64,000 nucleotides of DNA from an uncultured Rhodospirillales bacterium (GTDB taxonomy: Bacteria; Pseudomonadota; Alphaproteobacteria; Azospirillales; Azospirillaceae), in contig CAIYNU010000094.1 of the NCBI GenBank assembly GCA_903927615.1, positions 1 to 64,000 on the forward strand. Direction: 5' to 3'. The translations under genes were made by a program, and so were the position numbers. Under the pieces are notes generated by a model. That model saw only the letters and a list, made by a program, of their open reading frames with translations, ran no database searches and was not told where the DNA came from. Shown here in pieces: positions 1-64,000 of this stretch (positions within the stretch are counted from its first letter, which is position 1; every line of letters begins with the position of its first letter).

Positions 1-141
1 ATCGCAGTGTCCGCCCCCAGGCGCCCCGCGAAACGGCCACACCTGCGCCCACGCCGCCAGCGCCAGCACCACCACACCCACAGCGACCACCCGTCGCCAC
101 CTGCGCCTGAAAAACCACCCAGCACCCCGACATATCAGCAT
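1..141 (-). CDS. Small membrane-anchored protein, cut by the left window edge (phage region)
   Basis: An open frame on the minus strand starts at the ATG ending at 141 and runs off the left edge after 47 codons. A GGGGGT lies about 7 bases upstream of this ATG; another in-frame ATG ends at 147 but has no room for a binding site. The visible part has a basic stretch (RRRWRR) followed by a single hydrophobic helix (VVAVGVVVLALAAWA), a one-pass N-terminal anchor. It follows the scaffold-like phage gene in the same direction. A lysis protein of the Rz type would fit the topology, but the visible part is too short to name it. Confidence 0.35.
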   Translation of the reverse strand, partial: MLICRGAGWFFRRRWRRVVAVGVVVLALAAWAQVWPFRGAPGGGHCD

Positions 142-240
142 AATCATACCCCCGGCACAGAGATATCTTCAGTTGCGTTTTCTCAAGCTACACCCGCCGG
201 ACCGCCAAGACCAAGCCCATCCTGCGGAACCGAGGGCATC

Positions 241-261
241 GCCGGACCCCATGGGTCCGGC
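241..261. repeat. 9-bp perfect inverted repeat downstream of the scaffold-like gene
   Basis: GCCGGACCC and GGGTCCGGC face each other across a 3-base loop, 25 bases after the stop of the minus-strand phage gene. The hairpin could end or attenuate that transcript. No T-run follows on either strand, so a rho-independent terminator is not assured. Confidence 0.4.
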
Positions 262-285
262 AACGCTTATGGTACCGTCCCGGCC

Positions 286-756
286 TTATCGTTTACGGGC
301 GGAAAGCTGGGCCAGACGCTTGGCGATCTCGTCTGGGGTCGCCTTGGTCGCGTCAAACGCCGTTTGCTCCCCGGCCTTCGGCGCCGTGGACGCGCTGCTG
401 GTGCTGGCGGTTGGGAAGAGACTGGGCTTGCTCTCTTTGAGCTGGGCCAGCGCAGCCTCGGTACCATCGACGCCGTCCTTGGTGACGCGCAGCTTGGACC
501 GGTCGATAAGCTTCAGGAAGTCCAGATCACTCAGTCCAAGCTTCAATGCTTCCGCCTTCAGTTCGGAATCGATAATCCGGCTTTTGGCGATATCCGATAA
601 CTCGCCATCGTCGCCCGTTTTCTTGGGTGCGGGCTCCACTCGGTCGGTCGTAGCGTCAGTCTTCTTGTTGCCGCCGAACATGGATTGGATCAAATCCCGA
701 ACCTGGGCCAGGGTCGCGGGCCGGGTATCGTCTTGGCTATTGGTCGTTACAGTCAT
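286..756 (-). CDS. Phage scaffolding-like protein
   Basis: 156 residues from the ATG ending at 756. The longer upstream extension is Arg/Pro-rich and does not look like protein. The middle holds a pattern seen in phage capsid scaffolding proteins: a helical stretch (KAEALKLGLSDLDFLKLID) followed by a segment ending in LKESKPSLFP. The tail is low-complexity Ser/Thr/Ala and then charged and helical, as expected of a protein that binds the capsid shell through its C-terminus. It lies 34 bases after the portal gene, the usual place for a scaffold. A head-assembly role is inferred from pattern and position; no major capsid gene is visible because the window ends. Confidence 0.5.
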   Translation of the reverse strand: MTVTTNSQDDTRPATLAQVRDLIQSMFGGNKKTDATTDRVEPAPKKTGDDGELSDIAKSRIIDSELKAEALKLGLSDLDFLKLIDRSKLRVTKDGVDGTEAALAQLKESKPSLFPTASTSSASTAPKAGEQTAFDATKATPDEIAKRLAQLSARKR

Positions 757-790
757 GACCGGTCTCTCCGATTTTCGGTGTTTACGGGGT

Positions 791-2260
791 TCAGGAACCG
801 ACGGCGGGTGCCGACGGCGTGGTGCCGTCCGATGGGGCCGGGGACGCAACGTCCGTCGCCCGGGCATCGGCAGCGATCCGGGCCAATTCGGCCGGGATAT
901 CTTCAATGTCATAGTCTGGCGCGATGGCCTTGACCGCCGTCTCCCGAGACAAATGGCCGGCCTCGCCCAGGGTCTTGAGTGTGGTGGCGTCAGCCTGCCG
1001 GTCGGACGCCGTGGGCGCGTACCAGTGAGGCCATTTCAGGCTCAGGGGAGCGGTCATCGACAGGGGCCCGACCGGATGGCCGTTTCGGTCCACCAGAGGA
1101 TGCTTTTGGGCGACAGCAACCATCATCCGCAGCAGATCGAGCATGGCGCCTTCGCCATAGGAAATGCGCAGCTTATCAGCGAGCCAAATCAGCGACTGAT
1201 TCATCAGCTCCATGGCCCGGCCGGACTGAGCCGCACTGATCTTGTCGGCGCTGGTGCGGTTACCGCCCACCGTTTCCAGCGCCAACTCCCGCAAGGCCCG
1301 GCAGTAGTCGACCACGGCGTTCGCGGCACTGCCGCCGATTTCCAGCATCCTCGCGTCACCATCCTTGTCGACGACGATGGCATTACCGCCACCTTTGACC
1401 AGCGTGCCGCCGCCCATGGCGGGTTCTTTGATCAACAGGGTGGGGTCCGAGCTGTATTTCAGGCCCCGACCGGCCTGAGACAACTGATAGTCGATCTCGA
1501 TCTGGCTATCGATCGCCACTTCAAAGGTGCAAGCGCCATCAACCTCGTCGCCGCCGGGCAGATTCCGCACCCAAACCATGGGCACAAAACCCAGGCGATG
1601 GGTGACGGTGCGAACGGTGTCGATCTCGGGCTCGGCGGGCGTCCTGCTCACCGGCCAGGGCTGGTACCACGTCTCCGCTTCGGTATCCCAGTCCCGGCGG
1701 AACCAGAAAGTGGTGCGCCAATCCCCTTCCAGGACCGGATAGCCGCGTTCGGCCAGGGCCCGGCCCGGAACCTTGTACTGCTCGCGCACCGACAGCAGGC
1801 GGTCCGGAGCCTCGGGATCGTAGGTGGGCGTCAGGTACAGAGTCGGCAGCGCCTGAATATAGATGCGGTTGCGCAGCAGCCGCAGCCACAGCACCACCGA
1901 CCCCACCGACCCCATCAGCGCCGCCTCCAGCAGGGTGGCGTTGAGCCGGGTATCCTTGACCAACGTGGCCAGGGCCTCCCGGGTGGCGACGTCCGGGCAG
2001 TCGACCATGGGAAAATGGCCTTCGCTGAACAGGAGCGACACCGAATCCGAAACAACAATCCGCGACAGGTTGTAGCGGACCGCCGGGCGGCGCTCCCGGA
2101 TCGGGATGTATTCGCCGCTCTCGGACTTTTCGTCGCCAAAGGCGTAGCGCAATCCGTCATAAAGCCGGCCCTCCAGCACCCGGGTCAGCAGGTCGAGCCG
2201 CCGGGTACGGGGCGGATAGTCGGAATCGGCGGGAATCGCCGCAGAAATGGTACGGAACAT
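791..2260 (-). CDS. Phage portal protein (SPP1 gp6-like)
   Basis: 489 residues; start ATG preceded by GCGAGG at 5 bases. Portal proteins form the dodecameric ring at one capsid vertex through which DNA is packaged and ejected and to which the tail docks. Supporting features are a non-secreted mixed alpha/beta body of portal length, a central segment with acidic and Gly-rich patches, and a C-terminal block (LSRETAVKAIAPDYDIEDI then AELARIAADARA) like that of SPP1-type portals, where helices alternate with acidic stretches. The tail is Ala/Ser/Pro-rich and disordered. It sits between a hub-like tail gene and a scaffold-like gene, all on the minus strand. No terminase gene lies upstream, so this is either a rearranged prophage or a remnant. 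Confidence 0.65.
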   Translation of the reverse strand: MFRTISAAIPADSDYPPRTRRLDLLTRVLEGRLYDGLRYAFGDEKSESGEYIPIRERRPAVRYNLSRIVVSDSVSLLFSEGHFPMVDCPDVATREALATLVKDTRLNATLLEAALMGSVGSVVLWLRLLRNRIYIQALPTLYLTPTYDPEAPDRLLSVREQYKVPGRALAERGYPVLEGDWRTTFWFRRDWDTEAETWYQPWPVSRTPAEPEIDTVRTVTHRLGFVPMVWVRNLPGGDEVDGACTFEVAIDSQIEIDYQLSQAGRGLKYSSDPTLLIKEPAMGGGTLVKGGGNAIVVDKDGDARMLEIGGSAANAVVDYCRALRELALETVGGNRTSADKISAAQSGRAMELMNQSLIWLADKLRISYGEGAMLDLLRMMVAVAQKHPLVDRNGHPVGPLSMTAPLSLKWPHWYAPTASDRQADATTLKTLGEAGHLSRETAVKAIAPDYDIEDIPAELARIAADARATDVASPAPSDGTTPSAPAVGS

Positions 2261-2381
2261 GAGGGCCTCGCAAAAAGGGGGGCTTTAGGCGACCAGTTGT
2301 GTCGCCCCTGGTTGTCGACCCGGCGGTGTGATCCTTGGGAACCCGAAGCAGGACGCCCAAGAACCGGCACCAGGGCGGCTG

Positions 2382-3440
2382 TCACGCCGAAACCGATTGC
2401 GGCGATCCGGAGGTCGCCTGGACCTCCATGGTAAAGCCGCTATCGAAACTCATCCGGCGCCGGATATGATTGATGACGTAGAGTTGATCCCACGCCGTCC
2501 CGGTCCCCTGAAGCCGAACCTGGGTTCGGGGCGTCAGGGTCAGATTGGCGGGTTCCATCCAAGTGATCACCCGCTCCTGCTTGGCGATCTCCAACAACTT
2601 TTGCTGAGCCAGTTGCTGCGCCTGGTCTTGTTTCAGTCCGGGTTCACGGAACGTATAGGTGCGGGGCGAACCACCGCCCGCTCCGCTTTTTTTCCCCTGG
2701 GCCTGGGCGGTGATGGTCTGCCCCTGCATGGAATTCCACGAGATCACCTTCACCGTCATGTCCGACGCCAGAGGCAGCGATCGTTGGCAGTGGAGCGTCA
2801 CCACCGTGCCGTAGGCCATTCGGCCGGTGGCCGATGGAACATACCTGACCACGTAAGGTTCGGCGTTCGAGGCCCCGGGAGGTTGAAAATACAAAGTATT
2901 TCCCGAGACAAACAGATCAAATCCAGCGTTTTCGGCCAGATAGGTCAACACCGACCACTCGGTTTGTTCACAGGTAAGCTTGGCATATTCCTGTTGATCC
3001 CGTTGTCCCACCCGAGTCTGGATCGGTGTCACCTGAGCGTTCAAGCCATGATTGGTGGCGAATTGCGTGACGATGTCGCTGGCACTGTGATCGGGAAATT
3101 TCTCGGTGGTCCGCGCCTCCAGGAACAGCGCGGTCTTATCACGGCCGGAAAGGTGAATCTCACCGGTCACACCATTGATCGAGACATGATCGGCATCACC
3201 CAAGATCAAACTGGTGCTGGGATCGCCGTACAGGCCGGCAAAGATTTGGACGGTAATCGGGACCTGGCTCGCCCAGAATGACAAGTCAAGTCCCGGCGGC
3301 ATTCCCGCCAACGCCAACGAACAGTCCCAAGTATCGGCAGCAAAATGATTGTTATTTTCGACTTCAAAAGACAGCAGCGGCACCTTGGTGCCATTGATGG
3401 TGGCGACGCAGGTCGGCCGCCGGATCGGGTCAGAAGCCAT
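2382..3440 (-). CDS. Phage tail hub / late control gene D-like protein
   Basis: 352 residues from the ATG ending at 3440, with GGAGGAGAG just upstream; the longer frame runs back through a terminator and is rejected. The body resembles the gpD / T4 gp27 hub family: an N-terminal beta-rich part setting up a local coordinate frame (GTKVPLLSFEVENNNHF), a segment on sensing or binding (GEIHLSGRDKTALFLEARTT), the typical region on diffusely defined loops (SASDIVTQFATNHG, WSVLTYLAENAGFDLFVSG) and a C-terminal stretch with paired glutamines (QDQAQQLAQQKLLEIAK). Hub proteins form the trimeric core of the baseplate. A hub gene directly upstream of a portal gene is not the usual late-operon order. Confidence 0.6.
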   Translation of the reverse strand: MASDPIRRPTCVATINGTKVPLLSFEVENNNHFAADTWDCSLALAGMPPGLDLSFWASQVPITVQIFAGLYGDPSTSLILGDADHVSINGVTGEIHLSGRDKTALFLEARTTEKFPDHSASDIVTQFATNHGLNAQVTPIQTRVGQRDQQEYAKLTCEQTEWSVLTYLAENAGFDLFVSGNTLYFQPPGASNAEPYVVRYVPSATGRMAYGTVVTLHCQRSLPLASDMTVKVISWNSMQGQTITAQAQGKKSGAGGGSPRTYTFREPGLKQDQAQQLAQQKLLEIAKQERVITWMEPANLTLTPRTQVRLQGTGTAWDQLYVINHIRRRMSFDSGFTMEVQATSGSPQSVSA

Positions 3441-3506
3441 GAGGTCTCTCCTCCCTGACGACAACAACGGAAGCGTTCCCGGCGGCGGCCTTCGGACACC
3501 GGGCGC

Positions 3507-3537
3507 AAAAAAAAGACGCCGCGGCAAGCCGGGCGTC
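3507..3537 (-). terminator. Rho-independent terminator reading leftward
   Basis: On the minus strand a GC-rich hairpin (GACGCC at one base, GGCGTC at the other, bases 3515-3537) is followed by eight T (A-run 3507-3514 on the plus strand). It separates the CorA-side transcript from the phage genes, so the hub gene should have its own promoter within 3441-3506. Confidence 0.65.
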
Positions 3538-3710
3538 CCAAACACAAAAAAACCCGGCGCGGTCTCCCGCTCCAGGCGCCAATGTCCACGTGCCACGCAC
3601 TTCTGGTCGCGACCACGTCCCACGTCTCGCGACGATGCCTATTTGTATTCGTTAGCGCGCCAAGAGGTCAAGCCGAAAAAGTCGTCGCCCCGAAAATTCT
3701 CGTTCGCCCC

Positions 3711-3757
3711 CTGCCGCCCCCTGCCGCCCCCTGCCGCCCCCGGGCTGAACGGTTCAG
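3711..3757. repeat. Three tandem CTGCCGCCCC units followed by a CTGAAC/GTTCAG palindrome
   Basis: The 10-base unit ctgccgcccc occurs three times in perfect tandem at 3711-3740. Four bases later CTGAAC-G-GTTCAG (3745-3757) forms a perfect palindrome around one base. Such a palindrome could be a regulator site or a dispersed chromosomal repeat; no partner copy was noticed in the window. Confidence 0.5.
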
Positions 3758-3942
3758 GATCATTTCAGCATCTCCCTACCCTGCGGCCCCGCCCCACGGT
3801 CGGTCAGGACGGCGGCGCCGGATTGAGTCTCGGGGCACAGGCCCCCCAGCACTGATGACCAGGAGCGAGGGGGTAAGGTCGGTACTGAAATTGCTGGCAC
3901 TCGGCGGTTCCAGAAGCGCCGGCACGAACGCCACCAGACCCA

Positions 3943-3993
3943 CCGCAAAAACAAACTGGCGCACGAGCGCCCCGCCCGCCCGCGTTTTTGCGG
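3943..3993. repeat. 10-bp inverted repeat with 31-base GC-rich spacer
   Basis: CCGCAAAAAC (3943-3952) is matched by GTTTTTGCGG (3984-3993). It lies 46 bases after the stop of the minus-strand corA-like gene, so it may be a 3-prime end structure for that transcript. The spacer is too long for a classic terminator. Confidence 0.4.
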
Positions 3994-4039
3994 CCGGTTC
4001 GGCTAGGTTCCAGACTCTGCAACCTGAGCGGTGTTCGCG

Positions 4040-5047
4040 CTAACGATCCCGACGGTTCCGTAACATCATGTACCGAAGCAGAGCCGCAGTAACGACGCCA
4101 ACAAAGACAATAATCGAACTCGACGCGATGGAACCCCAGCCATCGGGACTCGTTAAAGGTAAGCCGGATGTATTCATGCCAAAATAGCCGGTAATAAAAG
4201 TCATAGGCAACATAATTACAGTGACAATCGACAGGACGAACAAATTATTATTAGTCTCCTCGGCAATCATCGCGGCATATTCATCCTGAAGCACCTTAGT
4301 GCGTTCCTGGGCGGAGCGAATATCGTTGATGAGCGAACCAACCTCATCCGCCACTTGACGGAAGAATGCCTGCTCGTCTTCCGTGACCCACGCCGGCAAC
4401 CGCGCCGTCAGTTGGGTGATGCCGTGAAACTCGGGGACAATTCGGCGGTGCATGACCACCGCCTCCCGGCGCAAACCAGCCAGATACGTACGCAAACCGT
4501 TGGTGTGGCCCGCCAGCATCTTGTCCTCGGCCTTGTCGATCTCGACCCTCAGATTGACCACCCGCTTCCTGAAGGTACTGACAATCTGGTCAAATAATTG
4601 TAGAAACAAATTGACGCTAGACAACGGGGCAAAATCGCCATCGATCATCTTCATCAGGCGATCGGTACAAAGCATCGGCCAGCGTCGAATAGTAATCATC
4701 TGCCCACGATCGACCCAAATCGCGATCAGGCCGGCATTGTCGCGCTGGCTTTCGGTCTGCCCCAAGATGACGTCGTTCAGCGACAGCAAGAATCCCTGGC
4801 CGGTGGACACCACATGGTAATGGGGGTCGGCGTCCAGCATCGCATCAATCGCCGCTTCGGGAAGGCACGACGAGGTTTCCAGCCAGCGCCGGGCGGGTTG
4901 CATCGCAAGATTCAGATGCAACCAACGAAATTGACCATCCTCCCCGGTCGGCGCATTCTGGGCATCGACCCACTTAAGGCGTTGCCCACGCTGTTCCGGC
5001 AAAAAGGTGTAGCCTGCAATCAGGCCGGCATTCGAATCATCCAGCAT
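4040..5047 (-). CDS. zntB: CorA/ZntB-family divalent metal ion transporter
   Basis: 335 residues from the ATG ending at 5047 (GGGACG upstream); an extension to 5095 is open but lacks a binding site. The family forms pentameric channels in the inner membrane. The N-terminal two thirds is a cytoplasmic alpha/beta domain; a long helix runs through the segment around residues 160-250. Two membrane helices close the protein (LFVSIVTVIMLPMTFITGYF-like, then SIIVFVGVVTAALL). The signature YFGMN is at about residues 288-292, followed by TSGLP, with a basic C-terminal tail (RNRRDR). The overall pattern is closer to ZntB than to Mg-specific CorA, but the transported ion cannot be read from sequence. 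The membrane half is more AT-rich than neighbouring genes. Confidence 0.85.
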   Translation of the reverse strand: MLDDSNAGLIAGYTFLPEQRGQRLKWVDAQNAPTGEDGQFRWLHLNLAMQPARRWLETSSCLPEAAIDAMLDADPHYHVVSTGQGFLLSLNDVILGQTESQRDNAGLIAIWVDRGQMITIRRWPMLCTDRLMKMIDGDFAPLSSVNLFLQLFDQIVSTFRKRVVNLRVEIDKAEDKMLAGHTNGLRTYLAGLRREAVVMHRRIVPEFHGITQLTARLPAWVTEDEQAFFRQVADEVGSLINDIRSAQERTKVLQDEYAAMIAEETNNNLFVLSIVTVIMLPMTFITGYFGMNTSGLPLTSPDGWGSIASSSIIVFVGVVTAALLRYMMLRNRRDR

Positions 5048-5166
5048 CAGAACGTCCCGTCTTGTGCAGTTCGTTTGGCCGCGCATCCTGCCCAACGGCC
5101 TATAGCAATGTAGTGATATGTCTTCGGTGAAGTTCCGGCAACGTGGGCAAGACGAGGCCGCCGCCT

Positions 5167-6552
5167 CTAAAAATCCGCCGGAGCCTCGACGCCCGAGCGG
5201 CCCAGTTGCTCGGCCAGAAGAGCCTTAAGCCGCACCAAGCCCGCGTCCGTAAAGGCTTCGGCGCGCGCCACCAGGACGTCCTGGGTGTTGGAGGCCCGCA
5301 GCAACCACCAGCCGTCGGGCGTGTTGACCCGAACACCGTCGATGTCGATCACCGCCACACCAGCTTCGCGAAGGCGGCTCCTGACCTCGTTCACCACCGC
5401 GAATTTGCGCTCTTCGCTCACCTGAAACCGAATCTCCGGCGTGTTGATCACCGCCGGCAAGCGATCGCGCAACTCGGCCAGCGTCACCCCGGCATGAGAG
5501 ACCAGCGCCAGCAGCCGCACGGCGCAATAAAGGGCATCATCGAAACCATACCACTTATCAGCGAAGAAAATATGACCGCTCATCTCGCCCGCCAAGGGCG
5601 AGCCGGTCTCGGCCATCTTGGCCTTAAGCAACGAGTGGCCGGTCTTCCACATCAGCGGCTGGCCGCCCAGCCGCGCCACCTCGTCAAACAGCGTCTGACT
5701 GGCCTTCACGTCAGCGATGATGGTGGCGCCGGGATGGCTCTTGAGCACCACGGCAGCGTACAACGCCAGAAGCTGGTCGCCCCAAACGATGCGCCCCAGA
5801 TGATCGATGGCGCCGATCCGGTCGCCGTCGCCGTCGAAGCCGATCCCCAGGTCGCACCCCTGCTCCGCCACCAAGCGTTGAAGGTCCACCAGATTCTCAG
5901 CCACCGTCGGATCGGGATGGTGATTCGGAAAGGTCCCGTCGATGTCGTCGAACAACAGCACATGCTCGCCGGGCAATCGCGCGGTCAGCCGGCGTAGAAT
6001 TTCGCCGGTGGCACCGTTACCGGCGTCCCAAGCCACCTTAAGCGGACGCGGACCATCATAGTCCCGCAACAACCGCTCGACATAGGCTTGGCGAACGTCA
6101 ATCTCCACCGCCTCACCGACACCGGTCACATAATCGGCGGCGGCGGTGGCGACGCCCAAATCCAGAATCGCCTGACCATAGAACGGCCCTTTCCCCAGCA
6201 TCATCTTGATGCCGTTATAATGGGGCGGATTATGGGACCCGGTGATCATCAGCCCGGCATCGGCTTCGCGTTCGCGGGTGGCGTAATACAGCATGGGCGT
6301 CGGCCCCAGGCCGATCCGCTCGACGGTCAGGCCGCAGGCCACCAGACCGCCAACCAGGGCCGCTTCCAGGTCGGGCGAGCTGATCCGACCGTCATAGCCG
6401 ACACACACCCGCCTCCCGCCCTGGCGCACGACCAGCGTCCCAAAGGCGCGGCCGAGCGCCCGGAGGTCGGCCGAACTCAGGGTTTCCCCAACCACCCCGC
6501 GAATATCGTATTCGCGCAGAATGGTGGGGTGGAAACGGTGCGCTTCGGTCAT
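5167..6552 (-). CDS. manB: Phosphomannomutase / phosphoglucomutase
   Basis: 461 residues; the ATG ending at 6552 has GAGG at a good distance, better than the upstream ATG at 6576. It interconverts hexose 6- and 1-phosphates through a phosphoserine enzyme. The catalytic serine loop TGSHNP lies at 104-109, the Mg-binding DGDGD at 240-244, and the sugar-binding loop GEMSGH at about 322-327; the C-terminal phosphate-binding domain follows ([15 protein letters not shown]). These are the four domains of the bacterial PMM/PGM group (AlgC type). The next genes encode UDP-glucose dehydrogenase and UTP-glucose-1-phosphate uridylyltransferase, so it likely feeds UDP-glucose and GDP-mannose for surface polysaccharide. 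Whether mannose or glucose phosphate is preferred is not visible. Confidence 0.9.
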
Positions 6553-6562
6553 CCTTGATCCT

Positions 6563-7900
6563 CTATTGATCGGCATCGGCCGCGGTCAGGCGCCGGCCCG
6601 GGCGCCCGATCGACGAATATTCGAACCCGGCCGCGGCCATGTCCCCCGGGCTGTAAACGTTCCGCAGGTCCACGATCACGTTACCCCGCATCAAGCGGCG
6701 CATACGGCCCAGGTCCAACGCCCGGAACTCGTTCCATTCGGTGAGCAGCGCCATCGCATCGGCCCCGGTCAGAGCGTCGGCCGCATCCTGGCACCAGTGA
6801 ACCCCGGGCAACAACCGTGCCGCTTCGGTCATGCCCTCGGGATCGTAGGCCCGCACCGTCGCGCCTGCGGCCAGCAACGCCGGCAGGATGTCCAGGGACG
6901 GGCTGTCGCGCATGTCGTCGGTGTTCGGCTTGAAGGTCACGCCCAGCACCGCGATGGTCCGCCCGGCCACCGAACCGCCGCACGCGGCGATGATCCGTTC
7001 GGCCATCTGCTTCTTGCGTCGATCATTGATCTGGACCACGGTTTCAACAATCCGCACCGGCGAGCCCGCATCCTGGGCGGTCCGCACCAAAGCCAGCGTG
7101 TCCTTGGGAAAGCACGATCCGCCGTAGCCGGGCCCAGGATGAAGAAATTTCTTGCCGATCCGACCGTCCAGGCCAATGCCACGCGCCACGTCATGAACAT
7201 CGGCGCCGACCCGCTCACAGAGATCCGCCATTTCGTTGATGAACGTGATCTTCGTGGCCAGAAAAGCGTTGGCCGCATATTTGATCAGCTCGGCAGTTTC
7301 CAGCGCGGTCATCACGATCGGCGTTTCGATCAGATACAACGGCCGATACAGACGTCGCAGTATTTCCCGCGCCCGCTCGGACTCGGTGCCGATCACCACC
7401 CGGTCGGGGCGCATGAAATCACCAATGGCCGAGCCCTCGCGCAGAAATTCAGGGTTGGAGGCCACGTCGAAGTCGGCGTCGGGACGAACTTTCCGGATGA
7501 TGCGCTCGACCTCCCGGCCGGTCCCGACCGGAACCGTCGACTTGGTCACGACCACGGTATAGCCGTCCAGACCGCGCGCCAATTCCTCGGCAGCGCCAAA
7601 GACATAGCTGAGGTCAGCGTAGCCGTCGCCCCGTCGGGACGGTGTCCCCACCGCGATAAACACCGCGTCGGCCCCGGCGACCGCCGATTTCAAATCCAGA
7701 GAAAATGACAAGCGGCCGGCGTGAACGTTTTTCTGGACCAGATCGTCCAGTCCCGGTTCGAAGATCGGAATCTCCCCGTTGCTCAGCCGGGCGATCTTCT
7801 CAGCGTCCTTGTCAACACAAACCGTGGTACCGCCGAATTCGGAAAAACAGGCACCGGACACCAGCCCGACATACCCGGTTCCGATCATGGCAATGCGCAT
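6563..7900 (-). CDS. ugd: UDP-glucose 6-dehydrogenase
   Basis: 445 residues, full length. It oxidises UDP-glucose to UDP-glucuronate in two NAD+-dependent steps in the cytosol. The N-terminal Rossmann motif GTGYVG is at 7-12; [11 protein letters not shown] follows at about 119-128; the catalytic cysteine is C263 in [10 protein letters not shown]; the C-terminal NAD/UDP-binding domain begins with [21 protein letters not shown]. The gene ends 10 bases before the mutase gene starts and follows galU, making a galU-ugd-manB cluster that takes hexose phosphate to UDP-glucuronate for capsule, exopolysaccharide or LPS. Confidence 0.95.
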
Positions 7901-7989
7901 CTCGCCCTCTCTCCGCTTACTGGCAACGTCTCGATACCCAGCCGGCCATGCCCTGCACGTCCAACGACAAGGCGTCTCCGAAGGAACCC

Positions 7990-8862
7990 TTAGGACGTAT
8001 ACTTGATCAGGACCCGGCGAACATTGTCGGCCATGTCCGGGCGTGTCAGGGCATGGGCAATGGTCGCCTCCAGGAAACCGACTTTGCCGCCGCAGTCAAA
8101 GCGGGTCCCTTCGAAATGCAAGCCATGAAACGGCTGAACGCCGACCAGCTTCGCCATGGCATCAGTCAATTGGATTTCATTCCCGGCGCCGCGCTCGTGA
8201 CGCGATAAATGATCCATGACCTCTGGCTGCAAAATGTAACGGCCAATAATCGACAGGGTCGACGGCGCGTCGGCCGGCGCCGGCTTCTCGACCAGCCCTT
8301 CGACCGTCACCAACCGGCCATCATCGGTGCCAACCTTGAGGATACCGTAGCGGTTGGTGTGCTCACGCGGCACATTCTCAACCGCAACAATGTTGCCGCC
8401 GACTTCGTTATAGGCTTCGACCATCTGCTTCAGGCACGGCGTCTTCGACAGCACGTAATCGTCGGGTAAAATAATCGCAAAGGGGTCACGACCAACCACG
8501 GCGCGCGCGCACCACACCGCATGCCCCAACCCTAGCGGTTGTTGCTGCCGAGTGTAGAACAGCTTTCCGGGCGCGATTTCGGTCTGACGAACCGCGTCCA
8601 TACCCTCGGTGTTATGTTTGGCCTCGAGAAACCGGTTCAGTTCGGCGTCCGAATCGAAGTGATCTTCGATCGCACGCTTGCCACCACCGGTGACGAACAC
8701 GAACTCTTCGATACCCGCCTCGCGGGCCTCTTCCACCGCATGCTGAAGCAACGGCTTATCCACCAGCGGGAGCATTTCCTTGGGGATGGCTTTGGTCGCG
8801 GGCAGGAAGCGCGTTCCGAGTCCGGCTACCGGAAATACGGCCTTAAGTACGGGTTTTTTCAT
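7990..8862 (-). CDS. galU: UTP-glucose-1-phosphate uridylyltransferase
   Basis: 290 residues from the ATG ending at 8862 (GACGAG upstream); the longer frame to 8955 adds an unrelated-looking leader. The enzyme makes UDP-glucose from glucose-1-phosphate and UTP. The nucleotide-binding signature AGLGTRFLPATKAIPKEML is at about residues 13-31, followed by the VDKPLLQHAVEEA helix; later come the GLGHAVWCAR segment, the sugar-binding VEKPAP stretch and IGRYIL. These are standard for bacterial GalU. It is first in the galU-ugd-manB cluster. Confidence 0.95.
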   Translation of the reverse strand: MKKPVLKAVFPVAGLGTRFLPATKAIPKEMLPLVDKPLLQHAVEEAREAGIEEFVFVTGGGKRAIEDHFDSDAELNRFLEAKHNTEGMDAVRQTEIAPGKLFYTRQQQPLGLGHAVWCARAVVGRDPFAIILPDDYVLSKTPCLKQMVEAYNEVGGNIVAVENVPREHTNRYGILKVGTDDGRLVTVEGLVEKPAPADAPSTLSIIGRYILQPEVMDHLSRHERGAGNEIQLTDAMAKLVGVQPFHGLHFEGTRFDCGGKVGFLEATIAHALTRPDMADNVRRVLIKYTS

Positions 8863-9005
8863 GGATATCTCGTCAGGAAAAAACGTGCGGCGGCCTTCGA
8901 CAACATTTGCATCACCACTGTGCGCAGCGGCCCAGACCATGGCGCTTATTGCCATAGCTTCCCGTACATGCGCAACCCCCTCACACCGAACCGACGCGAT
9001 CCCGG

Positions 9006-9731
9006 TCAGCTATACATCAGCCACAGGCGGAGCAGCGCCGAGACGGCGTGCGGTCGTTCCAGCGGCGGCAGGTGACCGCATTCCTCGATAACGACATGGC
9101 GGGCCCCGGGAATCCCCTCGGCAATCTCGGCGACCAGTTCAGGCGGAGTCAGCGCATCTTCCCGGCCCCCGATTACCAGCGTCGGGCAATCGATCACGCC
9201 AAGCCCGGAACGACTGTCCGGGCGGCCCATGATCGCGGTCTGCTGGCGGACGAACGCCTCCTGCCCGACCCGCTCAGCCATCGCCATCACCGTTACCGTC
9301 AGCAGGGTGTCCGATTGGCGGTCGGGGTGGATCAGCAGCGGCAGCAAACGCGGGGTGACGCCGCGGAATCGCCCGGACCCGGCAAGGCCGATCAGGCCGC
9401 GCCGGCGCGACATCTGCTCGGGACCGTCGGGACGGGCGGTGGTATCGACCAGGGCCAGCTTGATCACCCGTTCGGGCGCGCGACGCATGATCTCGAACGC
9501 CACATAGCCGCCCATGGACAAGCCGGCCAACGCAAATCGCGGCGGGGCCTGGGCCAGCACCGCCCCGGCCAGGGCGGCCACGCTGTCCTCCCGGGTCAGG
9601 TCGGCAACCCTCGAGTCGGCAATATCCGAGAGATGGCGGACCTGCCATTCCCAAAGCGCCCGGTCGCACAACAGTCCGGGCAAAAAAAGCAACGGAACGC
9701 GATCGTCTGCGGCGGGATCGGTCATCGGCAC
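9006..9731 (-). CDS. Alpha/beta-fold hydrolase
   Basis: 241 residues. The fold is recognised from the oxyanion strand LLFLPGLLCD (about 14-23), the nucleophile elbow AGLSMGGYVAFE with Ser72, a late acid GGREDALTPPELV and the catalytic His in EECGHLPPLERP near the C-terminus. Length and lack of signal peptide indicate a cytosolic enzyme of the esterase / C-C hydrolase type. The substrate cannot be told. The gene stands alone between galU and the divergently read helicase gene. Confidence 0.85.
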   Translation of the reverse strand: MPMTDPAADDRVPLLFLPGLLCDRALWEWQVRHLSDIADSRVADLTREDSVAALAGAVLAQAPPRFALAGLSMGGYVAFEIMRRAPERVIKLALVDTTARPDGPEQMSRRRGLIGLAGSGRFRGVTPRLLPLLIHPDRQSDTLLTVTVMAMAERVGQEAFVRQQTAIMGRPDSRSGLGVIDCPTLVIGGREDALTPPELVAEIAEGIPGARHVVIEECGHLPPLERPHAVSALLRLWLMYS

Positions 9732-9880
9732 ACCCTGGGCCCAGAGTCCTGACGGCGAAAGGGATAAAACCCGCTCCCGTCACCGTCTGCCGCCCATGCT
9801 AGTCCAAGCGCCAGGGCGACGCCAGGGCCGCTGAGCGACGCCAGCGGTCGGGGCATGGATGGGCCGACAACTTTATAACC

Positions 9881-9908
9881 TTGACAGATCGGTTTGACTT
9901 TCTATGCT
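9881..9908 (+). promoter_or_regulatory. Sigma-70-type promoter for the DEAD-box helicase gene
   Basis: TTGACA (9881-9886) is separated by 16 bases from TATGCT (9903-9908). The start codon is at 10005, giving an untranslated leader of about 90 bases. Perfect -35 and a reasonable -10; placement upstream of a rightward gene supports it. Confidence 0.55.
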
Positions 9909-10004
9909 GCCGCGGCAATAGAGTGGGTGATGCCGGTCGGGCTTTCTGGCTAACAGAGCCTGCCGCGTGGTCTCCCGCCACTTCTCACACCAGAAATAGG
10001 TAGG

Positions 10005-11492
10005 ATGCGTTTTTCAGACCTTGGGCTCGGACCGGACGTTCTGAAGGCGGTCGAGGAAACGGGCTACACCCAGCCCACGCCGATCCAGGAACAGGCGATT
10101 CCACTGGTTCTGCAAGGGCGTGATATCTTGGGTTGTGCCCAGACCGGCACCGGCAAGACCGCGTCCTTTACCTTACCGATGATCGACATCCTGGCTTCGG
10201 GCCGGGCTCGGGCAAGGATGCCACGCTCGCTGATCCTGGAACCAACCCGCGAACTGGCGGCCCAGGTTGCCGAGAATTTTGAAACTTATGGCAAGTTCAA
10301 CAAGCTCAACATGGCTTTGTTGATCGGTGGCGAAGCTTTTTCCGATCAGGTGCGCAAACTTGATCGCGGCGTCGATGTCTTGATCGCGACACCGGGCCGC
10401 ATGATGGACCTGTTCGACCGCGGCAACATTCTGCTGAGCGACATCAAGGTGTTCGTCATCGACGAGGCGGATCGCATGCTCGACATGGGGTTCATCCCCG
10501 ATATCGAGCGCATCGTCTCTTTGCTGCCCCGGTTGCGCCAGACGCTGATGTTCTCGGCCACCATGCCACCCGAGATTCGGCGCCTCGCCGATGCGTTTTT
10601 GATCAATCCACGCGAAGTGACCGTGGCGCCGCCGGCATCGCCCGCGGAAACGGTCGAGCAGAAGCTGGTCATGGTTCAGCGTGATGACAAGCGGAAGCTG
10701 CTCCGTCATCTGCTGAGAACCCAGGACGTGAAGAACGCTCTGATTTTCTGCAACCGTAAGCGCGACGTGACCATCTTGTATCGGTCCCTCGAACGCCACG
10801 GCTTCAATGTCGGTTCGCTTCATGGCGACATGCCGCAAAATCGGCGGACCGAAACCCTCGAGTCGTTCAAGACCGGCCAGTTGTCACTCCTGGTTTGTAG
10901 CGACGTGGCGGCCCGGGGACTTGACATTGCGGGCCTCAGTCACGTTTTCAACTTTGATGTGCCAATCAGCGCCGAAGATTATGTTCATCGCATTGGCCGC
11001 ACCGGCCGGGCCGGGCGTTCCGGTTGCGCCTTCATGCTGGCGACCAGCGAAGACGGCAAGCAGGTCGCCAGCATTACCCGGTTGATCAAGCGTGAAATCC
11101 CGCGTATCGCTTTGGACAGCTTGGAGGGCTTGGAAGGCGTGGGTGAGGAGACCGAGCGTCCGTCCGGAGAGGGCGAGGGACGCGAAAGAAGCCGTCGCGG
11201 CAGGGACCGGGATCGCGAACGTCCCCGCCGGGACGGTGGTCGTGAACGGGTCGTGGCCCGTGAGGATAGCCCGGATTCACTCACCGGCGGCCGGTTGACC
11301 GGCACCGGCGGAGGGGGGCCGCGCAAGATCGAAACCCCGGTGCGGAGCGGTATCGAAGCGCCACGCCGCCGCCGCCGATATGACGAGGATGATGACCAGC
11401 CGGTGCTGGGATTTGGCGATCACATGCCAGCCTTCCTGATGCGTCCGGCCCGCCCCAATCGCGAGGCGGAAACGACCGGGATTGAGGAATAG
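10005..11492 (+). CDS. rhlE: DEAD-box ATP-dependent RNA helicase (RhlE-like)
   Basis: 495 residues. It unwinds RNA duplexes with ATP. Motifs in order: Q-motif region TPIQEQAIP (about 25-33), Walker A AQTGTGKT (45-52), PTRELA, TPGR, DEAD (about 153-156), SAT, then the second RecA domain with RGLDI and HRIGRTGRAG. After residue ~375 the protein becomes an Arg/Glu/Gly-rich tail (EGREERSRRGRDRDRERP type), a typical unstructured RNA-binding extension. The tail has lower sequence complexity than the core. A promoter is proposed at 9881-9908. The next gene starts 3 bases after its stop, so they are co-transcribed. Confidence 0.93.
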   Translation: MRFSDLGLGPDVLKAVEETGYTQPTPIQEQAIPLVLQGRDILGCAQTGTGKTASFTLPMIDILASGRARARMPRSLILEPTRELAAQVAENFETYGKFNKLNMALLIGGEAFSDQVRKLDRGVDVLIATPGRMMDLFDRGNILLSDIKVFVIDEADRMLDMGFIPDIERIVSLLPRLRQTLMFSATMPPEIRRLADAFLINPREVTVAPPASPAETVEQKLVMVQRDDKRKLLRHLLRTQDVKNALIFCNRKRDVTILYRSLERHGFNVGSLHGDMPQNRRTETLESFKTGQLSLLVCSDVAARGLDIAGLSHVFNFDVPISAEDYVHRIGRTGRAGRSGCAFMLATSEDGKQVASITRLIKREIPRIALDSLEGLEGVGEETERPSGEGEGRERSRRGRDRDRERPRRDGGRERVVAREDSPDSLTGGRLTGTGGGGPRKIETPVRSGIEAPRRRRRYDEDDDQPVLGFGDHMPAFLMRPARPNREAETTGIEE

Positions 11493-11495
11493 GCG

Positions 11496-11738
11496 ATGCG
11501 GACCATTTTCGTTCACGTCAAGTGCGAATTGGGCCGGGCTTATCAGGTTGCCGATACCGCAGTGCAGCAGATTGAGTTCGTTTCCGAGGTTCATTCAATT
11601 TCAGGACAGTACGATCTATTGATGAAGTGCTGCCTGGCCGATGACATCGACATCGGCCGGTTTGTCACCGAGGAGATCCAGACGTTGCCTGGCGTTCGGG
11701 AAACCTTCACCATGATCGCGTTCAAAGCGTTTTCGTAA
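11496..11738 (+). CDS. Stand-alone Lrp/AsnC ligand-binding (RAM) domain protein
   Basis: 80 residues, the full size of the C-terminal alpha/beta dimerisation and effector-binding domain of Lrp/AsnC regulators, without a helix-turn-helix. The pattern FVHVKCELG...VQQIEFVSEVHSISGQYDLLMKC... LPGVRETFTMIAFKAF is characteristic. Such single-domain proteins can form decameric rings or modulate full-length Lrp proteins. It begins 3 bases after the helicase gene, implying co-transcription. No full-length Lrp gene is in the window. Effector unknown. Confidence 0.8.
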   Translation: MRTIFVHVKCELGRAYQVADTAVQQIEFVSEVHSISGQYDLLMKCCLADDIDIGRFVTEEIQTLPGVRETFTMIAFKAFS

Positions 11739-11805
11739 TGATGGCCTCGCGATCCGGTGGTCACCGCTGTTGACAGGCGAGGCGGCATTGACCAAAGGTG
11801 CGTGC

Positions 11806-14151
11806 ATGCGTGTTGTCATTGACAGGACCGCCCGGGGCGGTCGGAAGGGCCGATTGCCGATGTCCCGCCGGACCGCCGTTACCGTTGTCGCCAGTCTGTG
11901 CGTCTTGCTCGCTGCCGCAGCGGGCCAGGCGGCCGAAACCGGCGGTGGGGTACTCAATAAGAAGCCGAATCAACGGACCCACGAGCCGACATTGCTCACG
12001 GCCGATGACCTCACGTCCGATGAGTCATTGTCTTTGGTCATTGCCCGTGGCCACGTCGAACTGGTTCAAGGCGAACGAAAAGTTCAGGCCGACGTCATCA
12101 CCTACAATCAGAAAAGCAAGGTGGTCATCGCCACTGGCAACGTCAGGCTGTTTGAGCCCGACGGTGAGGTGATGTTCTCGGATTACGCCGAGCTGACGGA
12201 CGACATGAAGGAAGCCTTCATTCATGACTCCCGCGTCGTCATGAGTGATGCTTCGCGAACAGCGGGTACCGAGGCCTCAAGGACCTTGGGCCGATACACG
12301 CAGATGAACCATGTCACCTATTCGCCCTGTTATTTGTGCTCGGATAAGCCCGGCGAATCGCCCGTGTGGCAATTGCAGGCCGAAAAGTCCGTCCACGACA
12401 ACGTGGACAAGGAAATCCGTTACACGAATACGTTTATCGATTTGTTTGGTGTCCCGGTTTTCTATGCACCCTACTTTTCTACACCCGATCCGACGGTGAA
12501 GCGCCGCAGCGGCTTCCTGACCCCGATGTATGGCAGCGACACCAATCTCGGATTTTCGCTCAGTGACAGCTATTATTTCGATATTGAACCCGACCTGGAC
12601 GCGACGCTGAAGGCCACCTACTACACTTTGCAAGGGCCGATGCTCGGGGGGGAGGTTCGCAAGCGTTTCGACACCGGCCTGACCCAAATTGATGGCGAAC
12701 TGATTCACGCCGACAGCACCATCGCATCGACCTTGCCCGCGGGTGAGAAACCGAAGCAAATCTGGCGTGGTTACGCCAATGGCAGCGCGCTGTTCGACAT
12801 CAACGATTCCTGGCGTTGGGGCGGCGACCTCAACATCGCCAGTGATCCCAACTACTTGCGGCAATATTACAGCTTTGCCGGCAGCTTGCTGACCAGCCGG
12901 CTGTATGCCGAGAACTTCTCCGGTCGCGACTATGCCACCATCCGGGGCTACCATTTCCAGGACCTGCGCACCAGCAACCCCCAGGCGGCACCCAATGTCG
13001 CGCCGCTCGCCCAGTACTCGGCACTCGGCGAACCCAACTCGCTGCTCGGCGGGCGCTGGTCCATGGACACCGGCCTGGTCGGCCTGACCCGAACCTCAAC
13101 CGGCGCCGATGACACCCGGTTTTCGTTGGAGCCTGGTTGGTCCCGGCAGTTGGTCTCCGACACCGGTTTGGTGACGACCCTCAATGCCAGGGCGCGGGCT
13201 GACATCTGGAACTTCCAGAACTACCAGCGGCCCGAGAGCTGGAATACCGACAGCACATCCGCCGCGACCACCGTCGGACTGAACCAGGGGTCGGCCTATC
13301 GGGCCTTTCCCCAAGGACAAGCCAAAGTCTCCTATCCGCTCGTCCGCAACGGTGATTCAACCCAGATTCTGGTCGAACCCATGGCGGCCTTGACGGCGGC
13401 GCCGCGCATCAGCCAGAAACCCATCTACCCGAATGAAGACAGCCAAGACGTTGAACTCGACGCCACCAGCCTGTTCCAGATGAACCGGTTCGTCGGCCAG
13501 GACCGGCAGGAAGGCGGGCAACGGCTCACCTACGGCTTACGGACCGGTATTTTTGGGCTGAATCAAGGGTCGGGATCAATTTTCTTCGGCCAGGACTACC
13601 GGTTAAACAATTATCAGGTTTTTGACACGACTACCGGCCTGGCCAATCAGCGTTCGGACTATGTCGGCCAGATCGACCTGAGCCCGGCGTCCTGGCTTTA
13701 TCTGAACTACCATGCCAACTTGCACCCTGAAACCTTGGACCCTCGCCGGGAAACGATCACGGCGTCCGTGGGCGTTCCAGCCTTGAGCTTCAGCAGTTCG
13801 TTTCACTATGACCAGCAGGTTCAGGACCCGGTCAGTTACCAGCTTACCAAGCAGGAATACACGACCTTCGGCATGAACTCCCAAATCAGTCGCTACTGGA
13901 TGGCCTCTTTCAGCCAAAGCATGGAGCAGTTGCCGGTGAATCAGGCAACCACTTCGGCGTTCGTGTTAACCTATAGCGACGAGTGCCTGATCTTTCAGAC
14001 CTTCGCCAATGTCAACTGGGCGGTCCAACCTGGACTGCCGCCCGGCCAGACTGTTTATTTCCGGCTGGTGTTCAAAGGCCTGGGCGAAGTCAAATCCCCT
14101 GGCTTCTCTCTCAGCGGTTTGGAAGGCTCGGCACCGCCGACCACCCACTGA
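11806..14151 (+). CDS. lptD: LPS-assembly outer-membrane protein LptD
   Basis: 781 residues from the ATG at 11806 (AAAGG upstream); an ATG at 11860 gives a more compact signal peptide (MSRRTAVTVVASLCVLLAAAAGQAA, read in two parts) and is an equal candidate. LptD is the beta-barrel that, with LptE, inserts LPS in the outer leaflet. An N-terminal OstA/LptA-like beta-jellyroll (LTADDLTSDES, GHVELVQGERKVQADVITYNQKS) spans about residues 60-150. The paired cysteines in SPCYLCSD and a cysteine in SDECLIF near the end are candidates for the disulfides that join domain and barrel. The rest is barrel-like with many aromatic Tyr/Phe pairs. Here it stands without surA or pdxA neighbours. Confidence 0.93.
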   Translation: MRVVIDRTARGGRKGRLPMSRRTAVTVVASLCVLLAAAAGQAAETGGGVLNKKPNQRTHEPTLLTADDLTSDESLSLVIARGHVELVQGERKVQADVITYNQKSKVVIATGNVRLFEPDGEVMFSDYAELTDDMKEAFIHDSRVVMSDASRTAGTEASRTLGRYTQMNHVTYSPCYLCSDKPGESPVWQLQAEKSVHDNVDKEIRYTNTFIDLFGVPVFYAPYFSTPDPTVKRRSGFLTPMYGSDTNLGFSLSDSYYFDIEPDLDATLKATYYTLQGPMLGGEVRKRFDTGLTQIDGELIHADSTIASTLPAGEKPKQIWRGYANGSALFDINDSWRWGGDLNIASDPNYLRQYYSFAGSLLTSRLYAENFSGRDYATIRGYHFQDLRTSNPQAAPNVAPLAQYSALGEPNSLLGGRWSMDTGLVGLTRTSTGADDTRFSLEPGWSRQLVSDTGLVTTLNARARADIWNFQNYQRPESWNTDSTSAATTVGLNQGSAYRAFPQGQAKVSYPLVRNGDSTQILVEPMAALTAAPRISQKPIYPNEDSQDVELDATSLFQMNRFVGQDRQEGGQRLTYGLRTGIFGLNQGSGSIFFGQDYRLNNYQVFDTTTGLANQRSDYVGQIDLSPASWLYLNYHANLHPETLDPRRETITASVGVPALSFSSSFHYDQQVQDPVSYQLTKQEYTTFGMNSQISRYWMASFSQSMEQLPVNQATTSAFVLTYSDECLIFQTFANVNWAVQPGLPPGQTVYFRLVFKGLGEVKSPGFSLSGLEGSAPPTTH

Positions 14152-14198
14152 CACCGGCGGCGCCGGGTTCCAACGAACATCCGCCCTGATGGGGTGCC

Positions 14199-14771
14199 TC
14201 AGGGGGATGACCAGGGCAGGCGGGCGGTAAGGTCTGCAAGCCGCCCGATCACCAGATCGGCCTCCCCGGTTCCGGTAGCGTGAACCGGAACCGGGCGAAT
14301 CAGAACCCGACGGGCAATCCCCGCCGCTGAAGCGGCCGCCATGTCACTGGGTTGATCGCCGACAAAGATCGAGTGGGCCAGATCCAGGTCAAGGCGGCGC
14401 GCGGCTTCCAGAATCATGCCGGGGTTGGGTTTGCGCCAGAAGCTATCGCGATCATACTCGGGCGCGACCGCACCCGGCAGATAGGGGCAGTGGAAAATGC
14501 CCGAGAGCTGGATTCCCTGCTGCGCAAACTCCCGTTCCATCCAGCCCATAAGCTGGTGGAACTCCGGCTCTGAATAATAGCCGCGGGCAATACCCGACTG
14601 ATTGGTGATAATAACGATTCGATAGCCACAATCGATGGCGCGATGGATCAAGGCAAAGATGCCGTTGCAGAAATCGAATCGCTCGGGGGTCGCCACATAG
14701 CCGTGATCGTCATTGACGACGCCATCGCGATCAAGCAACAGTGCCGGGCTTCGGCCTTGGCTTGGTTTCAA
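14199..14771 (-). CDS. gmhB: D-glycero-D-manno-heptose 1,7-bisphosphate 7-phosphatase
   Basis: 190 residues, the usual GmhB length, starting at a TTG ending at 14771 with a strong GGGAGAGGGG just upstream; upstream ATGs would add an Arg-rich leader. HAD-superfamily phosphatase removing the 7-phosphate in ADP-heptose synthesis for LPS core. Motif I DRDGVVN is at 14-20 (nucleophile D14, acid D16), motif II TNQSG, and motif III/IV RKPNPGM and GDQPSDM. The zinc-binding cysteine-rich loop of E. coli GmhB is reduced here to CPYLPG. It converges with lptD. No other heptose gene is in the window. Confidence 0.88.
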   Translation of the reverse strand: MKPSQGRSPALLLDRDGVVNDDHGYVATPERFDFCNGIFALIHRAIDCGYRIVIITNQSGIARGYYSEPEFHQLMGWMEREFAQQGIQLSGIFHCPYLPGAVAPEYDRDSFWRKPNPGMILEAARRLDLDLAHSIFVGDQPSDMAAASAAGIARRVLIRPVPVHATGTGEADLVIGRLADLTARLPWSSP

Positions 14772-15076
14772 TGTCGCCCCCCTCTCCCGCAATCCTGCCG
14801 CCCCCAAGGGTACCTTACCCGGCCCGCTCCGAACAGCCTGGCGTGCCTTTGTTCGGCGCCGGCGTCGCTCCCAAACGGCACCGGATGCGGCATCCCCACG
14901 CCTGACCAGAGTCATATCTTGCAATGCCCCTGCTTTCTGTCTAGCCATGAGCATGCGGCGGTCGTTCCGGCGGCGCGATGACGACGACCGGGCCAACTGC
15001 CGGACCAGAACCTCGATGACAACGGCCACGCCAGCCGCGGCATCGCGTTTCTTCGTGTGGACCCCAAATCGGATCA
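14772..15076. other. Intergenic region between divergent gmhB and a membrane-protein gene
   Basis: About 300 bases; the part next to 14771 holds the gmhB binding site. Several frames are open but Arg/Ser/Pro-rich and overlap one another, so no gene is proposed. It should contain two divergent promoters, which I could not pin to clear -35/-10 boxes. Confidence 0.4.
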
Positions 15077-15808
15077 TTGACGATGACGCTTGGCCTTTAC
15101 GATTCCGAACGTCGGTACCGGCGACGGGTATGGACGGGTTTCGTCAAATTCCTCCTGTTCATCCTATTCGTTCTGGGTGTCGGACTGTTTGCCTACCAAA
15201 TGGGTATTGAGCAACTGAAGGGACGAGACGCCGGTTTGCGGGACGAAGTTACCCAACTGGCCCGTCAAAAGGGGGAACTTGAGCTGTATGTCGGCCAGTT
15301 ACGGGACATTGCCCACACCGCCGAGACTCGCGCTGGCGAGCTGGAAAAGCAACTGGCCCGCGAAGTTCCTCGAGGCGATCTCGCTCTGATGACCCAGGCG
15401 GCGGCAGAGCGGCTGGCCGCCGGCATTGCCCCGGATCGCCTGGCATTCATCATCTCTTCGGCCCAAAACCGGCGCAACTGCCAACAGCCCGAAACCAAGC
15501 GGTTGCAGCCGTCGACTCCGATCTACAAGTCCCCCAATCGCTCGGTGGGCTTTGCCGGCGGCACCATCACTGTGGTTGGCGACGGCCAGTCGGCACGCGA
15601 CGGCGCCGGGGACTCCGAAGGCTGGTTTGATCCGACCGCCCCCCTGACCCTGCGCATCACCCCCCAGGACGGCAAGGAAACGGTGATCACCGGCGTGTTG
15701 CCGCTGCACCAGTCGGTGGTGGTCGACAACACCGAATTTCGGTTTACCGCCGCCGCCGGCGCGCGGTCTTTCATCGAGATTACCTCTGACCGTTGCGCCT
15801 ATCCCTGA
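15077..15808 (+). CDS. Single-pass membrane protein with coiled coil, function unknown
   Basis: 243 residues (a second ATG lies two codons in). A short basic N-terminus (RRYRRRVW) precedes one transmembrane helix at about 20-44 (FLLFILFVLGVGLFAYQMG), then a heptad-like region (about 47-95, GLRDEVTQLARQKGELELYV onward). A region rich in Ala/Leu helices follows, then a beta-rich C-terminal domain of about 110 residues with a CQ and a C near the end (NCQQPE, DRCAYP). This is a type II anchor with a periplasmic coiled coil and globular end. It resembles periplasmic scaffolding or cell-envelope factors, but I do not recognise the family. Confidence 0.7.
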   Translation: MTMTLGLYDSERRYRRRVWTGFVKFLLFILFVLGVGLFAYQMGIEQLKGRDAGLRDEVTQLARQKGELELYVGQLRDIAHTAETRAGELEKQLAREVPRGDLALMTQAAAERLAAGIAPDRLAFIISSAQNRRNCQQPETKRLQPSTPIYKSPNRSVGFAGGTITVVGDGQSARDGAGDSEGWFDPTAPLTLRITPQDGKETVITGVLPLHQSVVVDNTEFRFTAAAGARSFIEITSDRCAYP

Positions 15809-15869
15809 CACGCGATCGGATTTGACCGGGGGGCCGCGAGGCACGCCCCACCCCAGGAGGCCGCCCGCC

Positions 15870-16649
15870 ATGGCTCTGGTTTCGGTGACGAAGGAGGGGG
15901 CCGTCGGCACTCTTACGCTTGACCATCCCGAAAGACGCAATGCCCTCGGCGAGTTCCTGATCATCGAACTGCTGGAGGCCCTCGACCGACTGCGGGCGGA
16001 GGCAACACGGGCGGTCGTCCTCCGGGCGATGCCGGGCATCCCGGTCTGGTCCTCGGGCCATGATATCAGTGAACTCCCGACGTCGCGCCGCGACCCGTTG
16101 GGCTGGAGCGAGCCGCTCCGCAAACTCGTCAAGGCCCTCCAGGATTTTCCCGCGCCGGTCATCGCCTTGCTGGAAGGCGGGGTCTGGGGCGGCGCCTGCG
16201 AGGTGGTGTTTGCCTGCGACCTGATCCACGCCACCCCGGACGTCACGTTCGCCATCACGCCGGCCCGGCTCGGCGTCCCCTACGGCGTGTTCGGACTGAT
16301 GACCCTGGCAGGCGCGATGCCCCGGGCACTGCTCAAGGAAATGCTGTTCACCGCCCGTCCGATCGGGGTCCAGCGAGCCTGGCAATTGGGACTGGTCAAT
16401 CATGTGATCCCGGCCGACCGGATTACCGACTTCACCGCCGATCTGGCGCGCACCATCGGGGCCAATGCACCGTTGACCATCGCCGCGATGAAAGAGCAGC
16501 TGAGGGTCCTCGACGACGCCGGCGGCCTGGCGCCGACGCAACTGGAACGGCTTCAAGAGCTGCGCCGCACCGTCGGAGAAAGCGGCGACTACCGCGAGGG
16601 GCTCGCCGCCTTCGCCGGGAAACGCACACCGGTGTTTCTCGGGGCCTGA
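15870..16649 (+). CDS. scpB: Methylmalonyl-CoA decarboxylase (crotonase superfamily)
   Basis: 259 residues, as in E. coli YgfG/ScpB (261). The start follows AGGAGG at 9 bases. It decarboxylates (R)-methylmalonyl-CoA to propionyl-CoA. Identity is from the pattern rather than a generic crotonase: SGHDISELP (His64) with RDPL following, LEGGVWGGACE forming the oxyanion hole, LGVPYG (Tyr138), KEMLFTARPI, MKEQLRVL and a C-terminal RLQELRRTVGESGDYREGLAAF. His64 and Tyr138 match the catalytic residues known in YgfG. The mutase and propionyl-CoA:succinate CoA-transferase partners are not in the window, so its metabolic setting is open. Confidence 0.85.
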   Translation: MALVSVTKEGAVGTLTLDHPERRNALGEFLIIELLEALDRLRAEATRAVVLRAMPGIPVWSSGHDISELPTSRRDPLGWSEPLRKLVKALQDFPAPVIALLEGGVWGGACEVVFACDLIHATPDVTFAITPARLGVPYGVFGLMTLAGAMPRALLKEMLFTARPIGVQRAWQLGLVNHVIPADRITDFTADLARTIGANAPLTIAAMKEQLRVLDDAGGLAPTQLERLQELRRTVGESGDYREGLAAFAGKRTPVFLGA

Positions 16650-16686
16650 CCGGTGACGCAAATGTCAATGATACGGGAGCGTTTGC

Positions 16687-17361
16687 ATGTTCTTAACCAA
16701 CGGCAGCGAAACTGTCGGTGATTTTTCCATCACCACTGTGGTCAACACGCCACCCTGGTACGAAAACTGTTATATTGTCCGCCATATCCCCACTGGTCGG
16801 CAACTGGTGATTGATCCCGGTGGCGAAGCCGACCGGATTGCAGCGGCGATGTCGGCAAATGGCGGCGCGGTTGCCGAAATTCTGCTGACCCATGGCCACC
16901 CGGATCACCTTGGTGGCGTTCACGACCTCCAATCCGTCTTCGACGTGCCATGCCGCGCCCATGAGGAGGAACAGCCGATCATCGCCAGCCTCGCGAGTTG
17001 GGCCGGCGCCCTGATGCGGCAACGCCTTCCGGCGCCGCGCCGCCTCGAATACCTGACCGGCGAGCCGGTGCTGGCCTATGACGGCTTTGACGTTCGGGTG
17101 CTATTGACCCCCGGTCACACGCCCGGCGGCGTCTGTTACCTCTTCGACGGCTTTGCCTTTACCGGGGATACCCTGTTCAACCAGGGAGTCGGACGGACCG
17201 ATCTGCCCGGCGGCAACGGCCCCACCCTTGCCGCCTCGATCGGTCGCCTGCTGGGCGCCCTCGCACCGACCACCCGGCTGTACAGCGGCCACGGCCCAGC
17301 CTGGACGGTGGCCGAAGCGCGTCCCTGGTGGACATGGGCCGCCGCGCACGGCTACGCCTAG
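16687..17361 (+). CDS. Metallo-beta-lactamase-fold hydrolase (glyoxalase II-like)
   Basis: 224 residues. The zinc-binding signature THGHPDHLGG is at 68-77, with a second His in TPGHTPGGVCYLF (about 140-152), Asp in FTGDTLF and a final His in LYSGHGP. Order and spacing are those of cytosolic glyoxalase II-like hydrolases with small insertions. The start is the ATG at 16687. It follows the decarboxylase gene by 37 bases and may be co-transcribed. Hydroxyacyl-glutathione hydrolysis is one possibility, but short single-domain members act on many thioesters. Confidence 0.85.
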   Translation: MFLTNGSETVGDFSITTVVNTPPWYENCYIVRHIPTGRQLVIDPGGEADRIAAAMSANGGAVAEILLTHGHPDHLGGVHDLQSVFDVPCRAHEEEQPIIASLASWAGALMRQRLPAPRRLEYLTGEPVLAYDGFDVRVLLTPGHTPGGVCYLFDGFAFTGDTLFNQGVGRTDLPGGNGPTLAASIGRLLGALAPTTRLYSGHGPAWTVAEARPWWTWAAAHGYA

Positions 17362-17385
17362 CGGGCCGGGTCAACGTATTTGATG

Positions 17386-17444
17386 GGAGCGCGGGCGTCT
17401 CGCCCGCATATTCTTTAATAGGAGCGCGGGCGTCTCGCCCGCAT
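17386..17444. repeat. Two copies of a 24-base REP-like palindromic repeat
   Basis: Identical 24-base copies lie at 17386-17409 and 17421-17444, separated by 11 bases. Each begins GGAGC and contains the 17-base near-palindrome GCGGGCGTCTCGCCCGC. The unit also occurs near 54927-54977. After the second copy comes GGCCGGACGGCCGCC, itself similar to a stretch beside the other locus. A repetitive extragenic palindrome family is the simplest reading. Confidence 0.75.
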
Positions 17445-17531
17445 GGGGCCGGACGGCCGCCCGGCGTGGCGCGCCGACCAGGGCTTCTTGCCCCTTGCCA
17501 GCGGGACGGCAAACAGGTGATCCTGTCCCCT

Positions 17532-20048
17532 ATGAAGCCGGCTGATTTCGTTTCGTCCGGGGTGGATCCGGCCATCGGGCACCGCATGGTTGCGGTGTTG
17601 GGGCCGACCAACACCGGCAAGACCTATCTCGCCATCGAGCGGATGCTTGGCCATCGCTCGGGGATGATTGGCTTTCCGTTGCGTCTGCTGGCGCGCGAGA
17701 ACTATGACCGCATTGCCGCCGCTCGCGGACCGGGCAGCGTGGCGCTGATCACCGGCGAGGAGATGATCGTCCCGCCCAACCCGTCCTATTTCGTCTGCAC
17801 CGTCGAGGCGATGCCCGTGGACCGGCCGGTGGCGTTCCTGGCGGTGGATGAAATTCAACTGTGTGCCGATCCTGAACGTGGCCATGTCTTCACCGACCGC
17901 CTGCTTCACGCCCGCGGGTTGGAAGAGACCATGGTCCTGGGTGCCGAGACCATCGCGCCGCTGATCCGGCGACTGGTCCCTCGAGTCGAATTCATCAACC
18001 GGCCGCGGTTTTCCGCCCTCAGCTACGCCGGCCCGCGCAAACTGACCCGGCTGCCGCCCCGTTCGGCGGTGGTGGCGTTTTCGGCCACCGAAGTCTACGC
18101 CATCGCCGAGTTGATCCGACGCCAGCGCGGCGGCACCGCCGTGGTGTTGGGCGCGCTCAGCCCCCGCACCCGCAATGCCCAGGTGGCGCTCTATCAGGCC
18201 GGTGACGTGGATTATCTGGTGGCCACCGACGCCATCGGCATGGGTCTGAACATGGACGTGGACCATGTGGCGTTTGCCGGCCTCAGCAAGTTTGACGGCA
18301 ACGCGCCGCGCCGGCTCGACGCCCACGAGATCGCGCAGATCGCCGGCCGTGCCGGCCGTCATCGCAGCGACGGCACCTTCGGCACCACCGGTGATCTGGG
18401 TGAACTTGACCAAGACCTGATCGAGGCGGTGGAACATCACACCTTCCCACCACTCAAAGCGGTCCGCTGGCGCAATGCCGACCTCTGTTTCCAATCGCCG
18501 TCGGCGCTCCTGCGCTCCCTGGAGCGACCGCCGCCCCGGCCGGACCTGATCCGGGTCCGGGAAGGCGACGACCATCTGGCGCTGGCGACGCTGGCCCATG
18601 ACCCCGAGATCACCGCCCTGGCCAGCAGTCGCGAAGCCGTCGACCTGCTGTGGCAGGTCTGCCGGATTCCCGACTTCCGCAAGGTTCTGTCGGACGCCCA
18701 CACGCGCCTGCTCGGGCAGATCTACCGTCACCTCCGCGGCCCACACCGCCGCCTGCCCACCGACTGGGTGGCGGATCAGGTGGCGCGACTGGACCGCTAC
18801 GACGGCGAGATCGACGCGCTGGTGACCCGCATCGCCCATATCCGGACCTGGACCTACATTTCGCACCGGCCGAACTGGCTGACCGACCATGGCCACTGGC
18901 AGGACCGAACCCGGGCCATCGAGGACCGGCTCTCGGACGCCCTGCACGAGCGGCTGACCCAACGCTTCGTCGACCGCCGCTCGGCGCTGCTGGTCCGCAG
19001 CCTGAAGGGGGGCGGCCAACTGCTGGCTGCGATCAGCCGCCACGGCGAGGTCATGGTCGAAGGCCATCCGGTTGGACAACTGGACGGCTTCCGCTTCATC
19101 CCCGATGCCGAAGCCCAGGGCCAGGACGGTCGCGCCCTGATGTCCGCCGCCCGCCGGGCCTTGCGCGACGAGGTCTCGAACCGGGTCCGGCAGTTCGAAG
19201 CCGAAGCCGGACCGGCGTTCGCCCTGGCGCCCGACGGCCTGATCCGCTGGCAAGGCGCCGAGGTGGCGCGGCTGGCGCCCGCAGAGACGCTGCTCGCACC
19301 CGCCGCGGTGGTGCTCCATGATGCCCTGTTGGAAGGCGTTCAGCGCGACCGGATCCGGCGGCGCCTGGACACCTGGCTTGAAACCGCCATCGCGATGCCT
19401 CTGGCACCGCTGTTCCGGCTGGCCGCAGCCGACCTCTCCGGGTCCGCCCGGGGCCTAGCCTTTCAACTGGTCGAGGCGCTCGGCTGCCTGCCCCGGCCAA
19501 GGGTCGCCGAATTGCTGGCGGGCCTGTCCGCGGACGATCGCCACCGGCTGGCCAGGCTGGGCGTTCGCCTGGGTTCCCATTGGCTGACCCTGCCGGCACT
19601 GCTCAAGCCGCCGGCGGTGGCCATGCGCGCCCTGCTGTACGCCGTCCGCCATGGCCTGCCCCTGCCCGCGCCGGTCCCCGCGTCGGCCCGGGTCTCGGTG
19701 GTCCCGGCGCCGGGCATGCCCGAGGCCTTTCACGCCGCCATCGGCTTCCCGGTGGTCGGCCCCCGGGCCATCCGTGCCGACATTCTCGACCGGTTCCAGA
19801 CCACCCTTGCGGCCGGCACGCCGCCGACCGGACAGCTTATCGGCTGTCCCGAAACCGATCTGCCCCTGGTGCTGGCGGCCCTCGGCTATCGTCGGATCAC
19901 CGCCGACGATGGCTCGGTCCAGTGGCGGGCGCGGCGGATCAAACCCGCCCGACGCCCCCGACCATGTCCCGGGACCGCCGAGGCCGAACACCCCTTCGCC
20001 GGTCTTCGCGACCTCGCCCGTCTGCACACCTTGGAACCCGGGCCGTGA
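17532..20048 (+). CDS. Suv3-like ATP-dependent RNA helicase
   Basis: 838 residues from the ATG at 17532; the frame is open 200 bases further up but that part runs through the palindromic repeats. It matches the Suv3/mitochondrial degradosome helicase family: Walker A GPTNTGKT (24-31), FPLRLLARENYD, DEIQ in AVDEIQLCADPERGHVFTDRLL, then the second RecA domain with GMGLNMDVDHVAFAGLSKFDG and QIAGRAGRHRSDGTFG. The alpha-helical and ratchet domains follow, with a long Leu/Ala/Arg-rich C-terminal third. In alphaproteobacteria such helicases assist RNA decay or ribosome assembly. The stop overlaps the next gene by 4 bases (GTGA), so the two are translationally coupled. Confidence 0.88.
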   Translation: MKPADFVSSGVDPAIGHRMVAVLGPTNTGKTYLAIERMLGHRSGMIGFPLRLLARENYDRIAAARGPGSVALITGEEMIVPPNPSYFVCTVEAMPVDRPVAFLAVDEIQLCADPERGHVFTDRLLHARGLEETMVLGAETIAPLIRRLVPRVEFINRPRFSALSYAGPRKLTRLPPRSAVVAFSATEVYAIAELIRRQRGGTAVVLGALSPRTRNAQVALYQAGDVDYLVATDAIGMGLNMDVDHVAFAGLSKFDGNAPRRLDAHEIAQIAGRAGRHRSDGTFGTTGDLGELDQDLIEAVEHHTFPPLKAVRWRNADLCFQSPSALLRSLERPPPRPDLIRVREGDDHLALATLAHDPEITALASSREAVDLLWQVCRIPDFRKVLSDAHTRLLGQIYRHLRGPHRRLPTDWVADQVARLDRYDGEIDALVTRIAHIRTWTYISHRPNWLTDHGHWQDRTRAIEDRLSDALHERLTQRFVDRRSALLVRSLKGGGQLLAAISRHGEVMVEGHPVGQLDGFRFIPDAEAQGQDGRALMSAARRALRDEVSNRVRQFEAEAGPAFALAPDGLIRWQGAEVARLAPAETLLAPAAVVLHDALLEGVQRDRIRRRLDTWLETAIAMPLAPLFRLAAADLSGSARGLAFQLVEALGCLPRPRVAELLAGLSADDRHRLARLGVRLGSHWLTLPALLKPPAVAMRALLYAVRHGLPLPAPVPASARVSVVPAPGMPEAFHAAIGFPVVGPRAIRADILDRFQTTLAAGTPPTGQLIGCPETDLPLVLAALGYRRITADDGSVQWRARRIKPARRPRPCPGTAEAEHPFAGLRDLARLHTLEPGP

Positions 20049-20380
20049 CCGCCGGACCACCGCCGGCCCCCGGGGTCCCCGAAGCCGCCGCCGGCCTGCG
20101 GATCGACAAGTGGTTGTGGTACGCTCGCTTTTGCAAGACCCGCAGCCTGGCCGCCCGCCTGGTGATCGACGGTCCGATGCGGTGCTCCGGCACCCTCATC
20201 ACCAAACCTCACCATCCGGTCCGGCCGGGCTGTGTGTTGACCTTTCCTCTCGCCCGACACATCCGGATCATCCGGGTTCTGGCCTTGGGCCACCGGCGCG
20301 GACCGCCCGCCGAGGCACGGGGTCTTTATGAAGACCTGGCGCCGCCGACCCCTGAAAATGCCCTGCCCCGGAACCCATGA
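20045..20380 (+). CDS. hslR: S4-domain RNA-binding protein (Hsp15-like)
   Basis: 111 residues starting at the GTG that overlaps the helicase stop (GTGA). Residues 19-65 form an S4 RNA-binding domain (LRIDKWLWYARFCKTRSLAARLV...), the fold of ribosomal protein S4 and heat-shock protein Hsp15, which recycles stalled 50S subunits carrying nascent chains. The C-terminal part is short and basic with a Pro-rich end. The overlap with the Suv3-like helicase gene implies the proteins are made in similar amounts; both act on structured RNA. Confidence 0.85.
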   Translation: MTAGPPPAPGVPEAAAGLRIDKWLWYARFCKTRSLAARLVIDGPMRCSGTLITKPHHPVRPGCVLTFPLARHIRIIRVLALGHRRGPPAEARGLYEDLAPPTPENALPRNP

Positions 20381-20433
20381 CGTCCCCCACGCCGTACCTT
20401 CCTCGACTTCTGTGTTTTACGAGAGGCCATGCC

Positions 20434-21132
20434 GTGAGCGTGCGCCTGAAGGGAATGCTGGCCGCCGCGGGACTCGCCAGCAGTTTGGTGCTGGCCGCCG
20501 GCGGCGCCGGCGGCCGGGAGGTGGCCGCCGATGCCTGGTTCCAGCGCGACTTTGACGCCAACTTCGCCTTGTGCGCGATCCGTGACAACCGCCCGGACTG
20601 GTGCCAGAACTGGATCAACGCCATGGAAGGCGCCCGGCCCAAGACCATCTCCCTCTCGGTTCCCGAATGGCAAAGGCTGACCTTTGTCGACAACATGCTG
20701 GTCTGCTCGACGCTGCTGTCGCCGGATTGGTGCCCGGCCTGGCGCGAAGCGATGAAGCTCGTGACCCAAGACCCCGCCTATGTCGACCTGGTGACCGCAC
20801 CCGCAGCACGGCGCATCAAAGAGGAAGACGAACGCCAAGCCCGAATCGAAGCCTGGCGCACCACCCTTGCCAATGTCGGCCTCAACAAAATCACGCCCGG
20901 GGATCTGGACCTGATCCGCCGTCAGGTCAGAGACGGTAATGCCGATGCCATGGAGATTTTGGCCTGGATGTACCTGAAGGGATACGGCGTCGCCCGCAAC
21001 TATGGCCGGGCCTACGAATATTATGGCCGTGCCGTCCTCGCCGGCCGCACCGACCTCCGCCCCACGCTCGATTCCCTGTGGCCGGCGCTCAATGAAGCCC
21101 AAAAGAACGAGCTTCGGTTTTTGTTCAAGTAG
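20434..21132 (+). CDS. Exported Sel1-repeat protein with duplicated Cys motif
   Basis: 232 residues from the GTG at 20434, which has GAGAGG at 7 bases; an ATG at 20377 overlapping the S4 gene stop (ATGA) is the other candidate. An N-terminal signal peptide (RLKGMLAAAGLASSLVLAAG) ends before REVAADAW. The following region has a repeat of the type C...PDWCxxW: CAIRDNRPDWCQNW and, about 45 residues later, CSTLLSPDWCPAW, so two internal pairs of cysteines. A single Sel1-like repeat comes near the C-terminus (DAMEILAWMYLKGYGVARNYGRAYEYYGRAV). It suggests a periplasmic protein, probably with two disulfides. Function unknown. Confidence 0.7.
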   Translation: MSVRLKGMLAAAGLASSLVLAAGGAGGREVAADAWFQRDFDANFALCAIRDNRPDWCQNWINAMEGARPKTISLSVPEWQRLTFVDNMLVCSTLLSPDWCPAWREAMKLVTQDPAYVDLVTAPAARRIKEEDERQARIEAWRTTLANVGLNKITPGDLDLIRRQVRDGNADAMEILAWMYLKGYGVARNYGRAYEYYGRAVLAGRTDLRPTLDSLWPALNEAQKNELRFLFK

Positions 21133-21595
21133 CAGCCTGATGTCACGAACGGCCGGTGTCCCCTTGAACTGTCCGCGGCAACCGGCCGGCAGAAAGCCGC
21201 CGATCGTCGCCACGAGATTACCGAAGGATGGCGTATCGTTAAAGCCGTGCCACTGGCCACTGTCAATCGTCCTGATACCTAAAGCTGCGCAACACTCTGT
21301 CCTGCGGTCATCATCAGCCCAGGTATTGATAGATTTTTGGACCACACCCCACTCGTATTTGATCAAGAATGTGACCAGTTGACAGTCAAGGCCGCGGCGA
21401 TTAATGCTCGGTCTGCTTGGTAGCGGACGCTTGATGAGACGTGGCAAGTCTCGCAGTGTTGTGTGTGGCCGCAACGACGCCAACGTCAATGAGGCCAAAA
21501 CGATTTGATGATGGTCGGTGTTGCCGGAACCGGTATGCCGCGTTTCCGACCGACGGATCGTCACCATGACCGGTCGTGGACGGAAGGAAATCGCT
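21133..21595. other. Intergenic region upstream of the FAD/CNBD operon
   Basis: About 460 bases of lower GC than its surroundings, without a credible gene. It holds a candidate promoter at 21379-21407 and the ribosome-binding site for the next gene (GGAAGG upstream of the ATG at 21596). Several long frames read across it on the minus strand but have no protein-like composition. Confidence 0.45.
21379..21407 (+). promoter_or_regulatory. Candidate promoter for the FAD/CNBD operon
   Basis: TTGACA (21379-21384), a 17-base spacer, then TAATGC (21402-21407). The -35 box is perfect, the -10 is weak. It would give a leader of about 180 bases before the start at 21596. Confidence 0.35.
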
Positions 21596-22999
21596 ATGGA
21601 GTTGACCCAACACTCGCGGGTTGCTATTATTGGTGGTGGCCCCTCGGGTTCGCTGACGGCGTACTTCATGCTCGATATTGCCAGTCGCCTGGGCTTGCAT
21701 CTCAACATCGAAATCTTTGACTCTTCACAATTCACGGCTCAAGGTCCGAAGGGCTGCAACTATTGTGGCGGCGTTATCTCGGAAACCCTGGTCCAAATGC
21801 TGGCGATGGAGGGGATCACTCTGCCGCCGGACGTGGTCCAGCGCGGCATTGATTCGTACCAACTTCATACGGATCAGGGCTCCGCCGCCATTTCCACGCC
21901 GCTGGCGGAATTGCGGATCGCGTCTTTGTATCGCGGTTCCGGACCGCTGGATTGCGCCAAACGGAAGGCCTGCGGCGGCGCCGAACCGGTGATTTATCGC
22001 AGTCTGGATGGTTTCCTGCTGGATTTGGCGCTGAGTAAGGGCGCCACCCTGTTCCCCACCAAGGTCAACAAGGTGACGCGGGTCGGCAACCTGCCGATGG
22101 TTTTCCCCAGGGAGATGGAGCCCCGCTCGTACGACCTCGTCATCGGTGCCGTCGGCGTCAATGGCGGTGGGCTCAAGATTTTCGACGAGTCCGCCATCCG
22201 GTTTCGTCATCCCACCACCACCAAGGCGGTCATCACCGAAATCTACCTTGGCCGGTCCGAGGTCGACCGCTGTTTCGGCAGCACCATGCATGTCTTCGTC
22301 ACCCGCATCCCGCGGGTCAGCTTTGCCGCCATCATTCCCAAAGGGGAATACGTCACTGTCGTGATGCTGGGCCGGGCCTTGGACCGCGACACCGTCGTGA
22401 CGTTTCTCAACCACCCCACCGTCAAACAATGCTTCCCGGATGGCGTCGACCTGACCGCACGGTCCTGCTTCTGTCGGCCCGAGGTCAGTTTGGGAACGTC
22501 CTCGCCCGTTTGTGCCGACCGGGTGGCCCTGGTCGGCGATGCCGCGGTCAGCCGCCTGTATAAGGACGGCAACGGCGCCGCGTACCGAACCGCCAAGGCC
22601 CTGGCCACCGCCGCCATCATCCACGGCATCTCGCGAAAATCGTTGGAACGTTATTACGCGCCTGCCTGCCGCAAACTGTCGTTTGACAACACCATCGGCA
22701 AGACGGTGTTTCTGACCGTCAATCTGTTCAAGTGGATGCCAATCTTAAGCCGCGGCATGCTGGGCATGGTCCGGCGCGAACAAAGCCGGCAGGACCCCCG
22801 GCGGATGGATATGTCGTTGGTGCTCTGGGATGTTTATACCGGCTCCAACAGCTACAAATCCATTCTGCTGCGTTGTCTGGCGCCAAGATTCCTGCTGCGG
22901 TTGCTGGTGGAAAGCATCAAGTCCTTATTTGTCGTGGATAAGGCGGTTCGTGCGGCCCCCGTGGCCCCGCCCATGGCCACCGAGGGGCATGGGCCATGA
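21596..22999 (+). CDS. FAD-dependent oxidoreductase (geranylgeranyl-reductase-like)
   Basis: 467 residues from the ATG at 21596 (GGAAGG at 8 bases); an upstream ATG at 21518 is not needed. The Rossmann FAD motif VAIIGGGPSGS is at 9-19; the late FAD-ribityl motif is VALVGDAAVSRLYKDGNGAAYRTAKALATA. A cysteine pair in GCNYCGG (C54, C57) and a second in DCAKRKACGG (C120, C126) could form a redox disulfide or a metal site. The FAD fold is that of GGR/halogenase-like flavoproteins, which act on lipids, phenols or isoprenoids. The C-terminus is Leu/Arg-rich and amphipathic (FLLRLLVESIKSLFVVDKAV), suggesting contact with a membrane. It overlaps the next gene by 4 bases. Confidence 0.75.
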   Translation: MELTQHSRVAIIGGGPSGSLTAYFMLDIASRLGLHLNIEIFDSSQFTAQGPKGCNYCGGVISETLVQMLAMEGITLPPDVVQRGIDSYQLHTDQGSAAISTPLAELRIASLYRGSGPLDCAKRKACGGAEPVIYRSLDGFLLDLALSKGATLFPTKVNKVTRVGNLPMVFPREMEPRSYDLVIGAVGVNGGGLKIFDESAIRFRHPTTTKAVITEIYLGRSEVDRCFGSTMHVFVTRIPRVSFAAIIPKGEYVTVVMLGRALDRDTVVTFLNHPTVKQCFPDGVDLTARSCFCRPEVSLGTSSPVCADRVALVGDAAVSRLYKDGNGAAYRTAKALATAAIIHGISRKSLERYYAPACRKLSFDNTIGKTVFLTVNLFKWMPILSRGMLGMVRREQSRQDPRRMDMSLVLWDVYTGSNSYKSILLRCLAPRFLLRLLVESIKSLFVVDKAVRAAPVAPPMATEGHGP

Positions 23000-23409
23000 G
23001 ACATAATCAGCTCGGCAAGCTTTATAATGATGGTGATGTCATCGTACGCCTGGGCGACCCCGGCAACACCATGTTCCAGGTGCAGAAGGGATGCCTGGAC
23101 GTCATCGTCGATGATAATACCGGGCAGGTCATCGCGACTCTGGTATCGGGCGATTTCTTTGGTGAAATGTGTTTGTTCACTGGCGACCCCCGCTCGGCAA
23201 CCGTACGCTCGCGCGGCGAAAGCCGGGTATTGACCATCGACCGTGCGGCGTTCATCCGCCGTCTGTCGGAAGACCCCCTGCTCGCCTACCGCATTCTGGG
23301 GGCCATGTGTGACCGCTTGCGACGCCTGAACGAGTATAGCGTCGGCTACGAAGGCTATCTCTGCCCACCGGTTGACCGATCAACGGCCAAGGAGGACGCG
23401 ACGCCATGA
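22996..23409 (+). CDS. Small cyclic-nucleotide-binding-domain protein (canonical)
   Basis: 137 residues, essentially one CNBD with no DNA-binding domain. The phosphate-binding cassette is intact: GDFFGEMCLFTGDPRSATV with G56-E57 and R66, matching the Gly-Glu and Arg that hold the ribose and phosphate in CAP-type domains. The beta-roll before it (KLYNDGDVIVRLGDPGNTMFQVQKG) and the C-helix (AYRILGAMCDRLRRLNEYSV) are complete. It overlaps its neighbours by 4 bases on both sides (ATGA type). With no output domain of its own, it likely controls a partner encoded in the same operon. Ligand cAMP or cGMP is inferred. Confidence 0.85.
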   Translation: MRHNQLGKLYNDGDVIVRLGDPGNTMFQVQKGCLDVIVDDNTGQVIATLVSGDFFGEMCLFTGDPRSATVRSRGESRVLTIDRAAFIRRLSEDPLLAYRILGAMCDRLRRLNEYSVGYEGYLCPPVDRSTAKEDATP

Positions 23410-23810
23410 TCCTGGAAAAAGACCGGCTAGAGAGGTTATTGTTCCGCAACTATGAGGTTGGGAGTATCGTTCTGCCCCAGGGCTGCACCCAGCGGATCAT
23501 GGGCTTGATCGGCAAAGGCAGCGTCGAGGTTTTTTGCAAGACGCAGGAGGGCGAGGAGACGGTTTTCGGCGTCCTGACCAAAGGCGATACCTTCGGCACC
23601 TATTCTCTGTTCTACGATGTTCCCAGGCCGACGGGCATTCGCGTGCGGGATCGGGCGCGCATCGCGCTTTTGAACAGCAGGGACTTCATCCGCTATTCTC
23701 ACCACAACCCCACCATGACCTTCAACGTATTGACTGCCGCCAGCCGGCGGATTAACAATATCAATAGAGATTTATGCAAAGGAGGTCGGGTCAGTCCGAT
23801 TGAATGGTGA
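23406..23810 (+). CDS. Second CNBD-fold protein with degenerate cassette
   Basis: 134 residues with the same fold as the preceding gene product (beta-roll, cassette, C-helix), but the cassette reads DTFGTYSLFYDVPRPTGIRV. The Glu after the Gly is replaced by Thr (G64-T65), and the PRSAT of the first gene becomes PRPTG. The Arg is retained (R74). Loss of the ribose-binding Glu suggests no cyclic-nucleotide binding or a changed ligand. The C-terminus ends in a short basic-polar tail. Gene overlap 4 bases upstream and 7 downstream. A heterodimer with the first CNBD protein is inferred. Confidence 0.75.
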   Translation: MILEKDRLERLLFRNYEVGSIVLPQGCTQRIMGLIGKGSVEVFCKTQEGEETVFGVLTKGDTFGTYSLFYDVPRPTGIRVRDRARIALLNSRDFIRYSHHNPTMTFNVLTAASRRINNINRDLCKGGRVSPIEW

Positions 23811-24421
23811 CCTGTTTTATTAATGATTATGCCCGGAACGTTCGATTTCTATACCGTTCGACGATTCGGGTTTGGACTGGGCCATCTGAGTTCTTTGAAC
23901 TGGTCCGAACCACTAACCATCTCGGGATCGCTCTCGGCCTTCAGGTGTTGCGCTGGCTGCTTCATTCCGGAGTGACCACGGCGCATTTTGTGGTGGTCAA
24001 CCCGCCGGCGATGTTTCCGGTCCCGTTCGATCTTGATTTGGGACTCTACCGGTCTTGGGAGGTTTGGGGTTTTTTTCCCTTTGGCCTGGGCATGCTTGGG
24101 CTGATCGCCTGGGTGACGTGGCGGGTCGGGCGCCGTCGGGCCGGCCGTCCCATGAGCCTGGCCAAGACCGCGGAAGTCGTCTCGCTGGCCTGGTTCGCCC
24201 CCTGGTTGCCCACATTCCTGACCGATAATCTGTTGTTGTCGGCCGGATGGGCGATCCCCGTGGTCATCGTTCCCGCCCATACCGTGGTGGTGGGCCTGGA
24301 GGTTTGGATGACCGCTGTGGGGCTTCAGCAGGTCTTCGGCCTGTCCCGAGGTCCGGCCTGGCGGATAAGTCTGGCGGGTGGACTGATTTTTATGGCCCTG
24401 GCCGGTGCCGTGATCCGGTAG
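23804..24421 (+). CDS. Multi-pass membrane protein (Yip1-like), end of the CNBD operon
   Basis: 205 residues. A positively charged N-terminal helix (RNVRFLYRSTIRVW) and GPSEFFELV precede a hydrophobic segment (LGIALGLQVLRWLL), a pattern found at the start of Yip1-type proteins. Further hydrophobic segments lie at about residues 85-108 (FGLGMLGLIAWVTW), 122-145 (AEVVSLAWFAPWL), 150-170 (AIPVVIVPAHTVVVGLEVW) and 185-205 (LAGGLIFMALAGAVI), with Arg/Lys-rich loops between. It starts 7 bases before the stop of the second CNBD gene. It is the only membrane component, so the probable target or anchor of the two CNBD proteins. The Yip1 match is by eye and uncertain. Confidence 0.65.
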   Translation: MVTCFINDYARNVRFLYRSTIRVWTGPSEFFELVRTTNHLGIALGLQVLRWLLHSGVTTAHFVVVNPPAMFPVPFDLDLGLYRSWEVWGFFPFGLGMLGLIAWVTWRVGRRRAGRPMSLAKTAEVVSLAWFAPWLPTFLTDNLLLSAGWAIPVVIVPAHTVVVGLEVWMTAVGLQQVFGLSRGPAWRISLAGGLIFMALAGAVIR

Positions 24422-24445
24422 ACGACGGCAACCTCAACGCCCGCA

Positions 24446-24466
24446 CGGATCAGGTATAATGATCCG
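24446..24466. repeat. Small inverted repeat between convergent genes
   Basis: CGGATC (24446-24451) and GATCCG (24461-24466) face each other across 9 AT-rich bases between the membrane-protein gene and rnhA. No T-run follows, so a terminator role is weak. Confidence 0.3.
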
Positions 24467-24488
24467 GCAGGCCACTCTCATTCATCCT

Positions 24489-24983
24489 TCAGGCGCCCGA
24501 CAATCCCGCCTTGCGCCCTTCGGCGATGGCGGCCCGGGCCAAGGCGTCGGCCCGTTCGTTTTCGGGATGGCCCGAGTGACCGCGCACCCAGTGGAAGGCG
24601 ATGGCATGGCGCTGCTGGGCCAGGTCCAGGCGTTCCCACAGGTCACGGTTCTTGACCGGTTTGCGGTCCGCGGTTTGCCAGCCTTTGGCCTTCCACCCTT
24701 TGATCCACTTGGTGATACCGTCGCGCAGATACTGACTGTCGGTATGCAGGCGCACCTGAAGCGGCCGCTTCAGCGTCTCCAGGGCAACGATGGCGGCCAG
24801 CAACTCCATGCGATTGTTGGTGGTCAGCGGCTCGAAACCGTTCAGTTCCTTATCGACGGCACCATAGCGCAAAATCGCGCCCCAGCCGCCCGGTCCCGGG
24901 TTGCCGCTGCACGCGCCATCGGTGAAAATGTCGCAGATGCGACCCTCGGGAGTCTCTGAAGACTGTAAAGACGCTTCGGTCAT
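24489..24983 (-). CDS. rnhA: Ribonuclease HI
   Basis: 164 residues. It cuts the RNA strand of RNA-DNA hybrids. The acidic active-site residues are visible: D22 in [15 protein letters not shown]60 in [11 protein letters not shown]82 in HTDSQYL, and a final Asp in [11 protein letters not shown] basic handle ([25 protein letters not shown]) lies between. Full length with a 16-residue N-terminal extension. It is transcribed leftward right after the thrB gene (stop/start gap 31 bases), a frequent thrB-rnhA pairing in this class. Confidence 0.95.
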
Positions 24984-25014
24984 GGGGTCCCTGAGAGCAT
25001 TGGGTCATCTGGGA

Positions 25015-26001
25015 TTAGGGAGCGTCGGTCGGCTCGGGACCATCGAGACAATAATCCCCAAGCCCGCGCGCGCCCCGGTGGAAGCGCAGCTTGCGAAGAT
25101 ACTCCAAGGGATTCTTCGGCGTGACAAAGGCGCCAGGAGGGCGGTTCAGCCAGTCATAGAGCCGGGTCAGCAGGAAGCGCAACGCCGCGCCGCGCGCCAA
25201 CAGCGGAACCGCCGCCAGTTCCCCGGCCGAGAGCGGCCGGATCCGGCGATAGCCGGCGAACAGATGGCGGGCCTTGGTGGCATTGAACGAATCGTCGGCC
25301 TCGAAGCACCAGGCGTTGAGACAGATGGCCAGATCGTAAGCCAGGAAGTCGGTGCAGGCGAAATAAAAGTCGATCAGCCCGGACAGGGTTTCGCCCCGGA
25401 AAAAGACGTTGTCCGGAAACAAATCGGCGTGGATGATGCCGGTGGGCAGCGCCACCGGCCAGGCCGCCGCCAGTTCCACCAGTTCGACATCCAGGATCGC
25501 TTTCAACCCGGGCTGAACCGCATCGGCAGAGTCACGGCACCGCCGATACAACTCCTGCCAGCCGGCCACCGACAGGGCGTTGGGCCGGGTCATGGGGAAG
25601 TCGGCACCGGCCAGATGCAGACGCGCCAGGGCCTCGCCCACCGCGGCGCAGTGCCGGGGCAGCACCCGGCGCGGCCACATGCCCTCCAGAAAGGTGACAA
25701 TCACCGCCGGCCGGCCGCACAACTCGTGCAAGGCCGCGCCGTCCGAGGCATGGACCGGCAAGGGACAGGCCAAACCCTTGTCCGACAGGTGTTCCATCAG
25801 GCACAGAAAGAACGGCAGGTCTTCGATCCGCACCCGCTTTTCGTAAAGCGTCAGGATGTGCGGACCGCACTCGGTCACCAACAGGTAGTTGGTGTTTTCC
25901 ACGCCCTCGGCAATCCCCTTGCACGACCGTACCGCGCCCAGCGGATACTGAGCGACAAAGGCTTCCAGTTCTTCGTCGGAAACTTCGGTGTAGACGGCCA
26001 T
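25015..26001 (-). CDS. thrB: Homoserine kinase (choline-kinase-like ThrB)
   Basis: 328 residues. It phosphorylates homoserine in threonine synthesis. It is the alpha-proteobacterial ThrB of the aminoglycoside/choline kinase fold rather than the GHMP-type enzyme. Key parts are an N-terminal lobe (IAEGVENTNYLLVTECGPHILTLYEKR), the catalytic loop IIHADLFPDNVFF, and the metal-binding GLIDFYFACTDFLAYDLA. The last part ends with RLYDWLNRPPGAFVTPKNPLEYLRKLRFHR, also typical. The gene lies directly upstream of rnhA. Confidence 0.9.
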   Translation of the reverse strand: MAVYTEVSDEELEAFVAQYPLGAVRSCKGIAEGVENTNYLLVTECGPHILTLYEKRVRIEDLPFFLCLMEHLSDKGLACPLPVHASDGAALHELCGRPAVIVTFLEGMWPRRVLPRHCAAVGEALARLHLAGADFPMTRPNALSVAGWQELYRRCRDSADAVQPGLKAILDVELVELAAAWPVALPTGIIHADLFPDNVFFRGETLSGLIDFYFACTDFLAYDLAICLNAWCFEADDSFNATKARHLFAGYRRIRPLSAGELAAVPLLARGAALRFLLTRLYDWLNRPPGAFVTPKNPLEYLRKLRFHRGARGLGDYCLDGPEPTDAP

Positions 26002-26194
26002 CGCCCAGCCGACTAAAGCAAACCACCCGCGCGGTCAAGGAAGCCGTGCGCCCGGCGCATGCGACAGCGCGTCCCAGGGCACGGACATCCGGACGGGCCG
26101 GGACCTCAGCCAGACCCTCAGTGACCATAACCATCGACACCACAGAACATCGACCGCTATACTAATCGCGTCTCATGCCTGAGGAGATTGACCG

Positions 26195-26569
26195 ATGACG
26201 CGCGTGGTGACGCTGGTGATCATGCTGTTGGCGTTGAGCGGCCCGGGAACGGTTCTGGCCGACGACGCTCATCAATTCCTTCATAACGCCAATCCGGCGT
26301 CTCCCCTGTTCGAATGCGGTCAGAAGACCATGGGCCAGGTCGCCTGCCAGGCGGGGAACCGTTGCAAATGTAACTACTACGCCTTTGGCGACGCCATGCG
26401 CGGGTTGCCCCCCGGCTATCGCTGGGATTGCGGCCTGGAGCAGGGCAATTGCCTGGTCGACGTCCCGGCCCAAACCACCGGCAATTGGGGGAACGCGCCG
26501 CCGCCGGTGCAAGCGCCGCAGCCCCAAGCCATCGTTCCCTATGGCGGCAACACCGGCACCGGGCGATAG
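26195..26569 (+). CDS. Small exported Cys-rich protein, function unknown
   Basis: 124 residues; GAGGAGA at 7 bases before the ATG. A clear signal peptide (MTRVVTLVIMLLALSGPGTVLA) precedes DDAHQF. The mature part has six cysteines (FECGQK, VACQAGNRCKCNYY, WDCGLEQGNCL), which in the periplasm would give up to three disulfides. After this the tail is Pro/Gln/Gly-rich and disordered. No family is recognised. It stands alone between divergent thrB and the convergent flippase gene. Confidence 0.7.
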   Translation: MTRVVTLVIMLLALSGPGTVLADDAHQFLHNANPASPLFECGQKTMGQVACQAGNRCKCNYYAFGDAMRGLPPGYRWDCGLEQGNCLVDVPAQTTGNWGNAPPPVQAPQPQAIVPYGGNTGTGR

Positions 26570-26646
26570 GCCCCACGCTCGCCGCGAGCCGGGGCTCACC
26601 GACGGTCATGAGCGTTCAGAATACCCCGTCAGCCGTCCTGGAGGGG

Positions 26647-28038
26647 TCAAGGGACCCCTTCGGTCCGGCACGCCGCGACGGACAGACGGGACAGCACCGG
26701 CCATAACAGCGCGACGCAACCGGCGATCCACGAGAACGCCAGCGTCGCGGTGGCGCCGGGGACGCCATAGGCCTGACACAACACGACATTCAGCGGCAAC
26801 AGCACCACCCCTTGAACCAGGGTGACCCGAAGAGTGTACCAGTACAGCTCGAGGGCCAGCACCATCGGGCGGACCCAAAACAGCATGGTCAGGATGCCGC
26901 CCGCCGCCAGCAGAACCTGCAAGGTCAGGGTGGCGGGTTCATAAGCGGCACCGAACACCAGGACGATGGCCGGCCGGGCGATGACGATCCCGACCACCGT
27001 ACCCACCGCCACCAGCGGCAGCCAGGTCCGGCACAACAGCAGAACACGCTGGCGCACTTCAGCCATATTGCGCCGAACCACCAGTTCGCTGAAGTCCTGA
27101 TAAATCACCAGACCCAGCATCTCGCCCACCCGCAGCACCGCCGCAGCCAGACTCTTGCCCAGCCGGTAGCAGCCGACGTCCTCGGCGCTGCGGAAGAAGC
27201 CGAGCACCAGCGTGTCGGCTTCCTTAATCAGGGAGGAAAAAATACTCGAAAAGAAGGTTGCGCCCATGAACCCCCAAAAGGCGCCGATCTCCCGGCGGCG
27301 ACGCAGGACGCCGGCCCGAAACAAACCAATCGCGGTCAGGCGGTGACCCTCGGCCATCGCCCGGCCCAGGAAACCGCCGGTGATCCCGACCTGAGCCAAA
27401 CCGACCAGCAGCATCAGCCACGCCGCCGAGGTCAGCGTCAGGGTCCCGGTCAACCACAGGCCAGCCAGCCCGCCCGCCCGCAACAGCGGAAACCCGGCAT
27501 TGAGAGCGGCGATGGCGCGATAGCGCCCAAGGTCACGCGCCACGCTGAACCAGACCTGATCAAACACGCCGCACAACTGGGCACCGCCGATCAACAGGTA
27601 GAGCGGCACGGCCCCGGTACCGCCCGGTAACGCCGACGCCACCCACGGCACCGACGCCGCAATCACCAGCAGCGCCAGACTGCGCGTCACCATATCGGTA
27701 GCTAATGCCGAAGCCAGCAGCACCGCCAGCAACCCGCTGTCGCCCCGGTGGCGAAGGTCCACCAGATATCGGGTCACCGGTTCCGACGTGCGAAAAGTGC
27801 ATAGGGAATAGGCAACCAACACGTAGGCCTGCACCCCGCTCCACACCCCGAACGACGCCGGACCCAAGGTCCTGGCAAGAATCAGGGTTTGGAGCAGGGC
27901 GAGCCCCATCCCCGCGGCGCTGCCGCCGAACAAATAGACGCCATTGGCAAACAGACTGCGCAGAGACGAACTCACTGGCACCGACTTTCGCAGTTTGAAG
28001 GAGGGCTCGGTCAAAGCGCCACGGCTGTGCGCGCTCAT
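26647..28038 (-). CDS. Polysaccharide flippase (MOP superfamily, Wzx-like)
   Basis: 463 residues with twelve or more hydrophobic stretches, lying in the inner membrane. The N-terminal pattern (FGGSAAGMGLALLQTLILARTLGPASFG, GVQAYVLVAYSL) is that of polysaccharide transporters that flip undecaprenyl-linked repeat units. The following loops carry conserved Arg and Asp residues; RDLGRYRA and FLGRAMAEG resemble those in Wzx. No other glycan genes flank it, so the substrate is not fixed. A GTG ending at 27975 is an alternative start that trims an N-terminal Ser/Arg-rich extension. The stop lies near the stop of the preceding convergent gene. Confidence 0.8.
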   Translation of the reverse strand: MSAHSRGALTEPSFKLRKSVPVSSSLRSLFANGVYLFGGSAAGMGLALLQTLILARTLGPASFGVWSGVQAYVLVAYSLCTFRTSEPVTRYLVDLRHRGDSGLLAVLLASALATDMVTRSLALLVIAASVPWVASALPGGTGAVPLYLLIGGAQLCGVFDQVWFSVARDLGRYRAIAALNAGFPLLRAGGLAGLWLTGTLTLTSAAWLMLLVGLAQVGITGGFLGRAMAEGHRLTAIGLFRAGVLRRRREIGAFWGFMGATFFSSIFSSLIKEADTLVLGFFRSAEDVGCYRLGKSLAAAVLRVGEMLGLVIYQDFSELVVRRNMAEVRQRVLLLCRTWLPLVAVGTVVGIVIARPAIVLVFGAAYEPATLTLQVLLAAGGILTMLFWVRPMVLALELYWYTLRVTLVQGVVLLPLNVVLCQAYGVPGATATLAFSWIAGCVALLWPVLSRLSVAACRTEGVP

Positions 28039-28050
28039 AGTCGCTTAAGC

Positions 28051-28100
28051 GAACGGCCGCAAGCGCCGTGTCGCCGAGGGGGAACGGCCGCAAGCGCCGT
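28051..28100. repeat. Two copies of a 19-base REP-like repeat
   Basis: Identical 19-base copies (gaacggccgcaagcgccgt) lie at 28051-28069 and 28082-28100, with a 31-base period. Each can form a small hairpin (ACGGC...GCCGT). They lie 12 bases from the flippase start, on the leader of the divergent pair. Confidence 0.7.
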
Positions 28101-28351
28101 TTGGCGGCGGTCACCATGTTACCAGAATGTGGGCGCCTCGGTCCTCTGCCAAAAGGCGCCACTTGCCCAGGAATGAAGCATTTATCTGCTGCGGCGCAGC
28201 ATATCCCGAATGCCCCGATCGCGCCGACACGCCCCCGAGGCGACGGGCAACGCCGCGCATCCCCCGAGCCAGCCCCAGAATTAGGGCTTTAACCATGCCC
28301 GCCCCCCGCCTCTGGTATCGGGCGACAACGCATGGCAGTCCTGCCAGGCGA

Positions 28352-28367
28352 TGGCATGACCTATGCA
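28352..28367 (+). promoter_or_regulatory. Sigma-54-type promoter upstream of nifA
   Basis: tggcatgacctatgca has GG (28353-28354) and GC (28365-28366) separated by exactly 10 bases, in the TGGCA-N5-TGCA context of sigma-54 promoters. It lies about 140 bases before the nifA start. No TGT-N10-ACA activator site was found upstream, so control by an NtrC-like activator is as likely as NifA itself. Confidence 0.45.
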
Positions 28368-28506
28368 CTTTTCTTTTGCCGACGGCCACAACATCTCGTC
28401 CAGGGGAACGGGCTCGTGATGGATGCAGAGGCCTTTCGGGTTCGGCCGGCCGCGGGGGCGGTGTCCTGTCGGACCGGATCGTGTCGTCGTTGAGGAAAGT
28501 GGACCC

Positions 28507-30240
28507 ATGATCGGCAGCATTCCCACCAACAGCACCGCCATCTCCCTGGTCAGCCTTTACGAGATCAGCAAGATGCTGAGTTCGTCCCTGGACCTGGAAC
28601 GAACCCTCCTCGATATCCTGAATCTGCTGGCTTCCTACCTCCAGATGCGCCGCGGCACCATTGCGGTGAAGAAGGGAGAGGGTGGCGCGTTGACGGTGCT
28701 GGCCGCCGCCGGCATGGCGCCCGAGGCGGTCCGCAAGGGCGACGCCCGGCTGCCCCTGGCGGTGGCCCGCAGCACCCTGTCCTCGGGTATGCCTTACGTG
28801 GTGCAGGACGTGGCCAGCGAGCCGAGCCTGACCGACCATGTCGGCCTTCTGACCCTGGGCGAGGGCGAGCGGGTGTCACTGATTGCCGTACCGCTCAAGA
28901 GCGGCGGCAAGGCCTTCGGCGTGCTGATCGTGGATCGGGTGTGGGGCGCCGGCGCCTCGGTCAATTTTGAGGCCGATGTCCGGCTGCTGGTGATGGTCGC
29001 GAACCTGATCGGCCAAACCGTCGTGCTTCACCGCCACATCGCCGAGGACCGCCGTCTGCTGATGGATGAATCCTGTCGGCGACAGGATGCCGCGCGCAGC
29101 GCCGCGGGACCGGGCCCCGGCCGCCGGTGCCAGATGCAGGCCATGACCGGCAGCAGCCGGCCGATGCAGGCGCTTTATGCCGAAATCGATCAGGCGGCGC
29201 CGACACGGTCAACCGTGATGATCCGGGGCGAAAGCGGCACCGGGAAAGAATTGATCGCCCGCGCCGTCCACACCCTCAGCAAAGTCAAGGACGGTCCGTT
29301 CATTCGGGTCAACTGCGCCGCCCTGCCCGAAGGCCTGCTGGAAAGCGAGTTGTTCGGCCACGAGAAAGGGGCCTTCACCGGCGCCACCCAGGACCGCAAG
29401 GGCCGTTTCGAACTGGCTCACGGCGGTACCCTGTTCCTGGACGAGATCGGCGAAATATCCATGCCGTTCCAGGCCAAGCTGTTGCGGGTGCTTCAGGAGG
29501 GCGAGTTCGAGCGGGTCGGCGGCATGAAGACGGTTAAGGTCAAGGTCCGCCTGATCTGTGCCACCAACCGCAACCTCGAAGAGGCCGTGATCCAGGGCCG
29601 CTTCCGGGGCGACCTTTACTATCGGATCAACGTGGTGCCAATCTTCGTGCCGGCCCTCCGCGAACGCCGCGAAGACATCCCGATGCTGGCCGAAGCTTTT
29701 CTCGCCCGCTTCAACGAAGAAAACGAACGCCATTTGCGTTTCGCCTCCCGGGCCATGCACATTCTGACCACCTGTAAATTTCCCGGCAATGTCCGGGAAC
29801 TGGAAAATTGCGTCAATCGCGCCGCCACCATGACTCGCGGCGAAATCATCGAAGACATGGATATGGCCTGTCAGACCGGGGCCTGCCTGTCACGGGTGCT
29901 GTGGCTGCCGACCCCCACGACCACCGCCGCGACCGCCGCCACGACGATTGTCGACCCGCCCGTTGTCCCGTCGGAGCCGCGCCCCCCCGCCCGCCGCCTG
30001 ACGCCGCCGGCCGAGCCCGCGGACACGGACTCGGAGTTCGATGGCGACGGCGGCGACGACGACTTCGACGAACCCGACGACCTGCGGGCAACGCCGGAAC
30101 TGCCCCAACGCCAGCGTCTGATTCGCGCCATGGAAAAAGCCGGCTGGGTCCAGGCCAAGGCCGCCCGCCTGCTCGACCTCACCCCCCGGCAGTTGGGCTA
30201 TGCCCTGCGCAAGTATAATATCGAAATCAAGCGGCTCTAA
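28507..30240 (+). CDS. nifA: NifA, nitrogen-fixation sigma-54 activator
   Basis: 577 residues from the ATG at 28507 (GAGG upstream). It activates nif genes with sigma-54. An N-terminal GAF domain covers about 20-175. The AAA+ domain has Walker A GESGTGKE (241-248), GAFTGA (288-293) and the FLDEIGE Walker B. The interdomain region has four cysteines, C423, C435, C455 and C460, spaced C-X11-C-X19-C-X4-C, the signature of oxygen-sensitive NifA of alphaproteobacteria. A long Pro/Asp-rich linker follows (about 465-535), then the Fis-type HTH ([21 protein letters not shown]). No nif structural genes are in the window. It converges with the ggt gene. Confidence 0.95.
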
Positions 30241-30263
30241 GAGTCCTGACGTTAAGAACAGGG

Positions 30264-30278
30264 GGGGCCTTCGGCCCC
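30264..30278. terminator. GC-rich hairpin between nifA and ggt
   Basis: GGGGCC-TTC-GGCCCC between two convergent stops, 24 bases after nifA. It may serve both transcripts. No T-run follows on either side, so the call rests on position and stem. Confidence 0.4.
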
Positions 30279-30282
30279 GCCC

Positions 30283-32052
30283 TTACTCGCCAACCGCCAC
30301 GCCTTCGCGACGGGGATCGGCCCCCCCGGTCAGATGACCGTCGCCGATTTGAATCCCCTGCAAGCCGCTGGGCAGTTCCACCACGGCAACGGTGTGGCCG
30401 CGGGCTTCCAGGGCCGGCTTCAACGCCGCCACGCTGGTGCCCTGTTCCAACTCGGTCACGCCATTGCGATTGACGACATGGGGCAGGTTGATCGCGGCCT
30501 GGATATCAAGACCCCAATCAAGCACCCCCAACAGCGTCTCGGCCACATACTCGATGATCCGGGGGCCGCCGGGCGAACCCACCACCAGCACCGGCTGGCC
30601 GTTATCGTCCTTGACCACCGTCGGCGACATGGCCGAGCGCGGTCGTTTGCCCGGTTCGACCCGGTTGGCCACCGGCCGGCCGTTGACCTCCGGGCGGAAT
30701 GAAAAGTCCGTCAGTTCGTTGTTCAACAGAAAGCCATCGACCATCAGTCGCGACCCGAACTCGTCCTCGATGGACGTGGTCAGCGTCAGCATATTGCCGC
30801 CGCGATCGACGATCGAAATCTGGCTGGTGGAGGGGAACTCGTCGGCCTGACCCGGAGCCAGGTTCAGGGCGTCCCGCCACGGCGGATTGCCGGCGCGCAC
30901 CGGGGTCGGCAACGCTTGATCGGGATTGATCAGTTGGGCCCGAACCATCAGGTACAGAGTATCAATCAGACCCACCGCCGGAATCGCCCGGATGTCCGGA
31001 TCCGCCAGATAGACCTCGCGATCACTGTAGGCGAGTTTGCTCGCCTCGGCGAACAGATGAACCGCATCCAGCGACAGCGGCCGCAGGTGCGACAGGTCGA
31101 AATGGCCGAGCAGGCCCAAAATTTCGCCGACCGTGGTCCCCCCCGAAGCCGGCGGCGGGAAGCCGCAAACCTCGTAGGCCCGGTAAGCCTGACACAGCGG
31201 TTCCCGCTGCTTGGCCTGATAGCCCTTGAGGTCGCTCTCGTTCAGAGTCCCCGGATTGGCGGTGAAGTCGTGGACTTTGGCCACGATATCCTTGGCGATA
31301 GCGCCGGTGTAGAACACGTCGGCACCGCCGATCGCGATTTTGCGCAGTGTCTCGGCGTAGGCGGGATTCTTCAGCAGCGTCCCCGCCGCCAAGGGCTGGC
31401 CGTCAGCGGTGAAAAAGTACGCCCGGGCCACCGGATCCCGGTTCAGGCGCTCGCGGTCGGCGGCAATGGCGGCGGCCAACCGCGGCGACACGGCAAACCC
31501 TTGCTCGGCCAGGGTGATGGCCGGTTGCAGCAGCTTGGCCCAGGGCAATTTGCCGTACCGTTGATGCACCGTTTCCAGCAGCCGGAGCACCCCCGGCACC
31601 CCCACCGAACGGCCACCGATCACCGCGTCGTAGAACGTGACCGGCTGACCGGCGGCGTCCAGAAACAACCCGGGCGTGACCCCGGCCGGAGCGGTCTCCC
31701 GGCCGTCGAATGCCGTCAACTCGCTGGCGGTATGATCATAATGCAAGAGGAAGGCGCCGCCGCCAACCCCCGACGATTGCGGTTCCACCAGGCCCAGCAC
31801 CATCTGAACCGCCACCGCGGCATCCGCCGCAGTCCCGCCCAGGCGGATGATGTCGGCCCCGGCATTGGCCGCCAGCGGACTCCCCGCCGCCACCAGAAAG
31901 GACTTGGCCACCACCGCCGGCCGTCCCCCCGGTTCGGTTCCCGCCTCGAAGGCCTGGGCCACCGAGCCGCCGCCCGCCACCAGGACCCAAAACGCCCAAA
32001 CCCAAGACACCGGGCAGAGAACCCGGCGCGTAATACCAAGGGCAGCGATCAT
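30283..32052 (-). CDS. ggt: Gamma-glutamyltransferase (periplasmic)
   Basis: 589 residues from the ATG ending at 32052 (GAGG before it). It cleaves gamma-glutamyl bonds of glutathione and transfers the group. A signal peptide (CPVSWVWAFWVLVAGGGSVAQA) precedes a long alpha subunit; the conserved DGRETAPAG lies near residue 140. The autocleavage threonine is about residue 409 in TSQISIVDRGGN, matching TTHYSVVD in the E. coli enzyme. After it come NNELTDFSF and the GSPGGPRII motif. The mature protein is expected to split into two subunits of about 380 and 181 residues. It is convergent with nifA; its substrate role is glutathione recycling. Confidence 0.93.
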   Translation of the reverse strand: MIAALGITRRVLCPVSWVWAFWVLVAGGGSVAQAFEAGTEPGGRPAVVAKSFLVAAGSPLAANAGADIIRLGGTAADAAVAVQMVLGLVEPQSSGVGGGAFLLHYDHTASELTAFDGRETAPAGVTPGLFLDAAGQPVTFYDAVIGGRSVGVPGVLRLLETVHQRYGKLPWAKLLQPAITLAEQGFAVSPRLAAAIAADRERLNRDPVARAYFFTADGQPLAAGTLLKNPAYAETLRKIAIGGADVFYTGAIAKDIVAKVHDFTANPGTLNESDLKGYQAKQREPLCQAYRAYEVCGFPPPASGGTTVGEILGLLGHFDLSHLRPLSLDAVHLFAEASKLAYSDREVYLADPDIRAIPAVGLIDTLYLMVRAQLINPDQALPTPVRAGNPPWRDALNLAPGQADEFPSTSQISIVDRGGNMLTLTTSIEDEFGSRLMVDGFLLNNELTDFSFRPEVNGRPVANRVEPGKRPRSAMSPTVVKDDNGQPVLVVGSPGGPRIIEYVAETLLGVLDWGLDIQAAINLPHVVNRNGVTELEQGTSVAALKPALEARGHTVAVVELPSGLQGIQIGDGHLTGGADPRREGVAVGE

Positions 32053-32167
32053 GACCTCACTCCGGCAGTGGTGGGGGTAACGACGACAACGGCTGGCAGC
32101 CATCAGGTATGGCATCGGTATTGTTGCAAAGCAAGGATAAGAATCACCATCGAGGCCGACGGTGGTC

Positions 32168-33247
32168 CTAGCCCTTGAGCGACCGCCCCTTCAACTTGAA
32201 CACGAAGGTAATCACTTCGGCCACCGCACGATAATATTCCGCGGGAATTTCATGGTCGATCTCGACCGTGTCATATAAGGCCCGCGCCAGCGGCGGGTTT
32301 TGCACCAGGGGGACTTTATTCTCCTCGGCGATCTTGCGGATATTGGCGGCTATGAAATCAGCGCCCTTGGCCACCACCACCGGCGCCCGACTGCTGGCGG
32401 GGTCGTATTTCATGGCAACCGCAAAGTGAGTCGGGTTGGTCACCACCACATCGGCTTTGGGAACGGCCGCCATCATGCGCTCGCGGGCGCGTTGCATCCG
32501 CAGGCCACGGATCTTACCCTTGATCAGCGGATCGCCTTCGGTCTGCTTGTGCTCGTCCTTGACCTCTTTCTTGGTCATCCGCTGCTGTTTATGAAACGTA
32601 TAATGATTGTAAGCATAATCAACAATTGTGATCACCAGAACCACAATGATGATGGCAGTCATCATTTCGAAAGAAACATTTCTCACCTCGCCCAGCACAT
32701 TGACAAAGTCCATACCAATAAAATGTTCAAATCCCTGCACCATCGGCTTTAGCATAAAATAAACTACCAGGCCAATAGCCCCCAATTTTCCAAAGTTCTT
32801 ACCAAGTTCAATCACCTGTCGGTCGAGTTTAAACAAACGTTTCAGTCCGGCAATCGGATTCAGTTTATTAAAGTCGATCTTTAGCATCTTCCAGGTAAAT
32901 CGAAATCCGATCTGCAAGGTGGTAGCCAATATCCCCATCACCATCAGCAGTATTAATGGTAAGCCCGCGTAATAAATGATATCGATCATGGTTTCGGAAA
33001 GAACCATTCTAATTCCTTCCTGATCGGTCGGAATCTGATAACCCTCAGAAAGGAAATGAGAAAGCTCTCCCTTACTATTCCCCATAATTGGCGCCACAAA
33101 CCAACCAACAATGATTAATATGGCAATCATCGCCAGCAAATTATTAACCTCGCGGCTCATCGCGAACTGGCCCTCTTCGTGGGCCTTTTCTAGCTTTCGG
33201 CCGCTCGCCTCTTCGGTCTTTGATGATTCATCTTGATCTTCCGACAT
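32168..33247 (-). CDS. flhB: Flagellar export-switch protein FlhB
   Basis: 359 residues. Membrane component of the flagellar type III export gate. Four hydrophobic segments in the first two thirds are followed by the cytoplasmic domain with the autocleavage motif NPTHFAVAMKYD, which switches export from rod/hook to filament subunits. The N-terminus is the charged SKTEEASGRKLEKAHEEGQ found in this family. The transmembrane half (about 32590-33140) is much more AT-rich than flanking genes. It is the last gene of flgB-flgC-fliE-fliQ-fliR-flhB. Confidence 0.95.
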   Translation of the reverse strand: MSEDQDESSKTEEASGRKLEKAHEEGQFAMSREVNNLLAMIAILIIVGWFVAPIMGNSKGELSHFLSEGYQIPTDQEGIRMVLSETMIDIIYYAGLPLILLMVMGILATTLQIGFRFTWKMLKIDFNKLNPIAGLKRLFKLDRQVIELGKNFGKLGAIGLVVYFMLKPMVQGFEHFIGMDFVNVLGEVRNVSFEMMTAIIIVVLVITIVDYAYNHYTFHKQQRMTKKEVKDEHKQTEGDPLIKGKIRGLRMQRARERMMAAVPKADVVVTNPTHFAVAMKYDPASSRAPVVVAKGADFIAANIRKIAEENKVPLVQNPPLARALYDTVEIDHEIPAEYYRAVAEVITFVFKLKGRSLKG

Positions 33248-33357
33248 GCCGTGCTCCCGCCGGATTCCGGCCCGTCATCGTTCCCACCCTCGCGCCGGGC
33301 GAGCCACCAGCCCGTCCGTCCACGGTGTCATCCTGTCCGTCCAAGGGCGTGGCCCCG

Positions 33358-34128
33358 TCACCCCGGCGGCATGAAATCCATGACATTGGATTCAAAATGG
33401 CGCAGCCAGAATATCATCATCGCCCCCAAGGTGAGTGAAAACAACAGCAGGCCATAGGCGATCTGAGCCGACATGAACACCATAAATATCTGCATTTGCG
33501 GCGCCAACCGGGACATCACCCCCAAGGCCAGGGCGAACACCAAGCCGGTGGCGATGAAGGGCGCCGACATCTCGATCCCGATCGTAAAGCTTTCCGACAC
33601 CAGATGGGTCACGACCTGGGCAAGGTCCCCCACCGGTAGCGGAGCCCCCGGTGGAAACACCTCGTAACTGTGGATCACCCCCAATAGCAAGACATGATGC
33701 AAGTTTGTCACCAGGATCAGCAATAACGCCAGCCAGGATAGCATCGATCCCGGCAACGACCCTTGGGACGCCAAGGCCGGGTTGAACACGAAAGCGTTCG
33801 ACAGCCCGGTCTGCATGGCAATCAGCATGCCCGCCACTTCCAGAGCACTGAACATCAGGCGGGACAGCGACCCGATGAACACCCCGATAATGATCTCGCT
33901 CCCCAACAATAGGAAGAGCGCCAGCACATGCACCGGTTCGTGGGGCAACCGGTCCTGCAACACCGGGGTCACGATAATGCTGATGAACACCCCCAACAGC
34001 AGCCGCACCTGGACCGGTACGAACTGGTCGCCAAACACCGGCATCACCATGAACGCCGAGCCGATCCGGGTAAACACCAGCAGCCAGGCGAACAGATGGT
34101 CGGCAATGAGCGTCTGAAGGACGACCAC
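33358..34128 (-). CDS. fliR: Flagellar biosynthesis protein FliR
   Basis: 256 residues of almost continuous hydrophobic helices. FliR forms the core of the export gate with FliP and FliQ. The start ATG gives MVVLQTLIADHLFAWLLVFTRIGSAFMVMP, matching the N-terminus of FliR, and later parts include PVQVRLLLGVFISIIVTP, EIIIGVFIGSLSRLMFSALEVAGMLIAMQTGL. The gene follows fliQ with 3 bases between. Confidence 0.93.
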   Translation of the reverse strand: MVVLQTLIADHLFAWLLVFTRIGSAFMVMPVFGDQFVPVQVRLLLGVFISIIVTPVLQDRLPHEPVHVLALFLLLGSEIIIGVFIGSLSRLMFSALEVAGMLIAMQTGLSNAFVFNPALASQGSLPGSMLSWLALLLILVTNLHHVLLLGVIHSYEVFPPGAPLPVGDLAQVVTHLVSESFTIGIEMSAPFIATGLVFALALGVMSRLAPQMQIFMVFMSAQIAYGLLLFSLTLGAMMIFWLRHFESNVMDFMPPG

Positions 34129-34131
34129 GGG

Positions 34132-34404
34132 TCACGGCATGCCGATCGCAACGATGCGATCGGCAATATGTTGGGTGAACGTCACCAGATGCGAAACCAT
34201 GAACGGCGCCAGATAGATCGTCGCGGCAAACCCCAGCAGCATCTTGGGGACGAAGGTTAGGGTCTGTTCCTGAATCTGGGTCAAAGCCTGAAACAACGAA
34301 ATCACGATGCCGACCACCAACATAATCGTCAGGATCGGCCCGGAGATGAAGATCATGGCGAGGATCGCCTCGCGACAGACCTCGATGGCGTCGGTTTCAT
34401 TCAT
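34132..34404 (-). CDS. fliQ: Flagellar biosynthesis protein FliQ
   Basis: 90 residues with two transmembrane helices (AILAMIFISGPILTIMLVVGIVISLFQ, then PFMVSHLVTF region), an export gate subunit. The loop TQIQEQTLTFVPKMLLG between the helices is the FliQ signature. The gene sits in the usual place between fliE and fliR. Confidence 0.93.
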   Translation of the reverse strand: MNETDAIEVCREAILAMIFISGPILTIMLVVGIVISLFQALTQIQEQTLTFVPKMLLGFAATIYLAPFMVSHLVTFTQHIADRIVAIGMP

Positions 34405-34410
34405 GGCGTC

Positions 34411-34719
34411 TCAGATCGGCATGCGCAGGATTTCCTGATAGGCGCTGACCACTTTGTCCCGCACCGCCGTGACGGTCTGCAAAGTCATCTCGGCGTTGGT
34501 CACCGCCGAAACCACATCGGTCAGATCGGCCTTGCCCAGCGCGGCCTTGGCCGACATCTGCTCTCCGGTGTGCAGCGTATCGACGGTCGACTTGGCGGCC
34601 TGCTCGAGGATCGCTCCGAACGACGTCCCCGGCTCTTCCGCGGCCGGCAGTCCCGGCTGAAGCGCACGGGAGGCGGCGCTGGCATAGGCATTAAGGGCCG
34701 CACTGACATTGGCAACCAT
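34411..34719 (-). CDS. fliE: Flagellar hook-basal body protein FliE
   Basis: 102 residues. FliE joins the MS ring and the proximal rod. The C-terminal block is diagnostic: KAALGKADLTDVVSAVTNAEMTLQTVTAVRDKVVSAYQEILRMPI. The N-terminal part is Ala/Pro-rich. It ends 7 bases before fliQ begins. Confidence 0.9.
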   Translation of the reverse strand: MVANVSAALNAYASAASRALQPGLPAAEEPGTSFGAILEQAAKSTVDTLHTGEQMSAKAALGKADLTDVVSAVTNAEMTLQTVTAVRDKVVSAYQEILRMPI

Positions 34720-34784
34720 GACGGAAACTCCCGCGCGGCAAGGTCCGGCTGCGCAAACGGCATGACGACAACTGGGGCAGATTA

Positions 34785-35192
34785 CTACTGAAGCAGATTA
34801 ATCGTGTGGGACAGCATGGTCTTGGCGGTATCGATCAAACTGAGATTGGCGTCATAAGACCGTTGCGCCTCTTGAAGGTCCATGGTCTCGATGATGGAAT
34901 TAACGTTCGGCGACAGCACATAACCGTCACCGTCGGCAACCGGGTTGCCCGGCTCGTACCGACGTTGAAAATCGCTGCGGTCCACCCCGATGGCGGCAAC
35001 CCGCACCGTTTCCACGCCCAGGTGACGATCCAACGTGTTCTTGAAGGTGACGGTCTGGCGCCGGTAGGGCAGATCACCCGGAGTCACGGCGGTGGAATCG
35101 GCATTGGCCAGATTCTCTGCAATCACCTTGATCCGGGTTCCCTGGGCCTTCATGGCCGCGGCGGAAACCGACATTGCCTTGTTAATATCCAT
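34785..35192 (-). CDS. flgC: Flagellar proximal rod protein FlgC
   Basis: 135 residues. Proximal rod subunit. It has the rod/hook N-terminal helix (SAAAMKAQGTRIKVIAENLANADS) with the ANADS motif, and the family C-terminus (NVNSIIETMDLQEAQRSYDANLSLIDTAKTMLSHTINLLQ). It follows flgB by about 40 bases. Confidence 0.93.
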   Translation of the reverse strand: MDINKAMSVSAAAMKAQGTRIKVIAENLANADSTAVTPGDLPYRRQTVTFKNTLDRHLGVETVRVAAIGVDRSDFQRRYEPGNPVADGDGYVLSPNVNSIIETMDLQEAQRSYDANLSLIDTAKTMLSHTINLLQ

Positions 35193-35232
35193 GGACCACC
35201 TCCTGCCCGGCTGCCCGTTCCGAAGTCACCGA

Positions 35233-35637
35233 TCACGAACCGCCATGGATGACCAGTTTTAACAGACTGACGTTTTTCTTGTAGAGATTGGTGACCATCG
35301 TATAGTCCTGGGAAGACTGAGACATTTTCAACATCTGATCCTCGACCACCACAGCATTCCCGTCGGGTTTGGTCTCGTAGGGCGTCTTGTCCTTTTGGAC
35401 CTCGCCCGCTTCTTTAGAGAAACTTGGCGGCATCTGGTGCCCGGGATTGGTCAGCACCGGCGCCAGACGATGCCCCTCGCCCAACGCACTCTTGAAGGTA
35501 AAGGTTTTCAGATCACTGGGTTTGTACTTGGGGGTGTCGACGTTGGCGATGTTCTCGGCCACCACCTCCTGACGCTGGTTCAGCCAGTCCATCTTTTTGT
35601 TCAACAGCTTGAACACCCCGAGGGTATTGAGGTCCAT
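35233..35637 (-). CDS. flgB: Flagellar proximal rod protein FlgB
   Basis: 134 residues, first gene of the rod/export operon. The N-terminal NQRQEVVAENIANVDTPKYKPSDLKTF is the rod-protein motif. The C-terminus (MSQSSQDYTMVTNLYKKNVSLLKLVIHG) matches FlgB. The region upstream lacked a clear sigma-54 or sigma-28 promoter by eye. Confidence 0.93.
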   Translation of the reverse strand: MDLNTLGVFKLLNKKMDWLNQRQEVVAENIANVDTPKYKPSDLKTFTFKSALGEGHRLAPVLTNPGHQMPPSFSKEAGEVQKDKTPYETKPDGNAVVVEDQMLKMSQSSQDYTMVTNLYKKNVSLLKLVIHGGS

Positions 35638-35845
35638 GGTTCTGGTCCGTCCTTGCCGTCCGCGCTACCCCAATCTGATGCAAGAATCACGCCGTTTGCG
35701 ACGTCGCTGCCCTGCCCCCGTCGGCAATCATACGCCGGTGCCGACCATCCCTCAAGAGCGTCCCACGCAGGGAACGCCCCGGCAAACTTTACCGATCAGC
35801 AGGTTTCGCCGGGCCTCTGGGCGACGGTCGCATCTTGCCTCTGAT

Positions 35846-36613
35846 TTACCCTGGGGAAGCCGGCCCGCCCCCCTCCATGTCCGCCATCACTTGCCGCACT
35901 TCGTCCAACAAGGTCGGCGCCCCGCCGCCATCACCGCCCCAGCCGTCAAAATGGATCAATTGGTCCAACGGCAACCGGGTACGCCAGCCGGCACTCTCCA
36001 ACTCGGGCCGATCCAGAAAGTGACTGACAAAGCCCAGACATAAATAGGCCACCGGCACCACCCGCTGGGGAATGCCCAGAATGTCCTGAAGCCGTCGGGG
36101 GTGCAAAATACTGACCCACCCCACCCCCAGCCCTTCGGCCCGGGCGGCCAACCACAGATTCTGGACCGCGCACACCGTGCTGTAGAGGTCCATGGTCGGG
36201 ATGTGGGTCCGGCCCAGCACCACCGGACCGGCGCGGTCGCGATCGCAGGTGATGCACAGATTGACCGGTGCCTCACGAATGCCCTGAAGCCGAAGCTTGC
36301 GGTAGGCCTCCCGGCGCGCGCCCTCGAACCGCAGGGCGGCTTCCTCGTTGGCTGCCTCGAAGTCCCCATGGACCCGCGCCTTGACCGCGGGATCGGTGAC
36401 CACGACAAAGCTCCAGGGCTGCATGAAGCCCACCGACGGCGCAAAATGCGCCGCCGTCAGCAACCGCGCCAGCACCGCCTCGGGCACGGGGTCGGGCAAG
36501 AACTGGCCCCGAACATCGCGACGGTTAAAGATCGCCTTGTACAGTCCGGCCCGATCCGCTTCCGAAAAGCCGGGAGCCTTCGCATGCTCGGGTCCCGGCG
36601 ATGGGTCTGTCAT
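35846..36613 (-). CDS. bluB: 5,6-dimethylbenzimidazole synthase
   Basis: 255 residues. BluB breaks down reduced FMN with O2 to 5,6-dimethylbenzimidazole, the lower ligand of cobalamin. The nitroreductase fold with R-rich FMN site (FNRRDVRGQFLPDPV), the APSVGFMQPWSFVVV segment and LCITCDRDRAGPVVLGR are those of BluB rather than a general nitroreductase. VPVAYLCLGFV and the C-terminal helices are in place. No other cobalamin gene is in the window. It is followed in the same direction by nothing closer than flgB. Confidence 0.88.
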   Translation of the reverse strand: MTDPSPGPEHAKAPGFSEADRAGLYKAIFNRRDVRGQFLPDPVPEAVLARLLTAAHFAPSVGFMQPWSFVVVTDPAVKARVHGDFEAANEEAALRFEGARREAYRKLRLQGIREAPVNLCITCDRDRAGPVVLGRTHIPTMDLYSTVCAVQNLWLAARAEGLGVGWVSILHPRRLQDILGIPQRVVPVAYLCLGFVSHFLDRPELESAGWRTRLPLDQLIHFDGWGGDGGGAPTLLDEVRQVMADMEGGGPASPG

Positions 36614-36681
36614 GGAAACCTTATCAGGTAAGGGGGGACCCCTGACTTCGACGGCGTTTTGCGCCTCGGGATACGTCGATC

Positions 36682-37272
36682 TTAAATCCGCTCCGACAAC
36701 CAGATCGCCGCCCGGGTGCCGGCCTTGATCGCCCCCGAGAGCAACGGATAGCCCGGAGTCTGTTCCGCTTCGTGAGCCAAACCAATCTCGCGATGTTCGA
36801 CCTCATCGGCCCGGAAGGCCTCGATGGTCGCCTTCAGCGGCGCTTCGTCCTCGCCCAACTGGGCCGCCTGCCCGGCATAATGTTCATCAATGACGGTTTC
36901 GACCGCAACGGTGCAGGCCATGGCCGCCCGCGCCCCCATCAGCGCGGTGGCGGCGCCCAAGGCAAACCCCGCCACATGCCAGAATGGCTGAAGCAGGGTC
37001 GGCCGGACCCGCCGGTCGGCAACCATCGTCTCGAAAACCTCCACATGATGGCGTTCCTGCTCCAACATCCGCTGAATCACCGGCGTATTGCGGTGGTTGC
37101 GCAGCACCGACAACTGGCCTTCATAGATCCGGCGGGCGCCGAACTCGCCCGCATGATCAACGCGGATGATGCGGTCGAGCAAAGCCTTGCGATCGGGACT
37201 GCCAGGCAGCGCGGTCTGACTGGTATGGACAATCGGTTTGGCGGGGTCCGTGGGTTGGGCGTCAGACGGCAT
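36682..37272 (-). CDS. coq7: Ubiquinone hydroxylase Coq7 (di-iron)
   Basis: 196 residues. It hydroxylates demethoxyubiquinone, the penultimate step of ubiquinone synthesis. The di-iron ligands are in E43 (HAGEFGA), E73xxH76 (EQERHH), an E in EHYAGQ and in DEVEHREIG. A membrane-associated hydrophobic stretch lies between. It overlaps dsbB by 11 bases, so the two genes are coupled. Confidence 0.9.
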   Translation of the reverse strand: MPSDAQPTDPAKPIVHTSQTALPGSPDRKALLDRIIRVDHAGEFGARRIYEGQLSVLRNHRNTPVIQRMLEQERHHVEVFETMVADRRVRPTLLQPFWHVAGFALGAATALMGARAAMACTVAVETVIDEHYAGQAAQLGEDEAPLKATIEAFRADEVEHREIGLAHEAEQTPGYPLLSGAIKAGTRAAIWLSERI

Positions 37273-37786
37273 CGGTTCGACCTCCGGGCAAAGCGGCCCG
37301 GCGCGCGGCCAACAGGGCGAACGCGGCCAGGGCCAAAGTTATGAGCACATTATAACCGGCCAGCGAAATCCCGAACAGGGACCACGAAATCTCGTCGCAC
37401 GGCACCACCGGTTGTTCCAGCAAACGGGCGCGCAAGTCTTCGACGGTCGCCGCCGGCACCACGCTGCATCCCGACAACCCGGCCCACCAGTGATACTCGA
37501 CCCCCACATGGAACACCGCAATGCCGGTATCCGCCAACAGAACCAGTCCGATCAACCCCAGCAATCCCACCCGCAGCGACCGGCGGCGGCCGAACACCAA
37601 CGTCAGCAACGCCAGCGCCCCGGCAATCACATAAGGCCAGCGTTGATAAACGCAGAGGACGCATGGTTGTACGCCCACCCCATGTTGCATGACAAGGGCC
37701 GCCCCCAAGGCGCCGACGGCCCCCGACGCCAGCAGCGCCGGCGCCCGCCAGCCCTCAAGAGCATGGTCCAACCAGATCCTCATCAT
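37262..37786 (-). CDS. dsbB: Disulfide bond formation protein DsbB
   Basis: 174 residues from the ATG ending at 37786 (GGAG 6 bases away); a second ATG overlaps the next codon. Inner-membrane enzyme that reoxidises DsbA with ubiquinone. The first Cys pair is C42 and C45 in PCVLCVYQR; the second pair is C107 and C130 (GLSGCSVV, VVPCDEIS). Four TM helices flank them. The coupling with coq7 links quinone supply to disulfide formation. Confidence 0.92.
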   Translation of the reverse strand: MMRIWLDHALEGWRAPALLASGAVGALGAALVMQHGVGVQPCVLCVYQRWPYVIAGALALLTLVFGRRRSLRVGLLGLIGLVLLADTGIAVFHVGVEYHWWAGLSGCSVVPAATVEDLRARLLEQPVVPCDEISWSLFGISLAGYNVLITLALAAFALLAARRAALPGGRTDAV

Positions 37787-37837
37787 GACCAACTCCGTCG
37801 ATCCGTTCCAACACGCCGGCACGCCACCGCCGCACCG

Positions 37838-38419
37838 CTACAACAAATACCGCACCGCCAGGAAACCGCCCACCAGCGCCGCCACGAACAGCGAGGTCAA
37901 CAGCGTCAGGCGCCGCTCGACGAAGATCCGGATCGGGTCGCCGAATTTCCACAGCAGGCCTGCCACCAGAAAAAACCGCATCGATCGGGAAATCACCGCC
38001 GCAACCGTAAACCACAGCAGGCTAAACTTAAAGGCCCCCGAGGCAATGGTCACGAGCTTAAAGGGAATCGGGGTCGCCCCCTTGATGATAATGATCCACA
38101 GGCCCCACCTGTCGAATCCGGCCTTGAACTCGTCGTAATGCGCCATGGCATGGTAAAAGGTCAGCACTTGCCGGCCCAGGGTCTCGAACAGATAATAGCC
38201 GATGGCGTAGCCCAGCCAACCGCCGATCACCGAGGCCAGGGTACACACCGCCGCGAGAAACCAGGCACGGTTCCGGTTGGCCAGCACCATGGGGATCAGC
38301 AGGACATCGGGGGGGATCGGAAACAGCGAGCTTTCGATGAATGAGACGCCCGCCAGCGCCCACACCGCGTTCTTGCGCCCGGCCTGACGCATGGTCCAAT
38401 CGTAAAGGGGTCGAATCAC
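37838..38419 (-). CDS. YqaA/DedA-like membrane protein
   Basis: 193 residues from the GTG ending at 38419 (AAGGA at 7 bases); the ATG at 38455 has no such site. Multi-pass inner-membrane protein of the SNARE-associated/DedA family. Features include FIESSLFPIPPDVLLIPMVL, SVIGGWLGYAIGYYLFETLGRQ, and the KGATPIPFKLVTIASGAFK segment in the second half. DedA-family proteins are linked to undecaprenyl-phosphate or phospholipid flipping and membrane homeostasis. The exact role here is unknown. Confidence 0.8.
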   Translation of the reverse strand: MIRPLYDWTMRQAGRKNAVWALAGVSFIESSLFPIPPDVLLIPMVLANRNRAWFLAAVCTLASVIGGWLGYAIGYYLFETLGRQVLTFYHAMAHYDEFKAGFDRWGLWIIIIKGATPIPFKLVTIASGAFKFSLLWFTVAAVISRSMRFFLVAGLLWKFGDPIRIFVERRLTLLTSLFVAALVGGFLAVRYLL

Positions 38420-38576
38420 CGCCCGGTCCTTTTCAGTCTCGTGCCACCGGCGCAAGGGTCGCCCGGCGTCTGGTGGTGGGTCTAGCAGGCCCGGCGGTCC
38501 CCGGCAACCATCGGACGTTCGACTCAGGGCAAAGGCGCCCCCGCCAACCGGTCACGACCGGACAGCCGCGCCGGGA

Positions 38577-39008
38577 TCAGTCGGGCTCCGGGTCGGCAGC
38601 CTCGATGCGGTCCATGTCTTCGTCAGAGAGCCCGAAATGATGGCCGATCTCGTGAATCAGGACATGACGAACGATATGGGCCAAATCTTCGCCCGACTCA
38701 CACCAATAGTCAAGCAAGGGCCGACGATAGAGAAAAATTGCATCAAGACTGGTTCGGATGTCATGGATACTCTGGTGAGGCAAGTCAATGCCCCGGTAAA
38801 GGCCCAGGAGATCGAACGGCGTCTCCAGGTCCATCTCTTCTTCCGTTTCCTCGTCCGGAAAGTCCATCACATGAATCGCAACGCTGCCGGTCTGGGCCAG
38901 GAACACCAGCGGCAGCGTCGCCAACGCCTCCCCGGCCAACGCCTCCACGTCGGCCAAAGTCGGCGCGGTGGTGAAGCTTCGGCGTCGGGCGCCCCCCTGC
39001 TGAGCCAT
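38577..39008 (-). CDS. Small zinc metallopeptidase-like protein (PF06262 type)
   Basis: 143 residues from the ATG ending at 39008 (GGAGGGAG upstream); the longer frame is non-protein-like. The zinc-binding HEIGHHFG motif is near residue 118. The N-terminal half has a strand/helix pattern with an acidic patch (DFPDEETEEEMDLETPFDLLG), and the run GIDLPHQSIHDIRTSLDAIFLYRRPLLDYW follows. This small alpha/beta family has unknown physiological substrate. It is divergent from the pterin dehydratase gene. Confidence 0.8.
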   Translation of the reverse strand: MAQQGGARRRSFTTAPTLADVEALAGEALATLPLVFLAQTGSVAIHVMDFPDEETEEEMDLETPFDLLGLYRGIDLPHQSIHDIRTSLDAIFLYRRPLLDYWCESGEDLAHIVRHVLIHEIGHHFGLSDEDMDRIEAADPEPD

Positions 39009-39186
39009 CCGTGCTCCCTCCATGATACGAACCCCGGCCTGGACGCTTGACCTCAACAGTCCAGGACGCCACATCGGCCCCAGTGGTGACCAACGTGCGC
39101 TGTATGATAGGACGTGATTCGGCGGACACCGCAAGGGGTCGCGCGCTGGAATCGTTCCAGGATTGCACGGGACACAGGAGCAAACG

Positions 39187-39486
39187 ATGGTAGAAAAGCT
39201 GGTTGGAGCCAAACGGCAAGCAGCCTTACGAGAATTACATGGCTGGGCCGAAGCGCCAGAACGCGATGCCATCCGCAAAACCTATCATTTTGCGGATTTC
39301 AATGCTGCCTGGGGTTTTATGACGCGGGTTGCTCTGGTGGCGGAAAAACTCAATCATCATCCCGAATGGTTTAACGTTTACAACCGCGTCGAAATCGTTC
39401 TCACCACCCACGACGCCGAAGGCGTCACCGGCCGCGACCTGGAACTGGCCAGGCAGATCGACCGCATCGCCGCAATTCCGCGATAA
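39187..39486 (+). CDS. phhB: Pterin-4-alpha-carbinolamine dehydratase
   Basis: 99 residues from the ATG at 39187 (AGGAGC upstream). It dehydrates 4a-hydroxytetrahydrobiopterin. The pattern [50 protein letters not shown] has the conserved HHPEW and TTHD, with the histidines of the active site. No aromatic amino-acid hydroxylase or other pterin gene is in the window, so the partner is not known. Confidence 0.92.
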
Positions 39487-39604
39487 GACTGGCCCACGGT
39501 AAGACCGACGCTCCGACGCTATCCGTCCCTTCACCGGTACGGCGGCCGATCCCCGGATCACAACGCCCGCCGCACCGATGATGGCCATGGCACCGCCAAC
39601 GGCA

Positions 39605-41221
39605 TTACGCCTCGTCCCCCGGCGGCTCCGCCATCACCGCCAGAAAGGCCACAACCACCGCCGGATCGAAACGGGTCCCGGCCATGGCCTGAATCATGGT
39701 GATGGCCTGATCCTGAGAAAAAGCCGGGCGGTAGGGCCGGTCGGAAACCAGCGCCTGAAAAGTATCGGCAACAGCGACGACGCGAGCGACCATGGGTATC
39801 GCCTGGCCGCTCAGGCCATGGGGATAACCCGAGCCATCAAAATTTTCATGATGGAACAACGCGATCTCGGCACCCAACTCAAGGTAGGTCAGACCATGGA
39901 CCATACTGCAAGCGCGGACCAGAAAGGCGTGACCGCGCACGGTATGCTGTTGCATAATCAGTCGCTCGTCGGCAGTCAACGGGCCGGGCTTGCGCAAAAT
40001 GTGTTCGGCCACGGTGATGTTGCCGACATCGTGAAGCATCGAGGCCAGGCCGATCAGCTCCAGAAAAGGCGGATCGATGCTCTCGCGGAACCCACGCTCG
40101 GCGTGGAGCGTGCGGGCAATCCGTTCGGCGAGGCCCGCAAGGCGCAAACTTTCCGAACGGGTCTCGTGAGACGCGGCCGTCGCGGTGTCGGCGTCCACCT
40201 GCGCGGTTTCGGCAATGTCGGCCAGGGTCGCGACGGTTGCCTCCTGGGCCCTCAGTAATTGCTCGTAAAGATGGATATTTTCGAAACCGATGGTGATCTT
40301 GTCGCAAAACAGCGCGATCAACCGCTGGTCAAGTTCACTCAACGGCCGGTTGGAACTCATATAAACCACATTCTCGCGGTCGGTCAGAGTCTGGATGTAC
40401 ATGGCGCAGTGATCCTGGCCGAACACATTTCGACGTTGCGCCAGGCAGTCCTGAACCGTCGCCACCACCCCGGCCTCGACCACCGTGCCGAGCGGCTCGT
40501 TGATCAGAGCCTCGAAACGCCCGGAACCGGCCAGCACATAAAGGCCGTTGCGATCACGACGGCGAACGTCACCGCGCTTCACGCACAAAATGGCGTCCGA
40601 AGCGGCCCCGACGATGGCGCTCAGTTGCGTAAACACACCGGCCGCGAACAGTTTCATCGACCTCGTCTTGGAAAGCGAGCTTGATGCCTCGATAATCTTT
40701 TCCAGGCCACGCCGGTTGGCGTCGATGGTGATAAGATCCTCGTAAGAGCGTAAGGCCGCCACGGTACAGGTGAAGAGCTGCTGGGCCATCAACTGCGTCT
40801 TGGCCTTGTAATCGTTGATGTCGTACTCAAGGATCACGCTTCGTTCCGGCGCCTGCCCGGGCTGGCCGGTGCGCAGAATGATGCGGACATGGCGGTTGCC
40901 CATCACCTCGCGGATGTGATGAACCAGTTTCAGCCCGGCATCGTCGGTTTCCATCACCACGTCGAGCAGAATAACCGCGATATCGCGTTCCCGCTCCAGA
41001 ATCCTGATGGCCTCGGCCGCTGAATAGGCACTAAAGAACTGGGTGGTGCGGCCTTTAAAGATGAAGTCGGCCAGCACCAACCGCGTGATCGAATGGACCT
41101 CGGGTTCGTCGTCCACCACCAGCATTTTCCATCCGACCGGCGCCGTGCTCAGGCGGGCAGCTTCGACCGCGACATCGTCGTCTTCGTCTTCGAAGAACAG
41201 GTCGTCGTCATCATCAGTCAT
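39605..41221 (-). CDS. Response regulator with DUF3369 and HD-GYP domain
   Basis: 538 residues; start is the ATG ending at 41221, though a GTG four codons up is possible. An N-terminal acidic tail is followed by a receiver domain (MLVVDDEPEVHS, ILLDVVMETDDAG with the phospho-Asp), a DUF3369 GAF-like region, and an HD-GYP domain. The latter has MLHDVGNITVAEHIL, HTVRGHAFL, and the signature HHENFDGSGYPHGLSGQAI, so c-di-GMP hydrolysis is likely. Such proteins link phosphorelay to motility. The sensor kinase is not adjacent. Confidence 0.9.
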   Translation of the reverse strand: MTDDDDDLFFEDEDDDVAVEAARLSTAPVGWKMLVVDDEPEVHSITRLVLADFIFKGRTTQFFSAYSAAEAIRILERERDIAVILLDVVMETDDAGLKLVHHIREVMGNRHVRIILRTGQPGQAPERSVILEYDINDYKAKTQLMAQQLFTCTVAALRSYEDLITIDANRRGLEKIIEASSSLSKTRSMKLFAAGVFTQLSAIVGAASDAILCVKRGDVRRRDRNGLYVLAGSGRFEALINEPLGTVVEAGVVATVQDCLAQRRNVFGQDHCAMYIQTLTDRENVVYMSSNRPLSELDQRLIALFCDKITIGFENIHLYEQLLRAQEATVATLADIAETAQVDADTATAASHETRSESLRLAGLAERIARTLHAERGFRESIDPPFLELIGLASMLHDVGNITVAEHILRKPGPLTADERLIMQQHTVRGHAFLVRACSMVHGLTYLELGAEIALFHHENFDGSGYPHGLSGQAIPMVARVVAVADTFQALVSDRPYRPAFSQDQAITMIQAMAGTRFDPAVVVAFLAVMAEPPGDEA

Positions 41222-41334
41222 GTGCACATGCACTCTCTTCCGCAGGGCAACGGGCGACCGGAAGACGCCACAAGCGGGGCTTTACGCCCGTTCCTCACGC
41301 TATCACCAATGGACACCGTTAGCACGCCCCGGCA

Positions 41335-42549
41335 TCACCCGGTTCCATCGTCAGCGTCGGCATGCATGCGCCGCTTGGCCTCGGCATGGATGGCCAGGGT
41401 CATGTCCGGATAGCGGGCCGCAAGGTCACGGAAATCCGCAATATCGAGCATCAGTAACTGGCACGGCCCGGTGGCAATCGCGGTGGCGCTGCGCCGGGCG
41501 CCGGTGATTAACGCCATTTCGCCGAAAAAATCGCCGTCCTTAAGATGAAAACTGGTGGTGGGCGTGGTCTGTATTTCAATATCGCCGCTGACGATGAAAT
41601 ACATGCAGTCTCCGATATCGCCCCGGCGCACCACGACGCTGCCGGAGCCGACCTCGCGCGGTCGCAGACGCTGGGCGACATCGGCAATCACCAGCGCGCC
41701 GACATTCTGGAACAGCGGCACCCGCGCCACTAGATCCCAAGTCTTGAGAAACGCCCGCCGGCGCATTTCCTGAGAAAAGCCGGTGGCCAGAATGCCGGCC
41801 CACAGCGAAAACACCAGGATGCCGCACATCATCACCAACCCGGCCAGCATCCGGCCGGGGACCGTCACCGGCGTCACGTCCCCGTAGCCCGTGGTGGTAA
41901 GGGTGACGATGGTCCACCAGAGCGCCTTGGGCACGGTGCCGAAGACGTCGGGTTGCGCGGCCCCTTCCAACAGATGAGCCAGCACCGCCGCACAGAGCAA
42001 AACCACCAGAAACGCGAACAGGCCGCCGATCAGCGGTTCCGCCTCGAGCCGGATCACCCGCCACAACACCGCCAGCCCCGGGGAATAGCGGGCCAGTTTG
42101 AACACCCATAACACGCCGAACATCTCGGCCTCGGGATTGGGCACGCCGGCCAACCAGGCGGCGGGAATCAGCACCGCCCCCATCAGGTCGACCAGACCGC
42201 GGGCGGTGATCGCCCAGCGCAAGCGCAACCGGCCAGGCGAATCACCGTGGCCGACCCACATGTCCGGAATGACCCACAAGCGCACCAGATATTCGACGAT
42301 GAAGGCCGCCAGCGGCACCGCCACCAGCAGGTTTTCGCCCGGCAACGCCCCGGCTTCCGAAGCCAGCAAAACACCCGCCAGGCCGGTGACGATAAAGGCG
42401 ATATTCACCGTCCGGGTCACCCGCGCCCAAAGCCGTCGCGACGCCGGATCCAGTAAACCGGCCACCCACCGCCGCGACCGGGCCCGGGTGTTCAAAGCCG
42501 TCTCACCGCCCCCCAAAAAACGTCCCAGCATCAATAGCCATGCTCCCAT
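41335..42549 (-). CDS. Cyclic-nucleotide-gated potassium channel
   Basis: 404 residues from the ATG ending at 42549; the longer open frame upstream is Arg/Gly/Pro-rich. Six hydrophobic segments are present, with a positively charged fourth segment (VLWVFKLARYSPGLAVLWRVIRLEA) and the pore with TTTGYGD, the K+ selectivity filter, in ALWWTIVTLTTTGYGDVTP. The C-terminal CNBD has GDFFGEMALITGARRSATA, so intact Gly-Glu and Arg. The layout is that of MloK1. It converges with nothing; a phosphoribosyltransferase gene diverges from it. Confidence 0.9.
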   Translation of the reverse strand: MGAWLLMLGRFLGGGETALNTRARSRRWVAGLLDPASRRLWARVTRTVNIAFIVTGLAGVLLASEAGALPGENLLVAVPLAAFIVEYLVRLWVIPDMWVGHGDSPGRLRLRWAITARGLVDLMGAVLIPAAWLAGVPNPEAEMFGVLWVFKLARYSPGLAVLWRVIRLEAEPLIGGLFAFLVVLLCAAVLAHLLEGAAQPDVFGTVPKALWWTIVTLTTTGYGDVTPVTVPGRMLAGLVMMCGILVFSLWAGILATGFSQEMRRRAFLKTWDLVARVPLFQNVGALVIADVAQRLRPREVGSGSVVVRRGDIGDCMYFIVSGDIEIQTTPTTSFHLKDGDFFGEMALITGARRSATAIATGPCQLLMLDIADFRDLAARYPDMTLAIHAEAKRRMHADADDGTG

Positions 42550-42678
42550 TGCGGCGGCTGAGCTTAACGTGGACGATGGGAGCCTGCCAACTGGCAACGC
42601 AGATGAGTGCCCAACCCCCGGACGGTTGCCAGACTGGGAACACCCCTGCCCCGCCCTTTCACCGGAGACCCGTCGCCC

Positions 42679-43185
42679 GTGTCCGATTCGCCCCCCGCCT
42701 GCCCCCATCCGATCAGCCGCCGGGACTTCCCGGTGTCGTGGGAAGAATTGCACCGCACGGCCAGGGCCCTGGCCTGGCGACTGATGGACTTGGGTCCGTG
42801 GCAGGGGATCGTCGCGATCAGTCGCGGCGGCCTGGTCCCGGCGGCGATCGTGGCCCGGGAACTGGATATCCGGTTGGTCGACACCATCTGTGTCGCCAGT
42901 TATGAACACCAGACTCGGGGCGAAGCCCGGGTGCTCAAAGCACGGGACGGTGACGGTGACGGCTGGGTGATCATCGACGATCTGGTCGACACCGGCCGAA
43001 CGGCGGCGGTGGTGCGGCGCCTGCTGCCCAAGGCCCATTTTGCCTCGGTTTACGCCAAGCCCGCCGGACGGCCGCTGGTCGATACCTTTATCACCGAGGT
43101 CAGCCAGGATACCTGGATTTTTTTTCCGTGGGATATCGAGCCCCAATTCAGCCCGCCGATCATCGACCGTCGGCCCGACCGCTGA
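42679..43185 (+). CDS. gpt: Xanthine-guanine phosphoribosyltransferase
   Basis: 168 residues from the GTG at 42679 (GGAGA upstream). It salvages xanthine and guanine with PRPP. The match to E. coli Gpt is close: the [16 protein letters not shown] start, [23 protein letters not shown], the PRPP loop [32 protein letters not shown] and a TWIFFPWD end. It lies between the channel gene and an HD-domain gene. Confidence 0.93.
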
Positions 43186-43322
43186 CCCGAACCAGGCGCC
43201 GCAGGCCGCCGAAACTCACCGAACTTCTTCTTTTTGTCACGTCGGCTTGCTACCAAGAAACGGTTCGTGCGTTGCCACAACGGTGACGATGGTCACGAAC
43301 CCTGGCACCAAGGAGACCTGCC

Positions 43323-43892
43323 GTGACCCACCCGATTTCACCGGTCGACGAGGTTCTGGACTTGTTCGGGCGGCTGGGCAGTGCCCTGTTCCTCGACCAA
43401 CCGGTAAGCCAGACCGAGCATGCTCTGCAAACCGCGTGGCTGGCCGAGCAAGCCTGCGCCCCGCCGGCCCTGGTGGCCGCGGCCCTGCTGCACGACCTCG
43501 GCCACCTGCTGGCCGCCACCGCCGAGCCCCCCAACACCGGCGGCGACCCCGACCATGCCCGGACCGGGGCGGCCTGGCTGGCCGGCGGCTTTCCGCCGTC
43601 GGTGGTCGAACCGGTCCGGTTGCATGTCGAAGCCAAACGCTATCTGTGTACCGTCGAGCCGGGCTACCCGGCCCACCTGACCTCGGCCTCGCAACTCAGC
43701 CTGACGCCCCAGGGCGGGTTGATGACCCCGACCGAGGCGGCGGCCTTCCTGGCAACCGCCTACGCCGCCGACGCCCTGATGCTGCGACGCTGGGACGAGA
43801 TGGCCCGGGTGCCGTCTTTAGCCACACCGTCCCTCGCCCACTTCCGCCCCTGTCTCGAAGCCATAATCAACAGCCAGACCGGAGCCGGATAA
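43323..43892 (+). CDS. PhnZ-like HD-domain protein (possible mixed-valent di-iron oxygenase)
   Basis: 189 residues, start ATG-less: the codon at 43323 is GTG, after GGAGACCTG. The order of HD ligands resembles PhnZ, the enzyme that splits 2-amino-1-hydroxyethylphosphonate: TEHALQTAWLAEQ (first His), LLHDLGHLL, DPDHARTGAAWL, HVEAKRYLCTVEPGYPAHL, then QGGLMT and DALMLRRWDE. Read against PhnZ from memory, the substrate loop Tyr24/Glu27 correspond here to Phe and Gln. So a related but not the same substrate is suggested. No phn genes are near. The family also includes plain HD phosphohydrolases. Confidence 0.75.
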   Translation: MTHPISPVDEVLDLFGRLGSALFLDQPVSQTEHALQTAWLAEQACAPPALVAAALLHDLGHLLAATAEPPNTGGDPDHARTGAAWLAGGFPPSVVEPVRLHVEAKRYLCTVEPGYPAHLTSASQLSLTPQGGLMTPTEAAAFLATAYAADALMLRRWDEMARVPSLATPSLAHFRPCLEAIINSQTGAG

Positions 43893-44007
43893 CATCCATC
43901 CCACCCGAACGGCGGACTTGACCGGGCAACCTACGCCCGGCTTGCACTGCCGCTTGCAACCTCATACTTTGGTTTCACAGTTTTGCCATGGCAGAAAAGG
44001 CTCGACC

Positions 44008-45276
44008 GTGCCCGATTTTCCCATTCTCGACGGCAAACGCATCCTGCTGGTGATTGCGGGCGGCATCGCCGCCTACAAAAGTCTGGAGCTGATCCGGAGG
44101 CTGCGCGAACAGGGCTGCGGCGTGCGGTGCGTCCTCAGCGAGGGCGGCGCCCGATTCGTGACACCGCTGACGGTGGCCGCGCTCTCCGAGGACAAGGTTT
44201 ATCACGACCTGTGGTCGCTCACCGACGAATCGGAGATGGGGCATATCCGCCTGTCCCGCGAAGCCGATCTGGTGGTGGTGGCCCCGGCCACCGCCGACCT
44301 GCTGGCCAAGATGGCAACGGGCCTGGCCGACGATCTGGCGTCCACCACGCTGCTGGCCACCGACAAGCCGGTGCTGGTGGCACCCGCCATGAACAGCCTG
44401 ATGTGGGCGCATCCGGCGACTCAGACCAACATCGCGGTCCTGGCCGGACGGGGCGTCCGACGAATCGGCCCCAATGCCGGATCGCTGGCCTGCGGTGAAA
44501 CCGGAACCGGCCGGATGGCCGAACCGGCCGAGATTCTGGCGGCCATCGCCGCCGTTCTCGATCCGCTGGCCCGGGGCGAAGGGCCGGAGCCGCTCCGGGG
44601 CCGCCGGGTCCTGGTTACCAGTGGCCCGACCATCGAGCCGATTGATCCGGTCCGCTACATCACCAACCGGTCGTCCGGGCGACAGGGCCACGCCATAGCC
44701 CGGGGCCTGGCCAGACTGGGTGCCCACACCATCCTGGTCACGGGTCCCACCGCCGAGCCTGACCCGCCGGGCACCCATGTGATCAGAATCGAGACCGCCG
44801 ATCAAATGCTGGCCGCGTGCCAGGCCTCGCTCCCGGTGGATGTGGCGGTGTGCGCCGCCGCCGTCGCCGACTGGCGGGTCCGTAACGTGGCCGGTCAGAA
44901 GCTTAAAAAGGATCAGGGCGAAATGCCGATCCTGGAACTGGTGGAAAATCCGGACATCCTGGCCACCCTATCCAAGGCCGGTCCGCACCGGCCGGGGTTG
45001 GTGGTGGGCTTCGCGGCCGAAACCCAGCGGGTGCTCGAACATGCCCAGGCCAAGTTGGCGCGCAAGGCCTGCGACTGGATCGTCGCCAACAATGTCGGCC
45101 CGGGGACCGGCACCTTCGGGGGCGAACGCAACACCGTCCACCTGCTGCGCGCCACCGCCGAGGGCGGGCTGGCTTCGGTGGAAGACTGGCCATTGCTCAG
45201 CAAGGTTTCGGTAGGCGAGCGGCTGGCCACCGCCATCGCCGATCATGTCGCCGGAACCCCACGGGCGGTATCATGA
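44008..45276 (+). CDS. coaBC: CoaBC, phosphopantothenoylcysteine synthetase/decarboxylase
   Basis: 422 residues from the GTG at 44008 (AAAAGG at 7 bases). Bifunctional CoA-synthesis protein. The N-terminal flavoprotein decarboxylase domain (about 1-190) has [24 protein letters not shown] and the cysteine flap [14 protein letters not shown]. The C-terminal ligase domain (about 200-420) has [29 protein letters not shown] and [13 protein letters not shown]. The stop overlaps the dut start (ATGA). CoaE is encoded elsewhere in the window (55717-56358). Confidence 0.95.
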
Positions 45277-45755
45277 CCGGAACCGCCCCGCTGATGGTGC
45301 CGATGACCCGGTTGGACCATGGCCGCGGCCTGCCCTTGCCGACCTATGCGACACCGGGCGCGGCCGGACTGGACCTGATGGCGGCGGTTGCCGCGGATGC
45401 GCCGGTCACCTTGCCGCCGGGGGGGCGGGCTTTGGTCCCGACCGGTATCGCCCTGGCCCTGCCCATCGGTTTCGAGGCGCAGATCCGGCCGCGCTCCGGG
45501 CTGGCGCTCCGCCACGGCGTCACCGTGCTCAACACGCCCGGCACCATCGATTCCGACTATCGGGGCGAGATTGGCGTCATCCTGATCAATCTTTCCGATC
45601 AGCCGTTCGTCATCGAACGCGGTCAGCGTGTCGCTCAACTGGTCGTCTCACCGGTCGTCCATGCTGCCTGGAGCGAGACCAACCACCTTCCCACCAGCGC
45701 GCGCGGAACCGGTGGTTTCGGATCCACCGGCGGCCACAGCCAGGACTCCCCCTAA
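45273..45755 (+). CDS. dut: dUTP diphosphatase
   Basis: 160 residues. Trimeric enzyme that removes dUTP. Motifs include [13 protein letters not shown] (motif I), [12 protein letters not shown] (motif II), [24 protein letters not shown] (motif III), and the glycine-rich C-terminal arm [12 protein letters not shown] (motif V). It overlaps coaBC by 4 bases and the next gene by 1 (TAATG). The coaBC-dut neighbour pair is common in Proteobacteria. Confidence 0.95.
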
Positions 45756-46210
45756 TGTTCCGGATTTCCAAGAAACTGATGTTCGCCATCGAGGCGGTCC
45801 TCGACATTGCCTATAATGCCGGGACCGAGCCGGTCCATAGTGGTGAAATCACGCGTCGCCAGGGCATTCCCAAACGTTATCTGGAACAGGTCCTGCAACA
45901 ATTGGTGCGCGACGGCATCCTGGCCGGGGTGCGCGGTCCGCGTGGCGGTTACCGACTGGCGCGGGAACGCCGGCGGATTACGGTGGGCGAAATCGTGCGC
46001 GTGGTCCGGTCCATGGAAAGCGCCGCCGACGCCATGGAAGACCCGGCCGGTTCGGTGCTCGGTCATCAGGTGGTGCGACCGCTCTGGCTCGAGTTGCAGG
46101 ATGATTGCATGAGCCGACTCGACAACACCTCCATTGAGGACTTGTGCCTGCGGGCGCGGAAAGCCGGCGTGCCGACCGAGACCGGCGACCGCATCGATTT
46201 TAGCATTTGA
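45755..46210 (+). CDS. Rrf2-family transcriptional regulator lacking iron-sulfur cysteines
   Basis: 151 residues from the ATG at 45755, overlapping the dut stop by one base. Winged HTH of Rrf2 type: LMFAIEAVLDIAYNAG, ITRRQGIPKRYLEQVLQQLVRDGILAGVRGPRGGYRLARERRRITVGEIVRVV. IscR and NsrR have three Cys near residues 90-110; here none are present there, only one Cys late in the protein (DDCMSRL). So it resembles the CymR type, which in Bacillus works with CysK on cysteine genes. A palindrome at 46270-46290 precedes cysK, the next gene. Confidence 0.85.
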   Translation: MFRISKKLMFAIEAVLDIAYNAGTEPVHSGEITRRQGIPKRYLEQVLQQLVRDGILAGVRGPRGGYRLARERRRITVGEIVRVVRSMESAADAMEDPAGSVLGHQVVRPLWLELQDDCMSRLDNTSIEDLCLRARKAGVPTETGDRIDFSI

Positions 46211-46269
46211 CGGTCATTAACGTTTGACGGCGGGCGGGCGGCGCTTTAATTACATGCCATCCTGTATTT

Positions 46270-46290
46270 TTGCCGTGTCACTTTCGGCAA
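46270..46290. promoter_or_regulatory. Palindrome in the cysK leader, candidate Rrf2 operator
   Basis: TTGCCG (46270-46275) and CGGCAA (46285-46290) face each other across 9 bases, 26 bases before the cysK start. Position between an Rrf2 regulator gene and cysK suggests a binding site. The binding specificity is not known. Confidence 0.4.
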
Positions 46291-46315
46291 TTTAACAGTA
46301 ATACGGAGGAAAATC

Positions 46316-47278
46316 ATGACGGCGTCGGCACCCGAATTTCGTGGTAAGATTTACAACTCCATCACCGAGACCATCGGTGCCACCCCGTTGGTCCGACTGC
46401 CGCGGCTTGCCAAGGAACTGGGCAGTGCCGCCGATGTCGTCGGCAAGCTGGAGTTCTTCAATCCCCTGGCTTCGGTCAAGGACCGAATCGGCCTCGCCAT
46501 GATCGAGGCTGCCGAGCGCGAGGGCAAAATCGGCCCCGGCACGACGTTGATCGAACCGACCTCGGGCAACACCGGCATTGCGCTGGCCTTCGTCGCCGCG
46601 GCCAAGGGCTATCGGTTGATTCTGACCATGCCCGAAAGCATGTCGGTGGAACGACGCAAGATGCTGAAGCTGCTGGGCGCGGAACTGGAACTGACCCCCC
46701 CTGCCGAGGGCATGAAGGGCGCAATTCGCCGCGCCGAGGAATTGCTGGCCAAACTTCCCAACGCCTTCATGCCCCAGCAGTTCAAGAATCCCGCCAACCC
46801 CGAGATTCACCGCCGCACCACCGCCGAGGAAATCTGGAACGACACCGCCGGCGAGGTCGACATCCTAATCAGTGGCGTCGGTACCGGCGGCACCCTGACC
46901 GGCGTCGCGGAAGTGATCAAAGCCCGCAAACCGACCTTCCGCGCCATTGCGGTCGAACCGGAAGACAGCCCCGTCCTGTCCGGCGGTCTGCCCGGTCCTC
47001 ACAAGATCCAGGGCATCGGGGCCGGTTTCGTCCCCGACATCCTGAACACCAAACTGATTGACGAAGTGGTGCGCATCTCCAACGAGCGCGCCTTCGCCAC
47101 CGCCCGCAAGGCGGCCAGGATCGAAGGATTGCCGATCGGCATCTCATCGGGTGCCGCGTTGGCCGCCGCCTTCGAAGTCGGCGCCCGTCCCGAGAATGCC
47201 GGCAAGCTGATCGTCGCTATTCTGCCGTCGTTCGCGGAACGTTATCTATCCACTGCCCTGTTCGAGGGGCTGGAATAG
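46316..47278 (+). CDS. cysK: Cysteine synthase A
   Basis: 320 residues; ACGGAGG upstream. It makes cysteine from O-acetylserine and sulfide. The PLP lysine is K55 in [32 protein letters not shown] binds substrate; [15 protein letters not shown] binds the cofactor phosphate. SSGAALAAA and the C-terminus [22 protein letters not shown] are standard. It follows the Rrf2-type gene with a 105-base leader containing a palindrome. It ends a coaBC-dut-rrf2-cysK run. Confidence 0.96.
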
Positions 47279-47389
47279 GCGCCGCGGCCCCTGACCGGCC
47301 ATCGGGTTCAAGGACCGGAACCGACGACACCCCCCCCGATCGGCTGCCCGGTCGGGGTTTGCCGCCGCGTCCGACCTTGAACAATCCGA

Positions 47390-47437
47390 CAACGGCGAAT
47401 AATCTCAACGGTGAATAATCTCAACGGCGAATAATCT
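47390..47437. repeat. Three tandem 16-base repeats upstream of rne
   Basis: The unit caacggcgaataatct occurs at 47390-47405, 47406-47421 (one change, c to t) and 47422-47437. It is AT-rich against its surroundings. They lie about 350 bases before the rne start and 110 after the cysK stop. A regulator-binding array or a replication slippage product are both possible. Confidence 0.8.
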
Positions 47438-47536
47438 CATTGTGGAAGGCTGCGCCTGGGATTATCCTGTCCTCCGCGACAAACCGCGCCCGTCCCTGTC
47501 TTGGGCGGCAGTGGACGGCGTCGCGTCCTTAAAACC

Positions 47537-47570
47537 ATGCGGTTTGGCACCTTGCCTTCGGCCGCATTTT
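47537..47570 (+). other. Hairpin with T-run in the rne leader
   Basis: ATGCGG (47537-47542) and CCGCAT (47562-47567) flank a 19-base loop, with four T at 47567-47570. It could be a weak terminator after cysK or a leader structure of rne. Confidence 0.35.
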
Positions 47571-47791
47571 GGGGCGTGACGCTTCGGGATCAGGCGGTTG
47601 AACAGGAGAAACCTCGAAGCAGGCCACGGCCGCAAGGCTGTGACCCGGGTGTTGTAAATCGACCCGTTCTGGCTGCTTAACCAGCGCCGTTGGAGAGGTC
47701 GGACCAACTCCCGAGGCTTCGCTCAACAGGTGGACGCGCCACTCCCTCGTTGGTCGCACGAGCGGGCCGGGCGGCGTCTTGAGGATCATTG

Positions 47792-50700
47792 ATGGCCAAG
47801 CGCATGCTTGTGGATGCCACACAACCCGAGGAGACTCGAGTTGTTGTGGTCAGTGGCAACAGACTCGAAGAGCTTGACTTCGAGATCGCGAGCCGAAAAC
47901 AACTTAAAGGCAATATCTACCTGGCCAAGGTGACGCGCGTCGAGCCGTCCCTCCAGGCGGCCTTCGTGGAATACGGCGGCAATCGGCATGGCTTTCTCGC
48001 CTTTTCGGAAATCCATCCGGACTACTACCGCATTCCCGTCGCCGATCGCGAAGCCTTACTGGCGGAAGAGCGGCGCCTCGCGGAGTTGGCCGACGAAGCG
48101 GATGACGAGGCGCCACCGCCGCGCCGGGTCACGGCGGGCAACCGGCGTCAGGCTGGAAAAGCCATCGCCGGCGACGACTCCGAGTCCGCCGAGGTCGCAC
48201 CGGCCGAGGACCCGATTGGTCACAGCGCGGAAAGCGGCGCTTTGGGCCAGGCCTCGACGGGCGGCGAACCGCCCGACCACCAGACCCCAATCGACCAAGC
48301 TCCGACTCAGGACGACCCGGCCCACGACAACCCGGCAGCCGGTTTCGGGGACGGGGAGAACGCCGCCCCCCGGACGGTTGCGGTTCCGGCGGCGTTTGCC
48401 GGAGAAACACTGTCCGACGAGGTTCCCGCGGGCGGCATCGAACACAGCCTGGCTTTCGAGGATGGCGCTCTGCCCGAAGCCGGCGAGATCGTGGCGCCAG
48501 ACCGGTTCTACCCTCACGGTCACGAGGCCGAGGCCGCACCAGGCGCCGGTGATGTTGGTGACGCCGCAGACGCCGCGGAAGCGGTCAATCTCGACGTGAT
48601 CGGGGGCGACGAGGTCGAGGAGATGGTGCGCCGTCGTCCCCGGCCGTTGCGCAGCTACAAGATTCAAGAGGTCATCAAGCGTCGGCAGATTCTTCTGGTG
48701 CAGGTCACCAAAGAGGAACGCGGAACCAAGGGCGCGGCACTTACCACCTATCTGTCGCTGCCCGGCCGATATTGTGTGCTGATGCCCAACACCGGCCGCG
48801 GCGGTGGCGTCAGCCGAAAAATCACCAATCCCCAGGACCGCAAGCGTCTCAAGGAGATGTTGAGCGATCTGGACGTGCCCCAGGGCATGGCGGTCATTTT
48901 ACGGACCGCCGGGTTGGAGCGCAGCAAGGCTGAAATCAAGCGCGACCTGGAGTATTTGCTGCGCCTGTGGGACAGCATTCGGGAACAGACCCTTCAGTCC
49001 ACCGCGCCCGAACTGATCTACGAAGAAGCCAACCTGATCAAACGGTCCATCCGCGATCTTTATGCCAATGACATCGACGAGGTGCTGGTCGAAGGCGACG
49101 AAGGCTATCGGCTGGCCAAAGACTTCATGCGGATGCTGGTTCCCAGCCATATCAAACGGGTCCAGCAGTATCGGGACGAGACCATTCCGCTGTTCTTTCG
49201 CTATCAGGTAGAAACCCAGATCGACGCCATTCATGGGCCGATTGTACAGCTCAAGTCGGGGGGCTACATCGTCATCAACCCGACCGAGGCGCTGGTTGCC
49301 ATCGACGTCAATTCTGGACGCTCGACCCGGGAGCGGAACATCGAGGAAACGGCGTTCAAGACCAATCTCGAGGCATCGGATGAAATCGCTCGCCAGCTCC
49401 GGTTGCGTGACCTTGCCGGACTGATTGTCATCGACTATATCGATATGGAAGACAATCGGAATAATCTGGCAGTGGAGCGCCGCCTGAAGGAGGCGATGAA
49501 AACCGACCGGGCCCGCATCCAGTTGGGCCGCATTTCGCCGTTCGGATTATTGGAACTGTCGCGTCAGCGGATGCGGCCAAGCCTGCTCGAAACCAATTTC
49601 GAGCGGTGCCCGCACTGCTCGGGCGCCGGCGTCATTCGCTCCATCGAGTCGGCGGCCCTCCATACCCTGCGCGCCGTCGAAGAAGAGGGCATCCGCCGCC
49701 GTTCCGCCGAGATTACGGTGGCCGTGACCCCGACGGTCGCGCTGTATATTCTCAACTATAAGCGCGTCGAACTGGCCCACATCGAGCAGCGTTACGCAAT
49801 GCGGGTGGCGGTGCTCTCCGATGAAAGCCTGATCATTCCGGAACTGCGCGTCGAGCGTGTCCGGGTTAAGGGGCCTGGCGAGGAATTGGTCGGCGCGATT
49901 ACCACCGAGAAGGTCTTCGCCGAAGCCGAACGCCTGGTTGACGCCGACGTGGAGGACGAGGAAGACGAAGAGGCCGGCGGCCCGTTCGAGGCCGGTACAA
50001 CGGTCACGGCCCCCCGGGCGGCTGAGAGCCGCAGTGAAGACGGCGGCGACGAGGGCCGCGAGCGACGGGGCGGCCGACGCGGCCGACGCGGCCGGCGGCG
50101 CCCCGGATCGGGAGATCAACGCCCGGTCGAGACGACCGCGGCACCAGTGTCAACCCCGGACGTGGTCGAGACGTCGGGTCCTGCCGGCGAGGGTGACGAG
50201 GTGGCCTCGGGAGAGACCATCACCGCCGGAGTCGAGATCGGCAGCGACGGTCAACAGCGCAAGCGGCGCCGCGGCAAGCGAGGTGGACGACGCCGTGGCC
50301 GTGGTCGCGAGGGCGGCGTCGGTGAGGGCGGCGCGGTTTCGGAGGCCGAGACCGGGGAGATGGAAGCCGGCACCAGTGACGACGGCGACGCCGATCTGGG
50401 TCCGGAGACCGAGACCAACCACGAGAGGCAGACCGACGGCACGGACAGGGCGATCACCCGTGACCACGCCCCGAATCTCGTGACCTTGGCCCCTGCGGCG
50501 TCCCAACCCATGGACAGTCTGCCCGTGGTGGAGGATTTCGACTGGTTGCTGGACGATGACCGGCCGATTGCCGCAACGCTTCCGGCCGAAACCGCCGGTG
50601 CCGAACCAGGACTGGAGCCCGGGCAAGCCGGAACCGGGGAAACCGTGGCCGCTCAAGCCCTGGCTCCTGAAGGGGAACCGACGACAGAAAATTTCCCGGT

Positions 50701-51343
50701 CGCGGCAGAAACCGGCGCAGCCGATGTGGCCGGTCCGCGTCGTCGCAGCCGACGCCGGGGGGCCGGCGAAGGCGAGGTCGAGGCGGCCGTGGTTCGACGG
50801 ACCCGCCGACGGGTCAAGATGGCACCCGACGGCGAAGAAGCCCAGATCGAGGTGGCTGCGGAGGTTGCTCCGGGGGCCGCGGCGGAAATCATGCAAACAC
50901 CGCCTCCCGAGGCCGATGCCCCCGCCGCCGCCCTGGCAGAGCCGACGCAAGAGGTCGTTCATGAGGCCCCCGGTCACGGTAACGCCGTTCGGGAGCCCGT
51001 TGACGGCACCGTTGCTGACGGCACCGTCGCGGAGGACGACACCGTAGCGGTAGCGCCCACCGAGCGACCCGACGAGGCACCGGCACCGATGGCGGAGATC
51101 GTGACCGACGCGCCGCTGCCGGCACCCAGCCGGGACGCGGTCGCCGACGCCACCACCCCTCCGCCCCCCCCCTGCGCTTCCTCCGACGCCACCGTCACCA
51201 CCGCGCCGAGGCTGGTGGAACAAGGGGTAAGCTTTACGGGTATCGGGAGAGACCCCACCATACCTTTTTGTTTTACAGAACGGTCTGGCCGCCTGGTGCC
51301 GGACCGTTCTGTTTCAAAGCCGCGTTCGCCTCAGGTTTACTAA
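47792..51343 (+). CDS. rne: Ribonuclease E, reading frame probably shifted near the end
   Basis: 1183 residues as read from the ATG at 47792 (GAGG 7 bases before). Main mRNA-decay and rRNA-processing endonuclease. An S1 domain starts at about residue 37 (KGNIYLAKVTRVEPSLQAAFVEYGG) and is split by an acidic insert of about 180 residues; the DNase I-like catalytic part has AIDVNSGRSTRERNIEETAF and LIVIDYIDM. The zinc-link CPHCSG follows, then a long acidic/Arg-rich tail with RRGRRGRRR blocks. At the 9-C run (51164-51172) the frame appears shifted: one base fewer leads to PRRGWWNKG and a stop at 51228-51230, the usual RNase E end. As read, the last 56 codons pass through a terminator hairpin. 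Confidence 0.93.
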   Translation: MAKRMLVDATQPEETRVVVVSGNRLEELDFEIASRKQLKGNIYLAKVTRVEPSLQAAFVEYGGNRHGFLAFSEIHPDYYRIPVADREALLAEERRLAELADEADDEAPPPRRVTAGNRRQAGKAIAGDDSESAEVAPAEDPIGHSAESGALGQASTGGEPPDHQTPIDQAPTQDDPAHDNPAAGFGDGENAAPRTVAVPAAFAGETLSDEVPAGGIEHSLAFEDGALPEAGEIVAPDRFYPHGHEAEAAPGAGDVGDAADAAEAVNLDVIGGDEVEEMVRRRPRPLRSYKIQEVIKRRQILLVQVTKEERGTKGAALTTYLSLPGRYCVLMPNTGRGGGVSRKITNPQDRKRLKEMLSDLDVPQGMAVILRTAGLERSKAEIKRDLEYLLRLWDSIREQTLQSTAPELIYEEANLIKRSIRDLYANDIDEVLVEGDEGYRLAKDFMRMLVPSHIKRVQQYRDETIPLFFRYQVETQIDAIHGPIVQLKSGGYIVINPTEALVAIDVNSGRSTRERNIEETAFKTNLEASDEIARQLRLRDLAGLIVIDYIDMEDNRNNLAVERRLKEAMKTDRARIQLGRISPFGLLELSRQRMRPSLLETNFERCPHCSGAGVIRSIESAALHTLRAVEEEGIRRRSAEITVAVTPTVALYILNYKRVELAHIEQRYAMRVAVLSDESLIIPELRVERVRVKGPGEELVGAITTEKVFAEAERLVDADVEDEEDEEAGGPFEAGTTVTAPRAAESRSEDGGDEGRERRGGRRGRRGRRRPGSGDQRPVETTAAPVSTPDVVETSGPAGEGDEVASGETITAGVEIGSDGQQRKRRRGKRGGRRRGRGREGGVGEGGAVSEAETGEMEAGTSDDGDADLGPETETNHERQTDGTDRAITRDHAPNLVTLAPAASQPMDSLPVVEDFDWLLDDDRPIAATLPAETAGAEPGLEPGQAGTGETVAAQALAPEGEPTTENFPVAAETGAADVAGPRRRSRRRGAGEGEVEAAVVRRTRRRVKMAPDGEEAQIEVAAEVAPGAAAEIMQTPPPEADAPAAALAEPTQEVVHEAPGHGNAVREPVDGTVADGTVAEDDTVAVAPTERPDEAPAPMAEIVTDAPLPAPSRDAVADATTPPPPPCASSDATVTTAPRLVEQGVSFTGIGRDPTIPFCFTERSGRLVPDRSVSKPRSPQVY
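51275..51314 (+). terminator. Rho-independent terminator after rne
   Basis: An 11-base perfect stem (ACAGAACGGTC at 51275-51285, GACCGTTCTGT at 51302-51312) is followed by GTTT. It lies 45 bases after the proposed true rne stop at 51230 but inside the frame as read, which supports the frameshift reading. Confidence 0.65.
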
Positions 51344-52905
51344 GGTTTGGTGGTGAGCAAGGCATAGGCTGCGGCGGCCAGGGGGTTTTCTCCGGTGGTG
51401 ACGCCACGGGTGCCATGGCCCAGCAAGGCCATGCGGAATGCCGAGAGGAACTCCCGTTCGGTCATGTTCGCCGGCAACTCGGTCGACGTGAGAGGATGGG
51501 GCGCCGCGACGGCCAGGACCATCTCGTCCCCAAAGGGGGGCGAGATGGCAAGTTTGGCCTGGCCATCGCTGCCGTCGCCCAAGGTCAGCCGGGTTCTTGG
51601 CGGCAGGGGCCGGCCACCCGACAGGGTCGGTGTGTACAGGAACGCGGCGTCGCCGCCGGCGTCCAGATAGACCACGTAAAGATAGGCCGGAGTCGACGGC
51701 GTGGTCACGTCAAGCACCAATGGCGCATCGTTCGCCAGCACCGGCCGCGCCGCCGACGACCGCACATGGACGGCCAGTCCGTCGGCATGCCCCAGCGCCG
51801 GCGCAAAGGTTCCCCGCACCTCACACTGAGGCCACGGCATCACCGCAACATCGACCGCGACCTCGACGCCCGCCTTGCGGAAGCGCCTTGCCAGGCGATC
51901 CCGATCGTCGGCGGTGCCAACCACGCCCCGCACCGCCACCTTGTTGTCGGCGGTACGCTCGACTCCCAATACCGAACACGGAACATCCACCAAGAGCGCC
52001 TTGACCGCGGACACATCAACCGACGGCGCCGGGGTTGGCCCGGGCGTTGGGGCGGGCGCGGGTTTCGGCGCGGGCGCGGGCGTTGGGGCCGGTCCCGGCG
52101 GCGGCGCGCTGCCCGGCAACTGCATAACGAAGGCCCCATGGGTCCGCACCCGAAAGCTGTCGTAGTCGACCCAGCCGAAGCCGTGGTCCCCCCACTTTTC
52201 GCTCCAGGAGTTAAATAATTTAAAGGCGCCGCGGCGGTCATCGTAACCGACCACCACCATGGCATGCCCACCGCCGTCGGTATTGACGTCGTCATACACG
52301 GCGTCTCCACGCAACTTTTGGAAACGCGCATTCACCGACATGCCGATCACCACCGGATTGCCGGCGTAGAGTTGGCCCTTCACGTCGTCGACCTTGGCGC
52401 TGTTGACACGCTTCCAATCGGCGATCCGGAAGGGACGGGCGTCTTCGGCCACATCGGGCTCGGGCAGACGCGAGCAGTTCCCGGGGTCATAGGGGAACTC
52501 GGACAGCGGCACCGTGCCGACCCGCTTCATCAGGTCCAGCGCGTCCGAGATCGACGTGCCGACCCGGCAGTTGGCGCCCCGGCTCTTGATTTGATTGTAG
52601 ATGAACGACGGGCTAAACGCCGGCGCGCCGGCTTCGCCACCGCGCCGGCGGTTCTCGTAGTAACCGCGCAGACCGTAGCTGGTGGCCCAGGCCACGCACG
52701 AACTTTGCGCGCCCTGGAACCCAACCGGCGGCATGAAGGCCGAGAGATCGACGGCCGGCGGCAGAAAAGCGCGGTACGTACCAACCGCGGGAAAACTGCG
52801 GTATACTGCCTCCGGCTCGAACACCAGTCCGGTGGCGAACGAATCGTCTTCGTCCGATGACGGTTCGGCACGCGCCGACGACACGGCAAGCCCCAGGATG
52901 ATCAT
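51340..52905 (-). CDS. Papain-like (C1) cysteine peptidase with C-terminal DUF4384-like domain
   Basis: 521 residues from the ATG ending at 52905; the hydrophobic leader (MIILGLAVSSARA) is short, so an unusual codon upstream may be the real start. Active site: Gln67 and Cys70 in GAQSSCVAW, His in DGGGHAMVVVGYDD, Asn in LFNSWSEKWGDHGFGW. This is the full C1 triad with oxyanion Gln. After a Pro/Ala-rich linker (PGPAPTPAPAPKPAPAP) comes a beta-rich domain of about 200 residues similar to DUF4384 that often accompanies caspases and kinases. Likely periplasmic. It diverges from the caspase gene. Confidence 0.8.
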   Translation of the reverse strand: MIILGLAVSSARAEPSSDEDDSFATGLVFEPEAVYRSFPAVGTYRAFLPPAVDLSAFMPPVGFQGAQSSCVAWATSYGLRGYYENRRRGGEAGAPAFSPSFIYNQIKSRGANCRVGTSISDALDLMKRVGTVPLSEFPYDPGNCSRLPEPDVAEDARPFRIADWKRVNSAKVDDVKGQLYAGNPVVIGMSVNARFQKLRGDAVYDDVNTDGGGHAMVVVGYDDRRGAFKLFNSWSEKWGDHGFGWVDYDSFRVRTHGAFVMQLPGSAPPPGPAPTPAPAPKPAPAPTPGPTPAPSVDVSAVKALLVDVPCSVLGVERTADNKVAVRGVVGTADDRDRLARRFRKAGVEVAVDVAVMPWPQCEVRGTFAPALGHADGLAVHVRSSAARPVLANDAPLVLDVTTPSTPAYLYVVYLDAGGDAAFLYTPTLSGGRPLPPRTRLTLGDGSDGQAKLAISPPFGDEMVLAVAAPHPLTSTELPANMTEREFLSAFRMALLGHGTRGVTTGENPLAAAAYALLTTKP

Positions 52906-53064
52906 GACGATCGGCAACAGCCTGACCGAAATGAGTGTGGCCGGAATGAGACCGGCGAGCCTTACGAATGCCCCATCGCAGGTCACCGATCGCGACTGGG
53001 GTCGCGCGCCCGTAGGGACGCGAAGCCATGGACGCGAACGCGCCCGCCCGGCGTTTGAGGGGAA

Positions 53065-53086
53065 CTTTGATGGGGCATCATCAAAG
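53065..53086. promoter_or_regulatory. Palindrome between the divergent peptidase genes
   Basis: CTTTGATG (53065-53072) and CATCAAAG (53079-53086) form an 8-bp inverted repeat around a 6-base loop. A second, overlapping inverted repeat (ATCATC and GATGAT around AAAGCTC) begins in it. Its place in the 277 bases between two divergent starts suggests an operator shared by both genes. Confidence 0.4.
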
Positions 53087-53182
53087 CTCGATGATACGAC
53101 AACGATCGGACGTCGCAGCATGGCTCGAGGTCTCTCCTACGCCATGAATGGCATCAACGTTATACTGCCGGAATCCCTGACG

Positions 53183-54898
53183 ATGAAGCGAAGGATGATG
53201 GGCAAGGTCATGCAGGCACTGTTGTCAGGACTGGTCATTCTGGTCGCGACGGCGATCGGGCTGACAGCGGGGACGGCCCAGGCCCAGGCCCAGGATAGCA
53301 ACCGTGGTGTTCAAAGGGTGCCGGCCGCGGCTCCGCCCACCGCGGCCCCGGCGGCGGCGGCAACCGAACACCGGGTCGCCCTGGTGATCGGCAACGGGGC
53401 CTACCGCAACGCCCCGGCCTTGACCAATCCGCCCAACGATGCCCGAACCATCGCCGACGTGTTACGCGGCGCCGGTTTCGAACTGGTCGGCGGCCAGGCA
53501 TTGCTTGACCTGGATCGCGCCGCCACCGAGAAAGCGATTCGGACCTTCGGCCAGCAATTGCGCGGCGGCTCGGTGGGCCTGTTCTATTATGCCGGCCACG
53601 GCCTCCAGATCTCCGGCGTTAATTACTTGGTGCCGGTCAGCGCCGAAATCAGCAGCGAAGCCGACGTGAAGTACGAACTGGTCGACCTGAATTTTGTCCT
53701 CGACGAAATGGTGAATGCCGGCAACCGCTTGAACATGATTCTGCTGGATGCCTGCCGGAACAACCCGTTTGGCGGTCGCGGCATGCGCTCGGCCGGGGGC
53801 GGTCTGGCCCAAATGCAAGCACCCAGCGGCACCATGATCAGTTACGCCACCCAACCGGGCAACGTCGCTGCCGACGGCAGCGGCGGCAACAGTCCCTACA
53901 CCGCGGCGCTCGCCGAGTCGATCCGGACGCCGGGACGGAACGTGTTCGAAGTCTTCAACTCGGTGGGCCTCACCGTCAAAAAGCGGACCGGCGACGTCCA
54001 ACAGCCATGGCTCTCGGCCTCCCCCATCGAAGGCCAGTTTTATTTCATTCCCGCCAGTGCGCCCGTTCCCGACGCGTCAACGCCCGCCGCGACGAATCCG
54101 GCACCCGCCCAACCTCCGGCCTATAGTTCGCAGTCGGGCGATAAAGAAGCCCTCTACTGGCGGTCCATCAAGGACTCCAACAATCCGGCCTTCTACCAGG
54201 CCTATCTGGATCAGTTTCCAACCGGTGTCTTTGCCGGTCTGGCGCGTGCCAAGATGGCGGCCATCACCCCACCGCCGCCGGTTGCCCCGGCACCGTCGAT
54301 CCGTTCGACCCCCTCGCCCTCCCTCTCCCCGCCAACCTCCGCCGCCTTCGATCCCGAAACCGTGCCCTACCTTCCGGAGCACCAGCGAAGCGCGCTCCGC
54401 AAGTACCAGGCCGGGCCGCTACCCAAGGCGCTGGCCATCAGCAGTCAGGGGCATTTCGCCTACTACATCAACAACAGCGGCGAACTGACCGAAGGTGAAG
54501 TCCGCAGGCGGGCGCTGGAACGGTGCCAGTTCGCCAACGGTGCCCCGTGCGTGCTCTATTCAGTGAACGGGACCGTACTTCAACCTGATCCGCACGCCTT
54601 GACGCCGACCCCGGTCTACATCAAAGGAAGCGGGCATTTCGACCCGGCCGCCGTGCCCTTCGTGTCCCAAAGTGCCCGCGAAACCAAAATGGTCAATTTC
54701 GGAACCGCCCGCAAACACAAGGTGCTGGCGATTCACCCGTCGGGGGCCTGGGCCTGGTCGGTCGGCCAGGACTCGGTGGACGCCGCGACCGAAACCGCCA
54801 TGACCAACTGCACCAAGTTTGAGGAAAAGGGCTGCATGATCTATGCGGTGGATGATGATGTGGTGATGGATCGCACCGGCAGCGGCACCCGGCGTTAA
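53183..54898 (+). CDS. Exported caspase-family (C14) peptidase with duplicated C-terminal domain
   Basis: 571 residues from the ATG at 53183; ATGs 4 and 5 codons downstream are close alternatives. A signal peptide (ALLSGLVILVATAIGLTAG then TAQAQA) is followed by a Pro/Ala linker. The caspase-like domain begins HRVALVIGNGAYRNAPAL, with the His-Cys dyad at H139 (FYYAGHGLQ) and C191 (LLDACRNNPF). After about residue 310, a Pro-rich linker leads to a helical repeat-like part (YWRSIKDSNNPAFYQAYLDQFP) and then two similar modules of about 80 residues, starting DPETVPYLP and DPAAVPFVS, each with paired cysteines (CQFANGAPCVLY, CTKFEEKGCMIY). It diverges from the C1 peptidase gene. Confidence 0.85.
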   Translation: MKRRMMGKVMQALLSGLVILVATAIGLTAGTAQAQAQDSNRGVQRVPAAAPPTAAPAAAATEHRVALVIGNGAYRNAPALTNPPNDARTIADVLRGAGFELVGGQALLDLDRAATEKAIRTFGQQLRGGSVGLFYYAGHGLQISGVNYLVPVSAEISSEADVKYELVDLNFVLDEMVNAGNRLNMILLDACRNNPFGGRGMRSAGGGLAQMQAPSGTMISYATQPGNVAADGSGGNSPYTAALAESIRTPGRNVFEVFNSVGLTVKKRTGDVQQPWLSASPIEGQFYFIPASAPVPDASTPAATNPAPAQPPAYSSQSGDKEALYWRSIKDSNNPAFYQAYLDQFPTGVFAGLARAKMAAITPPPPVAPAPSIRSTPSPSLSPPTSAAFDPETVPYLPEHQRSALRKYQAGPLPKALAISSQGHFAYYINNSGELTEGEVRRRALERCQFANGAPCVLYSVNGTVLQPDPHALTPTPVYIKGSGHFDPAAVPFVSQSARETKMVNFGTARKHKVLAIHPSGAWAWSVGQDSVDAATETAMTNCTKFEEKGCMIYAVDDDVVMDRTGSGTRR

Positions 54899-54926
54899 AC
54901 CCACGGCAAGGCCCCTCGGTTTGATC

Positions 54927-54977
54927 GGAGCGCGGGCGAGACGCCCGCCCCTGTCGGAGCGCGGGCGTCTCGCCCGC
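54927..54977. repeat. Two REP-like palindromic repeats, second locus
   Basis: 54927-54948 and 54956-54977 carry the 22-base GGAGC-headed unit also seen at 17386-17444. In the first copy the core is reversed (GCGGGCGAGACGCCCGC, the reverse complement of GCGGGCGTCTCGCCCGC). GGCCGGGACGGCCGC follows. The array lies between the caspase gene and dnaQ, which converge, and may also serve as a bidirectional stop. Confidence 0.75.
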
Positions 54978-55036
54978 TCCTTTTGCGGCCGGGACGGCCG
55001 CGGTCCGGACTCTGCAACCGGTTCGGAACCCGCTCT

Positions 55037-55702
55037 CTAGCCCATCGTCCACACCGGGTTCTTCAACTGGCCCAACAGGGCTTGGTGAGCGGCCTGCTCC
55101 TCGGGACTTGGCGCATGGGGCCGGGGGACCCGGGGCGTGCGGTGTCGGGTCGGCGCGGCGGTGGGGGCGGTGGCCAGGGTGAAGCCGGTTTGCCGGCCCC
55201 CCAACAGCTCCAGGTAGACTTCGGCCAGCAGCGTCGAGTCGAGCAACGCGCCGTGCAGGGTGCGGCTGGAATTGTCGATCCCAAAGCGTTTGCACAGCGC
55301 GTCCAGGCTGGCCGGGGAACCGGGAAAACGCTGCCGCGCCAGTTGAACGGTATCGATGGCCCGCGACGCGGCCAGGGCCGGTAGCCCGAGTCGCTTGAGT
55401 TCGGCATTCAGAAACGCCATGTCGAAGCTGGCATTATGCGCCACCAGGGGAGCGTCGCCCAGAAACTCCAGAACGGCCCCGACCACCTCGCCGAACACCG
55501 GAAATTTGGCCAGGAACTCGGTGGTCAGGCCATGCACCCGCACCGCGTCCTCGGGAACGTCGCGCTCGGGGTTGAGGTACCATTGCTTCTGTTGGCCGGT
55601 GGGCAGGTGATTGACCAGCTCGACACAGGCGATTTCCACGATGCGATGACCGTCCTGGGGCTTGAAGCCCGTGGTCTCGGTATCCAGAACAACTTCGCGC
55701 AT
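55037..55702 (-). CDS. dnaQ: DNA polymerase III epsilon subunit (proofreading exonuclease)
   Basis: 221 residues from the ATG ending at 55702 (GAGG upstream); the frame extends far upstream through coaE on the other frame, which is a shadow. 3-prime to 5-prime exonuclease. Motif Exo I VLDTETTG with D7 and E9, Exo II HNASFDMAFLNAEL, and Exo III HGALLDSTLLAEVYLEL. A short Pro/Ala-rich linker and a C-terminal helix for the alpha subunit follow. Last gene of the mutL-coaE-dnaQ run. Confidence 0.93.
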   Translation of the reverse strand: MREVVLDTETTGFKPQDGHRIVEIACVELVNHLPTGQQKQWYLNPERDVPEDAVRVHGLTTEFLAKFPVFGEVVGAVLEFLGDAPLVAHNASFDMAFLNAELKRLGLPALAASRAIDTVQLARQRFPGSPASLDALCKRFGIDNSSRTLHGALLDSTLLAEVYLELLGGRQTGFTLATAPTAAPTRHRTPRVPRPHAPSPEEQAAHQALLGQLKNPVWTMG

Positions 55703-55716
55703 GAACGGACAGCCTC

Positions 55717-56358
55717 TCATCGGTGTAAGGGTGGCCGGCGCCGGCCGGGCCAGTGGGCACCCCGGCGCACCGCCAGGATGCTGACGATCCGGGCGATCTG
55801 GCGCAAGGCGTGGGCCTTGCCGATCCCGGTCCGGACCACGAAATCGGCCTGCCGACGCTTGAGGACATCGGGAAGCTGCCGCTCCAGAATGCCATCCAGT
55901 TTGCCCGCGGTCATGCCGGGACGGGCCAGCACCCGGGCGCGCTGGACGAACACCGGGGCCGAAACCACCACGGTGGCGTCGACCCGGCGGGTGCCGTTGG
56001 TCTCGAACAGCAGCGGCACGTCGAGCGCCACCACCCGGTTCCGACGACGGGCCGCGGTGGCCAGAAAGCGCCGTTCGGCCTGCCGCACCAGCGGGTGCAA
56101 GATTCGTTCCAGGCACGCCAGCGCCGCCGGGTCCCGAAACACCCGGGCCCCCAGCAGGCGGCGATCGATGCCGCCGTCGGCGCCCACCACCCCGGGACCG
56201 AAGGCGGCCCGCACCGCCGCCACCGCCCCGCCCCCGGCTCCCAGCAGCCGATGTACGGTCCGGTCGGCGTCGTGGACCGGCACACCCAGCCGGCGCAACA
56301 TGCCCGCGGCGGTGGTCTTGCCCATGCCGATGGAGCCGGTGAGACCAAAGATGACCAC
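55717..56358 (-). CDS. coaE: Dephospho-CoA kinase
   Basis: 213 residues from the GTG ending at 56358 (AAAAGGACG upstream); a GTG ending at 56385 is possible. Final step of CoA synthesis. The P-loop GLTGSIGMGKT is near residue 4-14; DADRTVHRLL, DRRLLGARVFRDPAALACLERILHP and DVPLLFETN follow. The C-terminus is Arg-rich (RRGAHWPGRRRPP). It lies between mutL and dnaQ in the same direction, with 14 bases before dnaQ. Confidence 0.9.
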   Translation of the reverse strand: MVIFGLTGSIGMGKTTAAGMLRRLGVPVHDADRTVHRLLGAGGGAVAAVRAAFGPGVVGADGGIDRRLLGARVFRDPAALACLERILHPLVRQAERRFLATAARRRNRVVALDVPLLFETNGTRRVDATVVVSAPVFVQRARVLARPGMTAGKLDGILERQLPDVLKRRQADFVVRTGIGKAHALRQIARIVSILAVRRGAHWPGRRRPPLHR

Positions 56359-56390
56359 TGCCGCCGCGTCCTTTTCTGTGATCACGCACT

Positions 56391-58259
56391 TTACCGGCGT
56401 TCGAACAAACGTTCGAGATCGGCGCGCTTGAGTTCCACATAAGCCGGGCGGCCGTGGCTGCACTGGCCGCTCTGGGGCACGGCTTCCATCTGGCGCAACA
56501 GGGCATTCATCTCCTCGATGGTCAGGCTCCGCCCGGCCCGCACCGAACCGTGGCAGGCCAGCGAGGCACACACCGCCTGGAGTCGATCCACCAGCGCCGG
56601 GGCCTGATCCAACTCGGCCAACTGGTCCGCCAGATCGCGCACCAACACCGACAGGTCGGCATGCCCCAACAGGGCCGGAACCTCGCGCACCAACACCGCG
56701 CCGCTGCCGAAGGACTCCAGGACCAGCCCGAGCCGCGCCAGCGCCCCGGCCTCCGCCACCAGCCGGCGCACGGCGGGGCCGCCCAACTCCACCACCTCGG
56801 GGATCAGCAGCCCCTGGCTGGGCAGCCGCGCATCCGGCCCGGGGGCGATCAGCGCAGCCTTGAACCGCTCATACACCAGCCGCTCGTGGGCAGCGTGCTG
56901 GTCGACCAGGATTAGCCCATCAGCGGTCTCGGCAAGGATGTAGGTCTTGTGAATCTGCGCCCGCGCCACCCCCAGCGGATAGGCGGCCGGCATGGCCGCG
57001 CCCACCGCCGCCACCGCCTCCACCGCCGGACGACCCGACGGCGCGGCATCCAAACCCGGCAAGGCCGCCGAGCCCAGCGGTCCCTGCCAAACCGTGGCCC
57101 GCTCGGCCAGCGCCGGCGACGGCCGGGCGGGCGGGTGATGGGAAAACGGTGTCGAGCCCAAGGATTGAGGTGCCGAAGAGGCCGGCGCCGAGGCGCCGGA
57201 CGGTGAGAACGCGGCGACGGCGGCGGCGGTGCCGGTGGCGGATGCCCGATGACCGGCCCCGGCCAGGGCCTGACGAAGGGCCGAAACCATCAAGCCGCGC
57301 ACCGCCTGGGCGTCACGGAACCGAACCTCGATCTTGGCGGGGTGAACATTGACATCCACCTCGGCCCCGGGCAGCGCCAGGAACAGCGCCAGCATCGGAT
57401 GGCGGTCGCGCGGCATCAGGTCGCCATAGGCGCCGCGCACCGCACCGAACAGCAGCTTGTCGCGCACCGGCCGGCCGTTGACATACAGGTATTGTTCGCG
57501 GCTGGTCGGACGATGCAGGGTCGGCAAACCGGCAAAGCCCGACAGCGCCAGGTCGCCCCGGCTTGCCGCCACCGCCACGGCGTTGTCGCCGAAGTCCCGG
57601 CCCAGCACCGCGGCCAAACGGGCCAACCGAGCCTGGTCACCGCTGCCCTGGCCCGAGGGAAAACGCAACAGCGGCCGGGCGTTGTCCCCGCCGACGGTCA
57701 GGGTAAACCCAATGCCGGGATGGGCCATGGCCAGGCGCTGGATGACATCCTCGATATGCTCCAATTCGGTGCGCGGCGCCTTGAGGAACTTCAGGCGGGC
57801 CGGAACCGCATAAAACAGGTCCCGGACCTCGATGCGCGTCCCCGGCGGATGGGCGGCGGGCACCACCGGCCCCACCACGCCGCCCTCGACGGTGATCGAC
57901 CAGGCATCCGCGGCGCCGCGCACCCGGCTGGTCAGCATCAGCCGGCTGACCGCCCCGATGGACGGCAAGGCCTCGCCGCGAAACCCCAGAGTGGCCACCG
58001 CCATCAGGTCGTCACCGGGCAGCTTGGAGGTGGCATGGCGCTCCACCGCCAGCGGCAACTCGTCCGGCGCCAGGCCGCAGCCATCGTCCACCACCGTGAG
58101 CACGGCCCGGCCACCGTCCCGCACCCCAATGTCGATACGGCCGGCTCCGGCGTCGATGGCGTTCTCCACCAGTTCCTTGACCGCCGCGGCGGGACGCTCC
58201 ACCACCTCGCCGGCGGCGATCTGGTTGATCAGCGTCTCGGGCAGTCGACGGATGGCCAC
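56391..58259 (-). CDS. mutL: DNA mismatch repair protein MutL
   Basis: 622 residues, usual length. The GHKL ATPase N-terminal domain has [37 protein letters not shown] and [13 protein letters not shown]. Residues from about 215 form the second domain with the DNA-binding part; a Pro/Ala-rich linker (about 350-420) is followed by the dimerisation domain ([21 protein letters not shown]). No endonuclease motif DQHAxxERx4E in the form of catalytic MutL could be established beyond [12 protein letters not shown], which does fit; the CPHGRP-like site reads [10 protein letters not shown]. coaE follows 32 bases downstream. Confidence 0.95.
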
Positions 58260-58284
58260 GAACGAACCTACCCTTCATGCGTCT

Positions 58285-59943
58285 TCAGACGCCGGTCTCG
58301 CCCGCCGCCATCCGTTCGCGCAGCCAGCGCACCTGGCCGGCGGTGGACGAGTCATGATCGGGGGTCGGGCCGGTGGTCAACTCCGGCAGCAAGGCCCGCG
58401 CCAGTGTCTTGCCCAGTTCCACCCCCCACTGATCAAAGGAATTGATGTTCCAGATCGCCCCCTGAACGAACACCTTGTGCTCATAAAGCGCGACCAGCGC
58501 GCCCAGCGTATAGGGATCCAGCTTGCGGTACAGCAGGGTGTTGCTCGGCCGGTTGCCTGGGAACACCTTGTGGGGCAACAGCAACGCCGCCACCTCGGGC
58601 GGTGTCCCCGCCGCCGCCAGTTCGGCTGCGGCTTCCTCGGCGGTGCGGCCGCGCATCAGGGCCTCGGTCTGGGCCAGGCAATTGGCCAGCAGGATCCGGT
58701 GGTGATGGCCGATCGGGGTATGGCTTTCCGCCGCGACCAGAAAATCGGCCGGGATCACCTGAGTCCCCTGGTGCAACAACTGAAAGAACGAATGCTGGCA
58801 ATTGGTGCCCGGTTCGCCGAACAGCACCGGTGCGGTGGCGTAGTCCACCGGCCGACCGTCGCGGTCCACCGACTTGCCGTTGCTTTCCATCTCCAATTGC
58901 TGAAGGTAAGCGGGCAGCCGGTGCAAATATTGGTCATAAGGCACCACCGCGTGGGCGCCGGCCTGCCAGAAATTGATGTACCAGACTCCCAACAGCCCCA
59001 GCAGCACCGGCAGATTGGAGTCCAGCGACGCGGTGCGAAAATGCTCGTCCATGGCGAAAGCGCCGGCGAGAACCTCGTCAAAACGATCCATGCCGACAGC
59101 GAGCGCCACCGGCAACCCTACCGCCGACCACAGGCTGAACCGGCCCCCGACCCAATCCCAGAAGCTGAAGGTCGTCTCCGGCCCAATGCCGAAGGCTTGC
59201 ACCGCCGCCTGGTTGGTGGAGACCGCGACGAAATGCCGGGCAATATCGGCCTCGCGGCCCCCTTCACGCAAAAACCAGTCCCGGGCGCTCCGGGCATTGG
59301 TCATGGTTTCTTCGGTGGTGAAGGTCTTGGAGGTAATAATGAACAGGGTATTCTCGGGGTCCAGCCAGTCGAGGGCGTCGTATAGGTGGCTGCCGTCGAC
59401 ATTGGAGACATAGCGAACCCGAATATTCGGATTGTGGTAAGGACGCAGGGCCTCGGAAACCATCAGCGGCCCCAGATCCGAGCCGCCGATGCCGATATTG
59501 ACCACGTCCTTGAACGGACGCCCGGTGTGACCGGTAATGGCACCGAAATGGACCCCATCCACGAATCGGCTCATCCGGCGGGCGACATTGCGGACTTCGG
59601 GCATCACGTCAAGCCCGTCCAGCCGCGCCGGCCGGTCGCTTCGGTTGCGAAGCGCCGTGTGCAGCACCGCCCGATCTTCGGTCCGGTTGAGCCGTTGACC
59701 GGAAAACAGGTCGTCACGCCACGACTCGAGGTCGCACTCCCGGGCCAACGCCATCAACAGGCCCAGCGTCTCGTCGGTCACGCGGTTCTTGGAGTAATCC
59801 AAAAGAATGCCGCACGCCTCGGCGGTGTATCGTGGAAAACGGCCCGAGTCGCCAGCGAACAGCGCCCGCAGGGAGACGCCGGCCATCTGCTGGCGGTGCC
59901 GGACCAGTTCGAACCAGGCGGAACTTTCAGTCAGACGGGACAT
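58285..59943 (-). CDS. pgi: Glucose-6-phosphate isomerase
   Basis: 552 residues from the ATG ending at 59943 (GAGG at 8 bases). Interconverts glucose- and fructose-6-phosphate. Sugar-phosphate binding motifs include NIGIGGSDLGPLM, ITSKTFTTEETMTNA, FSFWDWVGGRFSLWSAVGLP and the Glu/His/Lys active site parts (MESNGKSVD, GTNCQHSFFQLLHQGTQVIPADF). QWGVELGK is the C-terminal signature. It lies between mutL and a flavoprotein gene, same direction. Feeds the hexose phosphate used by manB and galU. Confidence 0.95.
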   Translation of the reverse strand: MSRLTESSAWFELVRHRQQMAGVSLRALFAGDSGRFPRYTAEACGILLDYSKNRVTDETLGLLMALARECDLESWRDDLFSGQRLNRTEDRAVLHTALRNRSDRPARLDGLDVMPEVRNVARRMSRFVDGVHFGAITGHTGRPFKDVVNIGIGGSDLGPLMVSEALRPYHNPNIRVRYVSNVDGSHLYDALDWLDPENTLFIITSKTFTTEETMTNARSARDWFLREGGREADIARHFVAVSTNQAAVQAFGIGPETTFSFWDWVGGRFSLWSAVGLPVALAVGMDRFDEVLAGAFAMDEHFRTASLDSNLPVLLGLLGVWYINFWQAGAHAVVPYDQYLHRLPAYLQQLEMESNGKSVDRDGRPVDYATAPVLFGEPGTNCQHSFFQLLHQGTQVIPADFLVAAESHTPIGHHHRILLANCLAQTEALMRGRTAEEAAAELAAAGTPPEVAALLLPHKVFPGNRPSNTLLYRKLDPYTLGALVALYEHKVFVQGAIWNINSFDQWGVELGKTLARALLPELTTGPTPDHDSSTAGQVRWLRERMAAGETGV

Positions 59944-59977
59944 CGCGGTGCCTCTTCTTGGCCAAAATGTGCGAATC

Positions 59978-61006
59978 TCAGGACTGAGCCGAGCCGGGGA
60001 CCCCCTTGGTCGTCGAATACTCGAAATGCATGACCTCGTCGGGATAGACCAGCGGGCGAATGGCATGGGCCGCCTGGGCCGCCTCGGCAAAACCGGACAG
60101 GATCAACTTGAGCTTGCCGGGATAGGTGGCTATGTCGCCAATGGCGAATAGGCCGGGGCGGTTGGTGGCGGCAGTCGCGGGATTGACCCGGATATGATTG
60201 CGCTCCAGCTCCAGGCCCCACTCGGCAATCGGCCCCAGCGACATGGACAGACCAAAGAACGCCAGCAAGGTGTCGGCAGTCAACCGCCGCTCCTCCCCGT
60301 CCAGCGTCGCCACCCGAACCGCCTCCAACTGGCCGTCAGCGCCCTCCAGGCCACTGAGCTGGTAGGGCACCACCAGCTCGATGCGTCCGGCCCTGGCCAA
60401 CGCATCCAGCCGGGCCGCGCTTTCCGGAGCCGCCCGGAATTTGGGGCGGCGATGAACCACCATGATCCGCTCGGCGACATCCACCAGGGACAGCGCCCAA
60501 TCCACCGCGGAATCGCCGCCGCCGGCAATCACCACCCGGCGGCCGGCGAAGTCCTGGCGGCGCCGGACCAGATAAAACACCGACTTGCCCTCATAGTGCT
60601 CCAGCCCGGCCAGGGGCGGCCGGTTGGGGCCAAAGGCGCCGCTGCCGGCGGCGATGATCACCGCCCGGGCGTCGATCCGCGTCCCCGCCGAGGTCTCGAC
60701 CAGCCAGCGGCCGTCGGCCCCAGGCTCAAGCCGGGTCACCGCCTGACCGAAATGATAGGTCGGCGCAAACGGCGCGGCTTGCTCCCCCAACCGTTCGATT
60801 AACGCGGTCGCGGTGATGGATGGGCAACCGGGAATATCGTAGATCGGCTTTTCTGGGTACAAAGCCGAGCATTGCCCCCCCGCAGCCTCCAGCGTATCCA
60901 CGACATGACAGGACATGCGCAGCATGCCGCATTCGAAAATGGCGAACAGACCGACCGGACCGGCACCAATAATCGCAACATCGGTGCGCTGGCAGGAAGC
61001 CGACAT
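59978..61006 (-). CDS. Ferredoxin-NADP reductase (thioredoxin-reductase-like type)
   Basis: 342 residues from the ATG ending at 61006 (GGAG at 6 bases). FAD site VAIIGAGPVGLFAIFECGML (about 10-29); NADP site VVIAGGGDSAVDWALSL; late FAD motif LFAIGDIATYPGKLKLI. It lacks the CxxC of true thioredoxin reductase, so it belongs to the TrxR-like FNR group (YumC type) known from phototrophs and Firmicutes. The C-terminal tail (HFEYSTTKGVPGS) is typical of this group. A diazotroph with NifA needs reduced ferredoxin, though this enzyme is also general. Confidence 0.88.
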   Translation of the reverse strand: MSASCQRTDVAIIGAGPVGLFAIFECGMLRMSCHVVDTLEAAGGQCSALYPEKPIYDIPGCPSITATALIERLGEQAAPFAPTYHFGQAVTRLEPGADGRWLVETSAGTRIDARAVIIAAGSGAFGPNRPPLAGLEHYEGKSVFYLVRRRQDFAGRRVVIAGGGDSAVDWALSLVDVAERIMVVHRRPKFRAAPESAARLDALARAGRIELVVPYQLSGLEGADGQLEAVRVATLDGEERRLTADTLLAFFGLSMSLGPIAEWGLELERNHIRVNPATAATNRPGLFAIGDIATYPGKLKLILSGFAEAAQAAHAIRPLVYPDEVMHFEYSTTKGVPGSAQS

Positions 61007-61533
61007 GGTAACTCCAAAAAATCTGGACCCCACCGGCTGGGGCGCACCCCAGAATGTCCGCTTTCGCGCGACGGATCAACATTCTCGGGGCACACGGTTG
61101 ATGCATCGATTTTCGGTCTTGGGTGCCGAGCCTGCCTTGCCGGCCGGGTTCATTCGATTTTATCCGAGGATCGTGGCCTGCTTGGCGCAACCAGCCGCGG
61201 ACGACGGGTGAGAAAGTCGTGGTAGTCCCGTAGTCATTGACCTAAACCCCGATTTTTAGACCGATGGTGTATTGCCGAGTCGCGCTCCCATAAAGGGCGG
61301 AATGATCGGCGCATATGCCCCGAGCGGGCTTGGACCGCGCGATCGGGGGGCTCCCGAACGCCCGCGGATCGACCTTAACACCGGCGACAGCAACAGGACC
61401 GTCTGTTGTGGCGCGGGCGGCTCCGGTCTATACTATGTTACCGAACGGAATGTTACCGAACGGACAGTTACCCCTTCCCGTAGGGTCCGGCACATCAGCG
61501 CGAATTAGCATCACAAGCCCTGGAGTTTCACCT
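61007..61533. other. Intergenic region between divergent fpr-like and chemoreceptor genes
   Basis: About 530 bases. It contains a perfect 15-base tandem duplication at 61435-61464. No frame of normal composition is seen; upstream in-frame codons to the chemoreceptor at 61315-61533 are rejected in favour of the ATG at 61534 with GGAG. Confidence 0.5.
61435..61464. repeat. Perfect 15-base tandem duplication in the chemoreceptor leader
   Basis: atgttaccgaacgga occurs at 61435-61449 and again directly at 61450-61464, followed by a shorter echo (cagttacc). It lies about 70-100 bases before the chemoreceptor start. Possible regulator sites. Confidence 0.75.
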
Positions 61534-63543
61534 ATGACCATGCTCAACAACCTCAAGATTGGTGTGAAGGTCGCGGCTGGCACTGGATTACTACTTTTTT
61601 TGCTATTGGTCATCGGTTCCGTTGCCTACGACAGTTTGCACAGTGCCCTAACCGCCTTTACCGATTATCGGCACATCGCGCGCCAGAACAACGCGCTGGG
61701 GCGCATCCAGAACGACATGCTGGAGGTCCGCCTCCACGCCAAAGATTTTCTGATCAAAGATGACGAGGATGCCCAGCGCGCCGTTCGCGAGCAAACGACC
61801 AAAGTCGAAGAGTTGGTCAACACAAGCAAAGACCTTTTCGATGACGCAGAAGCAAGAAACACTCTTGACGAGATAATAACAAAATTGACAGATTATCAAA
61901 CAGCATTTCGGGCCACATACGATTCTCAAAAACAGCGCAATAATTTGCTCGCTCGGATGAACCAGTTGGGCCCGGCGATGGAACAATCGCTGACCGCAAT
62001 TATGGAAAGCGCCCATCGGGACGGCGACGGCGACGTGGCCTACATGGCCGGCGAAACTTTGCGCAGCATGCTGTTAGGCCGGCTCCATGCCACTAAATTT
62101 CTCGTCAGCCACAGTGCTGTCGATGCCGAACAAACCAATCGACGGGTCGCGGCTTCATTAACTGCCTCGCAACAGCTCGCCACAGTAATAAAGAATGCCG
62201 AGAGCACGGCTCACTGTGCCGAGCTGATCTCGACACTGAAAGAATACACATCTTCTTTCGATGAATTAAAATCCAGCATCAACGCCCGCGACGACCTGAT
62301 GCATAATGCACTGGATAAGATCGGACCGTTGATTGATCGACAAATCGAAGATTTGAAGCTCCACGGTCTTTCCATTCAAGACCAACTCGGACCGCACGCC
62401 GACGCCGAGATTCATCAGGCGGTCACGACCACCCTGATCATCTCGGGTCTCGCCATCCTTGTCGGGTTTATCGTCGCGTTTGGCCTCACCCGCCTGATTG
62501 CACGCCCGATCGTCGCCATGACGGCGGTGATGCGCGAATTGGCGGTCGGCAACAAGGCCGTCGCGGTGACCGCTCAGAACCGCTCCGACGAGATCGGCGC
62601 CATGGCAAAGGCGGTAGAGGTCTTCCGTCGGAATGCCCTTGAGGCCGAACGGTTGGGCGACGTACAACGCGCCGAAGACTTGGCCAAACTGGGCCGAATG
62701 GAGCGCCTCAATCATCTGGCTGCGACCTTCGAGAACAAAATCGGCGTCGTCGTCAGTGCGCTGTCCGGGGCCGCCAACGAAATGCAGGCAGCCTCGACGT
62801 CCCTGAATTCAACGGCCGAACAAACCAACCGTCAAAGCATGGCCGTGGCTTCGGCGTCGCAGCAAGCATCAGCCAATGTTCAGACCGTCGCTTCGGCGGC
62901 GGAAGAACTGACGGGCTCGATCTCGGAGATTGCCCGCCAAGTCGCCCAATCAACCAAAGTGTCTCAAACCGCCGTCAGCGGGGCATCACGGGCCAGCACA
63001 GTGATCGGCACCCTCGCCGAAGCCGCCACCCGCATCGGCGAAGTCGTCCAGTTGATCAACAGTATTGCCTCCCAAACCAACCTGCTCGCGCTTAACGCCA
63101 CCATTGAAGCGGCGCGGGCCGGCGACGCCGGCAAGGGCTTCGCCGTGGTCGCCAGCGAGGTCAAGATCCTCGCCAACCAGACCGGGAAGGCGACCGAAGA
63201 CATCGCCCAACAAGTCGCAGCCATCCAAAGCGCCACCCAACAGGCCGTGGCAGCGGTCAATGACGTTGGCCGGATCATCGGCGAAATCAATCAGATTTCC
63301 TCGGCCATCGCCGCCGCCGTCGAAGAACAAGGTGCTGCCACTAAAGAAATCTCTCGTAACGTGCAAGAAGCCGCCAACGGGACCCAACAGGTCAACCTCA
63401 ACATCACCGGCGTAACCCAGGCCGCCGCCGCAACCGGTAAGGCCGCCCGCCAGGTTAATTCGGTTGCCGATACCGTCGCTCATAAGTCCGGCGACCTGCG
63501 CACTGAGGTTGAAAGCTTCCTCGCCAGTGTCAAAGCCGCGTGA
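61534..63543 (+). CDS. Methyl-accepting chemotaxis protein
   Basis: 669 residues from the ATG at 61534 (GGAG 9 bases before). One transmembrane helix near residues 12-32 ([18 protein letters not shown]), then a helical periplasmic sensor of about 265 residues with regular heptads, then a second helix near 299-322 ([17 protein letters not shown]), a HAMP domain ([23 protein letters not shown]) and a signalling domain with the hairpin tip [44 protein letters not shown]. Ligand unknown; the two-layer helical sensor resembles the HBM/four-helix type. No pentapeptide for CheR tethering is at the C-terminus. It is a motility input together with the flagellar operon. Confidence 0.92.
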
Positions 63544-63577
63544 CGACGGGTCCCGAACACGCCGTCGTCGCGATTTT
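63542..63577 (+). terminator. Hairpin after the chemoreceptor gene
   Basis: GACGACGG (63542-63549) pairs with CCGTCGTC (63562-63569), followed by GCGATTTT. It starts inside the stop codon, so it may end the chemoreceptor transcript; the T-run is short. Confidence 0.45.
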
Positions 63578-64000
63578 CCAGGCTGCCGAGCAGAGTTCAG
63601 GTCCATGGTTTGACCCGGGTTGACGTCACAGGGGCAAAACCTGGAATTCCGCACCCAAGTAAGATGCGCGCCTTCCCTGGGGGGGCGCATCCAAGCATCG
63701 GGCGTCCCAGCACGGATACTATTCTTTGGCGATTCAGCCGGCCCTGAACCCTATTCGTAACGGGCGTGTTCTTATCAAAAACGATTCATGATGGCATTAT
63801 CGACCGCAGTCGATCTTACGGCCAACAGTGCGTTACAAGATAACCTGTTTCGATGTCGCGGACCGAGTTTATATGATTGCAAAAGTTTATAATAAGACTA
63901 TTTTAACTACCATGACACAACACATGACCCATATTTGAATGATTATTACATCAACAATAACATTTTTGAAATAACAATCCTCTTTATCACATCTAAAATA
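63544..64000. other. Right-end intergenic region, AT-rich at the edge
   Basis: No gene was recognised. A second GC-rich inverted repeat (GATGCGC at 63664-63670, GCGCATC at 63685-63691) lies in it. From about 63870 the sequence becomes strongly AT-rich, with runs such as TTTATAATAAG, quite unlike the rest of the window. Short frames there have no binding sites. Confidence 0.5.

Follow-up and report, generated by a model that had tools for sequence, protein, structure and literature searches.

Linkage of cyclic nucleotide-binding domain proteins to an unnamed flavoprotein family and a membrane protein in distant bacteria

Introduction

Cyclic-nucleotide signalling in bacteria is known mostly through transcription factors. 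In the mycobacterial acetyltransferase Pat and in the regulatory domains of PKA and PKG, by contrast, the cyclic nucleotide-binding domain (CNBD) controls an enzyme and not DNA binding. A stretch of 64,000 nucleotides from an uncultured Rhodospirillales bacterium (hereafter, the window) contains a run of four overlapping genes in which two short CNBD proteins, CN1 and CN2, stand between an FAD-dependent oxidoreductase (the FAD protein) and a membrane protein (MEM). Here we ask whether these genes form one functional unit, how far this unit is conserved, and what a cyclic-nucleotide signal might act on in it.

Results

Organization of the four-gene unit

The first-pass annotation had reported that the four genes overlap by 4, 4 and 7 bases, and this was confirmed at 21596-24421 (Table 1). 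The FAD/CN1 and CN1/CN2 overlaps are both ATGA, and the longer one lies between CN2 and MEM. MEM could start either at ATG 23804, which is directly preceded by an in-frame stop, or at the next codon, in which case the overlaps would be 4, 4 and 4 bases. The start of the FAD gene is backed by relatives that share an M-E/Q-L-T N-terminus, and a strong AAGGAGG is located just 5' of the CN2 start. The same 4-base overlap was found between FAD and CN1 in three relatives (L002, L005 and L045) and between CN1 and CN2 in L005, and the overlaps are thus conserved rather than peculiar to this contig. We infer that translation of the four genes is coupled.

Table 1. Features of the four-gene unit and of the region that contains it (window positions)
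Feature	Position	Strand	Description
FAD gene	21596..22999	+	467 aa; FAD-dependent oxidoreductase, unnamed family; GxGxxG, invariant CxxC and CxC
CN1	22996..23409	+	137 aa; free-standing CNBD, canonical phosphate-binding cassette FGEMCLFTGDPRSATV, GDPG loop
CN2	23406..23810	+	134 aa; free-standing CNBD, degenerate cassette FGTYSLFYDVPRPTGI
MEM	23804..24421	+	205 aa; Yip1-like multi-pass membrane protein; alternative start GTG 23807
Congener-absent region	21133..24493		~3.36 kb; from the end of the Sel1-repeat gene (21132) to rnhA
rnhA	24489-24983	-	Downstream border of the ~3.36 kb region

A flavoprotein family without a name

The two cysteine pairs noted earlier in the FAD protein, C54-x2-C57 and C291-x-C293, are invariant in 33 aligned sequences, as are about 60 residues of the family altogether. 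Both pairs are also present in near outgroup flavoproteins and therefore belong to the enzyme, not to the CNBD linkage. Three such outgroup proteins (L141, L142 and L143) have the same cysteine signature and a conserved neighbourhood with no CNBD at all, the neighbours in L141 being FtsB-like, GGDEF, FeoB-like and PEGA-like genes (named by eye); a fourth (L144, 8055-10127) carries a C-terminal extension of ~225 aa in which no Pfam match was found.

No Pfam family matched the window flavoprotein, and Pyr_redox gave no match in it at E values up to 1. All 33 aligned sequences matched the GG-red-SF and QhpG models, in every case below the cut-off; weak halogenase-like matches also occurred among them, and 6 of the 33 had weak matches to Pyr_redox. 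A search of solved structures with the sequence of the FAD protein alone returned no match, and the family profile retrieved halogenases and hydroxylases from the PDB. The AlphaFold model, built from six sequences, has a mean pLDDT of 55 and shows a generic FAD/PHBH-type fold only; structure comparison of this weak model, used for fold class only, pointed to the same halogenase/hydroxylase class. The FAD domain is thus closest, in sequence and fold, to flavin-dependent monooxygenases and halogenases (QhpG, PltM and KMO), although the matches are partial or of low confidence and the cysteine pairs and linkage differ.

Geranylgeranyl reductase was considered as an identity for the FAD protein and rejected. 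Its TIGR02032 score (24.9 bits) is far under the curated cut-off of 158.8, and YxWxFP, the substrate motif of geranylgeranyl reductases (PMC6309074, PMC10821996), is absent, for which reason the protein was not filed in this class; at the probable place of the motif it has VSFAAIIPKGEY, of which only P-K is invariant. What it has in common with the superfamily (TIGR02032; archaeal GGR, BchP/ChlP) is the FAD fold, a Cys-GG after the Rossmann unit and the LxGD FAD motif. The second of these is GCNYCGG with the invariant C57, which by the motif is a candidate equivalent of the active-site Cys that GGR enzymes have behind the flavin, and the third is LVGD with invariant G314 and D315. In contrast to this superfamily, the window protein lacks GGG as well as YxWxFP, possesses the extra CxxC and CxC and is linked to CNBDs.

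An active and a degenerate CNBD

CN1 and CN2 matched PF00027 with 73.8 and 47.9 bits, respectively (cut-off 27.5), and nothing else convincingly. The C-terminal HTH of CRP/FNR regulators is absent from both, which consist of the CNBD only, in agreement with their earlier description as free-standing CNBD proteins without a DNA-binding domain. Canonical CNBDs are recognized by a phosphate-binding cassette and a co-evolving loop Gly (Kannan et al. 2007, PMC2246266). CN1 has both, the Gly lying with GDPG; within the window clade it retains the residues typical of cAMP-binding CNBDs (Glu, Arg, the Ser-Ala pair and the loop Gly), and the PDB chains nearest to it are domains of cGMP/cAMP-dependent kinases. 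CN2 has lost the Glu and the Ser-Ala pair and kept the Arg in all four genomes with tandem CNBDs, and the window CN2 additionally lacks the loop Gly and does not have a canonical cassette. The combination of a canonical CN1 with a degenerate CN2 was observed in each of these four genomes, which form one supported clade. It points to an active/degenerate pair of CNBDs, in which cyclic-nucleotide binding looks possible for CN1 but not for CN2.

Beyond the CNBD, at residues ~115-122, CN1 has a C-terminal tail, VGYEGYL, that L005 shares unchanged and L045 has in a similar form (AGYAGYQ); it is possibly a docking tail.

Many other CNBDs of the family have non-canonical cassettes (for example, those of L003, L004, L014, L126 and L041). 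Because several relatives lack the canonical cassette, cyclic-nucleotide binding cannot be general to the module and may be confined to certain clades. The host genome contains six class III cyclase matches. No cyclase gene was consistently linked to the module, the single case being L133, in a scan that was queried with the cyclases of the host itself and could miss distant ones. Elsewhere in the window, a CNBD ion channel (Ion_trans with a C-terminal PF00027) is encoded at 41335-43146 on the minus strand, adjoined by a DUF3369/HD-GYP response regulator at 39605-41233 on the same strand.

The membrane protein

Hydropathy analysis revealed 4-6 hydrophobic stretches in each of seven MEM relatives, which fits the multi-pass membrane label originally given to the fourth gene. 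The window MEM did not match Yip1 (PF04893; cut-off 28.6 bits), and two of the seven relatives gave weak matches, of which that of L002 is nearly whole-length (19.4 bits over residues 1-170 of 173); MEM differs from Yip1 domain proteins in its dedicated CNBD linkage. MEM was found in 28 of 48 Magnetococcia. Of 27 intact MEM copies, a CNBD is adjacent or fused in 20, and the flavoprotein is there too in 14. In four genomes (G071, G073, G079 and G080), the flavoprotein gene is separate, with the paired or fused CNBD and MEM encoded on a different contig.

Lateral acquisition by the host lineage

The first-pass annotation had expected conservation across Rhodospirillales. This was not observed: the unit is present in the window genome and absent from the other 81 of the 82 genomes searched in the order, and the flavoprotein was not found among 58 other nearest genomes. 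The clearest of three short gaps is that of congener G002, in which 60 bases separate the Sel1-repeat gene (window end 21132) from downstream sequence that matches rnhA (window 24494); the unit is likewise missing from congeners G001 and G003. The G+C content of the ~3.36 kb region is 54-64%, compared with ~66-74% upstream and 62-67% downstream. It includes 463 bp between the Sel1-repeat and FAD genes (21133-21595) that are likewise absent from congeners and hold long minus-strand open frames; one 85-aa piece examined for a transposase remnant had no Pfam match. The nearest flavoprotein relative is in a Magnetococcales MAG (65-66% identity), and that of a gammaproteobacterial MAG is 60% identical. 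Searches for the unit in plasmids and in other genomes of the order of this gammaproteobacterium found none. Taken together, the unit is evidently foreign to the host lineage and laterally acquired.

A conserved neighbourhood in distant bacteria

In searches beyond the order, the FAD-CNBD linkage recurs; the full four-gene order was found only in the window and the gammaproteobacterial MAG (L002). In the latter, the complete set is arranged as in the window (FAD 60%, CN1 59%, CN2 38% and MEM 45% identity), and two Magnetococcales loci (L005 and L008) have FAD-CN1-CN2 without MEM. The flavoprotein family was identified in 39 of 48 Magnetococcia genomes, mostly as two paralogous copies. In the phylum of a Pseudodesulfovibrio relative, 19 of 297 genomes had matches, and approximately half of these genomes carry the family proper, which scores higher and is usually linked to a CNBD. 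Sampling 398 genomes across the phylum identified the family in 39 besides the window, and those with contig coordinates compared were Magnetococcia already counted.

A CNBD gene lies within 1.6 kb of 42 of the 56 full-length flavoproteins (score >450 bits), versus none of the 10 nearest, lower-scoring outgroup flavoproteins. Some of the 14 members without an adjacent CNBD are at contig ends or have short flanks. Genomes contain 5-33 CNBD matches each, which would make chance adjacency a matter of a few percent. It should be noted that the Magnetococcia members are related and these counts are not independent events; CNBD linkage is present in all main branches of the ingroup tree. Flavoprotein, CNBD proteins and membrane protein thus belong to a conserved bacterial module.

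Gene fusions and partner domains

Two kinds of fusion were observed. In one genome (L081/L129, on a 2.3 Mb contig), FAD and a C-terminal CNBD form one protein of 592 aa, and in two others (L198 and L201), CNBD and MEM form one protein of ~340 aa. By the gene-fusion argument, such proteins suggest a physical FAD-CNBD-MEM assembly, for which the fusions, the frequent adjacency of MEM to a CNBD and the separation of CNBD-MEM from the flavoprotein on different contigs offer the strongest grounds. The proposal that the four genes constitute one functional unit is supported by these fusions, the distant conserved neighbourhood and the conserved overlaps.

The CNBD partner in Magnetococcia, Desulfobacterota-type genomes and the gammaproteobacterial MAG is either free-standing or fused to GGDEF, HD-GYP (HD_5), GAF or PAS. 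Partners of 280-320 aa that had been considered as tandem CNBDs are actually a CNBD with GGDEF, GAF, PAS or HD-GYP. Group A loci of Magnetococcia show varied combinations of an upstream CNBD-GGDEF gene, a downstream M48/CAAX-protease-like gene and a downstream GGDEF-EAL gene, and some group B loci have an upstream gene with the metallo-beta-lactamase fold. In the Desulfobacterota-type branch, L131 (8063-10909) is a natural fusion of an SDR-DUF2867 protein with the flavoprotein; an SDR of this type is adjacent to the flavoprotein in L004 and within several kb of it in L130 and L132. Beside L133 lies a Polyketide_cyc2/lipid-transport protein.

Discussion

The original suggestion for this locus, that a redox or lipid-modifying enzyme is the target of a cyclic-nucleotide signal, remains plausible. 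The mechanism we put forward tentatively, with a little less than even confidence, is that CN1 switches a membrane-held flavin oxidoreductase in response to a cyclic nucleotide and that CN2 is its non-sensing partner. The oxidoreductase, related to the geranylgeranyl-reductase/flavin-monooxygenase class, would be kept at the membrane with the Yip1-like protein through the CNBD subunits. CN1 would take up cAMP or cGMP, and its conformational change would turn the flavoenzyme on or off. CN2 would be a duplicated CNBD past nucleotide sensing, with a structural or inhibitory role, perhaps as one half of a heterodimer with CN1. The substrate would most likely be hydrophobic and membrane-derived (an isoprenoid, quinone or lipid), at which the GG-red-SF matches of all 33 flavoproteins, the SDR-DUF2867 fusion and neighbours and the Polyketide_cyc2 protein beside L133 hint. 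The comparisons above show conservation, linkage, fusions, the retention and loss of motifs and the absence of the unit from congeners, whereas the ligand, the complex, the substrate and the direction in which control runs are our inferences.

Several observations could be read differently. If the flavoprotein were a redox sensor whose state is relayed to the CNBD protein, the latter would drive a second-messenger output or, here, MEM. Such a reverse flow would suit the GGDEF, HD-GYP, GAF and PAS domains on the CNBD partner in many relatives, the GGDEF-EAL genes downstream at some group A loci and the frequency of non-canonical CNBDs. However, the family retains enzyme-like flavin motifs and possible substrate motifs among its ~60 invariant residues, neither the window unit nor the direct FAD-CNBD fusion has an output domain, and several of the partner GGDEF domains appear degenerate by eye; we regard this flow as unlikely. 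The non-canonical cassettes in many relatives are also compatible with CN1 and CN2 being structural adaptors only, the CNBD fold being a docking scaffold that bridges flavoprotein and MEM with no nucleotide signal. The degenerate CN2 of all four tandem genomes and the physical bridging implied by CNBD-MEM and FAD-CNBD fusions agree with this, whereas the Glu, Arg, Ser-Ala pair and loop Gly of cAMP-binding CNBDs kept by CN1 of the window clade do not, and we give such adaptors somewhat less credence again.

The absence of the ~3.36 kb region from congeners might even suggest an incidental string of genes, that is, a mobile fragment with fortuitous overlaps. This is contradicted by the conserved linkage, since the same association is seen again, with overlaps and fusions, in deep lineages, and we consider it highly improbable.

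How does the proposed switch on a membrane-held flavoenzyme relate to known systems? Pyridine nucleotide-disulphide oxidoreductases linked to tandem CNBDs have been described as 'Bact_Pyrredox' (Kannan et al. 2007, PMC2246266), and CNBD-thioredoxin reductase is another CNBD-coupled flavoprotein (PMC6544261). They resemble the window unit in that a CNBD is coupled to an FAD oxidoreductase, but their partner is a Pyr_redox domain in the same chain, whereas the window unit has a flavoprotein of another family, usually as a separate gene, and a Yip1-like membrane partner. In the window, FAD protein and CNBDs are encoded by separate genes, and a C-terminal CNBD in the same chain was found only in the relative L081. 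Enzyme-coupled CNBDs have precedent in CNBD-thioredoxin reductases and the CNBD acetyltransferase Pat. Pat and PKA/PKG carry the CNBD within the enzyme chain or on a kinase subunit, and no flavoenzyme is involved. A limited literature search found no description of a CNBD-flavoprotein-Yip1 or CNBD-GG-reductase system, which, together with the family searches, agrees with the initial impression that no named system has this four-gene layout. CNBD-coupled flavoproteins as such are known; the different flavoprotein family, the separate CNBD subunits and the membrane partner set the window unit apart from them.

The module joins CNBDs, by linkage and fusion, to an unnamed flavoenzyme family and MEM, which makes enzyme-level control testable, and CN1 and CN2 offer a natural comparison of an active with a degenerate CNBD. 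Its occurrence in most Magnetococcia, together with its coupling to GGDEF, HD-GYP, GAF and PAS, suggests a general connection between signalling and redox chemistry. In its broadest form, which we hold to be doubtful, the proposal is of an undescribed membrane complex that would have spread laterally between phyla. Its flavoenzymes, a new family with membrane isoprenoids, quinones or lipids as substrates, would be under the direct control of a cyclic nucleotide or, in relatives, of a CNBD protein linked to c-di-GMP. If true, this would represent post-translational second-messenger control of lipid redox chemistry.
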